NCBI GenBank assembly: GCA_033782935.1
Contig: JAWQEG010000007.1
Span: 143,851-207,850 of the forward strand
Reading direction: 5' to 3'
DNA length: 64,000 nt
Source of the DNA: Petrolisthes cinctipes
Lineage: Eukaryota > Arthropoda > Malacostraca > Decapoda > Porcellanidae
How positions within the stretch are numbered: the first letter of the stretch is position 1; the number at the start of each line of letters is the position of its first letter. The position numbers were made by a program, and so were the translations under genes. Below, piece by piece: positions 1-64,000 of the stretch. The notes under the pieces are model-generated. The model worked only from the letters and a program-made list of their open reading frames with translations, was not told where the DNA came from and made no database searches.

Positions 1-859
1 TATCAAGTTTGATATGGGATCGTATCAATCAGCTGGAACTGCATTTCATGTCTAGATACTTTTAGGTACGTTACTTTAACACTCATGAATTCCTTATACT
101 TTAGAAATTATGAAAAGAATAAAGCATACAAAGAAGCACCACGGCCAATAGCATACCGTATATAATTGGTGAGTTATTGAGGGTAATTTGGGCAGCCTGG
201 GGGGGCTAATGGGGCAATTAATAGAAGATTCTCAGATCATGATGGAGGCACTTTTCATGCAACACTTTGGGCACTATTTATGGATAAGTTCACTGTGGTC
301 TTGTGTGTGTGTGTATATGTGGGTAGGCATTTGTGTTGTGGGTATGTGTGTGTGGGGGGGGGGGGAGTTATTTTGTGCGTGTGTGTGCGTATGTGGAGTA
401 TCATTGATTGATTTCTTATCCTAGTTTGTTCGTAAAATCCTCAACGTTACTGTAAGAGGGGAAGGGTAAGGTCGTCAACCAAATAATTAATAATATAAGA
501 ACTAAAATACTGAATCTTCCCCACATAGCCTACCTCACCATCCCACAAATGTTGGATGGTTGCCTGGAGAAGTTGACAGTGCTTTTATTTTTATTTTCCT
601 GAGTCATGCTGATTGGGGAACTTGTTGGTCGGACCTTTAAAACTTGCCTCCTTTCTCTCACTCAGTACCGTACCTAAAAAAAAAAATAATAATAATATTA
701 CTAATAATAAAAAAAAGAAAAAGTAGGTCTATAATATTATACTGTATGACCGGAAATAAATACCACTTGACCCTCATTTGATCTGATAGTGATGATGATA
801 ATGGTGATGGTAATTGTGTTGATAGCCTTTTGAGATGTCAGGAAATGGTAGTGGCAAAG

Positions 860-860
<1 letters not shown>

Positions 861-896
<36 letters not shown>
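861..896. repeat. (ATT)n microsatellite
   Basis: Twelve TTA units in a row. Confidence 0.97.
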
Positions 897-1121
897 GGTG
901 AAATCCACAGACTTCCATATTTTACTTCTTGCCATTTTCGTTGCACTGTAATGCACATCAAGACAAATGGGCTATATTTATGCACAAATAGTTAATTATT
1001 CGGAGTTATAAGACTAGAATGGGTGGAAAAGTAACAAAATATAAATATAAACAAAGAATTACACAAGTATAGGCCTATAGGCAAAAAAATAATACTAAGA
1101 AGAAGCTGGTGTTTTTCAGAC

Positions 1122-1274
1122 TTAGACCCTGTGATCGTTTATGAGACCTGGTGGCTTCTGATTCCTCCTGACTATGCCACAAAACAATCTCCTTCTATAT
1201 AGGTAGTGTTTCTTGGCAATATTTGGAGGACTCACTAACCTTCAATATTCTGACTACATCACGGGGTCCCTTAA
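1122..1274. mobile_element. Palindromic TTAA MITE, subfamily C
   Basis: Left arm TTCTGATTCCTCCTGACTAT faces right arm TTGGCAATATTTGGAGGACT; outer ends are GACCCTGTGATC and GGGGTCCCTTAA. Diverged. Confidence 0.7.
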
Positions 1275-2294
1275 ATAAAAATGAAAATATAAAAACAATA
1301 TTGGTTCCTTCCGGGCAGATCTTCCTATGAACCCTATTCGTTTACTGTGGTCGGGGTTCCAATAAAAATTAACTCAGGTTGAATACATTATTTTTATTTG
1401 ATTGTTGGCTAGGTTACCTTTTGTTGGTTACCATATACGGTATATATAAATATATAGGACCTACAGTATATATAATTTGTATTTTATGGAATATGTTTTG
1501 GTTACAGTAGTTTCGTTTTCTCTCTCTGTCTCTGATGGCTAGGTTAACTTTTGTTGGTTACCATATATATTTTTTTTTTGTATGTTATGGACAGGTTAAT
1601 TTGTTTTGGGTACAGTAATTTTTTTTTCGCTCTCTGATGGCTAGGTGAACGTACAGTAGTAACACGTAATTTTTTGTCCAGTGAATAGGTGAATGTTTTT
1701 TGTGGGTGGTATACCTGATCGAGTACCTGTAGTTGTTTTTCCTTTCATTTTGGGTGTGGTTGCGTTTTTGTTGTTACATTTTAGCAATTACCGTTTGGAG
1801 GCCATTTTTTTTTTTTAGATGACGACAAAGACGTTGTGAAGCAGAGTTAGTTAGTAGTGGAGGCTTTGTTGTTTGGTTTGTTTGTTACGGTGCCATGGTG
1901 TTTAGGTAATGTTAGTAGTGCAGGCTTTGTTGTTTGGTTTGTGTTCTACGGTGGTGCCGTGGTATTTTGAGGCAAATTTTGTAGTGGAGAGTTTGTTTTT
2001 TGGTTTGTTTTGTTTTCTACGGTGACATAAGCTAGTGTTGTGAGGCAAAGTTTGTAGTGGAGGCTGCTGTCGTTGTTTTGTTTTCTTCGGTGCCATGGTT
2101 TTTGGTTGCCTGTCCCACCTCATGTGTCCAAGGCCAACTACCTGCGTCGTCATTAAAGCAGGTATCCTTCTTGAAGCAAATCTAAAAGCTTTCTATACGT
2201 CTCTCAACCCATGAGGTGTAGAGGACAACGAGGAATTTATGCGAGGTGAATTTAGCTTTAGATCGGAGGATGAGGGACGGAAAACGAAGGAAGT

Positions 2295-2443
2295 GCGTGC
2301 CAGTATCAGAATATTGGAAGGTAAACAAGTCCTTCAAATATTGCCACGAAACACCACATATTTTGAACGAGTTTGTTTCGTTGCACAGTCAGGAGGAATC
2401 AGAAGCCTCCAATTCTCGTACACGATCACATGTAGGTCCTTAA
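2295..2443. mobile_element. Palindromic TTAA MITE, subfamily C
   Basis: Contains CCTTCAAATATTGCCACGAA and the facing CAGTCAGGAGGAATCAGAAG, ending TAGGTCCTTAA. Two short frames over it are not genes. Confidence 0.7.
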
Positions 2444-2724
2444 CAACAAACCCAGTATATACGCAGGAAGACAAGCAGGTGTAGGCTATGTACGGTAGAT
2501 ATGTAACTTTTTTCGGTATGCTGAGTATAGCTGCAGCATTTGAACTTCCTCTAAAAACTTTTATAGCCAGACGAGGTGCAGTTGTGGACAGTAAATAATG
2601 TACTTCCTTCCACGTTATGGATTTCAAAATTATGGAATAAAATAATACCTGACCTATTTTAAATCAGGACGTTTGCATGTATTAATTCATATCGGTTTGG
2701 TATAGGCTACTGTTTCAAGCGGGT

Positions 2725-2891
2725 ATTAAAGGGATCATTTATTGTGGACGAATTACATAGCAGCTGATTCTTCTTGACTATGCCAGGAAACAGATTTGTA
2801 CCTCAGTATACGGCTAGTGGATATGTTTGGTAGTATAGTTTGGAGGAATCAATAACCCATCAATTGGCCAACAACAGAAGTAACCCCCTTA
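2725..2891. mobile_element. Palindromic TTAA MITE
   Basis: GACTATGCCAGGAAACAGA and the facing TAGTTTGGAGGAATCAATA, with ends ATTAAAGGG and CCCCCTTAAA. Confidence 0.75.
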
Positions 2892-3028
2892 AAATACTCG
2901 TGTCTGCAACTATATCATAGTAATGAGGAGTGTTTGGGGTTAATCTATGTGTATATCTGAAAGTAATTTGTCTTTGTAATAACGATTTCTTTACTGGTAT
3001 AGGGGCTGCAGTCCTTCATTCTTTTTTC

Positions 3029-3144
<116 letters not shown>

Positions 3145-3183
3145 AAACGAGTGCACCACACCCTCATGCGCAACCACTAGTTT

Positions 3184-3185
<2 letters not shown>

Positions 3186-3262
<77 letters not shown>
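3186..3262. repeat. (CT)n then (AC)n compound microsatellite
   Basis: About 22 bp of CT passing directly into 55 bp of AC. Confidence 0.97.
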
Positions 3263-3267
<5 letters not shown>

Positions 3268-3459
3268 TATTGACGAGTAAAATACAATATGAGGGACAGT
3301 AAACCGTGCTCATCAGATATGTATACTACCCCTATCGTTCACCACACACGGCCTTCTGTTGTATAAAGGCAACAAGTATGTTTGGTTCAACTGTTCCAGG
3401 AAGTCATCAGTGGTAGGGTGTGTCCTCCTTCCTTCACCACCACACTATTGTCTGTCTCT

Positions 3460-3900
3460 GTCACCACTACCAAGCCGCTTCTACCACCACTACCTCATTC
3501 CATCTTTACTGCCTACCGTACCACCACTATCACCACCACTAAGCTACCTCTACCACCACCACTAAGCTACCTCTACCACCACCACTAAGCTACCTCTACC
3601 ACCACCACCACTAAGCTACCTCTATCACCACTACCACCAGCACTACTATGCTACCTCCCCCACTACCACCACTAACCTACCTCTATCACCACTACCACCC
3701 CTACTACTAAGTTACCTCTATCACCACTACCACCACTAAGTTACCTCTATCACCACTACTAAGCTACCTCTACCACTTCCACCACCACTAAGCTACCTCT
3801 ATCACCACTACCACCCCCACTACTAAGCTACCTCTATCACCACTACCACCACTAAGTTACCTCTATCACCACCACTAAGCTACTTCTACCACCACTACCT
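3460..3900. repeat. CAC/TAC-rich minisatellite
   Basis: Imperfect repeats built from CTACCACCACCACTAAGCTA units, about 440 bp. Confidence 0.9.
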
Positions 3901-4040
3901 CATTCCCCCTTTACTACCACCCACCACCTCTATCCTCTCTCAATAGATTTTTCCTCTACTGTTATGTTTCATCAGCCCTTCTCTCATTCTTCCTTATATA
4001 TTTACTGTTATGTTATTCGTCTCACACATGCCTCTTCCAC

Positions 4041-4167
<127 letters not shown>

Positions 4168-4554
4168 TTATCATCTTGTTCTACTCCTCTCCTTTCGTGT
4201 ATTCACGACCTCTCCCCCTTCTACTTGTCAACCTCTCCTACCTCTTTACTTCTACCATTCCATCTCCTACCTCTCCACCTCGTATCTTTCCCTCCCCATC
4301 CTACCTTTCCTACTGTTCCACCTCTCACCTCTCCATTTCTCTTACCATTCCACCTCCTACCACTCCCCCAATCACCTCTCCACCTCCTATACCTCTCCCC
4401 CAATCACCTCTCCACCTCCCCCAATCACCTCTCCACCTTTCCCTTACTACCATCAACGTGTTATCCTGCCATATATCCTCATCCACCGTGACCCGCACCT
4501 CCACCTCTGACCTTACATAAACGTGACCCAAGAGAATGCCAGGCTATAAAGGTC

Positions 4555-4558
<4 letters not shown>

Positions 4559-4643
<85 letters not shown>
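4559..4643. repeat. (GA)n microsatellite
   Basis: 85 bp uninterrupted; opposite strand sense to the (CT)n array 400 bp upstream. Confidence 0.98.
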
Positions 4644-4648
<5 letters not shown>

Positions 4649-5069
4649 CGTATGCGTGTCCATATGTTATTAGTGTCTGGAAGTAAGAGTGTATGTATGT
4701 ATTGTAATTGCCTGTAAAAGTAAGTTTGTGTGTGTCATTTATATTTATAACTATCGACCCCTCCTGCAGTAGTAAATTTCTTTGGATACTTCTAAGCGTG
4801 TTTGGTGGAATATTTCGGTTTGATTTGTCACTCGGTATACGATGTAAATAAGGAGATAAAAGATATACCCTGTGATGTGAGACTCTTGGGACAGCCTGTA
4901 GTATTGATGTCGTGTACTCGTGTGTCCTATAGAGCGTATACAGTACACGGCCTGCGGTGTGCTGAGAGAGAGAGAAGTTGGTGAGGGAAAAATATAATGT
5001 GGTGAGGTGGACTGTTGTTGTGTGTAGTGGAGTGTGGGGGCCGCTTGGTGGAGTGTGAAATGGTGCATG

Positions 5070-5070
<1 letters not shown>

Positions 5071-5128
<58 letters not shown>
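5071..5128. repeat. (TG)n microsatellite
   Basis: 29 TG units. Confidence 0.97.
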
Positions 5129-5130
<2 letters not shown>

Positions 5131-5565
5131 GAGTAAATGGAAGGTTATTGTGGCCTGGAAAGTTTGCTGTTTATATACTGTGTACCAGGGCCCTTGATTC
5201 CCCTCTCAGTCAAAATATGGAAGAGAGGTTTTTGTTGGGAGCGTAACTGTGTATGGATGGATGGATGGATACCTCTCAGTGTGCGTGAGGGAATGTCCAG
5301 TGTTTGCGTGTGTGTGTGTGTGAATGAATGAATGAATTATATGAAACGAATTTACTTTTTGTATATTGCTATTTTTAGTACTAGATACAATAAAGTGCAA
5401 AGAGAGTCTCGTTACTCAGGGCTAAATCAACACATGAAACCTCCTACATGTATCAGACGGGGTGACGTTGGACGAGGTTTGGTTTGGTGTGGTGTGGAAG
5501 GAGCCACATTCACTACCGGTACCACCACGAGTCAGGTGATAGTTGAAGGTAAAAGTGGTTTGAAC

Positions 5566-5566
<1 letters not shown>

Positions 5567-5631
<65 letters not shown>
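5567..5631. repeat. (GA)n microsatellite
   Basis: About 32 AG units. Confidence 0.97.
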
Positions 5632-5637
<6 letters not shown>

Positions 5638-6331
5638 GACGAGGGGTGTGTGACCTTGTGTTGAGGCAGGTTGTACGAGAGGGGCAAGGGGAGGGGGATT
5701 AGAAATGGTGTAATGTAATTTGAGAAGTGAGGTTAGGATAGGTAGGTATGAATGAATTTGTGTGTGTGTGTTGGTTAATTAGTTAGTTATACTGTAGTTG
5801 TGTCGTGTGTGTTGTGTACAGGGTAATTTTAGTTGGTTAGTGTAGTTGTGTCTTGTGTGTGTTCTGTACTGTATACACATCAAGTATCTTTACGAGAAAC
5901 CTGATGAAAAAATCTGAATTACATTGATTGCTTTAAAAATCTATACCATTACCATTGAGAGATAATAAAATTTAACTGAAGGTAAAGGAGTAAGAATAAA
6001 AGGCACAGTTTCTCAGAATGAAGTGGAAGAGTGTAAAAGGTGACATATAGATGGGGATAAGATAGCGTGTTAAGGATGAAAGGATAGCGTGTTTAAGGTG
6101 CATTGATAGTAGTACCGTACTGATTATATGATAGCGTCACTTTGGCATGTAAGAGTGAAAGGATAGCGTTGGTAAGTGTGAAAGGATAATGTGGTAAAGG
6201 TGAATGGGTGATACGAAAGGTTATGTGAATATAACGTCTTTTTGTTTTGGTAGTAAATGGTAAAAAGAATAAGAATAATACGCGACGTGCCATATCAGTG
6301 AGGGGAGTAACTTAAAATGTTTGATGTCGTC

Positions 6332-6470
6332 GAATTAGAGGCTACAGGATCCACCAAGAATATGCCTAAAAAAAGATAAAAAGACATCTTCCGTAGGTAC
6401 TGTTTTGTGGTACAGTTTGGAATAATCGGTATAGGCTCCAGTTTGTCGACAACAGCTCAGACCCGGTAAA
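6332..6470. mobile_element. Degenerate palindromic MITE
   Basis: Weak copy: GAATATGCC-type left half and TTTTGTGGTACAGTTTGGAA right half. Ends have decayed. Confidence 0.45.
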
Positions 6471-8689
6471 GAATTCTGTAGTATGAGAAGTGGAGGAGAA
6501 ATGTGGAGCATGGGTAGTGCAGGTGAACCAGTTTTTCCACCGAGGGAGAGGAGAGGTGTCACACGGGCTTATGCATCCACCTCGTTAAACACCTTCATTC
6601 CTCTTCTGTTGCAATAGTTATTTTATCATCGCATCTTAATTTCATTGATATCCTCTACAGCCACCTGAGCCACAACCACCTTGAATGCTCTCTTCCCGTC
6701 TTCCTCCTCCTGTACGAGTGTAGGAGTACATGACCTGAATTAACAGGGGAAAAACGTAGAACAGGAAGCCATGGTGACCTAGAGTGCTTGAGTGAAGATA
6801 TCTGCCTAAAGTATAATATACAAATTTGTCTGCTGTCCTCATCTTTGTGTAAAGAGTTCTGCTCTGCTCTGAAATATTCTGCGTGCACACAGATGTAGCG
6901 AGCCTATCACCCTTCACTTTTGTAGTGCATGTAAGCCTCTAACTCTATGAAGTCCTCTACGATAATTAAGTTCCCGACAGTAAGGGTATAAGGCCATAAA
7001 ACCTGGTCCAACGCTGCTTGCTGGCTGCAACTTTGACTTACTGGAAAAATGCCATCCTCCATTTATACATTTCCTTCACACGTAGCCCCTCCATCGTCCT
7101 ATCTCAGCCAACTCGACCGTGATCTCAGCAACCCTTATTCCACCATACGTATTAATGAACAAATATAGTGTTGGAATAATTGAAGCCACAACATTCCTCT
7201 GAGCAATCCTTAGAAACAGGATACCTTAATCGAGTTAATTTGGCCTGAATTTTATTTTACGCGATGGTTAAGAATCAGTCGCCTTCAGTGTACGGTACCG
7301 ATAAAAACTCCACGCGGATCACCCGATCGGGAAGGCTGTGGGCTGAATACCGACTCTCCACGTATTGTTTTCTTATGAATTCTGGACCAACCTCTCCGTT
7401 GTGCATAATGAATACCATTCTGCCCACTAGCACCACCAGCACCACCTTCACCACCACCACTGTCATCATTAATAACTACCGCCATTACTGCTGCCACTAC
7501 TCCTGGGCTTATCACGACCATTATCCCTGTCACTAGCCATGGTCAATACCCCTTTATTGACATTGTTACTATGACCACCATCGCCAACACCTAAATAATT
7601 CATCACCCTAGCTATTATAGTATTCATAGAATTAGTGACGATATTTTGTACTAGATGGAGGTATGTGCTATTGATAGACTACGTTTAGGAGGAGGTGTTT
7701 CAGAGTGAACTGGTATAGGGGGGCATACCTCAGCATTCTTCAGGACTGGGAACAGGACATGGCCTAAACATTTATACTATTCCTCTCTCTCTCCCTCCCC
7801 CTCCCCCTCCTTGACTTGGCTCACTGACGAGAGAATGACGATTGACTGATGCAACTCATTTATTCATTATTAATTACTGGTATTGAGCATATTGCATTTG
7901 TTATCAACGACCCACTGATACACCAACACCAACCAGTACCATACTTAGTTCCCCACACTTTATAATGGGCTTGTTTAGCTTATTTCCCATCACACACTAC
8001 ATGGGGCCAGAGTTAAGGTGAGGGTCGTGTGCTGGCGGAGGTCATTTAAGGTTTCACAGGAAGTAGGAGGAAGTCACGACTCCCACTTACACCCCTACCT
8101 CTCCTTAATTGACTCCACCTTTCCCAGCTCCCCACCATACATCCCCAGTCTCCATCCCATCTCCCCAGTCCCAACATCACCCCACCCGACCCAACCCCTC
8201 CCCAGTCCCCACTCCTATAGTCATCGGATGTGAGTGAAAGTTTTGTTAAGAGGAAGTAAGGGGAGGGGGGACGTGTTGGGCGGAGGGGGAGAACGTAATG
8301 ACTTCAAGTTGGATCGAGAGGGAAGATGAAAAAAAGCTGATATATGGAGAGAGATGGGGGGCATATATTTATTAGAGAGTATATGTAAGTAGATAGACAG
8401 AGATGAACAAAAGACATGTGTTTGGGAGAGAGAGGGAGGAGGGAGAATTAAACTGAAAGAAAAGCATGAGGTTGTGTTTAGAAAGAGAAAGGTTGGGAAG
8501 GAAAGGAAAGGGAATGAAAGCTGTCAACTCCCAGGAGGCCACTAATTATTTTAAGTGATACCTTCCTTCATAAGTAATGTTTTCAACCCTCACCCGACAA
8601 GTCATTAATAGCTGGTAATCTTTTCGGCATTAATATAATTGGCTTTCTCTGAAGTGGTGATACATTTGCTGGTGGGTGTGAGAGTATGT

Positions 8690-8852
8690 TTAAGGGGAAA
8701 TTTTCTTGTTGGTAAATTGGAAGGTCTCTGATTATTTCAAACTCTTCCAAGAAACAGATCCCCTATTAGTACCATTGAGGGCGTCTGTTTTCTGGCATAG
8801 TTAGGAGAAATCAGTAGCCTTCCAATTCAGCAACAAGAGAATCTCCCCTTAA
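8690..8852. mobile_element. Palindromic TTAA MITE, subfamily A, both ends intact
   Basis: Starts TTTAAGGGGAAATTTTCTTG and ends AGAGAATCTCCCCTTAA, with TTGGTAAATTGGAAGG mirrored by CCTTCCAATTCAGCAA. One of the best-preserved copies for defining the boundaries. Confidence 0.85.
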
Positions 8853-9719
8853 CGAGTGTCGGTTCACCTTGCAGCAGAATTATTACAGCCTCGAGTGTAG
8901 GACGTGATGTTGGAGAAGTTTGGGGGATGCATCTTTGCCACGTTTTCGAATCTGTAGTTGTAGTGAAGTTTATAAAAACACACTCTCTCTCCCTCACCGG
9001 ATGATGACGCTACAATTATGATAAACCATACTTTCCACGTTTCAGACTGACGGGGTTCACTTTTGTTGTAGTTGTAAGGTACCGGTAGCATATAGGCTAC
9101 CGTAACTTACACTGGGAATGTTCTCTGTCAGTACTGTCGCCTTCACTTGTAACTGACCGGTTCTGGCTCTTCAAAGAATCTGTAGAAGTGACACAATGAT
9201 TTCAATGATAACTGTATGATGTGAGGGTACTGTGCATCGATAGGCTACTTCAAAATCATACACAGTAAATAGTAAATATGGGCCTATATTAATAAGGACT
9301 AGACGCATTTTATATATATATATATATATATATTACACGCTATATTTACGTATTGTTTGAACTAAACCTTGTGTGAATATATTCGGCTTTGTGAAAACCT
9401 TCGTGAGTGAAAGTTTTGAGTGGTATGTTAGTGTGACGGTGGGAGGTACTGTACAGTTTACTTCAAAAGAAAAGGTTACCCTTGTGTACAATATTCACGT
9501 TTTAATAAGTTTTTTGGTTACCTTCATTTCTCTTCCTTCTATTACTATAGGCTATACGAGTGGTGCAGACCCCGGGACAAATAGTCATCCATGTGATGAA
9601 TTCTCAAGCAAATTAAAGTACAGACAGAGAGATTCAGTTACCATTTGCTTGTAATTATTAGAGACATAACTGCGAGACCTAATTTGTAAGTTAACCGACT
9701 TGACTGCTTATGGACTCTC

Positions 9720-9862
9720 TGATTGTGCATGAGAATAGATGGCTTTTGATTCCTTCTTCCCATGCTACGAAACAAACTCCAATATAGGTGATGTTTTTTT
9801 CGTGGAAATGTTTGAAGGACTCACTAACCTCCAATTTTCTTACTATATCACGGGGGCCCATA
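9720..9862. mobile_element. Palindromic MITE, subfamily C
   Basis: TTTTGATTCCTTCTTCCCAT faces TTTGAAGGACTCACTAACCT; ends CACGGGGGCCCATAA. Confidence 0.65.
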
Positions 9863-10356
9863 ATATAATATACGCTGGTCTGTCATAGGTACAGTTACCA
9901 TCAGATGACTCGAGGCCACCTCATACACCAACAAGATTGTTTTACAAGATATTCATTGCAGAAAAAAGTTAAATCTGCACATTGACAACTTATCACTGGG
10001 TTTGTTTCACCCGAGCAAACGACTGAATCTCGGTCCAGTTCATATATTTCACTGATACCAGATACTGTACAACACCAGCATGTTCGTGGATGCCTCGAGT
10101 TATCTGATGGCAACTGTACATGATGACGTGCGTAACTTTACTGTCGAGGAATTTGGCAGACTAACACCTTACTTGACCTGCCTGCCATGTTCAAATCTTG
10201 GGAAATGAAAAGTAAAAAATATATAAAAAAATAAATAAAAAAATAAAAATAAAAATTCAGTCAGTGTACAGAAAACATCTTAACTTTTCCCCCGCAGTCC
10301 CCGCCGGAAAGAGTGTAAGTAATTTCTCGTGACTCTGCACTTTCTTCCTCCTAGCG

Positions 10357-10522
10357 TCAAGGGGGTAATTCACTTTTGTTACAATGGAGTACCTTGATTC
10401 CTCCAAAATATGGCAGGAAACAGGACCCGATGAACAAAAGTAGTGGTGTTCTACATGTTGCTTGGAATAGTTTGGAGGATTTAGTTGCTCCAGATTTACC
10501 AACACAAAATTTCCCCCTTAAG
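10357..10522. mobile_element. Palindromic TTAA MITE, subfamily B
   Basis: ATTCCTCCAAAATATGGCAG faces TTGGAATAGTTTGGAGGA; outer ends CAAGGGGGTAATTCAC and TTTCCCCCTTAAG. Next to a second B copy. Confidence 0.82.
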
Positions 10523-10539
10523 ACCACACCGCCTCGGGA

Positions 10540-10702
10540 TTAATTAAGGCGATAGTATTACTTTTGATACATTAGAGTGTCTTTATTCCTCCAAAGCATG
10601 CCATGGAAACAACAGGACCAGATGAACACAAATAATGGTGGCTTGTTGCTTGAAGGAATCACTTACTCCAGATTTACCAACACCTGTATCTTCCCTTTTA
10701 AG
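10540..10702. mobile_element. Palindromic TTAA MITE, subfamily B
   Basis: TTATTCCTCCAAAGCATGCC and the facing CTTACTCCAGATTTACCAAC; begins in TTAATTAAGG and ends CCCTTTTAAG. Only about 18 bp separate it from the previous copy. Confidence 0.8.
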
Positions 10703-10949
10703 TTTGAGGTGTTGTGGTGAGGATTGTGGAGGGAGGGAGGGAGGGGAATATAATAAGGGTGTCACTAAGACTAGGGGAAGTCCTGAAAAACCCGGTCATG
10801 CACCCCCGTCCCCCCTCTCGCCTCACACCCCACTCCCTTCTCCCCCGTCCCCCTCTCCCCTCACACCCTACTCCCTTCTCACCCCATCCCCCTCTCCCCT
10901 CACACCCCATCCCCCTCTCCCCCATCCCCCTCTCCCCCACTCTCTTCTC

Positions 10950-11060
10950 CCTCACACCCCACTCTCTTCTCCCTCACACCCCACTCTCTTCTCCCTCACA
11001 CCCCACTCTCTTCTCCCTCACACCCCACTCTCTTCTCCCTCACACCCCACTCTCTTCTCC
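10950..11060. repeat. 22-bp minisatellite
   Basis: Five near-perfect tandem copies of CTCACACCCCACTCTCTTCT plus CC. Preceded from 10800 by a looser Pro-coding variant of the same C/T-rich theme. Confidence 0.93.
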
Positions 11061-11331
11061 AGTGGCCTCGGGTACATATATATTCCCAAGTAATAACCGG
11101 TCCTAACTGGAATGATAACATGGGTGTTGGTTGATATTCATGTCGGACGTCAAAGATATCCTACTTGCTGTGGGTCCTGGTGAAGCAATGTGACGTCTAT
11201 TATGTTCTTCGGAAAAGCCAGAGAGATTAAAATGTTCATGCCTATAAAAATTCTTCCTTTGTTTGGCCTACTTAGCTTTGTGTGACTGTTTTATTTATTA
11301 TTATCTTTTTTATTTTATTTATTTTTTATTT

Positions 11332-11369
<38 letters not shown>

Positions 11370-11500
11370 AGGATACTGTATGTTTCTTGAAGTTATTATA
11401 CATACGATAAGTTTATTCTCACCCTCTCTCTCTCACTCACTTTCTCTTTCTCAGGCTTCATGATAATTACCTCCCTTCATTTTCACACACCGGACAGTCT

Positions 11501-11532
<32 letters not shown>

Positions 11533-11779
11533 CAGTTTCTTTTTGCCATACACTTATTTTTACTCTGGCCTTTTCATTCTGCCTATGATATCCTAATCTG
11601 TGTGTTTTCCTTCCGGTTTTCATGGAACAATGAGTCATTTTAGGCTATAGGCTATCCGGAAATGCTTTTGTTTGTGGTATCAAGTGTTTTCCGTGTAACT
11701 ATCGGTACTCGGTATCTCATCCGGTTACCGCCTTTGTGTTTTATCCGGATGTCCCTTCGTTTCAGTGTTGTAGTATAAT

Positions 11780-11932
11780 ATTACGTTGTTGGTAAATCTG
11801 GAGTAAATAATTTCTTCATACTATTCCAAGCAACGGGCCGCCACTATTTTTGTTAATATGGTATTTATTTTCTGGCATATATTGGAGGAATCAAGGCGCC
11901 CCAACGTAGCAAAAGTGTACTATACTCCCTTA
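11780..11932. mobile_element. Palindromic MITE, subfamily B, inverted orientation
   Basis: GGTAAATCTGGAGTAAATAA leads and CTGGCATATATTGGAGGAAT follows, ending ACTCCCTTAA. Confidence 0.7.
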
Positions 11933-13000
11933 ATTGCTTTGTCTTCATTGCTCTTGGTCATTCTCTTTGTAATGTGTTCTCTTCCCTACTTTCATCCCCC
12001 TTTCCTTCCATACCCCTTCATCTCTTCTTTCCTACATTCCCTTTCCTTTCATCTTGCCGTCTATCCACCGTCCTTCGTCGCTTCCTCCTCTCTTCCTCCC
12101 TTCCTTCAAATTTCCATGTTATTGTTTTCTTTCCTCTTCTCTATTCCCTTTCCTTTCCTCTTGCCGCCCATCCGCCTTTCCTTTCATCTTCTGTCCTTCG
12201 CCACTTACTTCCTCCTTCCTTCTTACAGCTACTTTTCCATCCTATTGTGGTTCGTCACCTTCTGCTCTCTTATATTTGCCTTGATTAAATTTCTTTTTGC
12301 ATGAGATTCATTGTCTCGTGTTTCGCCTTGACACTTTTTTCTTAACTCTAGTATTATTGTGAAGTATTCTGTATATATACATTTCGTCTCGGCGATATAT
12401 TTACTTTTTTTATTTTCGCATTTTTGTATCTCATCTCGTGGATATATTTACTTTTTTTTTTTCCCGTGCCGTGTGTGTTGTGTTTGTCACCTTTTAGTCC
12501 GTGTTCTTGTCCACTACATTGGCCTTGTGACTGTGTGTGTTGCTAATTGCTTGCTTTGTTCTCTGGATTAGGCCAGTGCTGTTAATATGTAATGTTATGT
12601 ATGTATGTCTTGTTTATTTTCTGCTTTCCTCTGACCTTCTTCCCCCGTGTTCTTAGTGTTGTTTATTCATAGTTCTTTTGTTCTCGTACCTTTGTGTTTT
12701 GTTAACTATGGCATGTGTTGTCTTGCTCTACATTGCTTTCCTGTCTGATGTTTTTTATTTTTATTTTCGTTCTGATAATGTTTATTTTTTTATTTTATTT
12801 TTTATATATATTTTTTTCTGTCCTGATATATTTCTGTCATCACTACGTCTAACTGTCCGGATACGTATCGTGTACTGTATTATTATAGTGAAGTTTACAT
12901 TATATCTAATAACTTTATTTGTATATATTTTTTATATTTATATATAATATTCAAACTTTGTTAGTTGAGTACATTGAGGTATTGAGGTCCAGGATATTAC

Positions 13001-13001
13001 C

Positions 13002-13033
<32 letters not shown>
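13001..13033. repeat. (CA)n microsatellite
   Basis: Short CA array, with a second shorter one to 13062. Confidence 0.95.
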
Positions 13034-13034
<1 letters not shown>

Positions 13035-13367
13035 CATAATGAACACACACATACACACACACGACGTAATGAACTGACTTGAGGGAACGAGTGGTAATCT
13101 ATAACTTCGGTAGCTGTAATTATGGTGGAATTTTGTGGTGCAGCTGTGATATATGTAAGTACCGCAGTGTAGTAGAGAGTTATTTGTATCATTACGGTGT
13201 ATGTTGTTGTATATCATGTGCAATACTGTAGTGCGATGGTTGTGTGTATGTTGTGTTGTGGGATTTAATGTTCTGATGTGGTGCTGTTGTTGTATATATA
13301 GTGTTTCGTTATGTTGTAGTGTACAGTAGTTGTGTAAGGTAATGGTGTTCTGTCTATCATGGAATTC

Positions 13368-13370
<3 letters not shown>

Positions 13371-13409
<39 letters not shown>
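13371..13409. repeat. (TG)n microsatellite
   Basis: About 19 TG units, followed by a (GA) stub. Confidence 0.95.
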
Positions 13410-13412
<3 letters not shown>

Positions 13413-14154
13413 GAGAGAGTAACCCACCTGTATTTGTGTGTGTGTGTTGGCGTTCAGGGAAACTCGTGTAGATTATGTCAGCAAAGTAGGTCAGTCAATT
13501 GTCGTGTTTCTTCCTACCACTTCCCTCTCTCATTTCCTCCCCCTCGTCGTCCCTCCTTCTCTCTTTTCTCTATCCTGCTCTTTCCTTATTCTCCTTCTTC
13601 TCTCTTTCATTACTCTCTTTTCTCTCCTCGTTCTCATCGTTATTCTATTTCCTCTATCCACTTCTCCGTCTCATTTCCTTCCTCACTTTTTTCCATCTTG
13701 CCGTCCTCGCCTCTTCATGTTTTTATCCTTGCCTCTTTCTAATATTTCTCTATACTATTTATTTCCCCTTTCAGGTTCTTGTTTCCATCTTCCCTTTCAT
13801 CGTCCTCGCTTTTCCTTCCTCTATTCATTCCATTTCCTTTGCTCACTGGTGACCTCTCTCCCTTCTTCCTGCCTTCCGCCTCCCTCCCCTTCACTTCATT
13901 TCCTGGCCCCACCCCCGCGTGTGTGTGTACCTTGCTGGGCCTGGCGGTAAAGGTCTCCTACTGTCACGGATTGTTTACTCTCGTCATTGATGGTTCTCTA
14001 ACTCCAGTTCAACCTTCCCGGTTGTGATTCACTCTTTACCTGCCTTTGCTGTCTAGCCACGTCCTTTCCTCCTCACTCTGGCCTTCTTCCTTCGCTCTGT
14101 TTAATCTCACCACACCGTGTCCCTATGTCTAGTGACCAACCTCAGCATACTCTC

Positions 14155-14495
14155 GTGCACATGCTATGTTGGTACAGCTCAGGTGGAAGGTGTTAGACTG
14201 TGTCCAGTGCCCCATTACTGACAACCCCAAGAAAAGAATGCAATGGCAAAGTCAGTATAGGATATATTCGTATTAAGGAGGTATACGCCGGGTGAAGGTC
14301 ACTCAATACAAGAGGAAATCGTCCACCTGAGCTGTGCCACTAATTCATGAGCATAACTGTATATACACTGTCTCTGTCCCACCCCAACCCAAACAAACCC
14401 GACCTACATTTCTCCACACGAGCTGCCGTTCTGTCCTGATCTGACTTGTTGTAATAACGTCCTCCTGAGCTGTGTCACTAATTCATGTGCACAAC
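14155..14495. mobile_element. Degenerate TIR element with a duplicated right end
   Basis: GGTACAGCTCAGGTGGA near 14171 faces TCCACCTGAGCTGTGCCAC near 14322. The right end recurs at about 14460 as CTCCTGAGCTGTGTCAC and starts a direct repeat of roughly 135 bp (14322-14457 against 14460-14615). Confidence 0.5.
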
Positions 14496-15439
14496 TATAT
14501 GTACCTTGTTTCTGTCCCTCCCCAACCCACACCAACTCGACCTACATTTCTCCACACGACCTACCTAATGTGTTCTGTTATTGCTTCCCGCTCTGTCCTG
14601 TCCTGACCTGACTTGTGGTGTACAGTTAACAATGACCATGGGTGGTTTATGGTTATTTGTATGGTTTCTACCCTCCAAGTAATGTACAGTACAATGTTCT
14701 TAGCCAGTTTCCATTCAGTCATTTTGTTTGGTTTCTAAAAGGTCTTGTATATTCCTCCCAGTGTTATATTATACTTGTTAAACATTATAACATTGCTTAC
14801 CCTTTTAAAAACAAAGTTGAAGTGAATTTATGCTAATGGCTTCACTTTGTTTGCCCCCTGCCCTCTCCCAACCCGAGCTGCATGCCCTCTCTCCCCCCTG
14901 TCCCAACCCAAACTGCTCTCTCCCCTGTCCAACCCCGAGCTGCCTTCTCTCCTCTCACCCCGAGCTGCAATGCCCTCTACCCTGTCCCAACCCGAGCTAT
15001 TATCTTACCCATTTACTTGATCCCACCCTGTCTTGTTGTGCCCTCCTTGTCATGCCCCATACTGACCCCGCCCTGCCCAACCAGACCTTGTTTACCTTCC
15101 CTTCTTCCAGTCTCGGCTTGTCCTCGTCCTGCCTCGCGAGTTTTCCATTTACTATCGTTTCTTTCTCTGTTTTCCTCTTGCTTCACCTTTTTATCTCCTT
15201 CACTTTAATCTCCTTTTTGCTGTTTTATTTCTTTCCACAGTTGTCCGATCTTTCCTTCTGTTCATCTTATTTTTTTCTGAATCGGCTTTCCTTTTCTTTC
15301 ACTCCCCTTTTCTATTTTTCTCTCCTCTCCTTTCTTCGCTTCTACTTTCCTCTCCTCTTCTTTTTACTTCTTTCCCCCGTACTTTAATATCCTTTACCTT
15401 CCTTTCTGTACACAATATCCCCTATTCTTCCTCTCGTTT

Positions 15440-15530
15440 CATTCCTTTTCTCTCTGGAATCGAACCAGGGACAAGACCATTGCACAACCATTCCACCACA
15501 CCACACCATAGGATCAGAGAAACTATACTA
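15440..15530 (-). repeat. tRNA-like fragment (possible SINE head)
   Basis: On the minus strand GGTTCGATTCCAGAG is a good Pol III B box, preceded by GTGGTGGAATGGTTGTGC, an A-box-like stretch. It does not fold as an intact tRNA by eye, so a tRNA-derived SINE or tRNA relic is likelier. Confidence 0.4.
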
Positions 15531-15670
15531 GGCCTCGTTCATGATGTTACAGGAAAATTATAAACAGTATAAAGGGCTGTCAAAAACGTGAACAGTCCGT
15601 CATGGTAGTGGCGGAGTTGAGAGAATGTGAATGTTTGTAGGCGGTTGGCGTGACAGTATTTCCGCACTCG

Positions 15671-15673
<3 letters not shown>

Positions 15674-15718
<45 letters not shown>
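15674..15718. repeat. (CT)n microsatellite
   Basis: About 22 CT units. Confidence 0.95.
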
Positions 15719-15719
<1 letters not shown>

Positions 15720-15836
15720 AAGCTATTGTACTGCTCACACCTGATAGCCTCGTCGGAACTCGAATCAGGGGTAAATTGAGAATACCGGGAATACCATAAG
15801 AAATCACTACGACACACCACGACTTGCCACGAACCC

Positions 15837-16000
15837 TTTAAGGCGGATTCTCTTCTTGGTAAATTACAGGGTTGATTCCTCCAAACTTTCCCATGCACGA
15901 AACAAATCACCCCAACGTTACTAATTGGGTATCTGTTTAATGGCATAGTTTGGAGGAATCAGTAGCTTTCCAATTTACCATAAAGAGGTCCTTCCCTTAA
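15837..16000. mobile_element. Palindromic TTAA MITE, subfamily A
   Basis: Starts TTTAAGGCGGATTCTCTTCT and ends GGTCCTTCCCTTAA; GATTCCTCCAAACTTTCCCA mirrors ATGGCATAGTTTGGAGGAAT. Confidence 0.83.
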
Positions 16001-16979
16001 AGTTAATACCGATATGCGGTGTTCTTAGACAGAATTCTTTCATTACAGTCTATAAGGTACCGTGTTCGAAAACATACGAGGATAACGCTATCACCATTGA
16101 CCTTGCATTCCTTTCACTAACAATCCGCCAGCCAGCGAGGTCTGAAGTGCATATAAAAAAAGTGCATAAAATATAAAAATAAATGATGGTAGGAAGCTTC
16201 TCACCGTATCGTGGTGTGACGTCTGTGCCTCACACACACACACGCCACTCAGGTCTGGGAAAGTTAGCGACGGTGCACGGAAAATGATGATGCTTGCTGG
16301 AAACTCTGTAGTGCAGTGTGTGTTTTTTGTTTTGTTTTTTTGTATGTATGTCAGTCAGTCAGAGATTTTGTTATAGAGATTGTATTTTTTCTCAATCCAT
16401 CCTATCCACCTCGCCTTTCCATGCAACTCCATTTCATGTAACCCTCACCTCAGCCACTTAGTCTCTCCACTATTTTCTCCCCCCCCCCCTTCTCTCCCTC
16501 CCCTCCCGTCACCCTCCCCCTCCTTCCCTTCCTTCCTCCCTGTCAGCAAGGTGAAAGTATTTGACTAGCGGTTTGTGTGTGTGTGTGTGAGAGAGGGAGA
16601 GAGAGGGAGGTTGTACCTTCATTGTAAATAGGCTTCTGGATTGTAATGACAAAGGTTGTTTAGGAATACTGTATTAAATAAAGGTAGCCAATTGAGAGAA
16701 AAAATTACTAGACATGTGGCAATTATTGAGGGAAAGAATGAGAGGGTGGAGTATATCATACCGGTATATAATTATATTTATGGTATTGAATAGCTTAATG
16801 GTGGAGATTATTGTTGACGTGACAGTGATTGTTATAGCTAATGGAGTTGTGGCTGTGGTTGTCTGTCGTTGTACCAAGTGTAAACATTTTGGTGGTAGTT
16901 GTTAAGTTCGCGGTGGTGCGGTTGGTGGTAGGTGATTGTGATGTTGTGGTGGTTGTATTGTAGCCTATAGTGTGTGGTA

Positions 16980-17090
16980 ATTGATGGTGAATTTGATGGT
17001 CGTGGCGGTGATGGTGGTGGTGATGATGATGGTGACGACGATGGTGGTAGTGTTGGTGATGATGATGATGACGATGGTGATGATAGTAAA
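16980..17090. repeat. GATGGTG/GATGAT trinucleotide-rich tract
   Basis: Degenerate triplet repeat; a similar tract recurs at 17452-17515. Confidence 0.85.
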
Positions 17091-18251
17091 TGAGCAGACC
17101 TTGATGCTACTGGTTGTATGGTTTAGTAGTGAGTGTTGATGGTTGTGATGGTCAGGACGTTCGGATTAACAGTGATGTATGTGATAGAGACTAATGGAAA
17201 TAGTGGTGACCAATAGTAGTAATGGTGATGGGACTGGCGGCGGGAATAGTGATAGTAGTGGCAGTGGTGGTAATGGTTGAGGTGGGTGTTTGTGTTATTG
17301 GTGGTGGTGGAGGGGGGGGGGGATGATGAAAGTGACAGCCTTCAGCATCTCCTCCTCCTCCTACATGACCCTTTGACCTGCGACTACACAATAGCTTGGA
17401 ATATCTCGGTGTCTCTCTGAAGTATTATAGGTACTTGAACGAGGTAGTTTGATGATGATGACGACGATGACACGGGTGGTTGATGATAGTGATGATGATG
17501 ACATTTGTGGTGATGGTGGCAGAGACTAACAGCGGGTGGTAAGCACAAAAAGCTCCCTGGAATGTTGTAATGGGCTGTGTGCACTGACTACGACTCTGTG
17601 CTGGGGAGGAGGTGGAGGAGCGACAATGAGGTTACTTGAGGGGGTTATGATGGGGCGACAGGAGGGGGTAACTGGGGGGGGAGGGGAGCTAAGATTGAAT
17701 TGAGTATGTGCATTGACTATCAAACATTGTAGTCAAATGGATAAGGATATACATAGTTGGATATTCTCACTCTGTACAGTGCGGGTGATTGTAGGGAGTA
17801 TTGGGATAAAGCAAGAGGGCAAATCCTGATAACCGTAACTGTAAGGCAGAAGGAAGGAGGGAGAGAGGAATGAAGGGAGGTATACCGTACACAAGGACGC
17901 GAGGAACATTAAGGTGAGAGGGGGGGCAGGGGGGAGAACTAATTAAGGTAAGGGGACCCATGGGGAGGCACAAAATAGGGCACAGAAGAACGGGGCCATG
18001 AAAGGGAAGACGGGAGGTGGACGAGGTGTGGGGCAGGGAGGGGTTTCTGGTTTAGCGAGAGTGAGGAGGATAGGAGGGGCAGGAGGCTATATTATAGTAA
18101 AAGGATTGTTGAGGTTGAGGTTAGAAGGTCAGTGTAATAACCAGCGTTGTCAGTGTAGTGGTGGTGTCAGTGTTGCCAGCGTTACCTTGAGTGGTTGGTG
18201 GCTCGAAATTTTTCTTAATGTCCTTGATATTCTTACGCTACCTGGATTTGT

Positions 18252-18287
<36 letters not shown>

Positions 18288-19038
18288 ATATATTATCTGC
18301 AAGTTTCGGTTGGCATGAAGAGGTATATAAGTAATATTGAAGATAGGTAAAGGCATGTACAGGAAGTATGTGTACGAAGAGGGAGTTGTAGTACATGATA
18401 GAGTGATTCATGGATAATTATATTGTAGTTACCGTAAGTCATTTATTTTGTAGGCAGGCAGAAGGAATGTTAATAGACCAGTACCCACGAGGAGGAAGGT
18501 GAATATTGATGTTTCGGGAGGGAAGGTGATTCATGGTGGACGTACTCACTCACTCACTCATGACACAGGCTCCTAGGAATGAATGGCGACCTTCCCGGTG
18601 TTTCTTTCCACCATTTCTCCTTCCAAGAGTTATGTGATTGGCCCACTCCCATCCCCCTAGACCCCTCTTACCCCCTACGAGAGAAGGATGAAGGACAAAA
18701 AGAACATAAGAATAAATCATGAGAAGAAGAATATTAAATGAGTTGTTATGATGGACAAATGAAAAAAAAGAAGCACTAGATAAACGAAGAAAATGGTAAT
18801 AAAGATATGATGAAATTAAAAACAAAACAAACTAGAATGGAGCTAGGCATAGAGACAAAAGAGAAACTTGTGCTTCTAATTCTTGCTAATATATAATAAT
18901 TAATAAGAATAACCGGCTATGCCTGGTTGCTGCATCTAAAAGGAAAAAAAAGAATGATTTGTATAAAGATAAAGATAAATACTTGTACAGTCTAGCTACG
19001 TGTTGTTTTATGCAAAGGGCCGACAGAGTTAGTTCCAT

Positions 19039-19214
19039 ATTAAGGTGATATTCTGTTGTTGGTGAACTGAAAGGCAACTTGTTCCTCCTAACTAGCCTAT
19101 GCCAGAAAACATACGCCCTTAATGGTACTATAATAATAGGTAATCTGTTTCGTGGCATATCTTGGAAGTAACAGAGACCTTCCAATTCACCAACAACAAA
19201 AAATCTCCCCTTGA
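19039..19214. mobile_element. Palindromic TTAA MITE, subfamily A
   Basis: TTGTTGGTGAACTGAAAGG mirrors CCTTCCAATTCACCAACAAC; the right end AATCTCCCCTTGA retains the terminal block. Confidence 0.8.
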
Positions 19215-19434
19215 CGCTTGGTCATCGTTGTAAGTACGTGAGGTGACAAGTGCAGACTCAGCGGCGACCTTTTCTCTCGATCACAAAGTTCATGCTAAAG
19301 GTGGAGCTGATGGATGTGGAATGTCAGGAGTTTATTCTATACTTAGCCAGGGTCCAGTTAAGACGTAACAGCTAAGCCTTAGGTAGGTAGGTAGGGGGAG
19401 AGGGAAATGGTAGAGGCATTTGAGAAGTTGTGGT

Positions 19435-19556
19435 GGTGAGTCCTTCAAATATTGCCACGAAACACCACCTGTATGGAAGGAGCGTGATTCGTGGTACAGT
19501 ATAGTCAGGAGGACTCAGAAGCCTCCAATTTCTATACCTGATCACAGGGTCCTTAA
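19435..19556. mobile_element. Palindromic MITE, subfamily C, left end missing
   Basis: AGTCCTTCAAATATTGCCAC mirrors a GTGGTACAGTATAGTCAGGA half; right end ATCACAGGGTCCTTAAT. Closely resembles the copy at 2295-2443. Confidence 0.68.
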
Positions 19557-19844
19557 TTTGAGACGGTAAATCACAGCTGTCGTGGCGTTTAGGGTTAGCA
19601 AATATATTTCTTCTATATAATACAGTTGATGACATTAGTTTTCTTTTCCTAGTGTTTGACTTCTATTATCAGTCCGTAAATCATAGCCTAAATATAGACA
19701 AAATTAACTCAACTTGACCTATAAACGAATACCAAGAGACTTACTGGTGTTGCTTCGTGACCCAGTTAATATGAGTGTAGCGTGAGTACTACAAAAGGAG
19801 CAAGAAGTATATAGCATAGATGGAAAACAATGCTCAGTCACGCT

Positions 19845-19990
19845 CATACACACTATGCTCCCTACACGCTCACACTCACCATGCTCTCTCTTCACGCTCA
19901 CACTCACCATGCTCTCTCTTCACGCTCACACTCACCATACTCCCTTCACGCTCACACTCACCATGCTCCCTTCACACTCACAATGCTCAC
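19845..19990. repeat. About 28-bp minisatellite
   Basis: Tandem ACGCTCACACTCACCATGCT units with 6-8 bp spacers, five or six copies that shorten to the right. Frames over it are not genes. Confidence 0.9.
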
Positions 19991-20323
19991 TTCACCTGTC
20001 AGGAATGATATCAATCCCTGAGTAGCACGCTCAGTATTAGGCCGGCAGGGAGGGGGCTGGGACAGGGGCAGGGGCGGGGGCAGGGGCAGGGACAGGGGCA
20101 TGGGTGAGAGAGCATACAGTGTTGAAATATGTCGATGGAAGTGTGGGAAAGACACCATGACTGTGAGTAGGATAAGGTGTGTGTGTGTGTGTAGAGGGAC
20201 AGAAGGGTTATATACATATGTTGGTGGACTGTGGAAGGGGTTTATGGTGGTAGAATAGACTCTGGGAAGATATTGGGTGTATTATTGCCTGAGGAGTACA
20301 AGAATCATTGAAATTTTGTAGTT

Positions 20324-20478
20324 CTTTAAGGGCGTTAAGTGTTAATGGTGGTATATCTGGAGCAACTGATTTCCTCCAAACTATTCCAAACAGGATACCA
20401 ATATCTTTATTCACTGGTTCTGTTTCCTGACATACTTTGGAGGAATAAAGACACTCCAATGTACCAAAAGTTAGAGTA
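20324..20478. mobile_element. Palindromic MITE, subfamily B
   Basis: GATTTCCTCCAAACTATTCC mirrors CATACTTTGGAGGAATAAAG; starts TTTAAGGGCG, right end decayed. Confidence 0.72.
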
Positions 20479-22639
20479 AAATAATGTAACGAGTGAAATT
20501 GTTGACTCACGCAGCTGAAGGGTTTGAACACATTATCATTACATCAATAGGCAGAGTCAAGGGTAGAAATGATAATAATAAAACTCTTCCCATCAGTGTA
20601 TTATATTTATCTCCGACTAGGTAATGCCGGTACTGTAGGCAGACCTGACCACTGTTCTGTTCTGTACTGTAATGTAATGTGGTGCACAAAAGTTCATTCC
20701 TCAGTCAGCCACACCATAACTGAATCATATGTGTTTCGAACGACTTAAACAAGAAAGATAGATGGCTGACTGTATTGTCGTTCAAACCACAGGGAATTTA
20801 GTCATATTGTGGCTGACGGAGAGAATAACTTTTTAAACACCATAGTAGGCTACAGTCTCGAGCCATAATAAGTATCCAGGTCTAGTTGAAGTTTAGAATC
20901 ATCTGACATACCAGTGAAACAATTGCAACGTATATCCTGTCTCATATTTGCTGGAGGTCGTTTGTACTCCATCAGGCTATCCGAATTAGACTTGGATATT
21001 TATTATGGCTCGTGACTGTACATACCTCATCTAAAACTGAGACTCCATTTACTCCCAGTCCCTTGATGATAAAGTCCCACTGACCTATACTGACTTGGAC
21101 TCCTTATCATTTATTTACGTAGCCTCTACTTTGTCTTCATCATCATCTTCGCGCGTGTGTGTGTGTGTACGTGTGTGTACAACTTCAATACCCTGTTTTC
21201 TTCTCTCACACCCATACTTTTCTTGTTGCCACACCTTCCCTTCACCCTGTCATTATACTTAGAAAGATAGATGTATGTATTGTCTTGTCTTAGACGTTGG
21301 CTGCTCTCAAGGATTTTCATTTCCATCACCTCAACATTTCTTACTGTGTTTCGCATCAATTTCTTCGCATCATGCTCACAGATTAATAAACTCTGCAGGA
21401 TGCAACCATTTCAGAATCACATGCACGGCGAAATTAGAACACGACCAGCAGTTGCGTAAAGTGTGTGTTTAGGATGAAGGTGGTAGCGATCGTTAGTATG
21501 AGTATAGAGAGTCTTTTTGTAATATAAGTCGTTTGTTATATAATTTTGTTCATCTGCTGCAGGAAAGTCATTAAAGAAAAAGTCATTTTTTAGATATTTT
21601 TTTTAAATATTGAGGACAGTAGTTAGATCATGCACCCTTTTCCGTTTCTTAGCGATTCAAAATACACAGCTGTCCAAGTAGCCTATCCAACTTTTTGTAA
21701 GATTCATGTGTATATATATATATTCCTCGTTAAGTATAAAGAATATCTTACATTAAGTATGTTGTGTGCATTAATTTGCGTTTGTCATATATTCTTACCA
21801 GTTTCATCTATCTCCTTTATTCCTTTCTAAGGGAATTTATTCTCTCGTGAGTTAAAGTATGGCCTTGACTCCATGTTTATTAGTGAGGCTTTTTTTTATC
21901 CTTTCACTTTGTGTTTTATTCCGTGACACCACGCGACACTTGGAGGCCGACATATTGACTCTAAGTTAGAATTGGCTACTGTGTCTTGACCTCCTTATGA
22001 CCTCATTGTACGTGACCGTCCCCTCAATTTACCGTGGATGGCGGGGCGGGGTGGGGTGGGGCGGGGCGGGGGGTATGGGGCCAAGGCAGAGTCACGCTTC
22101 TCAAATAGATATTTAAACATAGGCTGTATATATACATAAAAATATATATATAATGTTGTTTTTTGAATGACGGATTTTGGTCCTTGTATATACTAGTTAT
22201 ATTTATTTTCTCACTTGTTTCTTTATTACTGATTATAATTGCGTTTGTGTTCATTTATTTTTATGTTTGATATATACGTGTTTCTAGTGAATAAGTAAAT
22301 ATACGCGAAGAAACATAAAAATATCTGAAAATAAAGTTATATAACATTTCGGGAAATGAAGAAGACGAAGGTATAGTCAAACAAAGAAAATATGTAAATT
22401 GGAATACAACGAAAGGGAATACACGTGAAGAAATTAATAGAAATGTGGTGAGTGGAAGGGAAAACACAGTGGCTGTAGGTAAGACAGGAAGGGAAGGCAT
22501 GACACAACAACACTTGAGTGGGTGATAAAGTCGGGTCGTGTAATGCATGACCTCGACTGATTCTCGTAAACTAACCTTGACCATTCTCTTACCTCACTCT
22601 ACCACCTCACTCTCACTATTTAAGTTAAGTATGTGTGTT

Positions 22640-23015
22640 CATACCTATTTGTTCTTACCTATTTGTATCTTTACAGGATTGAGTTAAGCTCGTAATGTCC
22701 CGCGTTTTTTTCATAAGCAAATTATTATATTTTTCTTTAAATTTATGTATGTTTTTCGCACACACCACTTCTTCTGGTAATGCGTTCCATTTATCTATTA
22801 CTCTGTTTGGAAAGTCATATTTCTGTACGTCTTTGTCTCCTCATCTTTTAATTATTTTCTGCCGTGATCTCTCATTGTACGGATTCCTTGTCGACACAAG
22901 TTTTCTATGTCTATATTCTTATTCTGTGACACATTTGTACGCCATAATCATATCTCCTCTTTTTCGTCGTTCTTCCAAATTAGGTAACTTAGGTTTCTCT
23001 AGTGTTTCCTCATTC
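22640..23015 (-). pseudogene. C-terminal tail of a non-LTR retrotransposon (LINE) reverse transcriptase, degenerate
   Basis: Minus-strand frames contain LPNLEERRKRGDMIMAYK, then with a frameshift NERSRQKIIKR, one stop, and DVQKYDFPNRVIDKWNALPE plus EVVCAKNIHKFKEKY. This order is characteristic of the end of LINE polyproteins. The 5' bulk is absent and the frame is broken, so it is a dead 3' fragment. Clade (Jockey, CR1 or RTE-like) is not resolved. Confidence 0.78.
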
Positions 23016-26000
23016 TTATCCGTCACTGATGAGATAATGGCCGAAATGAACCGGGGAGATTTAAAGGAATATTCAAGATTACTGAGTCTGGGATTAATGA
23101 AGGAGGTGAATTGCAAATCATAAGCGATTGATAGCCAGATTTTTTTTATCAATACATTATTGTTGAAGTTTTACAGTCTGCTCATGTTTCATACACTTTA
23201 AGTGAACTGGTTCGTATTGTTACGTCCCCAGCCCCGGGTAGACTGAGGCACGTAATCAGATTAATAATCAGGAGGAAGAGGAGCCAATCAAACTCAAACA
23301 TGACTCGAGATAATCATGGGAAGCTTCGTAAAGAAACTGACTTTATCAGAGAAAACGAACCATTCTAACGCATGACGTGTGATTATCAATAGGCCTTACG
23401 TCAGTGCTACCAACCGTTCTTATGTCCTACGGTACCCAACATGAAAAGGTTAGCCTAACCCAACACCATATGTTTTCACCAAATCTTATGACACGACTTT
23501 GTCTTTGAAAATACACAGGGAAGGAAGCCTTTGAAAGTTGGAGCCTGCAGTAGGTACGAGTATATATCCATACGATATATTCATCCATGCATACTGTACG
23601 TAATGATATGAGTCATCACACCCAAAATTAATAACCTTCCAGTTGCCACTACGAATTACCGACTAATTATTATGGCACCATTTAAGTGGAAGCCACAGAA
23701 CGTAGGTTACTCATGTAAATTATAAGCTTCGTGGCTGTCTGTCTTAATTAAAACTCCCCATGTCTGTCTTATCATTATCTCTTTCTAAACATTAGTTTGG
23801 CCTTGTTTACTTTACCTAGTAAGCCCCATGGGTGTCATGACGATATTATTACCCTAGTGAATCAAGGGGAGGGAACGTTGAAATGAATTCCCTTTAATGA
23901 TTATATAGTTATCTCATGTCATCAATATTACATGCACTCTACCTCTCCTTGTACACACCTTATCCAACACGTCCTCAGCCAACGTGGATAATAGGTTTTC
24001 CTGGTTGTATCCTTCCTTAACAGAGTGAACTAGTCCCGGTAATGGATTATAAAGGCTAAGACCCGAGTTCAGAGTTTATCGCCAAACTAGAGATGATCAT
24101 TATGCCAATATTATATTCTCCATACACTTCCCACTATAACCATATCACCAGATAACAACAAATAGATTGTGGAGTAAGTGGCATTTTAGTCACTAGATTA
24201 AGTGTGAAAAATGTAGAGGGAACAAAATAGTGTGGAGGAGGGAAGGGTGTTAAGGTGGAGGAGTTGAGTGGCTAGAAATGGTGTGGGAGGGAGAGTCATG
24301 CATGTGACTATTGATTCAGCGTTGGTCAGTCAGTTTCATGAATTAGGAACTGCATGGTGTGGTAGTGAGGACTGTGCTGATGTTGGGAGTAGTGATGGGC
24401 TGAGCTGGATCAGAATGGTAATGGTGAAGAATGATAAAAAATGAAAGTATAATGATGTTAATAAACCTATATGATTATTTAGTATGGATGAGTGTTAGGA
24501 AAGGAGAACTGAAGTAAATTTGGTGAAATGAGATAATTATGTAATGGAATGAGGCACCATGTGTGTGTGTAGTACTGTATCTGGAGGTATTCATAGTATG
24601 TTGTGAATAGAATGATGATAGGCACCACAGCATTTAATTAAAGTACCACAAGCGAAGTTAGTTGCGATGTTAGGGTGAGTCGTCGTTGTTGTGTGGTGAG
24701 ATGTGACGTTTGGTCTGTGGTGGGGGTGATGACGTAAGCATATGACTATGTATAAATAATGGAAAAGTTTTGTTGTGATGGGTGACGGACGTGATCTTTT
24801 TTGGTGGACTGTTTAGTTAGCATGACTAGACGAGTGAACTGGACTGAAAATTTTCCTTTTCTTCTAATTTGACAGTAAGTTAAGATACAGTCAAAAGTTC
24901 CATCGTACCGGTATTTGTTTGCCTTCTAATAACTTGTATTGTGTAGGTCGTATTTGTTTTTTCATTTGAGATGTAGCATCATGTCAAGGGTATTTTTTTT
25001 TTTTCTATATTAAAAGAAGATGAGGACCAAAGGCTGGTAGCTGGGTGCTGATCGTCCTCATCTATAAAATCATGTCCAATTTCGTTCGAGATGCCTAGAC
25101 ACATTGCGTATAACAAAAGAGCAGTTGCATATTATTATAATCTACGCTGTTTCAAGACAATCTTCACCATCCAGGACCCATGAAAGAGTTTTTGCTTATG
25201 ACAAACCTCAGTATTAGACTAATGTAAAAAAATTGCAAAAAGAGAAAATAACACTCTTTATCCCATTCATCGCAAGACTTGTAATCTATGAAAGTGATCT
25301 GAAATTTTGCTAACAATGTGTACTTAGAGCAGATTGTGAATGGGTGCGTGGGGTGGGTGAGGTTGGGGATATGGATCGAAGTGCTGGAATGGTTTTGTTT
25401 ATATAACATATGAGTCTGAGTCACCAGAGTGCCCCGGCTGGAATGCAACTTACACTCATTTGGTTATGTAAGCAAAAGTAACCGAAGGACCCATGAGGTT
25501 TTAATATAGTGTGTGTTTACCATAGTTTGTAAAGCTGATCATGATTACGAGTCAGTCGTTGCTAGCAGTCTACTAATGCACTCTCACGTACTCTCTTGGT
25601 CTCCAGGTGCACGGTGGAATTCTCGTTTGTATTTCTACGTGAGTAAGTGTATGTTATATATTTTTATACCGATACTGAGCGCATTCTGTTGTCGACTAAT
25701 CATTGTAGGACACCCCTTAATAGCTTCATACCGGTTCCTGTCAGGAAAATAAACGAGTTGTATCGTGTTTTAAGGTAGGATTTTAGGAAACTTCTTCCAA
25801 CAAAACTGTTACTCTGTTAAAATTTTATTCAAAAATAGTTATTAAAACTGATCTGATAGATCTTCGTTAGATTTTGTGGAAAGATGAACCATGATACCAA
25901 GGAAAAACGGAAAAAAAAAAAATAATAACTGTTGACATTGGCCAGTATTCAGAATGTAGCTCAACAAAGTTTCGTTTCGTCTCTAGGCAGAATTGAAACG

Positions 26001-26458
26001 CGGAATATTTTTGTATATCTAATAAATTTTTCCTGTGTTACGTATACTGAGGCAGAGAAGTGGGGATTTCAATTTTTAATTTTATTATATAAAAATAAGA
26101 GGTGTACTGAGTAGGTCAGAATGCCGAACTCTGCTGTATTCTTATCGGTATTTAATTACAATGCATTGTAAATCACCATCTAGTCGTTACAGCTCATTCC
26201 ATTTTCCTTGCCACATAAGGTACTGCATAGTGTTGTTGTCCTTTTCCTGTCAGTGTTCCGTTTCCCGGGGCATCTCCGTCCACAACCGTCTCGCCCTGTC
26301 GTGGCCCTTTGTTACGTGAAGCCTGGAGCTCCACCCTTACTGTAATATTCACGAGGCGAGCACCCTGCTTGCTCACGCTTACCCTCACTACACACGTCAC
26401 CATTTCTGTCCACGTCAGCTGACTAGACAAGTCACGAAAATGTCCAGTTGCTCTAGAA

Positions 26459-26462
<4 letters not shown>

Positions 26463-26530
<68 letters not shown>
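26463..26530. repeat. (TA)n microsatellite
   Basis: 34 TA units. Confidence 0.98.
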
Positions 26531-26536
<6 letters not shown>

Positions 26537-27105
26537 GTATTGTACTTACTGAGTCGGCTAAAAGAAAAAGAAAAAAAAACTCACCGAAAAACAAAAGAAA
26601 ATTGATGCTACACCCATGTCATCCGAACTTGAGTATTAGGACGTCTTGTTCAGTATTATTTTCACTTGCAGTGAAAGTTTCATACATATATATGCTACCC
26701 AACAAGTAAGTCTCCAGTTCAGTTCTCTCTACCCTTCGATAAAGTGAAATTTTCATTCGTTTTGTCGCTCAGATGTTCCCAGCATTGTAGTGGCTCCCAG
26801 GGCAATCGATGAATTGATTTATAGTGAGTTCTGGCGTATTGTTCGTGATGGATGGTGTGATGGTTGGCTTGGTACGCACTTCTTTGTGTGTGTGTGTGTG
26901 TGTGTTTACATTCGAACATGGGACAAGCAGATTATTCTATACCTCTTTTTCTAACTGCAATGGCGCACTTTATACATGCTTAGACTATATGTGTTCTAAC
27001 TTCTTTGCGTCAAGACAGAGGAAGTATTTAGTTTTAGTGGGATGGATTGCCGTGATTATATGATTGCTGTGGAACAAACAATTGGATTTACACCAAAACT
27101 GAAAC

Positions 27106-27144
<39 letters not shown>
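27106..27144. repeat. (TG)n microsatellite
   Basis: About 19 GT units. Confidence 0.96.
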
Positions 27145-27145
<1 letters not shown>

Positions 27146-27910
27146 GAAAGTCTAGAAATTAACCATCACTGCTAGGGGGGACCTTCACCTTAAACTGTTA
27201 TATTGAAAGCCGAATATTTCCCCTTGGCCCCTGATGATCACTTCATATTGAGTGCATATGGTAAGAATGCATGATAGGAGTACCAGTCAGTATTAGCCAC
27301 TATTAGGACACTATCGAACCACCGGTATAAAATATATTTATTTAGTATAACAAGTGAAATGGAAAATTTTATTTTAGATCATCATATATATACGGTTACA
27401 CCCAATAGATCTCAAGAGCACTATAATTATAACTGTGAAACTGTAGGTGAAAAGTTGAGATTGTTACCGTACTTCCTGTACGATTGACAACAAGGAAACA
27501 ATCCTCTAAGTTTCAAGTTACAGTACATTATCGTGTCCGGTATTATGTAATCTCAGTATTTTCCATGTTATCCATTCTGCTGTATCATTCCAGCCCATTG
27601 CCTAACGCAGCACTGCAATTTCAATTACATGTAGGCCTACTATTAGCCACAGGAATTTGTGCACACGCTGTTGGTTTCGATGATTTACAACATAGCCTTT
27701 AGAAAATATAAGACTAGGTAACTGTAATACAATATTATTATTAGGTTTGATGTTTTAAAGCAGAGTCATTTGGTAGACCATTCATTTGCAGTACTTCTGG
27801 AATAATAACCGTTTTTTCCGTTTAGGCTAGCTTGTGTAAGAATTCATCTGGCCAACTGTATTTCACTTCTGTCACCTTCCTCATGTTAATGTGGTTCTTT
27901 TGCTCCTCAG

Positions 27911-28002
27911 AACGCGGTGACTCACAGGGGTCCGGCTGCCAAGTCCAAGGTCACTCTGATGTGGGAACCCAAGTCTGACTTCACTGGTGACGTCGTCTTC
28001 AA
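27911..28002 (+). CDS. FRRS1: FRRS1-like exon: distal part of reeler domain
   Basis: Acceptor CTCCTCAG precedes; donor AA|GTGAGT follows. Encodes NAVTHRGPAAKSK then VTLMWEPKSDFTGDVVF, matching the end of the reeler beta sandwich (family pattern: AVSHRS, then a W-containing strand). Exits in phase 2. It is the most 5' exon I could find. Confidence 0.85.
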
Positions 28003-31000
28003 GTGAGTCAAGGCTCACCCCACACCTCTGTCATTACATCCACACACCATGACAAATGAATTAACTCTGCCTAACATATATACATATATAATGTAACGCA
28101 TACAAACTGGTGCATGACAATGATGTATGTGTGCAACATTGGTGACGATTGATGGGTAAAAATTACTGTTTGTTAACATAAAATTAAAAAGGGCGTACTT
28201 AGTGAAAAACTACAGACCAGAAAACGAGACGGAGAAGTGACGAAACGGAAATACATCTATATATCATTTCTAATACAGTAGAGTTATCAACCACTGGAAT
28301 CAGGTACAGTCAAGGTCAATAGTCCTGCAACACCTTCGAATATGAAAACTGTAAATCATGAGCTTGAATCTGCAGACCTGTCACCTTTTAGATATTCAAG
28401 TAGGCTACTGACTACTGTTGGTTGGAACAACCCCCCCCCCCCTCTCTCTCTCTCTCATAAAAGTCAACATTTCTCTTTCATCCCCTCGTTTTCTTCTTCA
28501 GTACTATTATGCATTCCCATTTGCTGTCATTGCACTTTCCCTTGCCATTCATGTCATCAAATATTGTAGCATTGTCTCAGTTCCTTCTAGGTGCTATTGT
28601 ATGAGACATATTCACCACTATTGTCTTGTGGGGATAATGTCTCGGCATTTCCCGTCTGCTACAATAATAACTCTTCGTCATGTGGGATGATGACGCTCTG
28701 TCTGTTATTAGTGAGAAAATTAATTCAAGACAGAAAGTTTTATTAGGGATCCTAAGCTCTCGAATGTCACAGCTGTTCTTACTGCTGCTACATTATATTG
28801 TTCTTCTGACAAGACTGGCTAACCATATAATAAATGTGAAAGAGGGAAACTTGCAGTGGTACTTGTTACTAATACAAAGGAATGCGCTTTACCTATTTAA
28901 AATGATTATCAGCAGGTGTACAGGTAGGGATAAATAGTGTTCATCACCATCCTCTTCTACTGATGAAACTGTAGCCTACGGGTGCAGCTAGAAGGTCCAT
29001 CCAATATCTACCTTTATTATTCCTTTATGTTTGGTCATTTACAACTTTATCATCTTATGTGTTGTACTTTTCATTTGAACATAAACCTTTATCTCTTTTG
29101 ACTGAAACAAACTAAGATAATTAATTAGTACTGTAACTGGGAATTACATAGAGTACAGTATTTGTCTTTTCTTGTGTAATATGACAGTGTACAGTATGTG
29201 GTCTGTCCAGAAAGTGTCCAAACACTTGATATTTAATTCAACTGGCCTACCTATAGTATAGGGTTATGGCACTTATTTCCACTTTAGTCCTCTTCATAGC
29301 ACTCTGTTTGGGACCATGCATACACATCCCAGTGTACCTTCCGATTTCAAAACAGTCAATAAAGTTTTCTTTTAGGATGCTTGTCAGCTGCCATAGGGTA
29401 GAGTATTTTGAAGGCCTCTAAGGTATTATTGGCCCAGATAGGTTATTGGTACAGTACCTAAAATAATAAAGCATTAAATGGCTGGATATTCTTCAGGCAG
29501 ACTGCTTATATAGTTTTCCGTTTCATTTTGCAATTTACATTTTATGCAGAAACTGTTCAACCTTGTTATTTTGAACTCACCAACTGAGGCAGCATTTTGA
29601 CTTTGTACCCCTTCTATGCATGGGACCTCAGTTTTATGCATGATAATTACGTTTACAAGTATTATGATATGTGCACTTTTTCAGAGGGACATTTGTGAAA
29701 GAGAGGATGGTTTTCTGGGTTGGTGTCACTTCAGAGAAAGTTACTGTAACCAAGAGGGAAGCCAGCCAGCCTCCACCACCTCCTACCACCACCACCACCA
29801 CCACCACCACCCCAGCTCCAACCACCCAGTCTCCTTCTGTAAGCTCAGAGCCAAAGGCAGTGAATGCTGGTGATACTGTGATAAGTGTGGTTGATGCACC
29901 TAGTGCTGTAGCTGAGAATGGCATCAATGTGGCTAGTACAGTTGATAATAGTGATTTCACGCCTACTATAGTCGAAGAGTTTTCACTTTCCTCTCCTCCC
30001 TCACCTACTGTAGTCTCTCCACCTTCCCTTTCTACCACCTCGTCACCTTCCCCCACCACTACTAGTAGTACACAGAGTAGCGCATCAAGCCCAGTGCAGT
30101 CTGAAACCACCGCTCAACCAAAAGGGTCCACCACACGCCGCAAGTTTGGTATACTCAACCGTTTGAGGACAACTGCAGCCCCCACCACTTCCACCACCAC
30201 CACAACCTCCACCACTCCAGCGTATAGAGTTCCCGATGAAGATTTGCCCCCAGTTAGTAGCCAACCAGATGAGAGATGAGTTTTTACCAGTATTCTTGTG
30301 TGTTTGCTTTATTCACAAATTATTCAAGTCTTGTTTTGCTGTACTGTGAACACAGATATATATATTTTGTGGTTGAGGAAGTATGTTAGTAGAAGTTGTT
30401 GTTGTAGCACAAAATCATATTCCCCTTAAGTATGAAGATGTTTTAGATTTCATTCTTCATGCCACACTGGATGATTTTCTAGTTAAGTGAATCTCCCTGT
30501 ACTGAGGGGCAGGAAGCCCTTTACTGCAGAAGGTGCCTCCTAATGTGAACACAGTTATTGGGCAGTAAACAGAGTGATATATGGAGCACCATCATACTGA
30601 AGGGGTCAAAAGTATATTAGCAAAGAATATTTGACATTCACTAATCAAACATTAGGTACAAATAATGAGGAGGAATATTATAAACATTTAGTTTAGACGG
30701 CTATACTTGTACACCACACCATTGAATAACTAACTTTAAGCATAAGATAAAAACTAATATTTAAAAGTATATTATTAACATATAGTATTATATTTGAATA
30801 ATAAATCATATGATACTAACAAAAAATCTGAGTAAAGAATATACACATAAAGTGGGTTAGTAAGGTTGATAAGTTACTTATAAGATAATTTTCTCCTTAT
30901 AATCCTCTGAGTTAAGTAATTTTTGTAACAGGTTAATAATGTATTGGAGAAGCATTTTCATTTTAAGCAGCACATGTGATCAACTTGAACCATAAACTCA

Positions 31001-34000
31001 TCTTCTTAAACACACCAGATTAACAAAGTAGGTGATGAAAAATAAACATGTTGTGCAGTTCGAGATTCACAGAGTCTCTTCTAAACTCTTCCCTGTTCTG
31101 TCCCTCTATTGGTGGTGGTGGTAAGAAATGGTCATGTGTATGTTATTACACTGTACTGTATATTAGTCATGCTGTAGTATTATTCTGTACATGTAAACAC
31201 TTTAATCCACTGCCTTCACAACTCAACTCAACATTGGGCTGTTTCCGTAACATTATGCTACGGGTATATTTTTATTATAAATGTATTACTGTGTTGTTCA
31301 TACTGTTAGTGCCCCAACCCTAATACATAGTGATTCCTTTTCATTTATTCATTCATATAAATTGATGTATTGTTCCTTCATGAAAACTACCATTAAGGGC
31401 TGGCCAAGATTGAATAGTAAAACTTCTCCACCTCAATTGAAAAAAAAAATGTGAGTTGTTTTACCTCAATCCTGGATTACTCCTACTCTCACACCTTGAT
31501 TACTGGTTACAATTTATTTTGCAATACTGCATATAGATTCTGGAATATATCACCTATATCGGATGTATTTCAATTCAGGAATACTAATCTTCACATCTCA
31601 ACACGTTACAAATCCTCCTGAAGGGTGTGAGAATATTGACCCAACCACTTACCATCCCAGGGATGGGAAGAGGGTTCCGCTTTGTGGTGGGATAACAACC
31701 CTTCTGGTTTAACTTTACTATCGGTTTTGGTTGGTCCCATAATGAGTAGTGCTGATGGGAGGTAGCAAGGTGTCAACATGTGGATGGATAGTATAATTCA
31801 TTATTTCAGCTTTATTTGATGAAATTGAAGTACAGTATGTCCTTTTGGCAATACATTTCTTGATGAAAAAGTATATACTCTACTGTATAGTACTCCCAAC
31901 AAAGATATTACAGTAACCAGTCGCACACTAAGTTGAGTGTTGGATTAAGCGTACAGTACACTTATCATTGTAGTAGTATTAAGTCATAATAATACATACT
32001 TGGGAAAAGGATGTACATCTGTTGACAATAATTTCATACCTAACTGTACTGTAGTTCTATACTGCAGTAATCAGTATGATACTTTACAAGTAAATGTACT
32101 GTTAGAAATTATAGATTTCTTAACTTTACATACATAAAGTTAAAAATAAACATATTTTCACAAAAGTAGTGCTGCAGCAGTTCAGAATCCTTTATATTTT
32201 TTATATTCAAGTTTCTATAGTACAGTGTCAGGAAGTTATTGTCTGCAACTATACCTGGTGTTCCCATTACACCTGTTTTGTATTTTACCTTCAGACAATT
32301 TTTATTCTACTGTGGGTAGAACCCCCAGACAGATGAGGTTAACCTTCTCACTCATGGACAATGCACAATTAAGGTGAATTAACTAGATTAATTACTTTAC
32401 TTTTCTTGTGTCATACAGTATATTTGATTAAGCTGTATGAATACATGCGATGTACAAGTTTATCATTTCATGAGCGACACTCGCATATCCAGATCTACAA
32501 CAGTACTTTAGAGTGAAGTGCAATTGTCCATGTGTGATGTACTGTATATATAAAGTATCATAAGTCATGTTAAAAACATACATACTTACTAAACTTGTAT
32601 ATGAACTTCAACAATGATGGGCAGTTCATGGTGGAGGTATTACTGTATAGAGCCATTGCATGAACCAGAACCACTCTTTATTCCATGAAGGTCATGGTAG
32701 TATTGTACTTTCCTGTAGGTACCACCAAAGTACAAGTAGTGTACAGCCACCAACAAGAACAAAGATGTCTTATCTTCCAAGTCATAATCCACTTATGGCA
32801 CAATAATATTAACAGGCTTGTGAACTGAAGTACCAAAGAAGTTTATTATTTTTCCTATTGGAAAATTTAGTTTTGTATTTAATGATTTGGTTGTTTAATG
32901 ATTATCCTTCAAGAATATCCCATCGAGATGCTTTTTGTTGGTGAGTGTACATAGCAAGCTGTTAGAGGTGCAGCTCCCAGATACTGTACCTTGGATTCAG
33001 TGCTTATGATTAGGATAAAACATTGAGTGATACTTAAAGTTAAAGGGCACTTAATGTACTTGATCTCTTGTCAAACAAACACTTTCAAAATAATTTGTCA
33101 TCATTAATAAATCTCTCATCATGATATATCTTCATCAGCATTGTGTGGCTGTGACTTTTGATGGTGACTGCTGGTGCATGTCTTGGTTGTGGTGCATCGG
33201 GTATTCACACACTGGGAGTAGTATGCATAAATAATTTATTTATAATATTACTTGTATTATCTTTGATCTTTGATTATTTATATAATACTTGTAAGCTTAT
33301 TGTTATGCCATTAATTATACTTTATAAACTAGAATTAATAGAATGTTCAGCTCAGGGTTATATTCTGAAATACAATACAGTACTGTATTGTATGGTAGTA
33401 CAGAAATTAGGTTGATAGTTCAGCTAATTAATATAGTAATAATTTACTTAATCCTCAAGTCATACTAATAGGTACTGTATAAGTACCTTGCTAAAATTTT
33501 GAATTGTTACTTTGAACTGAGCACAATCTTTGTTACAACCGGACTAGATGGTAAAAATATTATAGTTGTCTCGTCCCTATGAAAAAATGGAAATGGGGTA
33601 TTGATGATGATGGTGGTGATAATGTTGAAGATGAAATAGCTACAAAGACAGATTTCCTTTTTCCACCATAATAGGGGTACAAATTTTCCTAACCAGTTAC
33701 ATATATTCAAAGCTTGATCATGAAGCATGGAGATATTTAAGCTAATCTTCATCATTGTCAAGGCCTCAGGTATTTTTCCTGGTGCATTATGTAAGGAAAA
33801 GATTTAAAAAAAAAAAAAATTACTTGGAGGATATCAGTTGACCCTCTGACTCTTTCTCTGGCCAAATTACTAAAGTATTCACAAGTCGGCTTTTGTGCCT
33901 GTGCAAAGAATGTGTCCATTTGTCCCTAAAATATAAAGTTTTTATGACTTTGCTAATAGAAGATATAATAAATGGTGCTCTTTGTCTAACAACCAATAGT

Positions 34001-37000
34001 CTAGAGTGTGACTATTTACCTTGATTTACAGGAAACCCAGAGTCTGCAAAATGACCTTATCAACATCTACGATGAGTGTGGCAGTAGCAAAGGATGCTTT
34101 GGCGCCCCATCTGGATGTGTTGAGAATAAAAAGTAGGTGTTGATATTCATCACTTTGCTGTTTATAGGGTCCTTTTAATATTTCAGGCATCATATTAGAT
34201 GAATGACTGTCCAGAGAAGCATGGAGAGATGAGATCATAAAATATGCTAGAATGTAGTGATATAGAAAAATAATATACAATAGTTGAGAATATTTGGGAA
34301 AGACCTGTCTTGCAGTGGAAATATAGACTTACAAATAGTATTATATTGGGGTCTGTGCTTTCTACCCTACAGAGATATCTTTGAAGCTTGTGTAGAGTCA
34401 TGCCTGTCAAAGATACTTAAACCTTCAGTGCCTTAAAAAAATGTAAAAGGGTAAACATAGGGTAGATCGAGTTGTTCTACTGATGTCCTCAAGTCCTGTA
34501 AATTTTTTGGTAAAAGGGTAATGCTAAACATAATGAGGCATATGCCAGCAATTGGTTGGGGCTGTTGCTTCAACTAATATCACCGAAAAAATGCCCGTTA
34601 CTGCAAAATACAAAACTCATTCCTGTCACTTTTCTCTTGACTCCATAATGTTCTGCCAGTGCATAGTGCTTCTAACTGACATTAATGAGGGTAGCCCACT
34701 CTACCGTGCGGTGTTGTGATGCTGCCCAGTGTGCTCCCCTCATTTACTTATCCTCTTTTGCATTTTGGAATGTTGGTGTATGTTATATGTGTGTTTTATG
34801 TGTGTGTTCACATATCTAAACTTGGTTCTAATTGATCTTGTATAATTGTGTTATTTCCCCCTTGTGGCTACTTCTCCATGTTCCCCTCCCCATGTGTCTC
34901 ATTAGCTCCTAGTGACCTTATTGACCATGCTATGCACATAGTGTATCCTCACATCTTTATTATTCTCCTCTGTTCCATATGCCAATTCCCCATATATTGT
35001 CTCAGAACCAAATGCTCTATTTGGCCTGGTACTTGATTTGCATTATTGCATTGACCTGAATACAAAAATAATTGCATGAGTAGCACAAACACACATAGAT
35101 ACTCTTCCATACTACCATTTAGAGATGCCCTTTCCTTGACCTTCACAGTTGCAAGATGATGGTGACATACACAAAGGCTTCATCAGGCTTCAGGTTTGAG
35201 ATAATGGGTCCTGCCTCATCTGGTTATGTGGCTGCTGGCCTCTCAGAAGATGAAATGATGGTGAGTCATTCTTCAGTACCCTGGCAGCTTGAATTCCATT
35301 GTTGAACATTTTATTACTGTACAATCTTACATAATTATTTAATTGTGTACCATTGTGTCATGCTCTGGAACTTTATTTGGCAGAATTCTCTACACTCTGG
35401 GAATGGCATACCTGACACCAAGACTAAATTTGTGATGTGTATGTATATCTTCCTATCTCAACAGACTAGAGAAAACTCTTTCTCTTTACTCGGTGACCAG
35501 AAGGAGTTTGTATTGAACTCCCTCACCCAATGGTATTGTTTTGTCTCTGTTGCACTTAATCTTTTTGAGGCCTCTACTTAGAAGCTTCAAAATTGCATCT
35601 TTTTATGAGTAGATGCCAACCAACAGGAAACCAACTCATTCCACCATAAAGCTATCCTGTATATGCAGTTCTTTATGTTAAAATATAAGAAGAAACTTGA
35701 GACGAAATTGTGTCTTTAAATTCTTTGTATGATAGGTAATGATTCTTCCTGCTGCCTCCCCATTGTAGTCACCTCAATTTTATCTGGATAGAAATTGCTA
35801 TTGATAAAACTGGTACATGTATTCTCATAACATTTAAAGAGGTAGAGTACAGATCAAGTGTTGTTTGCTACCAAACAACTTGCCAGATGCTAGAACATTA
35901 AGAAACAGTTTAAAGAATTATAGTTGATTGATGTGAGCTCTTGTGATTGCAGGGAGATGACAGTGTAATGGTGTGTCGGAACCTGGATGGTGTGATGGAT
36001 GTGGTAATGGCTCACAACACTGGCAAGAGCAATCAACTTCTCACTGATGTAAGTTTCACCAAGTTATTTTAGCTTATATTTGCATTCCAGATATCTCTAT
36101 TTATCTCCGTCATTTCTCTTCAACCCCACCTTCCACATCAACATTTACTGTACCATTGAGTGTCTTATTTGTATCCTCAATATATTATACCTATCAGGCA
36201 TTCAAGATCCAATTTCTTCTTTCATCTTTGCAGTCTAAAAGTCGAAGCTTCCTCAGTGATGTGAGAACGCTTTTGTTGGACAATAAGATATACTGCAAGT
36301 TTGTGCGACGAGCAAACACTGAGATCATGAACAATTACTATGACCTGGAAAACAACCGTTACCACATCATGATGGCCAGGGGTTCTGCTAGCAAATGTGA
36401 GTGTCGGATCAGTTGCATGGTTCAAAACGTATGTTTGTAAATATATGCATATGAGAAGTGGTATACCTATGATACTATTATTATTTTGATATATATGTTA
36501 CATAAACTCATATCAATGTCCTTTAGTCCTTCAGAGGACTAATTTTGGCAAATGCTTACAATACAGTATTGTACTATTCCCCTCAGCATCTCTAAGTTAC
36601 CACGTTGAGAGGACTGTGTCATCTGGGTCAGTGTCAGCACAGAAATTTGAGTCTGTTGTTGCTGTCAGTGATTTGTTCCGCACCTTGCATGCCTGCTTCA
36701 TGGTAGGAGCCTGGATTTGTGCTGCCTCATGTGGTATCATCATCGCCCGCTACTACAAGAAGACCTGGCTCAAGAGTCGGTGCTGTGGCATTGACCAATG
36801 GTTCCATGTAAGTCTGGGCACTTAATGATTGAAGGCAAGGGAGATTAGGGAATGTGAATGATAAGATGGAATGAATGTATGCAATGGGTTGCTGTGGACA
36901 CTGATTTACGTTGAGTACAGTAACGGGATCTTTTTAGTAGATATGTGTCTCGGAGAGAAATATGGTCTTAAATATGGAATTTGTAGTTTTTCTTCAGGAG

Positions 37001-40000
37001 TGGCAGTCTTTCCCAGGATCACAGATGCCCTAAAATTATTTTATACAAATGCCATAAGACATCTAGAGAATGCTGGATGTAGTCTTAGTCTCTTAGAAGA
37101 TAAATATAGTGTGAAACACTGGAGTGAGTAAGGCAACAGAGACTTTAAGCCGTTCTTGGTGTGAAAAACTTTGAGATACAGTACATGTGGTATTATAGTT
37201 TTGAATTATGTATGTAATTTTTTGGAAAAATTTTAATCTGTATTTCCAGTGTACAGTATTTGTTTTAAATTAGAATTTAACTGTAGTACACTCTTAGTGG
37301 TGATGTAGTGGCTTATGACGCCTAGTCAGGCCACATTCCGGACAAAATTGCTTATGTTAAAGGCTCTTGAAGGTGACCATACCACTACTGGAAATGGGTA
37401 GGCTATCTTTGATCTAGCTAAAGTAGCCCAGCCTCAGGCCCCTCCGCCCTTTAATGGGGTAATAATGGACACAGATGTGACCATTATACCCATGTTAGCT
37501 TTTTACCATACATTAGTCTAGTATAAAACCTAATAAAATTCTATTTCTGCAGCTGCATCGTCTCTTCATGGGACTAACATGGGGACTGACCATGGCAGGA
37601 CTGGGTCTCATTGTATACTATATCGGTGGCTGGACCTCCATTGACCCAAAAGTGAACCCTCATGCCATTCTCGGCATCATCTCTACAGGTTAGTAATGCA
37701 TGCCAAGTTATAGAAAGAATGTCATTTTTGGAAGTGGCCTATTTATAAGGGATAGAAGAGGTAAAACTAGGTAGTCATGTTAGTTACAGTGCTGTGCTAA
37801 GCAATGCTTAAATAAGACAGCCTCAAAAATTAAATGTCTTCTGAAAACTTAATGCTCATACAGTATCACATCAGCAACCTAATAAATTGTCCTTTTCTAA
37901 TGCTGATTGTAAACTTTCACTAATTTCAGGGCTGTGCTTCATCCAACCATTCATGGCCTTATGTCGATGCAGCCCAGACCACAAGAGACGGCCAGTTTTC
38001 AATTGGCTCCACTGGCTGGTTGGCAACTGTGCTCAGATTCTCGGCATTACTGCCATCTTCTTTGGGCTGGAGCTGGTGGGTGCCCCTGAGTGGACTACCT
38101 TCATCCTCATCATCTTCATTGCCTTCCACTGTATGGTCCACCTCATTCTCTCGGTATGTAGCGTATAATCATATTGTGTGATGTCTATTGATTTTATGTT
38201 TTTCATTCATAAATTTGAAGAGTGTGAACTTCCTGATGGCATGAACCACAAGCATCTTGTATCTAGCAGCTGTATTTTTAATGTCACAGGTGTGAACATT
38301 TAATGGGTTTCTTGTCATAGTTTTCACCCTTCTCATTAATGTATTGTATAGAATAAAGAAATAACGAAAACAGCGTCAGGAGACCTTGACCATGAAATAC
38401 TGCTTTCTATTCCTTGCATAGCATAAGTGGGGGTGTTAATGTAGGCTGTACTTGTAACAGTGTGATGCAGGTTGGTTGTTTGGATTCATACACAGATTAG
38501 AGAACATGTAATCAGACATTAATGTAAGATATATGCTAGTATGCTTTTTCGTGGAGGTAGACATCTGGTCCAGAGAGGTCATTGGTATCTGTGTTGGTGA
38601 TTGGCTAACAGTTGGAGGCCAGATTCTCATAAAAAAGTTCAAGTAAGGTTTTGATCTGGCTGCACTGGCCTAATTATTTATACCCATTTCACATTTACGG
38701 TAGGTGTAATACTGAGCATTCCAGTGTATCATCACTATGAAGATGCATTTTCTATTTTAATGGATTGGAGTTTCCAGGCATGAGAAAAGAAAAGCAAGGT
38801 ACATTTAGAAGACATAGACAGATTATATTATTGCCAAATGTAATTAGTAACGTATTGTTACACTAAGCAACAACACAACATGCATTTCTCTTTCCTAATG
38901 GGAATTTAGTAAAAAAAAATTATAAATGTTATTATGTCAGTTGTCTTCATAGGGCTAATGTTGGATGATGGCCCTCAATCTTATGTTTATCTCATACGAA
39001 ATAATTAACATAATCATTATAATAATTATACATTTTCTGTATACAGTATGTGTGTGTGTGTGTGTGTGTGTGGTGTGTCTGTAACCCTGAAATAGTAAGG
39101 CATTGTTTACTGGTGAATAAAATTTAATATTCCAGAGTATTTAGCAATAAAGACGTACAGAAGGATAGATTCCAGCCATCAATTGCTTACATCAGGGAAA
39201 TATACTACAGTACTACATATTTAGAACGTGCTGAATTAAGCAGATTTTATAGTGCTATCCTTTTTCAGAGTGTTGTTGACTGTTAACAAACTCAAAGGGA
39301 GGTGTAATGTGATTTTGACTTTTTTTACATTTAATTTATGCAAATATAAGGTGATTTAAATAGCCTCTATATCGTTTGATGGATTCATCATGCTCTATTA
39401 AAGTGTAGGTTTGAATGCTAAGATTTTTTCTTTACTTTAATTTCAGATTGGCCAATGTGTGAGTGACTCTAAGGCAGAGAATGGTAATAATGTTTATCCA
39501 ATGAAGGAAGTGAATGGCAGCCGCAACCCCTTACACCCTACCCAGAAGAGGATGGATGCACCGGTAAGTTACTTCCATAACCTGTTTAGTCAGGATCTGA
39601 GGTTCAGATCAGGAGTTTATTGTCATGCAGCAAGCATTATGAATTGGATTGGATTTAAATTATATCTCCCAGTGCCCTTTACTGTACAGTCGGTTGCAAC
39701 TCCTGTCTGATGATCAACTTTGAGTTTCATAGTGTCTTGAATGGATGAAAATGCTTTCATGATCCTTTGAATCTCCAGGTTTATTGTCAGTCAGAAGAGG
39801 CAACTGAATTATATGCAAGAAAAGTCATTGGACAGGTCTGATAAAAAGGGTATGATGGTGCCATGTACAGTAATGTTAGTGGTAACAACAATCCACAAAG
39901 AAATAGCTAATGTATATCCTTTGTTAACAAGAAAACAAATTAAAATACAGGTCTGCAGATGTATCCTAGAAACCTTTGTGTTGCCTGTAATACCTTTACT

Positions 40001-40203
40001 GTTGTAATATTTTGCTTGAAATCAGTACCAGTAATTCAATATGATTTATTTTTATTTCTCAGGGTGGTGGATTCCGTAAGGCAATGCTGGCGTTTTACTT
40101 CTTCTTTAACTGGCTCATCACTGCTATTCTCCTCCTCATCATCATTGTTAAGGAAGAAGACTTGAAGAAGTGGGGTATCATCTTCTGGGAGGAGGATGTA
40201 TAA
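27911..40203 (+). CDS. FRRS1: Ferric-chelate reductase 1-like protein (reeler-DOMON-cytochrome b561), 5' partial
   Basis: Eleven exons join in phase: 27911-28002, 29685-30252, 34032-34132, 35149-35260, 35953-36048, 36234-36396, 36587-36807, 37553-37688, 37930-38153, 39447-39563, 40063-40203, giving 656 residues plus stop. All have AG/GT borders. Order of parts: end of a reeler domain, a Thr/Pro/Ser-rich stalk, a DOMON domain (DECGSSKGCFGAP), then a cytochrome b561 core with His in LHACFM, FHLHR, PHAILG and LHWLVG, the expected haem ligands, and a last membrane helix before WEEDV. Family knowledge: FRRS1/SDR2 proteins are membrane b561 ferric reductases passing electrons across endomembranes or the plasma membrane. 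The signal peptide and about 90 residues of reeler are missing; the first exon found starts inside reeler (NAVTHRGPAAK), so more exons lie upstream, in this window or beyond. Arthropod genes of this type are single-copy homologues; exact orthology is inferred. Confidence 0.9.
29685..30252 (+). CDS. FRRS1: FRRS1-like exon: reeler end plus Thr/Pro-rich stalk
   Basis: Starts with KGTFVKERMVFWVGV, the last reeler strand, then about 165 residues of low-complexity Pro/Thr/Ser sequence with runs of ACC codons, likely an O-glycosylated stalk. The reading frame runs on to a stop at 30277, but a donor CCA|GTTAGT at 30253 leaves phase 0 and joins cleanly to the DOMON exon, so I end the exon there. The donor is less canonical than the others, so the exact end is the weakest join in this gene. 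Confidence 0.75.
30253..34031 (+). other. FRRS1-like intron between stalk and DOMON exons
   Basis: A 3.8-kb AT-rich stretch with no coding frame I can support and no MITE recognised. It contains many short TACAGTA/TACTGTA words. Confidence 0.6.
34032..34132 (+). CDS. FRRS1: FRRS1-like exon: start of DOMON domain
   Basis: Phase 0 to phase 2. Encodes ETQSLQNDLINIYDECG, then SSKGCFGAPSGCVENK. The Cys-rich GCFG..SGC opening is characteristic of FRRS1-type DOMON domains. Borders are TTTACAG and AA|GTAGGT. Confidence 0.88.
35149..35260 (+). CDS. FRRS1: FRRS1-like exon: DOMON strands
   Basis: Completes an Asn codon, then CKMMVTYTKASSGFRFEI and GYVAAGLSEDEMM. The G-Y-V-A-A-G-L-S-x-D turn is typical of DOMON (compare W-V-A-x-G-F-S). 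Ends in phase 0 at ATGATG|GTGAGT. Confidence 0.88.
35953..36048 (+). CDS. FRRS1: FRRS1-like exon: DOMON, GDDSVMVC motif
   Basis: Encodes 32 residues beginning GDDSVMVCRNLDGVMDV. The G-D-D/x-S-V-x-C stretch follows the turn above in DOMON proteins. Phase 0 on both sides, so it could be skipped without a frameshift. Confidence 0.88.
36234..36396 (+). CDS. FRRS1: FRRS1-like exon: end of DOMON
   Basis: Encodes 54 residues including DNKIYCKFVRRANTEIMN and YHIMMARGSASK, the C-terminal DOMON strands (family pattern: I-x-C-x-F-x-R). Phase 0 entry, phase 1 exit at AAAT|GTGAGT. Confidence 0.88.
36587..36807 (+). CDS. FRRS1: FRRS1-like exon: first b561 helices
   Basis: Encodes a short linker then LHACFMVGAWICAASC and GIIIARYYKKTW, the first b561 helix pair with a haem-ligand His and the conserved R-Y/F-Y-K exit. 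Ends GIDQWFH, so the next His pair is split across the intron. Confidence 0.9.
37553..37688 (+). CDS. FRRS1: FRRS1-like exon: b561 second haem-His helix
   Basis: Joins the previous exon to make WFHLHRLFM, the expected H-x-H-R element, followed by a hydrophobic helix and NPHAILGIIST with another ligand His. Confidence 0.9.
37930..38153 (+). CDS. FRRS1: FRRS1-like exon: b561 helices 4-5
   Basis: Encodes GLCFIQPFMALCRCSPDHK, FNWLHWLVGNCAQILGI and two further hydrophobic segments. The N-W-L-H-W motif carries the last ligand His and matches FRRS1 family members closely. Confidence 0.92.
38154..39446 (+). other. FRRS1-like intron with a (TG)n tract
   Basis: Noncoding 1.3-kb intron with a short (TG)n run near 39052-39072. 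Nothing else stands out. Confidence 0.6.
39447..39563 (+). CDS. FRRS1: FRRS1-like exon: cytoplasmic linker
   Basis: Encodes 39 mostly polar residues (IGQCVSDSKAENGNN through KRMDAP). Phase 0 on both sides, linking the b561 core to the last membrane helix. The Met-started frame often called here is a reading of the same exon plus intron. Confidence 0.8.
40063..40203 (+). CDS. FRRS1: FRRS1-like terminal exon: last membrane helix and stop
   Basis: Encodes GGGFRKAMLAFYFFFNW, a hydrophobic helix LITAILLLIIIV, and KEEDLKKWGIIFWEEDV followed by TAA at 40201-40203. Confidence 0.9.
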   Translation, partial: GGGFRKAMLAFYFFFNWLITAILLLIIIVKEEDLKKWGIIFWEEDV

Positions 40204-41644
40204 GTGGTGTTGCACAGTTACACCGTTCCCAAGTTGTGTTGTGGGTGGGGAACCAGTGTATTAATGGACCACATCCCCCTCACTTCATTTGTATAGGTAT
40301 CCTCAGTGAAAACATTACACATTGATTGAGGATGATTTAAAATTAATACTACAGTTTCATAATGTAATATGTACAGTACAGTATAGTACTATAGTATGGT
40401 ATTATTCTTTATTAATGAAACTTTCAATAGAGTTTATACTAATTGGGGGCTGTCTGTCATCCAGTCACTGTCTCATTTACATACTTATTCAATCAGTGGT
40501 AAGAGTAGTGATACAATCGTCCAGAATTAAAGTACTGTATTGTGTTCTTTTCACCTGTAATTAATATTATTGGCAGGAAGTGGAAAATTTCTTGCTAGCC
40601 AAAGATTTTGAGCCAAATTTGAATACTGATTAGTACAGTATTAGGCAAATAATCTTTGCTGTTGAACATTGGGCCAGTGACTGAAAATTATAATAAATGT
40701 ACAGTACATGTATTTGCCTGTTCAATAAGATTTATTATGGTTGGAGAATGTCTTATTCCCAGTATCTAAAATTTGAAACCAAGTACTCTGTATAGCATTA
40801 GCAGTACTGTACCCTACTGTACGTAGTCTTTAAAAAGTATAAATGTTAATGGTAATGTATTGGAACTGATATGGATGAACATAGTGTATGTTTGTAAATG
40901 AAAATATTTACCTGACTTATTTATTCTCTTTGTGTCAGTATTTGGATTTTCTTTTCTATTAGATATATCTTACTTAATGAAGGAGCCAGTTAAATCTCGA
41001 GAAGTGTATAGGTGCTCATGCAAATGAAACCCCCATACTCATCCTTTCTTTTGAAGTAAATAATTCATATAGAGATTTGTACAAAACAGAACATATTTGA
41101 CCCATGAGGTTATTTTTGTACTTGCCTTCAGTATCAAGTATGTGTTGTCAAGGCATATAGTAAGGCTTCAAATTAACAAAGATGTGTGGTGCAATGTTCT
41201 GGCACTCTGGAATGCCAGAATCTGAAATTGCATTGTTCCATATGAGGGACATAATGCAACTGTAAGTAGATTTAAGTAAAACTCTGAATGAATAGAGTAA
41301 TATGCATTTATTTTTTGTCAAGCTGTAAATATAATATTTTGGGACTGTCTGAACCTACTATATTACCCCATCACTTCGTTAACAGCACACGATTGTGCTG
41401 AGTGGGTAGAAATTATGGTTTGTGATTGTGCTCCACCAGAGAATAGAAGGAAGTGCTGTTAATGTCACCATGAGGTTCTATTTTATGAGAAGACTTTGTA
41501 GCACAACACATTGTACCATCTCCCATAATATGACTGAATTTTAGGCCAATATAGAATGTCTTTGGAAGGCTGGTGCTCAATTCTTCTGAACTAAGGTTTA
41601 TTAGATTGGATAATTGACACCGTTACCACAAGTGTGGTAAAAGG

Positions 41645-41792
41645 ACTTAAAATTTTGTCAGTGAATTGGAGCTTTGTAATACAGTACATCCAAACTGCTA
41701 CAAAGCAATACCTGTTTTGCAAAAGTCAATTTTGTGGCATAGTTTGGAGGGTAAGTAGCTTCCTCCCATTAATCTACAAAATTTGAACACCC
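41645..41792. mobile_element. Degenerate palindromic MITE
   Basis: TTTTGTGGCATAGTTTGGAG is clear; the left half and the terminal GAACACCCTTGA are weak. Confidence 0.5.
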
Positions 41793-42189
41793 TTGAGCCA
41801 CATGTCAGTTAGAATAGTATTTTAATGGTAATTTACATTAGGACTTAAGAATTCCTAACAAATGAAAAATAAAATTAAAATAGTTAGTGTATCCTCCCGC
41901 TTATTTGGAACAGCCCCATTCTGTGTGTTTTAAGTGTTTGCAGAGCTGCTTTGTTGATGTACAATCATGAGCCCTAATTTCTTACCACACAGATACAGTA
42001 ATTTGTCTGTTGTATGCGTGAGGTTGAGTATTGTGGCTGGTGACTGCATTCAATACAGCAAAACCTTGGAACCAGATTGTTACTTTATTGGCAATATTCT
42101 TGAGAGTACAGTAATATAAATCAACAGTTGTGATGCTGTATAGGATATATATATTTTCACTAAAATATGTTATGGGAATATGAAAATGT

Positions 42190-42306
42190 CAAATTGGAGG
42201 CTACTGATTCCTTAAAGATTGCCAGGAAACAAACAACTTTGATATAAGGTAAGTGGTCTTGTTTGTGGCATAGTTTGAAAGAATTATTTGTCAGCCTCTT
42301 CAAGTT
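42190..42306. mobile_element. Palindromic MITE, core only
   Basis: AAATTGGAGGCTACTGATTC and TTGTGGCATAGTTTGAAAGA are present; the TTAA ends are not. Confidence 0.62.
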
Positions 42307-43048
42307 TCTGAAATTTTTCATTCTAATATGAGTCTGGTGAAAGTCCTGAATAATATGTAAGTCGTACCTGCAAATCTAGATTCTTGTCTAACACTAATAT
42401 TATATTTTGTCAAATATTCTCTCATTTGTAGTTTATTCTCTACTGTACTTTTGTGCTCTTATTTCTTTCCTTTATATTGTTTATCAATGTATGTGTTCTT
42501 GTTTCTATACTTGCCACTACTGTATGTGTTTTTTCCTTAGTTTTTTTTTTTTTTTTTTCAATGTGCCTGTTTTCCTTTGCATGTCCATTTCTTTCTTTAA
42601 TCTTAGTGCCATTAGGCTTTTCTGGCCTGGTACTTGTGTTTCATTATTACTGTATTATTATTTTTATTTATTTTTTTCTTATCTCCTTGTAAAGTACTGT
42701 ACATCCATTCTAAACTTACTTAGCCTGGGTACCCATTTCCAGCTTTATCCATTCACCATCCTTCACCAACTTTATAGAAGAGGTAGAGAAGGACAATCAA
42801 TATTTTCAGTATACAGTATTGTGCATCTGTTCACTTGTATGACATAGTTTTATGCAAATCATTCACTTCATCATAACAGATAGAGATATCTCTGTGAATA
42901 TTATACAGTATTGAAAAAAGATGCAGGACTTTACAGTATCTTGTATTTATCTTTGGATAACGCAAGGTATTGTCATGGATAAATCTAGGGTCTCTAGTCT
43001 GTATGCAGCACCATGTTCTACAGCCAAGCCAGTCATGTACGGTATAGT

Positions 43049-43249
43049 TGGACACAGGAATTCGTGGTACATCCGAGGTGGAAGATGCTCAGCTCTTCCC
43101 TGTATGAAATTCCTTAGTGACCAAAAAGATATACCAAGGGCAGAAACTGTGATGTGGAATGGCAACAATAAGCAAATATATACTGGACAAAAGTTATTGG
43201 AGAGGGACAAGCATCTGCCACCTGGGCTGTACCACGAATTCCTTTGTCA
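43049..43249. mobile_element. Short TIR element, about 200 bp
   Basis: 31-bp inverted repeats: GGAATTCGTGGTACA at the left and its inverse TGTACCACGAATTCC at the right, each followed by an inner CCACCT-type block. No coding capacity. Related ends occur near 14.16-14.35 kb. Confidence 0.65.
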
Positions 43250-44149
43250 TATTGTGCATTGTTGGCTGCTATGTTAGTCCCAGTTTTTATTTATTTTTAT
43301 CTGTGTGCGACTTTCATTCCTTTCCCCACTACCCTTTCTATCTTCCAATGGTAATGGTGAAGATTGCACACAGACTTTAGACCATGAATGTATGTATTTT
43401 TTTATGATAGTAACAGATTTGGTATTAAGAATCTGTAGAGTAGGTATATGTAATCCCTGATACAGATGTCTAAAAGTACCATAATTCATGAAGATTTCAG
43501 TTCAATAAATGTATGTTTATTATGCTGGTATTTCTTTTTGTCTTGCCAAGTGATTTTGTTTAATATTAACACTGATAACACTTACTAATATTTTTGGTAC
43601 CCAAACTTGTGATCCTTTCCTACCTCTAAAACAAGGCAAAGAATCCAAGAAGCTATTTTTGTTCATCCTATGGCACTACAACTGTCAAACCGAGACTTTA
43701 ATCTTCAGTGAAGAATAAAGCCACTTTGGAAGGGAAACAGAAGTCCCAGAAGAGTCCAGTGTAACGTGGCTAGGGAAAAGGGTGATTTTGTAGGATAAGG
43801 AAAGAGATACTGTAACTCATATAACTCAGAACTGTTGGAAAGTGAAGAAAGCTTTGTTGTGCACTCCAAAAGTAACCTGTCAATCATGAACAAACTCTTC
43901 TGCTTTCAGAAACGTAGAACAATAATTACTGGGTTATGAAAGTATAGTACAGTACACAAGGAAATATAGGCCCAAGATTTAACTCGCGAATGTGATTTAA
44001 AATTACTGCGAAAACTGTGTGTGCATATTAAATACTACTCTGCTGGAAACAACACTGACAAAATATCTGAACACTGCTCTGAGGTACGGTAATGAGATAG
44101 TTGTGCATTTCGACATTCTGTGTCACTCTGTGATGGTTAAATTTCCTTC

Positions 44150-44335
44150 TATTTCCTTCGTGCTTGCTGTCTCGCCCCTATCACCGTCTCCCTTTACAGG
44201 GTCTTCCAGACCTAGGGCGGTCTACTTTCATACCCCCGAAGGAGTGGAGAAAGGGGGGGAATTGACTGCTGCAAGCTTGCTAAATAGTGGGAAATGCTTT
44301 AACAGTTTTGGCGCCCCTTCGGACCCGAGCTGATT
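44150..44335. repeat. Interspersed repeat copy 1
   Basis: Shares ACAGGGTCTTCCAGACCTAG, TTCGTGCTTGCTGTC and TGGCGCCCCTT blocks with 45783-46025, in a different order. Noncoding, probably an old transposon. Confidence 0.6.
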
Positions 44336-44661
44336 CCTTTCCTTTTTTCAGCTGTCCCTCCATTCCTTCTTTTACCTACGTACTTGCTGTCCTCCCTCAT
44401 CTCTGTCTTTTTCTCCCATATGGTATCTGATTTTCATAGATTTGTTCTTGGGGATCAATTTCATGCGCAATAAACAAACGGATAATGAAATTTTTACGTA
44501 ATGAATATCATGAATTATAGAGTATATTATGATGATGTTGAAAATGTATTATATTTAGTATCAATTTACCACATTATGAGTTAAAAGAAATGTGATAAAC
44601 TATATGTAGATATTTTCGCTAGTATAATCCGCGCGTCAATCTCGATAGCAGTAGCGTGCCT

Positions 44662-44675
44662 GTTGTCATAGCAAC
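44662..44675 (+). promoter_or_regulatory. RFX X-box upstream of the CFAP97-like gene
   Basis: The 14-mer GTTGTCATAGCAAC is an imperfect palindrome that matches the ciliary X-box consensus RYYNYYATRRNRAC at every position. It ends 118 bp before the ATG of a predicted ciliary gene, the usual spacing. RFX (DAF-19) factors bind such sites to switch on ciliary genes. Binding is inferred. Confidence 0.75.
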
Positions 44676-44793
44676 GGAGTAGGCGTGCGTGGACCTGTAA
44701 GTTTGCGCTTCATGTCGACACCCCATACAAAAGAGAGCAGTGTCACAGACGAGGAAAGATTAGGCTTGTGATATATAAATTCGCTTGAGGACA

Positions 44794-44865
44794 ATGTTGA
44801 CCCGCCGGGAAGTGGTGATAGAGAAGCCTTTCCGTGATCGTCGGTACAGGGAACATAGACGGAAG
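44794..44865 (+). CDS. CFAP97-like exon 1
   Basis: Encodes 24 residues, MLTRREVVIEKPFRDRRYRE plus HRRK, very basic. Donor AAG|GTGAGC, phase 0. A palindromic MITE begins about 16-25 bp into the following intron. Confidence 0.75.
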
Positions 44866-45377
44866 GTGAGCAGAGACGAGTTGGGGGGGAGGGGAATACT
44901 GATTCCTCCAAACTATGCCAAGAAACAGACTACTCAATGGTATTAATAGGTGATCTGTTTCATGGCATAGTTTAGAGAAATCAGACACCTTGCAAATCAC
45001 CAACAAGATAATCTCCCTTTAATGGTGTTTGGGATACAACACTGTCATAATTAATGTACAGTTGGCCACAGGAATTCGTACACAGACTCATCCTAAACGA
45101 CCTAAAGCGAGGTCATTATTGTCAAAGCTCGGTAGTGAATGGTCTACCAAGTGACTCTGTGATTGCAAAACAACAAACCCATCATTATGTTGTGTTGCAG
45201 TTACGTAGACTTACTTATATATTCCGTGTGTTGTGAACCCTTGAAGCCTAGAGTGTGTGTACGAATTCCTGAGGCCGACTGTACGTACTTAAAAAAACAA
45301 AAACAAAAAACATATAAAGGTAATGGTAGGGCAGCTTCTCTATCCTTGACGACAAATCCCAAAGCTACTTAAAGTGA

Positions 45378-45412
<35 letters not shown>

Positions 45413-46280
45413 CATAATAATTTAGTTAACAGCGATAACATGTTTATTAAGGGGAGATTCTTTTGATGGTGATTTGAAAGGTCTCTCCTCCGAACTATGT
45501 CACGAAACAGATCCCCCATTAGTAGTATAATTAAGGTCGTCTGCTTTCGAGCATAGTTTGGAGAAATCAGTAGCCCTCCAATTTACCACAAAGATAATCC
45601 CCCCTTAATTAAGAGCTGCTCTGATCGAAACAACAGGCCATAACAAACTTTAAAGGTACCTTGACCAGAAAGGAGGCCCCTAGACTCCCTGGTCCAGTAA
45701 GCTCTGGTCCCATCTTCATGGGATTTGCTTCGGTAGCCTAGGCCTACAGGGCCAGCCCCTCGTATTGCTAGCGGTGATGTAAGCAGTACTTTAAGGGTTA
45801 TGGCGCCCCTTTGTACCTGAGCCACTCCTTATCCAATCTTTAACTGTCCCTCCTTTCCTTCTCTTTCCTTCGTGCTTCCTGTTCCTCCACTTCACTCTAT
45901 CTCCTCCCTCATGGTATAGAGGTGCATGATTCTCTTCCGTTCGTGCTTGCTGTCCTACCTTCCTCGTCTTACCGTCCCCACAGGGTCTTCCAGGCCTAGG
46001 GAGGTCTTCTTTCATCCCCAGTCTTGAAGCTTCAACAACTGCATGCACGTGTCTCCTTCAGGTAGTGAGCGCCCGTCCTAGGATCGATGCCAGGCCGCCC
46101 CCAGACTTCCCCCACCTGGAGCTAAAACTGAAGAAACTGCGACTGGAGAGGGACCGTCAGGGAAAGATCTGCCAGGACAACATCAAACTGGTTCACCGCA
46201 TGGCCATCATTATGAGGAGCAAGAGGCTCGACAATATCAACATGGCGCCTCGGGGGTAGGCCTAGTAGTAGTAGTAGTAC

Positions 46281-46321
<41 letters not shown>

Positions 46322-46477
46322 CAAGTATTAGTAGTTACAGTTGTAGTAGTAGTAGTAGGTAGAAATAGTATTGGAATAGTAGAAATAGTAGTAGTAGTAG
46401 GTAGAGATAGTATTGGTAGTTGTTGTTATTGTATCGTAGTAGTAGTAGTAGTAGTAGGAATGCTAATGGTAGTTGTT

Positions 46478-46510
<33 letters not shown>

Positions 46511-48201
46511 ATGCTTGGTTGAGTTAATTAGTGTATAGGTTTTCTACCAATGTTATTTCATTACTGGATTACTGTATTGAATATGTAGACCGAGACTTAT
46601 TGATTCGTTGACTGAGTTTTTACTAACTTACTGGTGTGCTGGATTCAAATGTATTGTACTTTCTTATGATTGATTAATTAATGAATATATAAATGAATAA
46701 GTAGATGATTAGCTGTAGATAATGAAGGGACAGTTGTGTACAATATATACTTCTTTTTTTAATATGCCGGAATTCTGTTGTCACTGAACACGTTGCCAGA
46801 AATGTATGGAATAAAATAGATATACACTTTTTCTGTCATATTAAACTACAGTGGAAATGATGGCTATGATTTTTTTATGGACGAGAATATACGATAGTCA
46901 GATCTGAATTCCCCCAATAGACCTTTCGAACCCCGAAGACGATCTCGACCCCCAACCCTGCCACCTTGTCCTGGGTCAGAGGAGTTGGCTGAGGGGCGGG
47001 GCGAGGTCAGGCCGAAGTCACTCCTGGAGCAGGTCACGTTCGAGGCTGAGAGGCGCATCATTCCACCACCACCAGGGAAGAAGATTCAGGTGAGGAGTGA
47101 AATGAATTAAGCAGTTAGTCATGGTGTGGTTATTAAGGATTCCCCTTCTCTTTGGAAAAATGTCAACATCTGCTATTTTATCTTATACTTGTCTTAAATC
47201 GAATGACTTCCGTTAGTAATTAGGAGGATAATAGTATGCTTTTGGTACATTATAGCGCCTTTATTCATTCCTCCAATATAAAATGCTAGAAACAGGACCG
47301 TGCAGATTGACAAAAATAATAGTGGCCTGTTGTTTAAGGGGAGATTCTCTTGTTGACAAATTAGAAGGCTATTGATACCTCCTAAGTATGCTACAAAACA
47401 GACGCCCTTAATTATACTAATCTGTTTTTTGGTATAGTTTAGAGGAATCAGAGACCTTCAAATTCACCAACAAAAGAATCACCCATTAATTAGAATAGTT
47501 TGGAGGAATATATATAAATTGTTCCAGATTTACCAATTAACACTACATTACTTCCTCCTTCTAAATTAATTAACCTTATGGACCTTCACCTCCCTTTGGC
47601 ACATACACAGCACCGGGCTCCAGCAGGCGTGTGTCGCGTCCCTCGTGTTGGTCCTCCTCCTCCTCCTCCACGCAGTCCACCCCTCCCCAGCAGCAGACCT
47701 CGAACCAGGCACCACCACCACCACCGAGGCCTTCCATCATCCCCTCCGTCACCTTCTCGCACACCCATCTTTGATATACTGGATGTGGACTCAGAAGTTG
47801 CAGGTGGCCGGGAAGAATCACCTGAGCCCTCCAGTTCGGCTGTTGGTGACGACGATGGTGATGGCGGCGGTGGCGACAGGTCAGAAATGGCGGGGGAAGA
47901 CGTAAGTAGGCTAGAGGTGGAGGAAGATATTATGAGCAGGTCAGACAAGGAGGAAGGAGGAAAGTTAAGTGTGTCAGGAGTGGAGGGAGATGATGTAAGC
48001 AGACCAACAGGGGAGGCGGGAGGTGTGAGCAAGTCAACAGCAAAGGTGGCGGGAGGAGAGTTGAGGAGGTCGGTGAAGGAGACGAAGGAGGAGGAGGAGG
48101 CCGAGGAATCTGACTCTGATGCTCACGTTTCGTCAGTGTTGTTGACTGGTCACCCGGACATAACCATTAGCGAACCCAGCGATGATGAATTCTATACATA
48201 G
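44794..48201 (+). CDS. CFAP97/Hemingway-type ciliary protein, four exons
   Basis: Exons 44794-44865, 46062-46255, 46921-47089 and 47611-48201 join in phase to give 341 residues. Exon 2 holds the family core: IDARPPPDFPHLELKLKKL, a charged helix, then QDNIKLVHRMAIIMRSKRLD, matching the CFAP97 (KIAA1430) pattern of a K-P-P motif, a basic coiled helix with N-x-x-L, and a short I-M-R-x-x-x-x-V/L-D end. Exon 3 is basic and Pro-rich; exon 4 has Pro and His runs then an acidic Ser/Glu/Asp tail ending EPSDDEFYT. Family members act in axonemes of motile cilia and flagella (Drosophila Hemingway is needed in sperm and chordotonal cilia). Start is the first ATG downstream of the X-box. Whether this is CFAP97 or CFAP97D is not settled. 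Confidence 0.78.
44881..45022. mobile_element. Palindromic TTAA MITE at the CFAP97-like exon 1 splice donor
   Basis: ACTGATTCCTCCAAACTATG mirrors GGCATAGTTTAGAGAAATCA; right end AGATAATCTCCCTTTAA. The left end is truncated, about 16 bp after the exon 1 donor. Confidence 0.8.
45055..45280. repeat. Interspersed repeat (SINE-like), copy 1
   Basis: AATGGTCTACCAAGTGACT followed by GTGATTGCAA and AGTTACGTAGACTTAC matches 63170-63335 in the same order. Origin unknown. Confidence 0.65.
45447..45609. mobile_element. Palindromic TTAA MITE, subfamily A, in CFAP97-like intron 1
   Basis: Starts ATTAAGGGGAGATTCTTTTG and ends TAATCCCCCCTTAAT. Second copy in the same intron. Confidence 0.85.
45783..46025. 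repeat. Interspersed repeat copy 2, ending before CFAP97-like exon 2
   Basis: Has ACAGGGTCTTCCAGGCCTAG and TTCGTGCTTGCTGTCCT like the copy above. It stops about 36 bp before the exon 2 acceptor. Confidence 0.6.
46062..46255 (+). CDS. CFAP97-like exon 2 with the family domain
   Basis: Acceptor CTCCTTCAG; donor GGGG|GTAGGC leaving phase 2. It encodes the recognisable domain and is GC-richer than its surroundings. The intron just upstream ends in an interspersed repeat stopping about 36 bp before the acceptor; the intron downstream starts with an (AGT)n array within 10 bp of the donor. Confidence 0.82.
46263..46510. repeat. (AGT)n array in CFAP97-like intron 2
   Basis: Interrupted AGT triplets beginning 8 bp after the exon 2 donor and running about 250 bp. 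Confidence 0.93.
46921..47089 (+). CDS. CFAP97-like exon 3
   Basis: Acceptor CCAATAG, donor CAG|GTGAGG. Encodes GPFEPRRRSRPPTLPPCPGS, then a stretch ending PPPPGKKIQ. Codon 1 is completed from exon 2. No known domain; basic and Pro-rich. Confidence 0.72.
47229..47562. mobile_element. Subfamily B MITE interrupted by another MITE
   Basis: The left part (47229-47334) has TTTGGTACATTATAGCGCCT and AACAGGACCGTGCAGATTGA; the right part resumes at 47490 with TTAGAATAGTTTGGAGGAAT and CCAGATTTACCAATTAAC. Together they make one B element split by the insertion at 47335-47489. Confidence 0.78.
47335..47489. mobile_element. Subfamily A MITE nested in a B MITE
   Basis: Begins TTTAAGGGGAGATTCTCTTG and ends GAATCACCCATTAA, full length, inside the 3' half of the B copy. 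The host sequence resumes with TTAGAATAG, so the junctions share TTA/TTAA. Confidence 0.82.
47611..48201 (+). CDS. CFAP97-like exon 4, acidic tail and stop
   Basis: Acceptor ACACAG in phase 0. Starts HRAPAGVCRVPRVG, then Pro/His-rich sequence, IFDILDVDSEV, and a long Ser/Glu/Asp/Gly tail ending at TAG 48199-48201. Low complexity makes homology of this exon uncertain, but the 196-codon frame is open through G+C-rich sequence and joins in phase. Confidence 0.75.
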   Translation, partial: HRAPAGVCRVPRVGPPPPPPRSPPLPSSRPRTRHHHHHRGLPSSPPSPSRTPIFDILDVDSEVAGGREESPEPSSSAVGDDDGDGGGGDRSEMAGEDVSRLEVEEDIMSRSDKEEGGKLSVSGVEGDDVSRPTGEAGGVSKSTAKVAGGELRRSVKETKEEEEAEESDSDAHVSSVLLTGHPDITISEPSDDEFYT

Positions 48202-50403
48202 TGCATCCACCACGTACTGTTCCTTACATACAGGGTATTCTCAACGTAGGTGTATAGTTATGTATGTTGTACTCCAAAATACATCATCATAATAATCAAC
48301 AACATCATCCAATGTAAGTCCACAATGGGACAGTTAGTGGATGGACTTTCCTAACACTGCCATGTATATCTGTTTCATCTCTCCACCTTCATGTTTCTTG
48401 TCCTCTTGATTTCTTATCCTATTTTTGGGTTGCTATTCTGTCACTAACCAATTGTCTATTACCAGGCTTGTTGCCAGAATGTTCACTTTTGATATGTTTT
48501 GTATTGTTTACTAATCAATGCTGCTCATTTATCATCTTTCTATGTTATGCCTCATTCTTACTACAATCCTTCAGTAGTTTAATTGGGCGTCTCCATTTTT
48601 CGTTCAAGAGATTTTGCATGACTCTAGTTTTCTGGTTCATAGGTTAACAAAGGGAGGAGACACTGATCTCTTTAAAGAGAAAGACATAATTTTGTTATGA
48701 TACAGTTTGTTTCTCAGCATGCACTCGCTGACCATAAAATCTAGCCCACCCAAGTCGAAGCCCGAGAAAATGCAGCGGGTGGTTTCTGGACGACAGCCCA
48801 CCCAAACCATCACGAGGCCACACACACACATATCGAACATTCAATGAAGGCTGTGGAAGGGCTGTCGTCCAGAAACCGCCTGCTTCAGATCATTGGCTTA
48901 GTTAGACTCAGGTGGGATAGATTATATGGTCAGTGAATGTACTCCATTATAATTATGTCTCTTATCTGTCCTTATGATCTGTCTACCAGCTCTACCTGGA
49001 CTGGACTTGCATTAATTGTTAATCTTATAGATATGTGTTCTTTTTAGTTTGTAGTTTCCATTTTTGCTCTGCTGTCCTTGTGCTTGGTCGTTGAACATTA
49101 ATTAATTACCTTTGGTCATGATCATTTCCATCTTTAAACTTACCTTCAGATTTTCTCAATAATGATCCTAGTTCATTTATTGTAAATCATAATAATCTTG
49201 TCGTGCCTGGATAACGCTTAAATCCAGGGTTAAATAAAATTGATGATGAAAGTTTGATAGTATTTTCTTTATAGTTTTGTTCCTTTTATTAAAAAGTCTA
49301 AGTCATGCTAAAGAAAACAATATTAATTAAGAGCGTAAACATCTATTTCAAGGTACAAAATACAGTGTACTTACATGTGCTAGGCCTAGGTACAGTACGT
49401 GATATACAGCCTGAGATTTATTTAATTCACAGTATTTGTTTTAAACTCGTACAATACACATAGGAATGTCGATATAATCCCAAATAGAGAGATATAATCA
49501 AGAAACTGATTATGAATGTTCTAACTTACAAAAGTGCATGGCGAATGCGATTCTTAGGCATAGGGATAGAAATGTAGTAAATATGTCTTATTGTCTTTAC
49601 TCATTAGAACATTTTGAGGAGGAACTGTAAAAAATCATAAAACACTGGAGAGTGGGATTATTTTTGTCAGGTTGACATTGCTAAGTGATCTTTTACATGC
49701 TACTCTTACTGGTAATCTTAGGAAATATATGTACATGATTTCATCACTCTCTATGCCTGACTAGTTTAATGTTCATAGTGTTCAGGTATTGTCACAGTTG
49801 GCACTGAAAAGCTGCCGCCTCTCTGGAGGGCTGATATGTTCATTAAACAGAGACCGGAAACCATGCATCTACAATAAAATATATATATGAATTTATTGTA
49901 ATGTAAATGCACTCCAACGAAGGATTATAAACTCGCCGTAGAGGTCAGCAGATCATGGTTAATCAAGATCTGGCATTCTCCTTTGCTGTATGCCTTTATA
50001 ACAATAAACTTTTCAACTCATTTCAATCCAAGATCACAACTTTGAACAGGCTCGTAACCCTCAGAAACGTAGATGTTATTATAAAACAGTATTGCCAAAT
50101 ATGGGGAATATTTTCTAGATAAGAAATTAGAGGTACCAAATGGGGAAAATAATATAAAGGTTGTTCAAGAGTAAATGGAGAAATTTCTACCAGACAAAAT
50201 ATAAAAAAAGATGGTAAATAAACGATTACCTTCAAGAGTAAACAGGGAATTTTAGGGATAAGAAAAGGGAAATTCTGCTATTGAAGTTGGGGGAAGTTTC
50301 GTTAAGCACACCTGGCAACACTGATTAAAAAGACAACAATTCAACTAAAAACATGATGGCGGCGTTGACGGGGAGTAGAACCGGTGCCCGCCCTCCTCAA
50401 TCA
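48202..50403. other. Convergent intergenic gap
   Basis: Separates the tails of the ciliary gene (+) and protease gene (-). Holds a foldback element at 48718-48943, an AATAAA at 49233-49238 on + (possible ciliary poly(A) signal), and AATAAA on - at 49892-49897, about 510 bp after the protease stop. No coding frame supported. Confidence 0.6.
48718..48943. mobile_element. Foldback element with about 85-bp arms
   Basis: Left arm 48718-48804 and right arm 48867-48943 are inverted copies: inner ends share TTTCTGGACGACAGCCC exactly, outer ends share CGCTGACCATA-like sequence. The loop is about 60 bp with a (CA)n run. No target duplication confirmed. Confidence 0.75.
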
Positions 50404-50571
50404 TCATCTGTGCTTCCTCATCTGTTGTTTGATCCAGGGTAGATAATAGGTAATGCGAGTATAGACGTCTGGGAATCCTGGTTTAGCACATCCTGATCCA
50501 AATGAGGTGATGCCAGCCAGATACCAGCGGCCATCCTTCATATTACACTGTAGTGGACCTCCAGAGTCACC
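50404..50571 (-). CDS. Protease terminal exon: catalytic Ser and stop
   Basis: Encodes [40 protein letters not shown] and [15 protein letters not shown], then TGA. Contains the oxyanion-hole GDSGG, the Cys pairs, and Asp in P-D-V-Y-T at position 226. The only copy of this segment in the window, so both A and A' must use it. Confidence 0.92.
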
Positions 50572-53500
50572 CTGTCGAAAGTAAGTAACATAGAGTAAGT
50601 AAGTAATGCCTCTGTTATGTAATTATTATATTTTCATCTGACCTAGGTTGACTGTGTTTATTCCATGCATCTCTGTTATGTATTATATGGCCATATTCAA
50701 GAACATTGATGGTGTTGACGATGGTGTGGTACCGGTACAATGACTCCATAGACACACTACAGAGCCATCATACCGTTACCACATCATTGTATGCACCATG
50801 ATTGTTCTTGACTATGGCCCATATTTTCATCTGACCTAAGATCTGGATCTCGTTCTCATTTAACATACACACACATCAGAAGTTTTGTACACTCATTTTA
50901 GCGTAACACTAGTTTTCACTATTTTTAACCTGTCTTTCACATGCTGTTTTATGTGTTAGCATTTAAAATGTAAGTACGTGTGCCAAGAGCAAAGTCAGAT
51001 TGTTAGGCTAAGCAAATAAGGTATTAAAATTTTTGTTGCTAATTACCATGATATTTTCAAAGTGTGATGGTAAATATTGTGCTGTACACTTTAATTTTAT
51101 TTTAGTGGTTCCTCTGTGTTGTCTGAACAGCTTTATTGTTAATAGGTTTACTGACTATAAAGTATAAATGTTATTTGTTATTAACTATAAGGCCGTTATA
51201 CATGCACAATAATATATATACAAAGTATGAGGTGCTGTAAAAGAATGTGGAGGTTTTTCACTTCTAAACTTTGAACAGTCATAGCACAATATACGAGCAA
51301 CAATAAATACAGTTTATAAATCATTAGCTTATAATTCTTGGTTTAATTGCTGTTTATATGGAAAGCGGACATGTGTACCGATAATGATTTCCTTGGTACA
51401 GATTGTTACCACAATCACAATGGCCCAAGCAGTTAGTCCCATACCCACCTGAAATGATTATTAATATTGAATGCAACTAGGCTATGCTCACAGACCACCA
51501 TGTTTTTGTGAAGCTGTGATGGTGCTGTTACTAAAGTGTGCAATATATATGTTTTAACTGGAAATTTGTTGATGGTTACCAGACTACTGGTATAGGCCTA
51601 TCTGGAAATGTTTTGCTGTGCCCCAATGGCCCAATGCATCTGGGACAAAGTATAGCTAAAAGTAAAAACACCATGGTCATATAATTATGAAATGTATGGT
51701 ATGTGTAATGTATACAGTATATTGAAACAGTTAGAAATGTTTCCATATACTATTCACCAAACTACGATTATTAGGTACCGTACAAAGGAAAAAGAGAAAG
51801 GCAGCACAATGGGCCCCATGTAAATCCATTCCCACTTTGAAGTCCACAATCTCAGCTCTCTAAAGACACAAGTACCTGTACTGTGTCATGTACGTACAGT
51901 GCATACCAAAACAAAATTTCATCATAATTTGGCCTAGTGTAGGAAGTAATTCTGTGAATTAAGAGTCCCTATTACAGTACAGTATTACTATTAACCCTTG
52001 TTTGATTGTTAAATTGCATACTTTTTGCATGAGCTACTGTAGTGTGGTGGATAAGTACTCACTATACAGGTGCCTTGACCCTGACCCTGGGTGTAGCCAG
52101 CACAGAGGTGGTATTGCTTGACTGGTATACTGTGCATCATGCCGTACATCTTGACACAGTGACTGTTGTTTACCACTGGCACTGTCACCTCTTTCAGCTT
52201 CGCCTCCAATCGGGCACCATGAACCCTCATGCCCCAGCCTGTGGCCACACACTTAATGCCCAGGAAGGTCTCATTCAGGTGGGGTGGAGCATCAGGCAGG
52301 CAGATGGGACGGATGTAGTCTGAGATGGTTACGTCTTCTCGTAACCGCATCATGGCTGTAACAACACACATGCCACTATATACGCACACACACATACACA
52401 CGTTGATACTTGGTCCTTGGGTTGTCAATCATAACCTTAGTTGGATATTTTGCCGACTGCGACGCTCTTTCCTTCTGGCAACAGCATTTGTGAGTTTCCA
52501 GTGCATTGCTAGTGCTCCTGTGTACAGTATTTATGGCACAGAAAGGCCACCTTTGGCAACCTCTGCTCAATGTTAAGCTACTTCCTACCTTATGTCAAAA
52601 TTCACCTTCCTATGGGGTGAGTCATACGAGAGAGAGATCACGAGGTACAGTGTGTGGGAATTAATACCGTATATGGCTTTAAAGCCATGGCATCCACACT
52701 TGAAGCCATGCTAACTCTTACAACCTTCACACATGTCACATATATAACTCTGGAACCGGGAGCCAGACTGGACTGGATATTGCTTTATTCTGCAAGTTAG
52801 AGCATTTAATTGTACCTTGTTTTAAATTTTGCTATGACGCACCACATTTTGTTTTTCTCTGGGTTATTAACATACAAACCCTCATGCTTACAGATATTGT
52901 ATCCTTATTTATTATTGGGTAGGTTTTCTATACTTCTGGTTATTCATGCATTTTCTTTACATGCCACTTATTAGGGCAGTTTTTTTTAATACAGTTATTT
53001 GGTATCTTGGTCTGTAAACTCAGTGGTAATAAAATAGACTACCGTATGATTCCTTTCTTGGTCAGACTCGAATAGGGCCTAAGGTCTTTATTTATCATAG
53101 GTAGAATACTTATCAAGTTTCATATTAAACTATTTGTGGATGCTCAATATCATTCAGTGCTAAGGCATATAAGTATAATTATAACTTCCATATTTAGGTT
53201 TTCCCTTCAAGTACACCCAGGCAATTACCACTTTAGTTTAGTGTTTGTCCTTGTGCATGGTGAGTCTCATTAGAATACCTAACTGTAGGTGATAACTACT
53301 AATATATTCAAGTGTGTAAAATGTGTATGAGATGTTAAATTCTGTACAGTGCTATACTGTACTGTATATTAATGCATGCGAAGCAAGCGGTTTGATTTGA
53401 AGCATATGGTCCTTAGAAAAGAAATCTATATGATCAGTAGGGTACATTTTTTCAAGGTGATTTCAACTGCAACAATTATTTTATATTCAATAATTTTACA

Positions 53501-56500
53501 CATTACCCTATTTAGTTGATACTGTATTTGTTATATTAATTGTACAGTTTCGGTATTTGTAAGTTACAATACAGTATGTTATGTTTTAAGGAAATAGTTG
53601 CACTGTCAGATAGATTTCTTGGTGTTAGTAAAGAAATGGCCATATATCCCTCAGACAGCTTCACTTTCCTTCTAACACATTTCCCTCACATATCTCTCCC
53701 CTTTCACTCCTCCCTTTGCCTCTTACCACTCCTTTCCACCACAACTTACAACACAAGTGCCTGCTGACCCGTCCATCACACCTGCACACACGTGTGAATT
53801 GTCAACCTGCACATGCCCATATTGCTTGATGTTGTATGCCCTTGAACAAACCACCAAAGGCATCACAGGAACTCTGATCTCTTGCAGGCGGGGCTGAAGG
53901 CGATTTGAACCAAAAGGGGAGCTCAGATCCCGGGCAGAAGGGTCCGAGTAGTGGATGGTGATGTTTGAATTTTGAGCAGGATGATATGAATCCTGGGTGG
54001 TGGGATTCAAATCCCGGGCAGTAGGGTTCGAATCCTTTGGGTGATAGTTGGTTCCCCATCCAGTAGCAGCACAGATGTGGCCCTCGAAGGTGTAAGTGCG
54101 TAGAGCAGGGGACTTCGGTAGGCAGATGGGTGTGAGATGGGTGGAGGTGTTGTGCCCCAGTGGCTGGAGCTTGAGGAGAGCTGGTGGGACAAGGGACAGG
54201 GGAAAGGAAGTATGGTGGAATTAAGAGTTGGTGAAGGGAGTCAGTAAAGGAGGAAAGTGAAAGAGTTGTTGGTGGAGTTAGGAGATGGAAGTGGATGAAA
54301 AAAAAAAGATTTTGATGGAAAGAGCAAGAATGAAGAGGAGAATAGAAAAATGTCAGCAGAAATGGGGCGTAGGAATTAATACTTGAATGTTTGTAAAAAT
54401 TTTACTACAGAGTCTGTTTGGGTGCAGTAAATGCACACTTATTCTCATATCTACACATTAATACACACTGGTAAATGAACATTTCTTGACTCCTGCATTC
54501 ATGTTAATACTGTATTCGTTTTTAGCTCTTATTATTGTTTTGTGTTGTGCATAGATACATTCATACTTTACATTTGCAAAAACATTTGTACTGTAATCTT
54601 TATGAACTACGGACAGTTAGGGACTTTTGCATGCATGCTCGACACCAATTTTTAATAACCCTAAAATGAATGGCCTGTAAACTCAAAGGTGATGTTTGGG
54701 TATTTTACTGTGTATTCATGCAACTGACAAACAGGTTTCACTTGTCCAATATCTCATTATAATTTACTCTTCAGTTTGGTACGTACATGTACTTTGATGG
54801 CATCAAAGTAGCTAAAAAAATCTGTTGATAATTACTCCCTGGATTGGAAATAACAATGCCCCACTGGGTTTATTATGCAGTGCTTCCCACAGCACATTCT
54901 TTAGATTTCATTAATACTACAATTTCTGATTGTTACATTTTAAAGGAGGTGTAGAGTATACAGTACAATTCGGCACTCCTCATGTGAGTTGTTTGCCAAC
55001 AACATTAGCCCACTACATCAAAGTTTTGCTGATGCATTCACAGCATTAGTTGCTTGCAGACAAGTACAGTACAATATCTATGCTCAACAGAAACACACAA
55101 TTTCATGCATTTTTGTTAGAAGAACAAATGAGGAAGGAAGGTTGGACCACAGCTTGCTTACAAATATGTTAGGTACACTGGCTCAAAAAAGTATCGCGCA
55201 GGTGGGGTCCGATGGTTCTGTAAATGATCGCTACAGCTCATGATAAACAAGCTCGTTTTCAGTAGCCATCGTCTTAGGTGTCAGAATGTTTCACGAGGGA
55301 AATGCGCGATACTTTTTTGATCGAGTGTACATATATGTAGATGAATACAGTCATCATCCAAAGTTCTGCACCCCCTGCTTGTAGAGAACATTGAAGCTAA
55401 GGTTTGATTTAGTAAGGCCGAGTAATGCAGGATGTCTGATTTTACTTTAGTGAAGCATGATGTTGGGGTTGAAAAGATTAGTTTGAATCATGGTAGCAAG
55501 GGTGGTACTGAAATTATAAACTTTGACTGTGCATGATATGAGACCTTTAATAAAGGTGAAGTATAGTGCACTTGTGAAGTAATGTTTCTTTTTTTTCCAT
55601 AATATGATCTCTACTCGGAATGTTTTTAACCTGAAACTCTTTATATATTGACTTGCTTTAAGGTTAGGAAGGGATGACCTGTTTGTGATACTGATTTTGT
55701 ATCTGCTTGTGGGTGAGAGTCTGTTGAACTATATTTTTCTATGTCCCAGAATAGAAACAACATGACACTGTTTTTCATCTAGATACCCAATCACAATTAG
55801 GTGTACAGTATACTGTAATAGTCAAGAGAAAAAAACCTTACACTGATTATGCCAACCAAAATTTTGAACCACAGACTAGCTTGGAGGGAATTTAGCATGT
55901 TAACCACAAACACCCACAATGCATTGGTACACGTGCCACTTCTAGTACAGTACTTCTAACATGAGGAATGTGAAATACTTGCATAAATCAGTAAGCAGTA
56001 CTATATCCTCTTCATGCATGTTGGATGCTGGGGGAAAGAGTAAGTAAAGAACTGTATTTGATTGTTTTCTTAAGTTGCAGGCCGTTTTCCTCACTATGGT
56101 TGGTGAAACTTATGTTTCTTTGAGTAATCTCAAAGCAAACTCATTGTTATGATATACTAAGTGTAAGTTAGATATCGTACCTAGCTGGCAGTGAAGAGAT
56201 TATAGTATATTTTGAGTGATATAACCAATGTTGCTTTTCAAACCCAGGTAGCTTTGATTGATGTATATTCCTTCCCTGGCAGAACATCAGGTAATATATA
56301 TTGGTGCATAATGCCATAATGGCCTGGAGATAACTGGGATCAATCACTCTTGTGCACTTCCGGTTCCCGAGTTATGGCTCGTGTTTTCATGGTGTGATCT
56401 TAGTTGCCACTACGGTATGTCATTTCATAAGGATGCACATGAATTCTGCTGGTATGTTTTGAGTGCTGGTATTCTATTTCAGCAATATGTTGTACAGTAT

Positions 56501-59500
56501 TGAAGCTGTTATACTAGCAGGGAAGAGTTTTGTTTATGATGCGATTAAAATTTGCTTACCACTAATTTCCGGCATTTGACATGCTTCCTTTTGTGTGCGT
56601 GTGCTTTTTCCAAGGATGCAGAGTGACACGTACATAGCTATTTGACAGTGACTAAAGAAGTACTGTATATATCAGACTAATGCCAGACAATTTTTCTTGT
56701 CAATGGGAAGCACTTCTGATGTTCGAATGATAGAGACCATTTTGATTTCTGGGTAGCCTACAGAGAAGAATGTGCTTCCGAAATATTATGTTTGGACAAA
56801 TCCCAAATGATAAAGCGTCAAAAGATGAATGGCATCATGTTTCTGAATGTTCGTAAACTTATTTTGAGACATTGGACTTTGCTGAGGAGTTTTGGCAGGT
56901 GGAACCTAGTCATTCCGCAGTTTGCAAATGATCATTATTATTCAGTAGATTGCTTACATCGCTTCCTGGGATGAGGGGTTAAAGGACCTGAGAAGTCGTC
57001 AAACTTTGTAAGAGCATCATATATCACCCTGAAATAATAATTAAGAGTTTTTTTTTTTTTTTTAGACAAAATGAAAAGAGCATTTTTTTTTTTAGTGTAT
57101 ATGGTACATTACTATAGTACATAAAGTCTTTGGTAAAGGTGGTGTCACATAAGTCATTTAGATAATTAACAAAGGTTTGAAAATAGTGTAAGAACAACTT
57201 GAACTTTACTGTCAATCAGATTTAAGCTTGAAATAGTTATGACATAGCTCAAGAAAGAGGAGTTAGAATATACCAGAAAAACAAGTGGCTTGTCATGTAG
57301 GCCAAATTTATAAAAGTAGTGCAAGAAAGTGACTGGAATACCTGTACTGTACCAATTACATGAAGTGGCACGACTGTAAAGAATATCATGTGTTGCTCTT
57401 TTTAAATCACCAGTGGTGTTTATGTAGTATATTAATAGACAGTTCACGTAAATGTGAAAACCAACTGTAACCACTAGATATATATGCAGTCTAACTCATA
57501 CATTTGCTGTTCAGTGAAAAAGCAGACATTTTGTGAATAGTAAAGGTGAAACCAGCAATGCAGTACAGGTACAGGTAATAGTTATGGTTTTATTCACAAA
57601 AGAAAATGTGAAGGAAAGTGTGAAATTATAATTAGAAATGACCCCAGTAATTCTAAATAATCTACACCTGATACGTACTTGAACCTGAGGAATATATACA
57701 GTATATAAGCTTAGCTGGTTTTCAATCTTAGTTGCTCCAAGATCTGAGTGTCCAGGTGGTAGGATATGGTCACATTTACAATATTCAAAGTAATGGTGTC
57801 CTTTTTTTGGTTAAAAAATAACCATAAATGGACACCATAACTTTGAACTTGTATAAGCAAGGTACCGGTATCCCGATATGGATTTGAATCTTTGACCAAT
57901 AGAATGTGACACGGGCTGAATTATTTCAAGTATTGTTCAGGTCCAAGTAAGTAGTTAGTAATGCTCTTGCATCATACTCTGGTTTCTTGGGGTTCTGTGC
58001 CTGAGTAGAGTAACATGTTCAGTGCCTTCACATAGCATTTTGTGTATATTTGGTTGTAAGAAGAAAGAAGACTGCAGTTGTGGTTGGTAAAGTGATAGTA
58101 ATGTGAAGGGAGTTGTCTTACCAATGTCGTTCTGATAGTCGTTGAAGTCTTGGTGTGTGTGGACAGTGTGGACTCCAAGCACGACTTCTCGCCCGGTAGA
58201 CTGCGAGCGGTCGTGGTCAGCCAGAACCACCTGCCACACCGCTGCCGTGTTGGTAAAGCTGAAGGCCTTACTGCAACACAACTCACACCCTTAACTGTCT
58301 GGCCCAGGAGCCCTGTCTCACTCTTCGAGCAGCTATGTGTTCTACACATTTGCCGTCTTAGTAGTGTCTGGTCGCTTGTCACTTACATAAATGATCACTT
58401 GAAAAGAACATATACTAAAGGCGAGGGATATGTATATTTACTGTAAATATATTGGAAAAAATGCTCAGCATTAAACTAGTGTGGTGCTTTATGAAAATAA
58501 TAAGTTTTCCTCTTGATGAAGAGATTACAGGTTATCAGGCATCATGTCCTTTCATAATGATTCCACTAGTCATTGTCCTTATTCTATTTTCTGTTTTTTC
58601 ATCCTAAGCATTTGTTAGACTGTGTGTTTGTTACCCTTCATAATGCTAGATTTTGATTATTGGGAACTTGGTGTTGTAGTATAATAATAGTGGTTTGTGT
58701 GAATTGGTGTATATTGTATGAAGAATGTAGACATTCATGCGTGTGCTGAAATGATTAGAAGGTACTCTGGGGGTCAGGAAGTTGTCACATTTCTCACGTT
58801 GATAACCATAAAGGCTGGTAAAATTACGGACATGAAAGCAGTGGTCTTTCCCATCCTTCCTTTCTTCCTTGTGGCAGTATCATTATCAATGAGGTTCATA
58901 GATACAGTATTAACATACAATGCTCTTTAAAAATAGGAAGTCTGTTGCAGAAGTATATTGGAATATTATAATAATTTTTTATTCTGGATGTAGACAAAGA
59001 TATTCCATTGATAATTAATCGTACGCAGGGTAAAAGTCACTGCACACCTGCTTACCTATGTCGTGTTTATAGTTCTTGAATCTCTCGTGGACGATTATTT
59101 TCTGTACCTTGACCACTGCACCTTCCTCCTCTCCAACTCCTGTACCCTTCCCCCCTCCACTTTCTGCCCCTCCCCCTCCCCTCCTCCGTGGTTCCCCCCG
59201 CCCCACCCTTAGGAGGTGCTCCCTCCTCCCCACCACAGCTGTCCAGAGAGGTGGGTAGGGAAGGGAGAAGAGTGGGCTGGAAGGGCAGATATATTCAAGA
59301 CACCAGTGGATATGCAGTAAACTTGGCATGTGTTAAACTAAACAAAAATACCTAGTCCAACTTACCAGCAAAAAGTGCCACCTTCAGAAGGCATTCTATT
59401 ACCAATGTTTGTAATTTAAAAGCAAAGAGTTATTGTGCATGACTACGTGCATGTCATTTCAACCGTAAAATGACTGAATACAAATTAATGTAGCCTGTTG

Positions 59501-61501
59501 CTTAGGTATGGAAGCCATATTTCTTATTTCTAGTAATGTACAAGTATGTAAAATATGTCTGAAGTATTATTTTCATAGGTCGGGAGCCTTTTTCAGTGAA
59601 TCCAATAAAAAAACTTAGAAAGAATGAACACCACAATCCAGATAAGTTACCCCACACGACGGTCGTGCTTTGGGAACCCATTAGGAATGACAGTGAATAC
59701 AGTTGTAGATATTTTGTTTCATTTCAATATAAAAGCAGCATCATAACAGCCACTCAGAGAGTTTTTGTATCTTACTAAACTAGCAATATGCACTTTCATG
59801 AAAGGATGTCCATTATTACTTGGGAAACAATGTATATAATTCAGTGTCAGATGTTTAATAAACAGGTTGTCCACAAGTTATCTGAACAAAGTTCATTAAA
59901 GGGGATCTGTTTTGATAATTTATGAAAACCAGTACTTGGTTCTATTGAATTTATCAGATTTATCAGCACAATATTTTGTAATTATTACATGTATTATTCC
60001 TTTGCTTCCCGACCAGTATAATTCTGCATTTTCGGTAGTGATTATTTTGAAACCTTTCTCTTGGAGAATCTAGTGTCAGGGGTTAGGATAGGAGAGGTTT
60101 TGATGGTGTGGTAAGTAAGCTGATACTTGGGCAGGATCTGATCAGGAAAGGAAGGATTGGTAGCCACAATGTAACTCAACTCCAGAATGGAATACAACAA
60201 TATAGGTAAATTTTCTGCAGCCACCATGGTTACCAATTCTATATTTATTCGATGATTTAGTAAAATTAAATGTGAGAATAAAACTTGAAATACGGATATG
60301 AGCAGCAGTTCAAACAAATAAGCAGGTAAAGAAAACATTGGTAAGTATGAAAATAATACAAATGAATGTTAATGTGGAACTATTGACAGTGATGTGAAGG
60401 GTAGTTTCGTTACTGGGCGGTGAAGATATTTCATTGGATGTATTGAGGTCGCAGCGATAGGTCATGGTAGAGGAAGTCGATGTGAGTGTAATAGCAAGAA
60501 TACTATTATGCTGTTCTTTAATGAGTTGTAAATGTCTTGGTAAGGAGATGGGAAGGAACCAGGATAGGAAAGCTTCTATGATATCAGTAAAAAGTGATGG
60601 AAGGAAATGAAAAAGAGCACCCTAGCATGTAAAATTGAAGATGAAAGCTAGCCAAATAGTAAAATTTTATTGGATGACTTACTTGTTAATGCAATGTGCT
60701 GCAGTGACTACCCAGCGCTTTGCCACCAGTACACCCCCACACCAATGGCCTATTCTACCCCAGCGTGGGTGTAGCAACTGTAATGACACCTGAGAGAGTG
60801 GGGAGATTCAGAGGGGAAGGATTCGTGGCTTACACAGTTTGGCATTTTTCAACACTGAACTAACAACACCATGTATATATGCCTAACTAACACGTTTATA
60901 ACCACTTGACCAATTAAGGGGAGATTTTCTTTTTGGTACATAGGAGGGTTACTGATTCCTCCAAACTAAGTCACGAAACAACAGATCTCCTATTAGTAAC
61001 ATTGAGGTGATTTGTTTCTTGAGATAGTTTGGAGGAATTAGTAGCTCTCCGTTATACCACAAAGAGGTTCTGATGTGTAGCACTAGAAATCTCACCTGCC
61101 AAGGCCAAGCACCAGGTTTGCTCTCCTTCCCTCCCACAATTCGTCCTGTTGACCTTTCGTCGAACACCATCATCCTATTGTTGGGCCGTAGGCGCTTGGT
61201 GCCATTCGTACTCTCTCTTTCGGGATTCTCCTGGTTAGAATCGGCCAGCAAACACAAATTTGACATATTAAGCATTATAACAAGTCACAGGAAAATTTTC
61301 ACAGGCTTTAGCCACCACTCGAGGCGCGTCGGGCTAAAGATATATAGATAATCATGGATGCTAATAATGTCGCAGATGTATAGTGAATTACCTGGTGGTG
61401 ATGGTGCTGGTGTGGTTGTGGAAGGATGGTACTGGGGATGAGATCAAGGTTGGTGGGTACTCGGGGTTGTCTTTGTCTTGCCAGCAGGCTAATTCCACAC
61501 T
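50404..61501 (-). CDS. Secreted S1 serine protease with two duplicated internal exons, 5' partial
   Basis: Exons in transcript order: E 61501-61392, D 61230-61096, C 60789-60683, then B' 59276-59056 or B 58270-58122, then A' 54180-53750 or A 52355-52063, then last 50571-50404. Activation site [19 protein letters not shown] (D); catalytic His in VVTAAHC (C); Asp in QNDIA or KHDIA (B/B'); Ser in GDSGGPL (last exon). Cysteines fit all five chymotrypsin-type pairs, including a propeptide Cys (CGIS, exon E) to the PICLP Cys. The B+A catalytic domain is about 253 residues, normal for S1; B'+A' gives about 323. Residue 189 is Gly and 226 is Asp by motif alignment, as in crab collagenolytic proteases rather than trypsins. 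Signal peptide and earlier pro-region were not found. Substrate is unknown. Confidence 0.88.
50690..50819. mobile_element. Palindromic insertion with about 60-bp arms
   Basis: Left arm begins GGCCATATTCAAGAACAT; the right arm reversed begins GGCCATAGTCAAGAACAA, and similarity continues to the centre. An 18-bp direct repeat, ATATTTTCATCTGACCTA, occurs at about 50629 and again just after the right arm, so the whole unit sits between direct repeats. Confidence 0.65.
52063..52355 (-). CDS. Protease exon A (alternative 122-191 exon, compact)
   Basis: 293 bp = 2 + 97 codons, exit phase 0. Encodes [60 protein letters not shown] and GTCI. No insertion, so length equals the family norm. Joins the last exon as GTCI|GDSGGPL. 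Confidence 0.88.
53750..54180 (-). CDS. Protease exon A' (alternative 122-191 exon, long)
   Basis: 431 bp = 2 + 143 codons, exit phase 0. Encodes [20 protein letters not shown], then CAATGWGTN, a 45-residue insertion with repeated D-x-N-P-T-A-R-D/Q-D units, then [23 protein letters not shown] and GTCV. Five cysteines match exon A one for one. Donor GTT|GTAAGT, acceptor CCCACCAG. The frame is fully open and splice sites are good, so it is not an obvious relic. Confidence 0.8.
54181..58121 (-). other. Protease intron between exons B and A'
   Basis: A 3.9-kb noncoding stretch on the minus strand. Holds a Tc1/mariner-type MITE at 55176-55327 and poly-T runs near 57050 and 57086. No exon found. 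Confidence 0.6.
55176..55327. mobile_element. Tc1/mariner-type MITE, 152 bp
   Basis: Terminal inverted repeats of 25 bp, starting CACTGGCTCAAAAAAGTATC and, at the other end, CACTCGATCAAAAAAGTATC, with 3 mismatches. Flanked by TA on each side (55174-55175, 55328-55329), the standard Tc1/mariner target duplication. Too short to code for a transposase; noncoding centre. Confidence 0.82.
58122..58270 (-). CDS. Protease exon B (alternative Asp exon, compact)
   Basis: 149 bp = 1 + 49 codons + 1. Encodes [40 protein letters not shown] and DFNDYQNDI with the catalytic Asp. Acceptor TGTTGCAG, donor TTG|GTAAGA. It lies 786 bp downstream of B' and keeps its phases. Confidence 0.85.
59056..59276 (-). 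CDS. Protease exon B' (alternative Asp exon, long)
   Basis: 221 bp = 1 + 73 codons + 1. Encodes [20 protein letters not shown], a 30-residue Gly/Glu/Arg-rich loop, then [20 protein letters not shown]. The W-T-A-V-V-G-x-x-E-H and K-x-I-V-H-E-x-F stretches are typical of S1. Ends with the catalytic Asp and phase 1. Same phases as exon B, so either can follow exon C. Confidence 0.78.
60683..60789 (-). CDS. Protease exon C: catalytic His
   Basis: Acceptor CTCTCAG gives [20 protein letters not shown], then [15 protein letters not shown], exit phase 2. A second AG 12 bp further on would drop VSLQ; the first is preferred because PWQVSLQ matches the family. Confidence 0.88.
60914..61070. mobile_element. 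Palindromic TTAA MITE near protease exon D donor
   Basis: Starts TTAAGGGGAGATTTTCTTTT; GATTCCTCCAAACTAAGTCA mirrors TTGAGATAGTTTGGAGGAAT. The exon-side end has lost its CCCCTTAA and stops about 25 bp from the donor at 61095. Confidence 0.82.
61096..61230 (-). CDS. Protease exon D: activation site
   Basis: Encodes [19 protein letters not shown], then [22 protein letters not shown]. Cleavage after Arg would release the I-V-G-G N-terminus, the standard zymogen activation of S1 proteases. Phase 0 both sides. Confidence 0.88.
61392..61501 (-). CDS. Protease exon E: propeptide with Cys
   Basis: Acceptor TGTTACAG, donor CCACCAG|GTAATT. Frame fixed by phase 0 join to exon [20 protein letters not shown], then a His-rich end (QPHQHHHHQ). 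The first Cys is the expected partner of the catalytic-domain Cys in PICLP, which supports this frame over the longer open frame in the same place. Confidence 0.65.
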
Positions 61502-61904
61502 CTGTAACACACGGACTGTTATGATTTCCTTCAGTATAGTGGCACTTAATTTATTAAATTTACTCGGGGAGGTGAATTCCAGTTGATTTACTTTTGGACA
61601 TGACTGACACATGTCTGTACTCGGTGATAATGCATAGGTTTCCTTCCAGCTGACACCAAAGCATAAATATACTCATACGTATTTTAATTAGGTTTTCTTT
61701 GTGTAAATGATTGATGAGATTTGTAGTGGTTTCCGTTAATTTTTATGTATTATCGCCGGATTAGGAAAATATTGTTCCAGTACTTGAGTTTTCTAGCTCC
61801 TATGTATTTTCACAGGATATATTTCCATGGCTTGATGTCTCCTATCGCAATTAAACAAACTTGTTTTCTCTGTGGTTGGGAAAGAAGGGAGGGTGTGACT
61901 AGCA

Positions 61905-61931
61905 AGGATCATAGACAGCCTATGATCCTTG
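61905..61931. repeat. Perfect 11-bp-stem hairpin
   Basis: AAGGATCATAG, loop ACAGC, CTATGATCCTT. Flanked by GTGACTAGCA on both sides. Possibly the centre of a small foldback element. Confidence 0.7.
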
Positions 61932-63169
61932 GTGACTAGCAACAGGTGATAATTTTTCTCCTGGGAAGGTGATCCTGAGGGGGAAGAGAATGATACTCTC
62001 TGACTCTTATCACATGACTGGGCCCATTGGTTCATTTATGTGTACATCCTTAATGTACAAAGAAAGGGACAAAGAAGAAGATGATACAGAAGAAAAGGAA
62101 CTAAATTGTTTTCTCTATCCGTCACTGCAAACATTGGAAGACTAACTGTTGGTGTGTTCTTATCATTATTGTAGAGATGTTAAAGATTATTTTATTGTGC
62201 CAAGGCAGTACCAGGGTAGTGCATTGCCAGCGTTATCGCCTTCCGTCCAACTTGCCTTGGTTCGGTAATCATCACTGCTTAGAAACCTGTTAGAGAGGGG
62301 TAGTGTCTTCCTGTAACCTCAGTGTTCTACATGCCCGAGCTATGTAGAATGTATTTCCATCACTAACTGTCCAGAGGATATTTTTATGTAGTAATGAATC
62401 ACACCATAGAGTACTTAATTAATGTGGCTACAATACTAAGCCCATGTCACTAGTTCTTCAAAACCAATCGAGTTACTCGGTCCGGATGTCGTGAGAATGT
62501 GCTGGGATGATCATTTTTCACCTCCGGGGATGTGGTTTCACTGTGGGAGAACGTTTTCTGTGTTTGCTTTAATTGTTTGGTATCTCTCCCCCCCCCCCTC
62601 CCCCCCCCCACACACAAGAGGTTGCAGGATGAAACATAGGGGGATCGTGATGAAATTTTATAGGATGTTCCCAGTCATTGATAGAAATCATGAAAGTTCT
62701 CGGAAAGTGTGTCAGAGAACAAGGACGCCAGCGGTACTTTTTTCTCACTGGTGGAGGAAGGAATCTTTTCTGCATGCACTTTGTTTGTACTTTTGCTGTT
62801 GCTGAGGTTTAATTCAGTGTAATTAGGACTAACACAGATTATTATTATTAATATTATTATTATTATCGGTTGTAAATTTGTTTACGTTTTATATCTTTCT
62901 CTGTGTGCGAGCGTGAGTATTTCATAAGATTTTTTTATATTTTTTTTATCATTTGAAGGATAAGGACACCATAGTACAGATTCTAAAGCCAAAGAAGTTT
63001 TCCCAATGACCGACCTGACTGCCATCGTACCAGCTAAAAATATCAAATCCAAAATAAAGAATTGTGTAGATTCTTTTTTTCCTGCCAAATCTAGGTGGTC
63101 CAAACTTCATTTAATTGCTCTTTCTATTTCTGTCAGTCTCCTGCATTTGGGGTATGATATCAGTCATTA

Positions 63170-63335
63170 TTCTGGTAGTACTGCAGTTAATGGTCTACCA
63201 AGTGACTTAGTGATTGCAACACAATAAACCCAATAATGATGATGTATTGTAGTTACATAGTCTTACATCTTCTATATGTTGTAAACCCTCGAAATCAACA
63301 GCTTGTGTACGAGTTGTTGTGGCTAATAGTACAAC
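63170..63335. repeat. Interspersed repeat (SINE-like), copy 2
   Basis: AATGGTCTACCAAGTGACTT then GTGATTGCAA, AGTTACATAGTCTTAC and TTGTAAACCCTCGAAAT, parallel to the 45055 copy. Confidence 0.65.
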
Positions 63336-63408
63336 ACACAGTTCATAAATATAATGACTGTATAATATTATGCAGTCGTAATGGCAACTTCATATACCAT
63401 TTTTAATT

Positions 63409-63535
63409 AAGGGGGTAACACATTATTGGTACATTAGAGTGCTTTAATTCCTCCAAAAGTATGTCAGGAAACAGGACTAGATGAGCAAATATAATGGTGG
63501 TCTGTTGCTTGAAATAGTTTGGAGGAGTCAATTAT
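63409..63535. mobile_element. Palindromic TTAA MITE, subfamily B, right end missing
   Basis: Starts TTAAGGGGGTAACACATTAT; ATTCCTCCAAAAGTATGTCA mirrors GAAATAGTTTGGAGGAGTCA. Confidence 0.75.
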
Positions 63536-64000
63536 GGACTAATGAATGGATAAGCAATGTTTATGAATGATATTAGTGGCAAATATAGCAAATGCAACCT
63601 GAAACTCAAGTACACGCTTTTAAATTCCCAGGTACAACTAACCATACCAATACCTGATTTACTGTATTTTGTAGGCTAAATGTAAATACAAATACTGTAA
63701 GTATTGTTTATATTTAGAGTACCGTACTTGGTGAGTGATAATCCGTCGCGCCTGTAATGGGTACCTTGTAGCCTCAGATCCCAATTGAGGTAAATAAGAG
63801 AAACAACAAAATACCGATAGATATTATGGCGTTTCTGTTTGGGTGTTTACGTGCCAGCTTCCCCCCCCCCCCCCTTTGGGCTCGGTGCTAGTTCCTATTG
63901 AAATAAATAAAATATCTTGGTTATTAATATCCTCTGTCAGGAGCAACGTGGGAAAAAATCTTCTGATGTTGACTAGAATAAAGCGAAAGTATTTGTAGTG

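What the first reader, a model, noticed from the sequence alone, without database searches (positions are those of the whole stretch)
50404..61501. Protease gene with two tandem pairs of interchangeable catalytic-domain exons
Seen: order E-D-C-B'-B-A'-A-last on the minus strand. B' (1+73 codons+1) and B (1+49+1) have identical phases; A' (2+143) and A (2+97) also match. Each pair encodes the same structural segment, each B copy carries the catalytic Asp, each A copy the same five Cys, and all splice sites look good. The single His exon and single Ser exon must be shared. Using both members of a pair would duplicate a segment and break the fold, so mutually exclusive splicing is predicted, giving up to four enzymes. 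Mutually exclusive exons within a chymotrypsin-fold catalytic core, in two consecutive pairs, are unusual as far as I know.
Basis: partly seen in the sequence, partly recalled or inferred. Interest (0 to 1): 0.9.

Follow-up and report, generated by a model that had tools for sequence, protein, structure and literature searches.

The report
Protease gene with swappable catalytic exons
A porcelain-crab gene for a chymotrypsin-like enzyme carries two alternative versions of each of two pieces of its catalytic core, and relatives in shrimps, lobsters and other malacostracans are annotated with all four combinations, so one gene probably makes up to four enzymes.

Summary
Confirmed and strengthened. 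The minus strand carries one chymotrypsin-fold (S1) protease gene, exons E-D-C(His)-B'-B-A'-A-last(Ser). All four B x A combinations stay in frame; the four irregular splicings tested (two doublings, two skips) hit stops. The window scan found no second His or Ser exon. Sequence and contig length point to Petrolisthes cinctipes.

Of 22 malacostracan relatives fetched, 14 are regular, one B-type plus one A-type exon plus the Ser exon: BA 3, B'A 3, BA' 3, B'A' 5. Eight are irregular; 4 of these hold two copies of one kind. An amphipod model has both B copies and a stomatopod model both A copies, so both duplications look older than decapods. B, A and A' form clades; B' falls among the single exons of insects and Daphnia.

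Limits: isoforms are annotation models whose RNA support I could not see; splicing in this species, its regulation and any difference in activity are inferred. Seven searches of an open-licence library listed no paper that I recognised as describing it.

The parts
61392..61501 (-). exon E, 2 + 36 codons, prodomain segment [13 protein letters not shown]... with the conserved Cys
   Evidence: 100% in P0015; CG-x-S...HRQPR conserved in relatives
61096..61230 (-). exon D, 45 codons, activation site RIVGG
60683..60789 (-). exon C, catalytic His (AAHC), single
   Evidence: only His exon found in the window
59056..59276 (-). exon B', first copy of the Asp102 segment; Gly/Arg/Glu-rich insertion; resembles the single exon of insects and Daphnia
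58122..58270 (-). exon B, second copy of the Asp102 segment, derived type
53750..54180 (-). exon A', first copy of the segment from after Asp102 to residue 192; five Cys; about 46-codon insertion partly of 21-25 nt repeats
   Evidence: single match in the genome
52063..52355 (-). exon A, second copy of that segment; five Cys; resembles the single exon of Daphnia and Artemia
50404..50571 (-). last exon, catalytic Ser (GDSGGP), Asp226, stop; single

Best explanation
One secreted chymotrypsin-like zymogen gene whose pre-mRNA takes one of two B exons (about residues 61-102, with the catalytic Asp) and one of two A exons (about residues 103-192, autolysis and 170s loops, five Cys, residue 189), between a shared His exon and a shared Ser exon. 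Reading frame enforces the choice: the four variable exons are 2 mod 3, so doubling or skipping one of them gives stops in the cases tested. The choices at B and A are not obligatorily linked, since all four combinations occur in relatives. Residue 189 (Gly, in both A types) and 216/226 (Gly/Asp, in the shared last exon) are constant, so I infer that the P1 preference is kept and that the swap changes surface loops and extended subsites. Shown: anatomy, frames, homology, annotated isoforms in relatives. Inferred: splicing in this species, nonsense-mediated removal of faulty forms, altered substrate or inhibitor recognition.
For: Anatomy and frames. 14 of 22 malacostracan proteins have exactly one B-type and one A-type exon plus the Ser exon: BA 3 (Eriocheir, Penaeus vannamei X2, Scylla), B'A 3 (P. 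indicus X3, Palaemon X4, Panulirus X5), BA' 3 (Homarus X2, P. chinensis X1, Panulirus X7), B'A' 5 (Macrobrachium X2, Palaemon X2, Cherax, Panulirus X4, Hyalella). Isoforms of Panulirus (3), Palaemon (2) and Macrobrachium (2) are identical before the swapped exons and, except in the irregular Macrobrachium X3, after them. Pfam Trypsin scores of the four window products: BA 214.5, B'A 201.7, BA' 185.4, B'A' 174.4 bits, cut-off 20.6. Models of the two mixed Panulirus isoforms (mean pLDDT 70.5 and 68.1) match S1 proteases (Foldseek best E 2.6e-21 and 1.2e-20, target TM 0.78 for both). Pocket residues Gly189, Gly216, Asp226 (for BA; A' read by eye).
Against: No RNA was seen, for this species or the others; 'isoform X' entries are annotation models. 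Four of 22 malacostracan models hold two copies of one kind: Panulirus X10 P0125 (B'+B, no A), Trinorchestia P0123 (B'+B, A), P. manimaculis P0121 (B' and part of B, A'), Oratosquilla P0023 (A'+A); P0125 even regains frame at the Ser exon. The only annotated protein of this gene here, P0015, is B-A' and runs into the intron. No BA isoform of Panulirus was among the 120 rows listed in each of three searches. B' and A' are less conserved than B and A, which also fits relaxed constraint. No splicing-control element was found.
Confidence: 0.83

Rival explanations
1. B' and A' are decaying exon copies in this species: still open, but rarely used, with B-A as the working enzyme.
For: B' and A' are the faster-changing types (mean identity among decapods B' 52%, A' 59%; B 71%, A 77%, with different species in each set); both carry low-complexity or repeat insertions in this species; the two brachyurans seen are BA only.
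Against: Both are fully open with GT-AG borders and right phase, keep the Asp and five Cys, and are 97-98% identical in P. manimaculis. Both types occur in annotated isoforms of several families of decapods and in peracarid or stomatopod models.
Confidence: 0.1
2. Remains of two tandem or fused paralogous genes: B' and A' belong to a second gene.
For: Tandem protease genes are common; exon types of a tandem gene array are a known false positive in exon-based prediction (PMC3228551, passages).
Against: Order is B'-B-A'-A, not B'-A'-B-A; no second His or Ser exon in the window or on C7 in the B-A search; the same exons are used within single annotated genes elsewhere.
Confidence: 0.03
3. Loose alternative splicing: several forms, including double inclusions, are made and only some are functional, without regulated exclusion.
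For: 4 of 22 malacostracan models hold two copies of one kind, one of them a numbered isoform (P0125).
Against: 14 of 22 are regular. Three of the four doubled models carry no isoform number and look like gene-prediction joins. [quoted passage not shown]
Confidence: 0.12

Closest known systems
Clusters of mutually exclusive exons (e.g. arthropod muscle myosin heavy chain, Dscam)
   Same: Neighbouring homologous internal exons, same phases, same structural segment; exactly one used (definition in PMC3228551 and PMC3923563, passages).
   Different: Here two consecutive clusters lie inside one enzyme's catalytic core; the members differ by 24 and 46 codons in this species, beyond the length tolerance (20 aa) used in one test of that method.
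[quoted passage not shown]
   Same: One gene, two S1 protease products differing in the protease part (PMC3701661, passages).
   Different: There the two products differ in the whole protease domain and the 15 residues before it; here His and Ser exons are shared and only inner pieces change, in combination.
Single-copy arthropod orthologue-like proteases (Daphnia 'trypsin-1', Artemia, insect 'chymotrypsin-like elastase 2A')
   Same: Same architecture and close sequence.
   Different: One B-type and one A-type segment; the three hymenopteran isoform or model pairs compared differ elsewhere, not by a B or A swap.

Membership tests
S1A chymotrypsin-like serine protease | His, Asp, Ser triad and activation site in one product | tested here: met
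   RIVGG, AAHC, DIA, GDSGGP in all four products; Pfam Trypsin 174-214 bits, cut-off 20.6
S1A chymotrypsin-like serine protease | Proteolytic activity | not testable with these tools
   needs expression and assay
Mutually exclusive exon cluster | Homologous neighbouring internal exons | tested here: met
   B vs B' 27% and A vs A' 37% in this species on aligned positions; each matches its own type in other species far better
Mutually exclusive exon cluster | Same phases and reading frame | tested here: met
Mutually exclusive exon cluster | Similar length | tested here: inconclusive
   74 vs 50 and 144 vs 98 residues here; 49 vs 50 and about 100 vs 98-100 in relatives without the insertions
Mutually exclusive exon cluster | Exactly one member per transcript | tested here: inconclusive
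   14 of 22 malacostracan models regular, 4 with two copies of one kind, 4 otherwise irregular; no reads seen
Separate tandem paralogue | Own His and Ser exons for B'/A' | tested here: not met

The most novel reading that the evidence does not exclude
A combinatorial 2 x 2 catalytic-core system, kept since before stomatopods, amphipods and decapods parted, in which independently chosen B and A modules give four enzymes of like P1 preference but different loops, with the B' and A' modules evolving fast to track substrates or inhibitors, and the choice set by tissue or physiological state.
Probability: 0.35. Interest if true: 0.85.

Novelty: new variant of a known kind. Interest (0 to 1): 0.72.

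Why it matters
Proteases usually gain new specificity by gene duplication. Here inner pieces of one catalytic domain, one with a triad residue, appear to be exchanged by splicing while the other two triad residues are shared. If real, it gives a natural set of chimeric proteases to test which segments set specificity and inhibition, and it warns that crab and shrimp catalogues list one gene's products under several unrelated automatic names (tryptase-like, chymotrypsinogen B-like, venom protease-like).

Tried and rejected
Third copies: B and A profiles found nothing further in the window (next best E 2.9 and 0.71; these profiles contained the window's own exons, so their scores for B', B, A', A are inflated).

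Splicing mechanism: the B'-B and A'-A introns are 785 and 1394 nt, too long for steric exclusion under 50 nt; donors are GTAAG/GTGAG type, so no AT-AC or obvious minor-class site (U12 sites not scanned for). Inverted repeats: 7 pairs in the gene, short ones around A and A' (21 nt, 81%), no control run, not taken as evidence. No Rfam match at gathering score in 50404-61501.

Age by tree: holding all malacostracan copies together was not rejected (p-AU 0.358 for B without the row labelled 'Tigriopus?'; 0.062 for A without Strigamia and Hyalella). So the trees do not say whether the duplications arose on the malacostracan stem or earlier. Tachypleus and Chamberlinius could not be cut by my pattern and were left out. 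'Tigriopus?' is my guess from a locus code.

Insect isoforms: Vespa, Frieseomelitta and Dufourea pairs differ outside B/A.

Literature: looked for the finding (listings seen; passages of PMC12758981 and PMC9021376). Neither passage set describes this gene; PMC9021376 counts one mutually exclusive event in Portunus without naming it in what I saw. Most subscription papers are not held.

Full report
What is there. On the minus strand, 61501 to 50404, lies one S1 protease gene: E, D (RIVGG), C (His), B', B, A', A, last (Ser). The upstream signal-peptide exon was not identified. The window is C7:143851-207850 of its assembly; P0015, annotated as Petrolisthes cinctipes Pcinc_000095, is listed with a contig of 207850 bases and is 100% identical over E, D, C, B and A'. 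So I infer that species and that the window ends with the contig.

Frame logic. B', B, A', A are 221, 149, 431 and 293 nt, all 2 mod 3. The four regular products are open from exon D to the stop. Four irregular ones were tested (B'+B+A, B+A'+A, skipping B before A', skipping B before A), and all meet stops. One form not tested there, B'+B without A, regains frame at the last exon and exists as a Panulirus model (P0125).

One gene, not two. His and Ser profiles made from 16 other proteins each found one convincing exon in the window's six frames; the weak second Ser match (E 0.014) has no GDSGG. The B-A product matches C7 only at D, C, B, A and last; the nearest other Ser exons of the genome are 58-61% identical. 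A' DNA matches only itself (the tool scores only best candidates). The B'-A' product search was sent seven times and never answered.

Relatives. Three protein searches reported 1643, 1861 and 2253 matches and listed 120 each. I fetched 24, of which 22 are malacostracan (15 species). Typed by similarity, alignment and tree, 14 are regular: BA 3, B'A 3, BA' 3, B'A' 5. For Hyalella the BLAST margin between A' and A is small (63 against 56 bits) and for P. indicus that between B' and B (48 against 42); the tree decides both. Eight are irregular: P0004 (extra sequence, by eye with a piece like B', then B-A), P0015 (B-A', runs into the intron), P0021 (B'-A, then out of frame), P0023 (B', A'+A, no Ser exon), P0036 (A and last only), P0121 (B' and part of B, A', no Ser exon), P0123 (B'+B, A), P0125 (B'+B, last). 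Where two copies stand in one model the order is B' before B and A' before A, as here.

Same gene elsewhere. Together with Penaeus, Homarus and Cherax this fits one widespread gene. Three insect pairs compared do not swap these segments.

History. B rows form a clade (100/99) together with one long non-malacostracan row; A (100/99) and A' (100/98) form clades; B' rows do not form one clade but lie among the single exons of insects, Daphnia and Strigamia. A lies nearer to Daphnia (45-48%) than A' does (38-42%), and B' (39-59%) nearer than B (33-39%); for Periplaneta A and A' do not differ. So B' looks ancestral in its pair, and A, less surely, in its own. Both B copies occur in the amphipod model P0123 and both A copies in the stomatopod model P0023. 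That places the duplications before those splits; absolute ages are recalled as several hundred million years. The trees cannot say whether they arose within Malacostraca.

Conservation. Among decapods the mean identity is B 71%, A 77%, B' 52%, A' 59% (10, 15, 10 and 15 pairs; species sets differ). All 17 distinct malacostracan B segments end in Asp-Ile, but they were cut there, so this only says a cut was possible. 19 of 20 A segments have five Cys; the other (P0021) was cut short.

Structure and mechanism. All four window products score as Trypsin (174-214 bits). Models of the two mixed Panulirus isoforms, of moderate confidence, match S1 structures. The S1 pocket reads Gly189, Gly216, Asp226, a type called chymotrypsin-like in insects, where Asp226 may add some basic preference as in crab collagenases (PMC11172050, passages). 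Residue 189 is Gly in A and A', and 216 and 226 lie in the shared exon, so I expect a kept P1 preference with changed loops. Faulty frames would go to nonsense-mediated decay (inferred). What chooses the exon is unknown.

Known or new. Mutually exclusive exons and S1 proteases are both familiar; the human survey and database papers looked at do not mention proteases in the text searched (passages). MASP1/3 swaps a whole protease domain. Two consecutive exchangeable pairs inside one catalytic core, with His and Ser shared, I found in none of the listings of seven searches, in a library without most subscription papers. I file it as a new variant of a known kind.

Noticed in passing
window 60928-61065: 54-nt inverted repeat (81%, 30 nt apart) in the D-C intron, with a similar-looking stretch near 63460-63530 by eye; perhaps a small transposon.
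   Followed up: no
window 55170-55333: 31-nt inverted repeat, 90% complementary, 102 nt apart, in the B-A' intron.
   Followed up: no
window 47518-48198, 46082-46519, 29668-30276, + strand: Long open stretches with low-complexity parts; no Pfam match up to E 0.1.
   Followed up: partly
G000 contig C5890:7254-30195: Five protease segments with the same score spaced about 5.6 kb apart, a recent tandem array or an assembly artefact.
   Followed up: no
P0122 and P0123 (amphipods): B' segments of 186-190 residues instead of about 49: very long insertions at the same place where P. cinctipes and Panulirus B' have shorter ones.
   Followed up: partly
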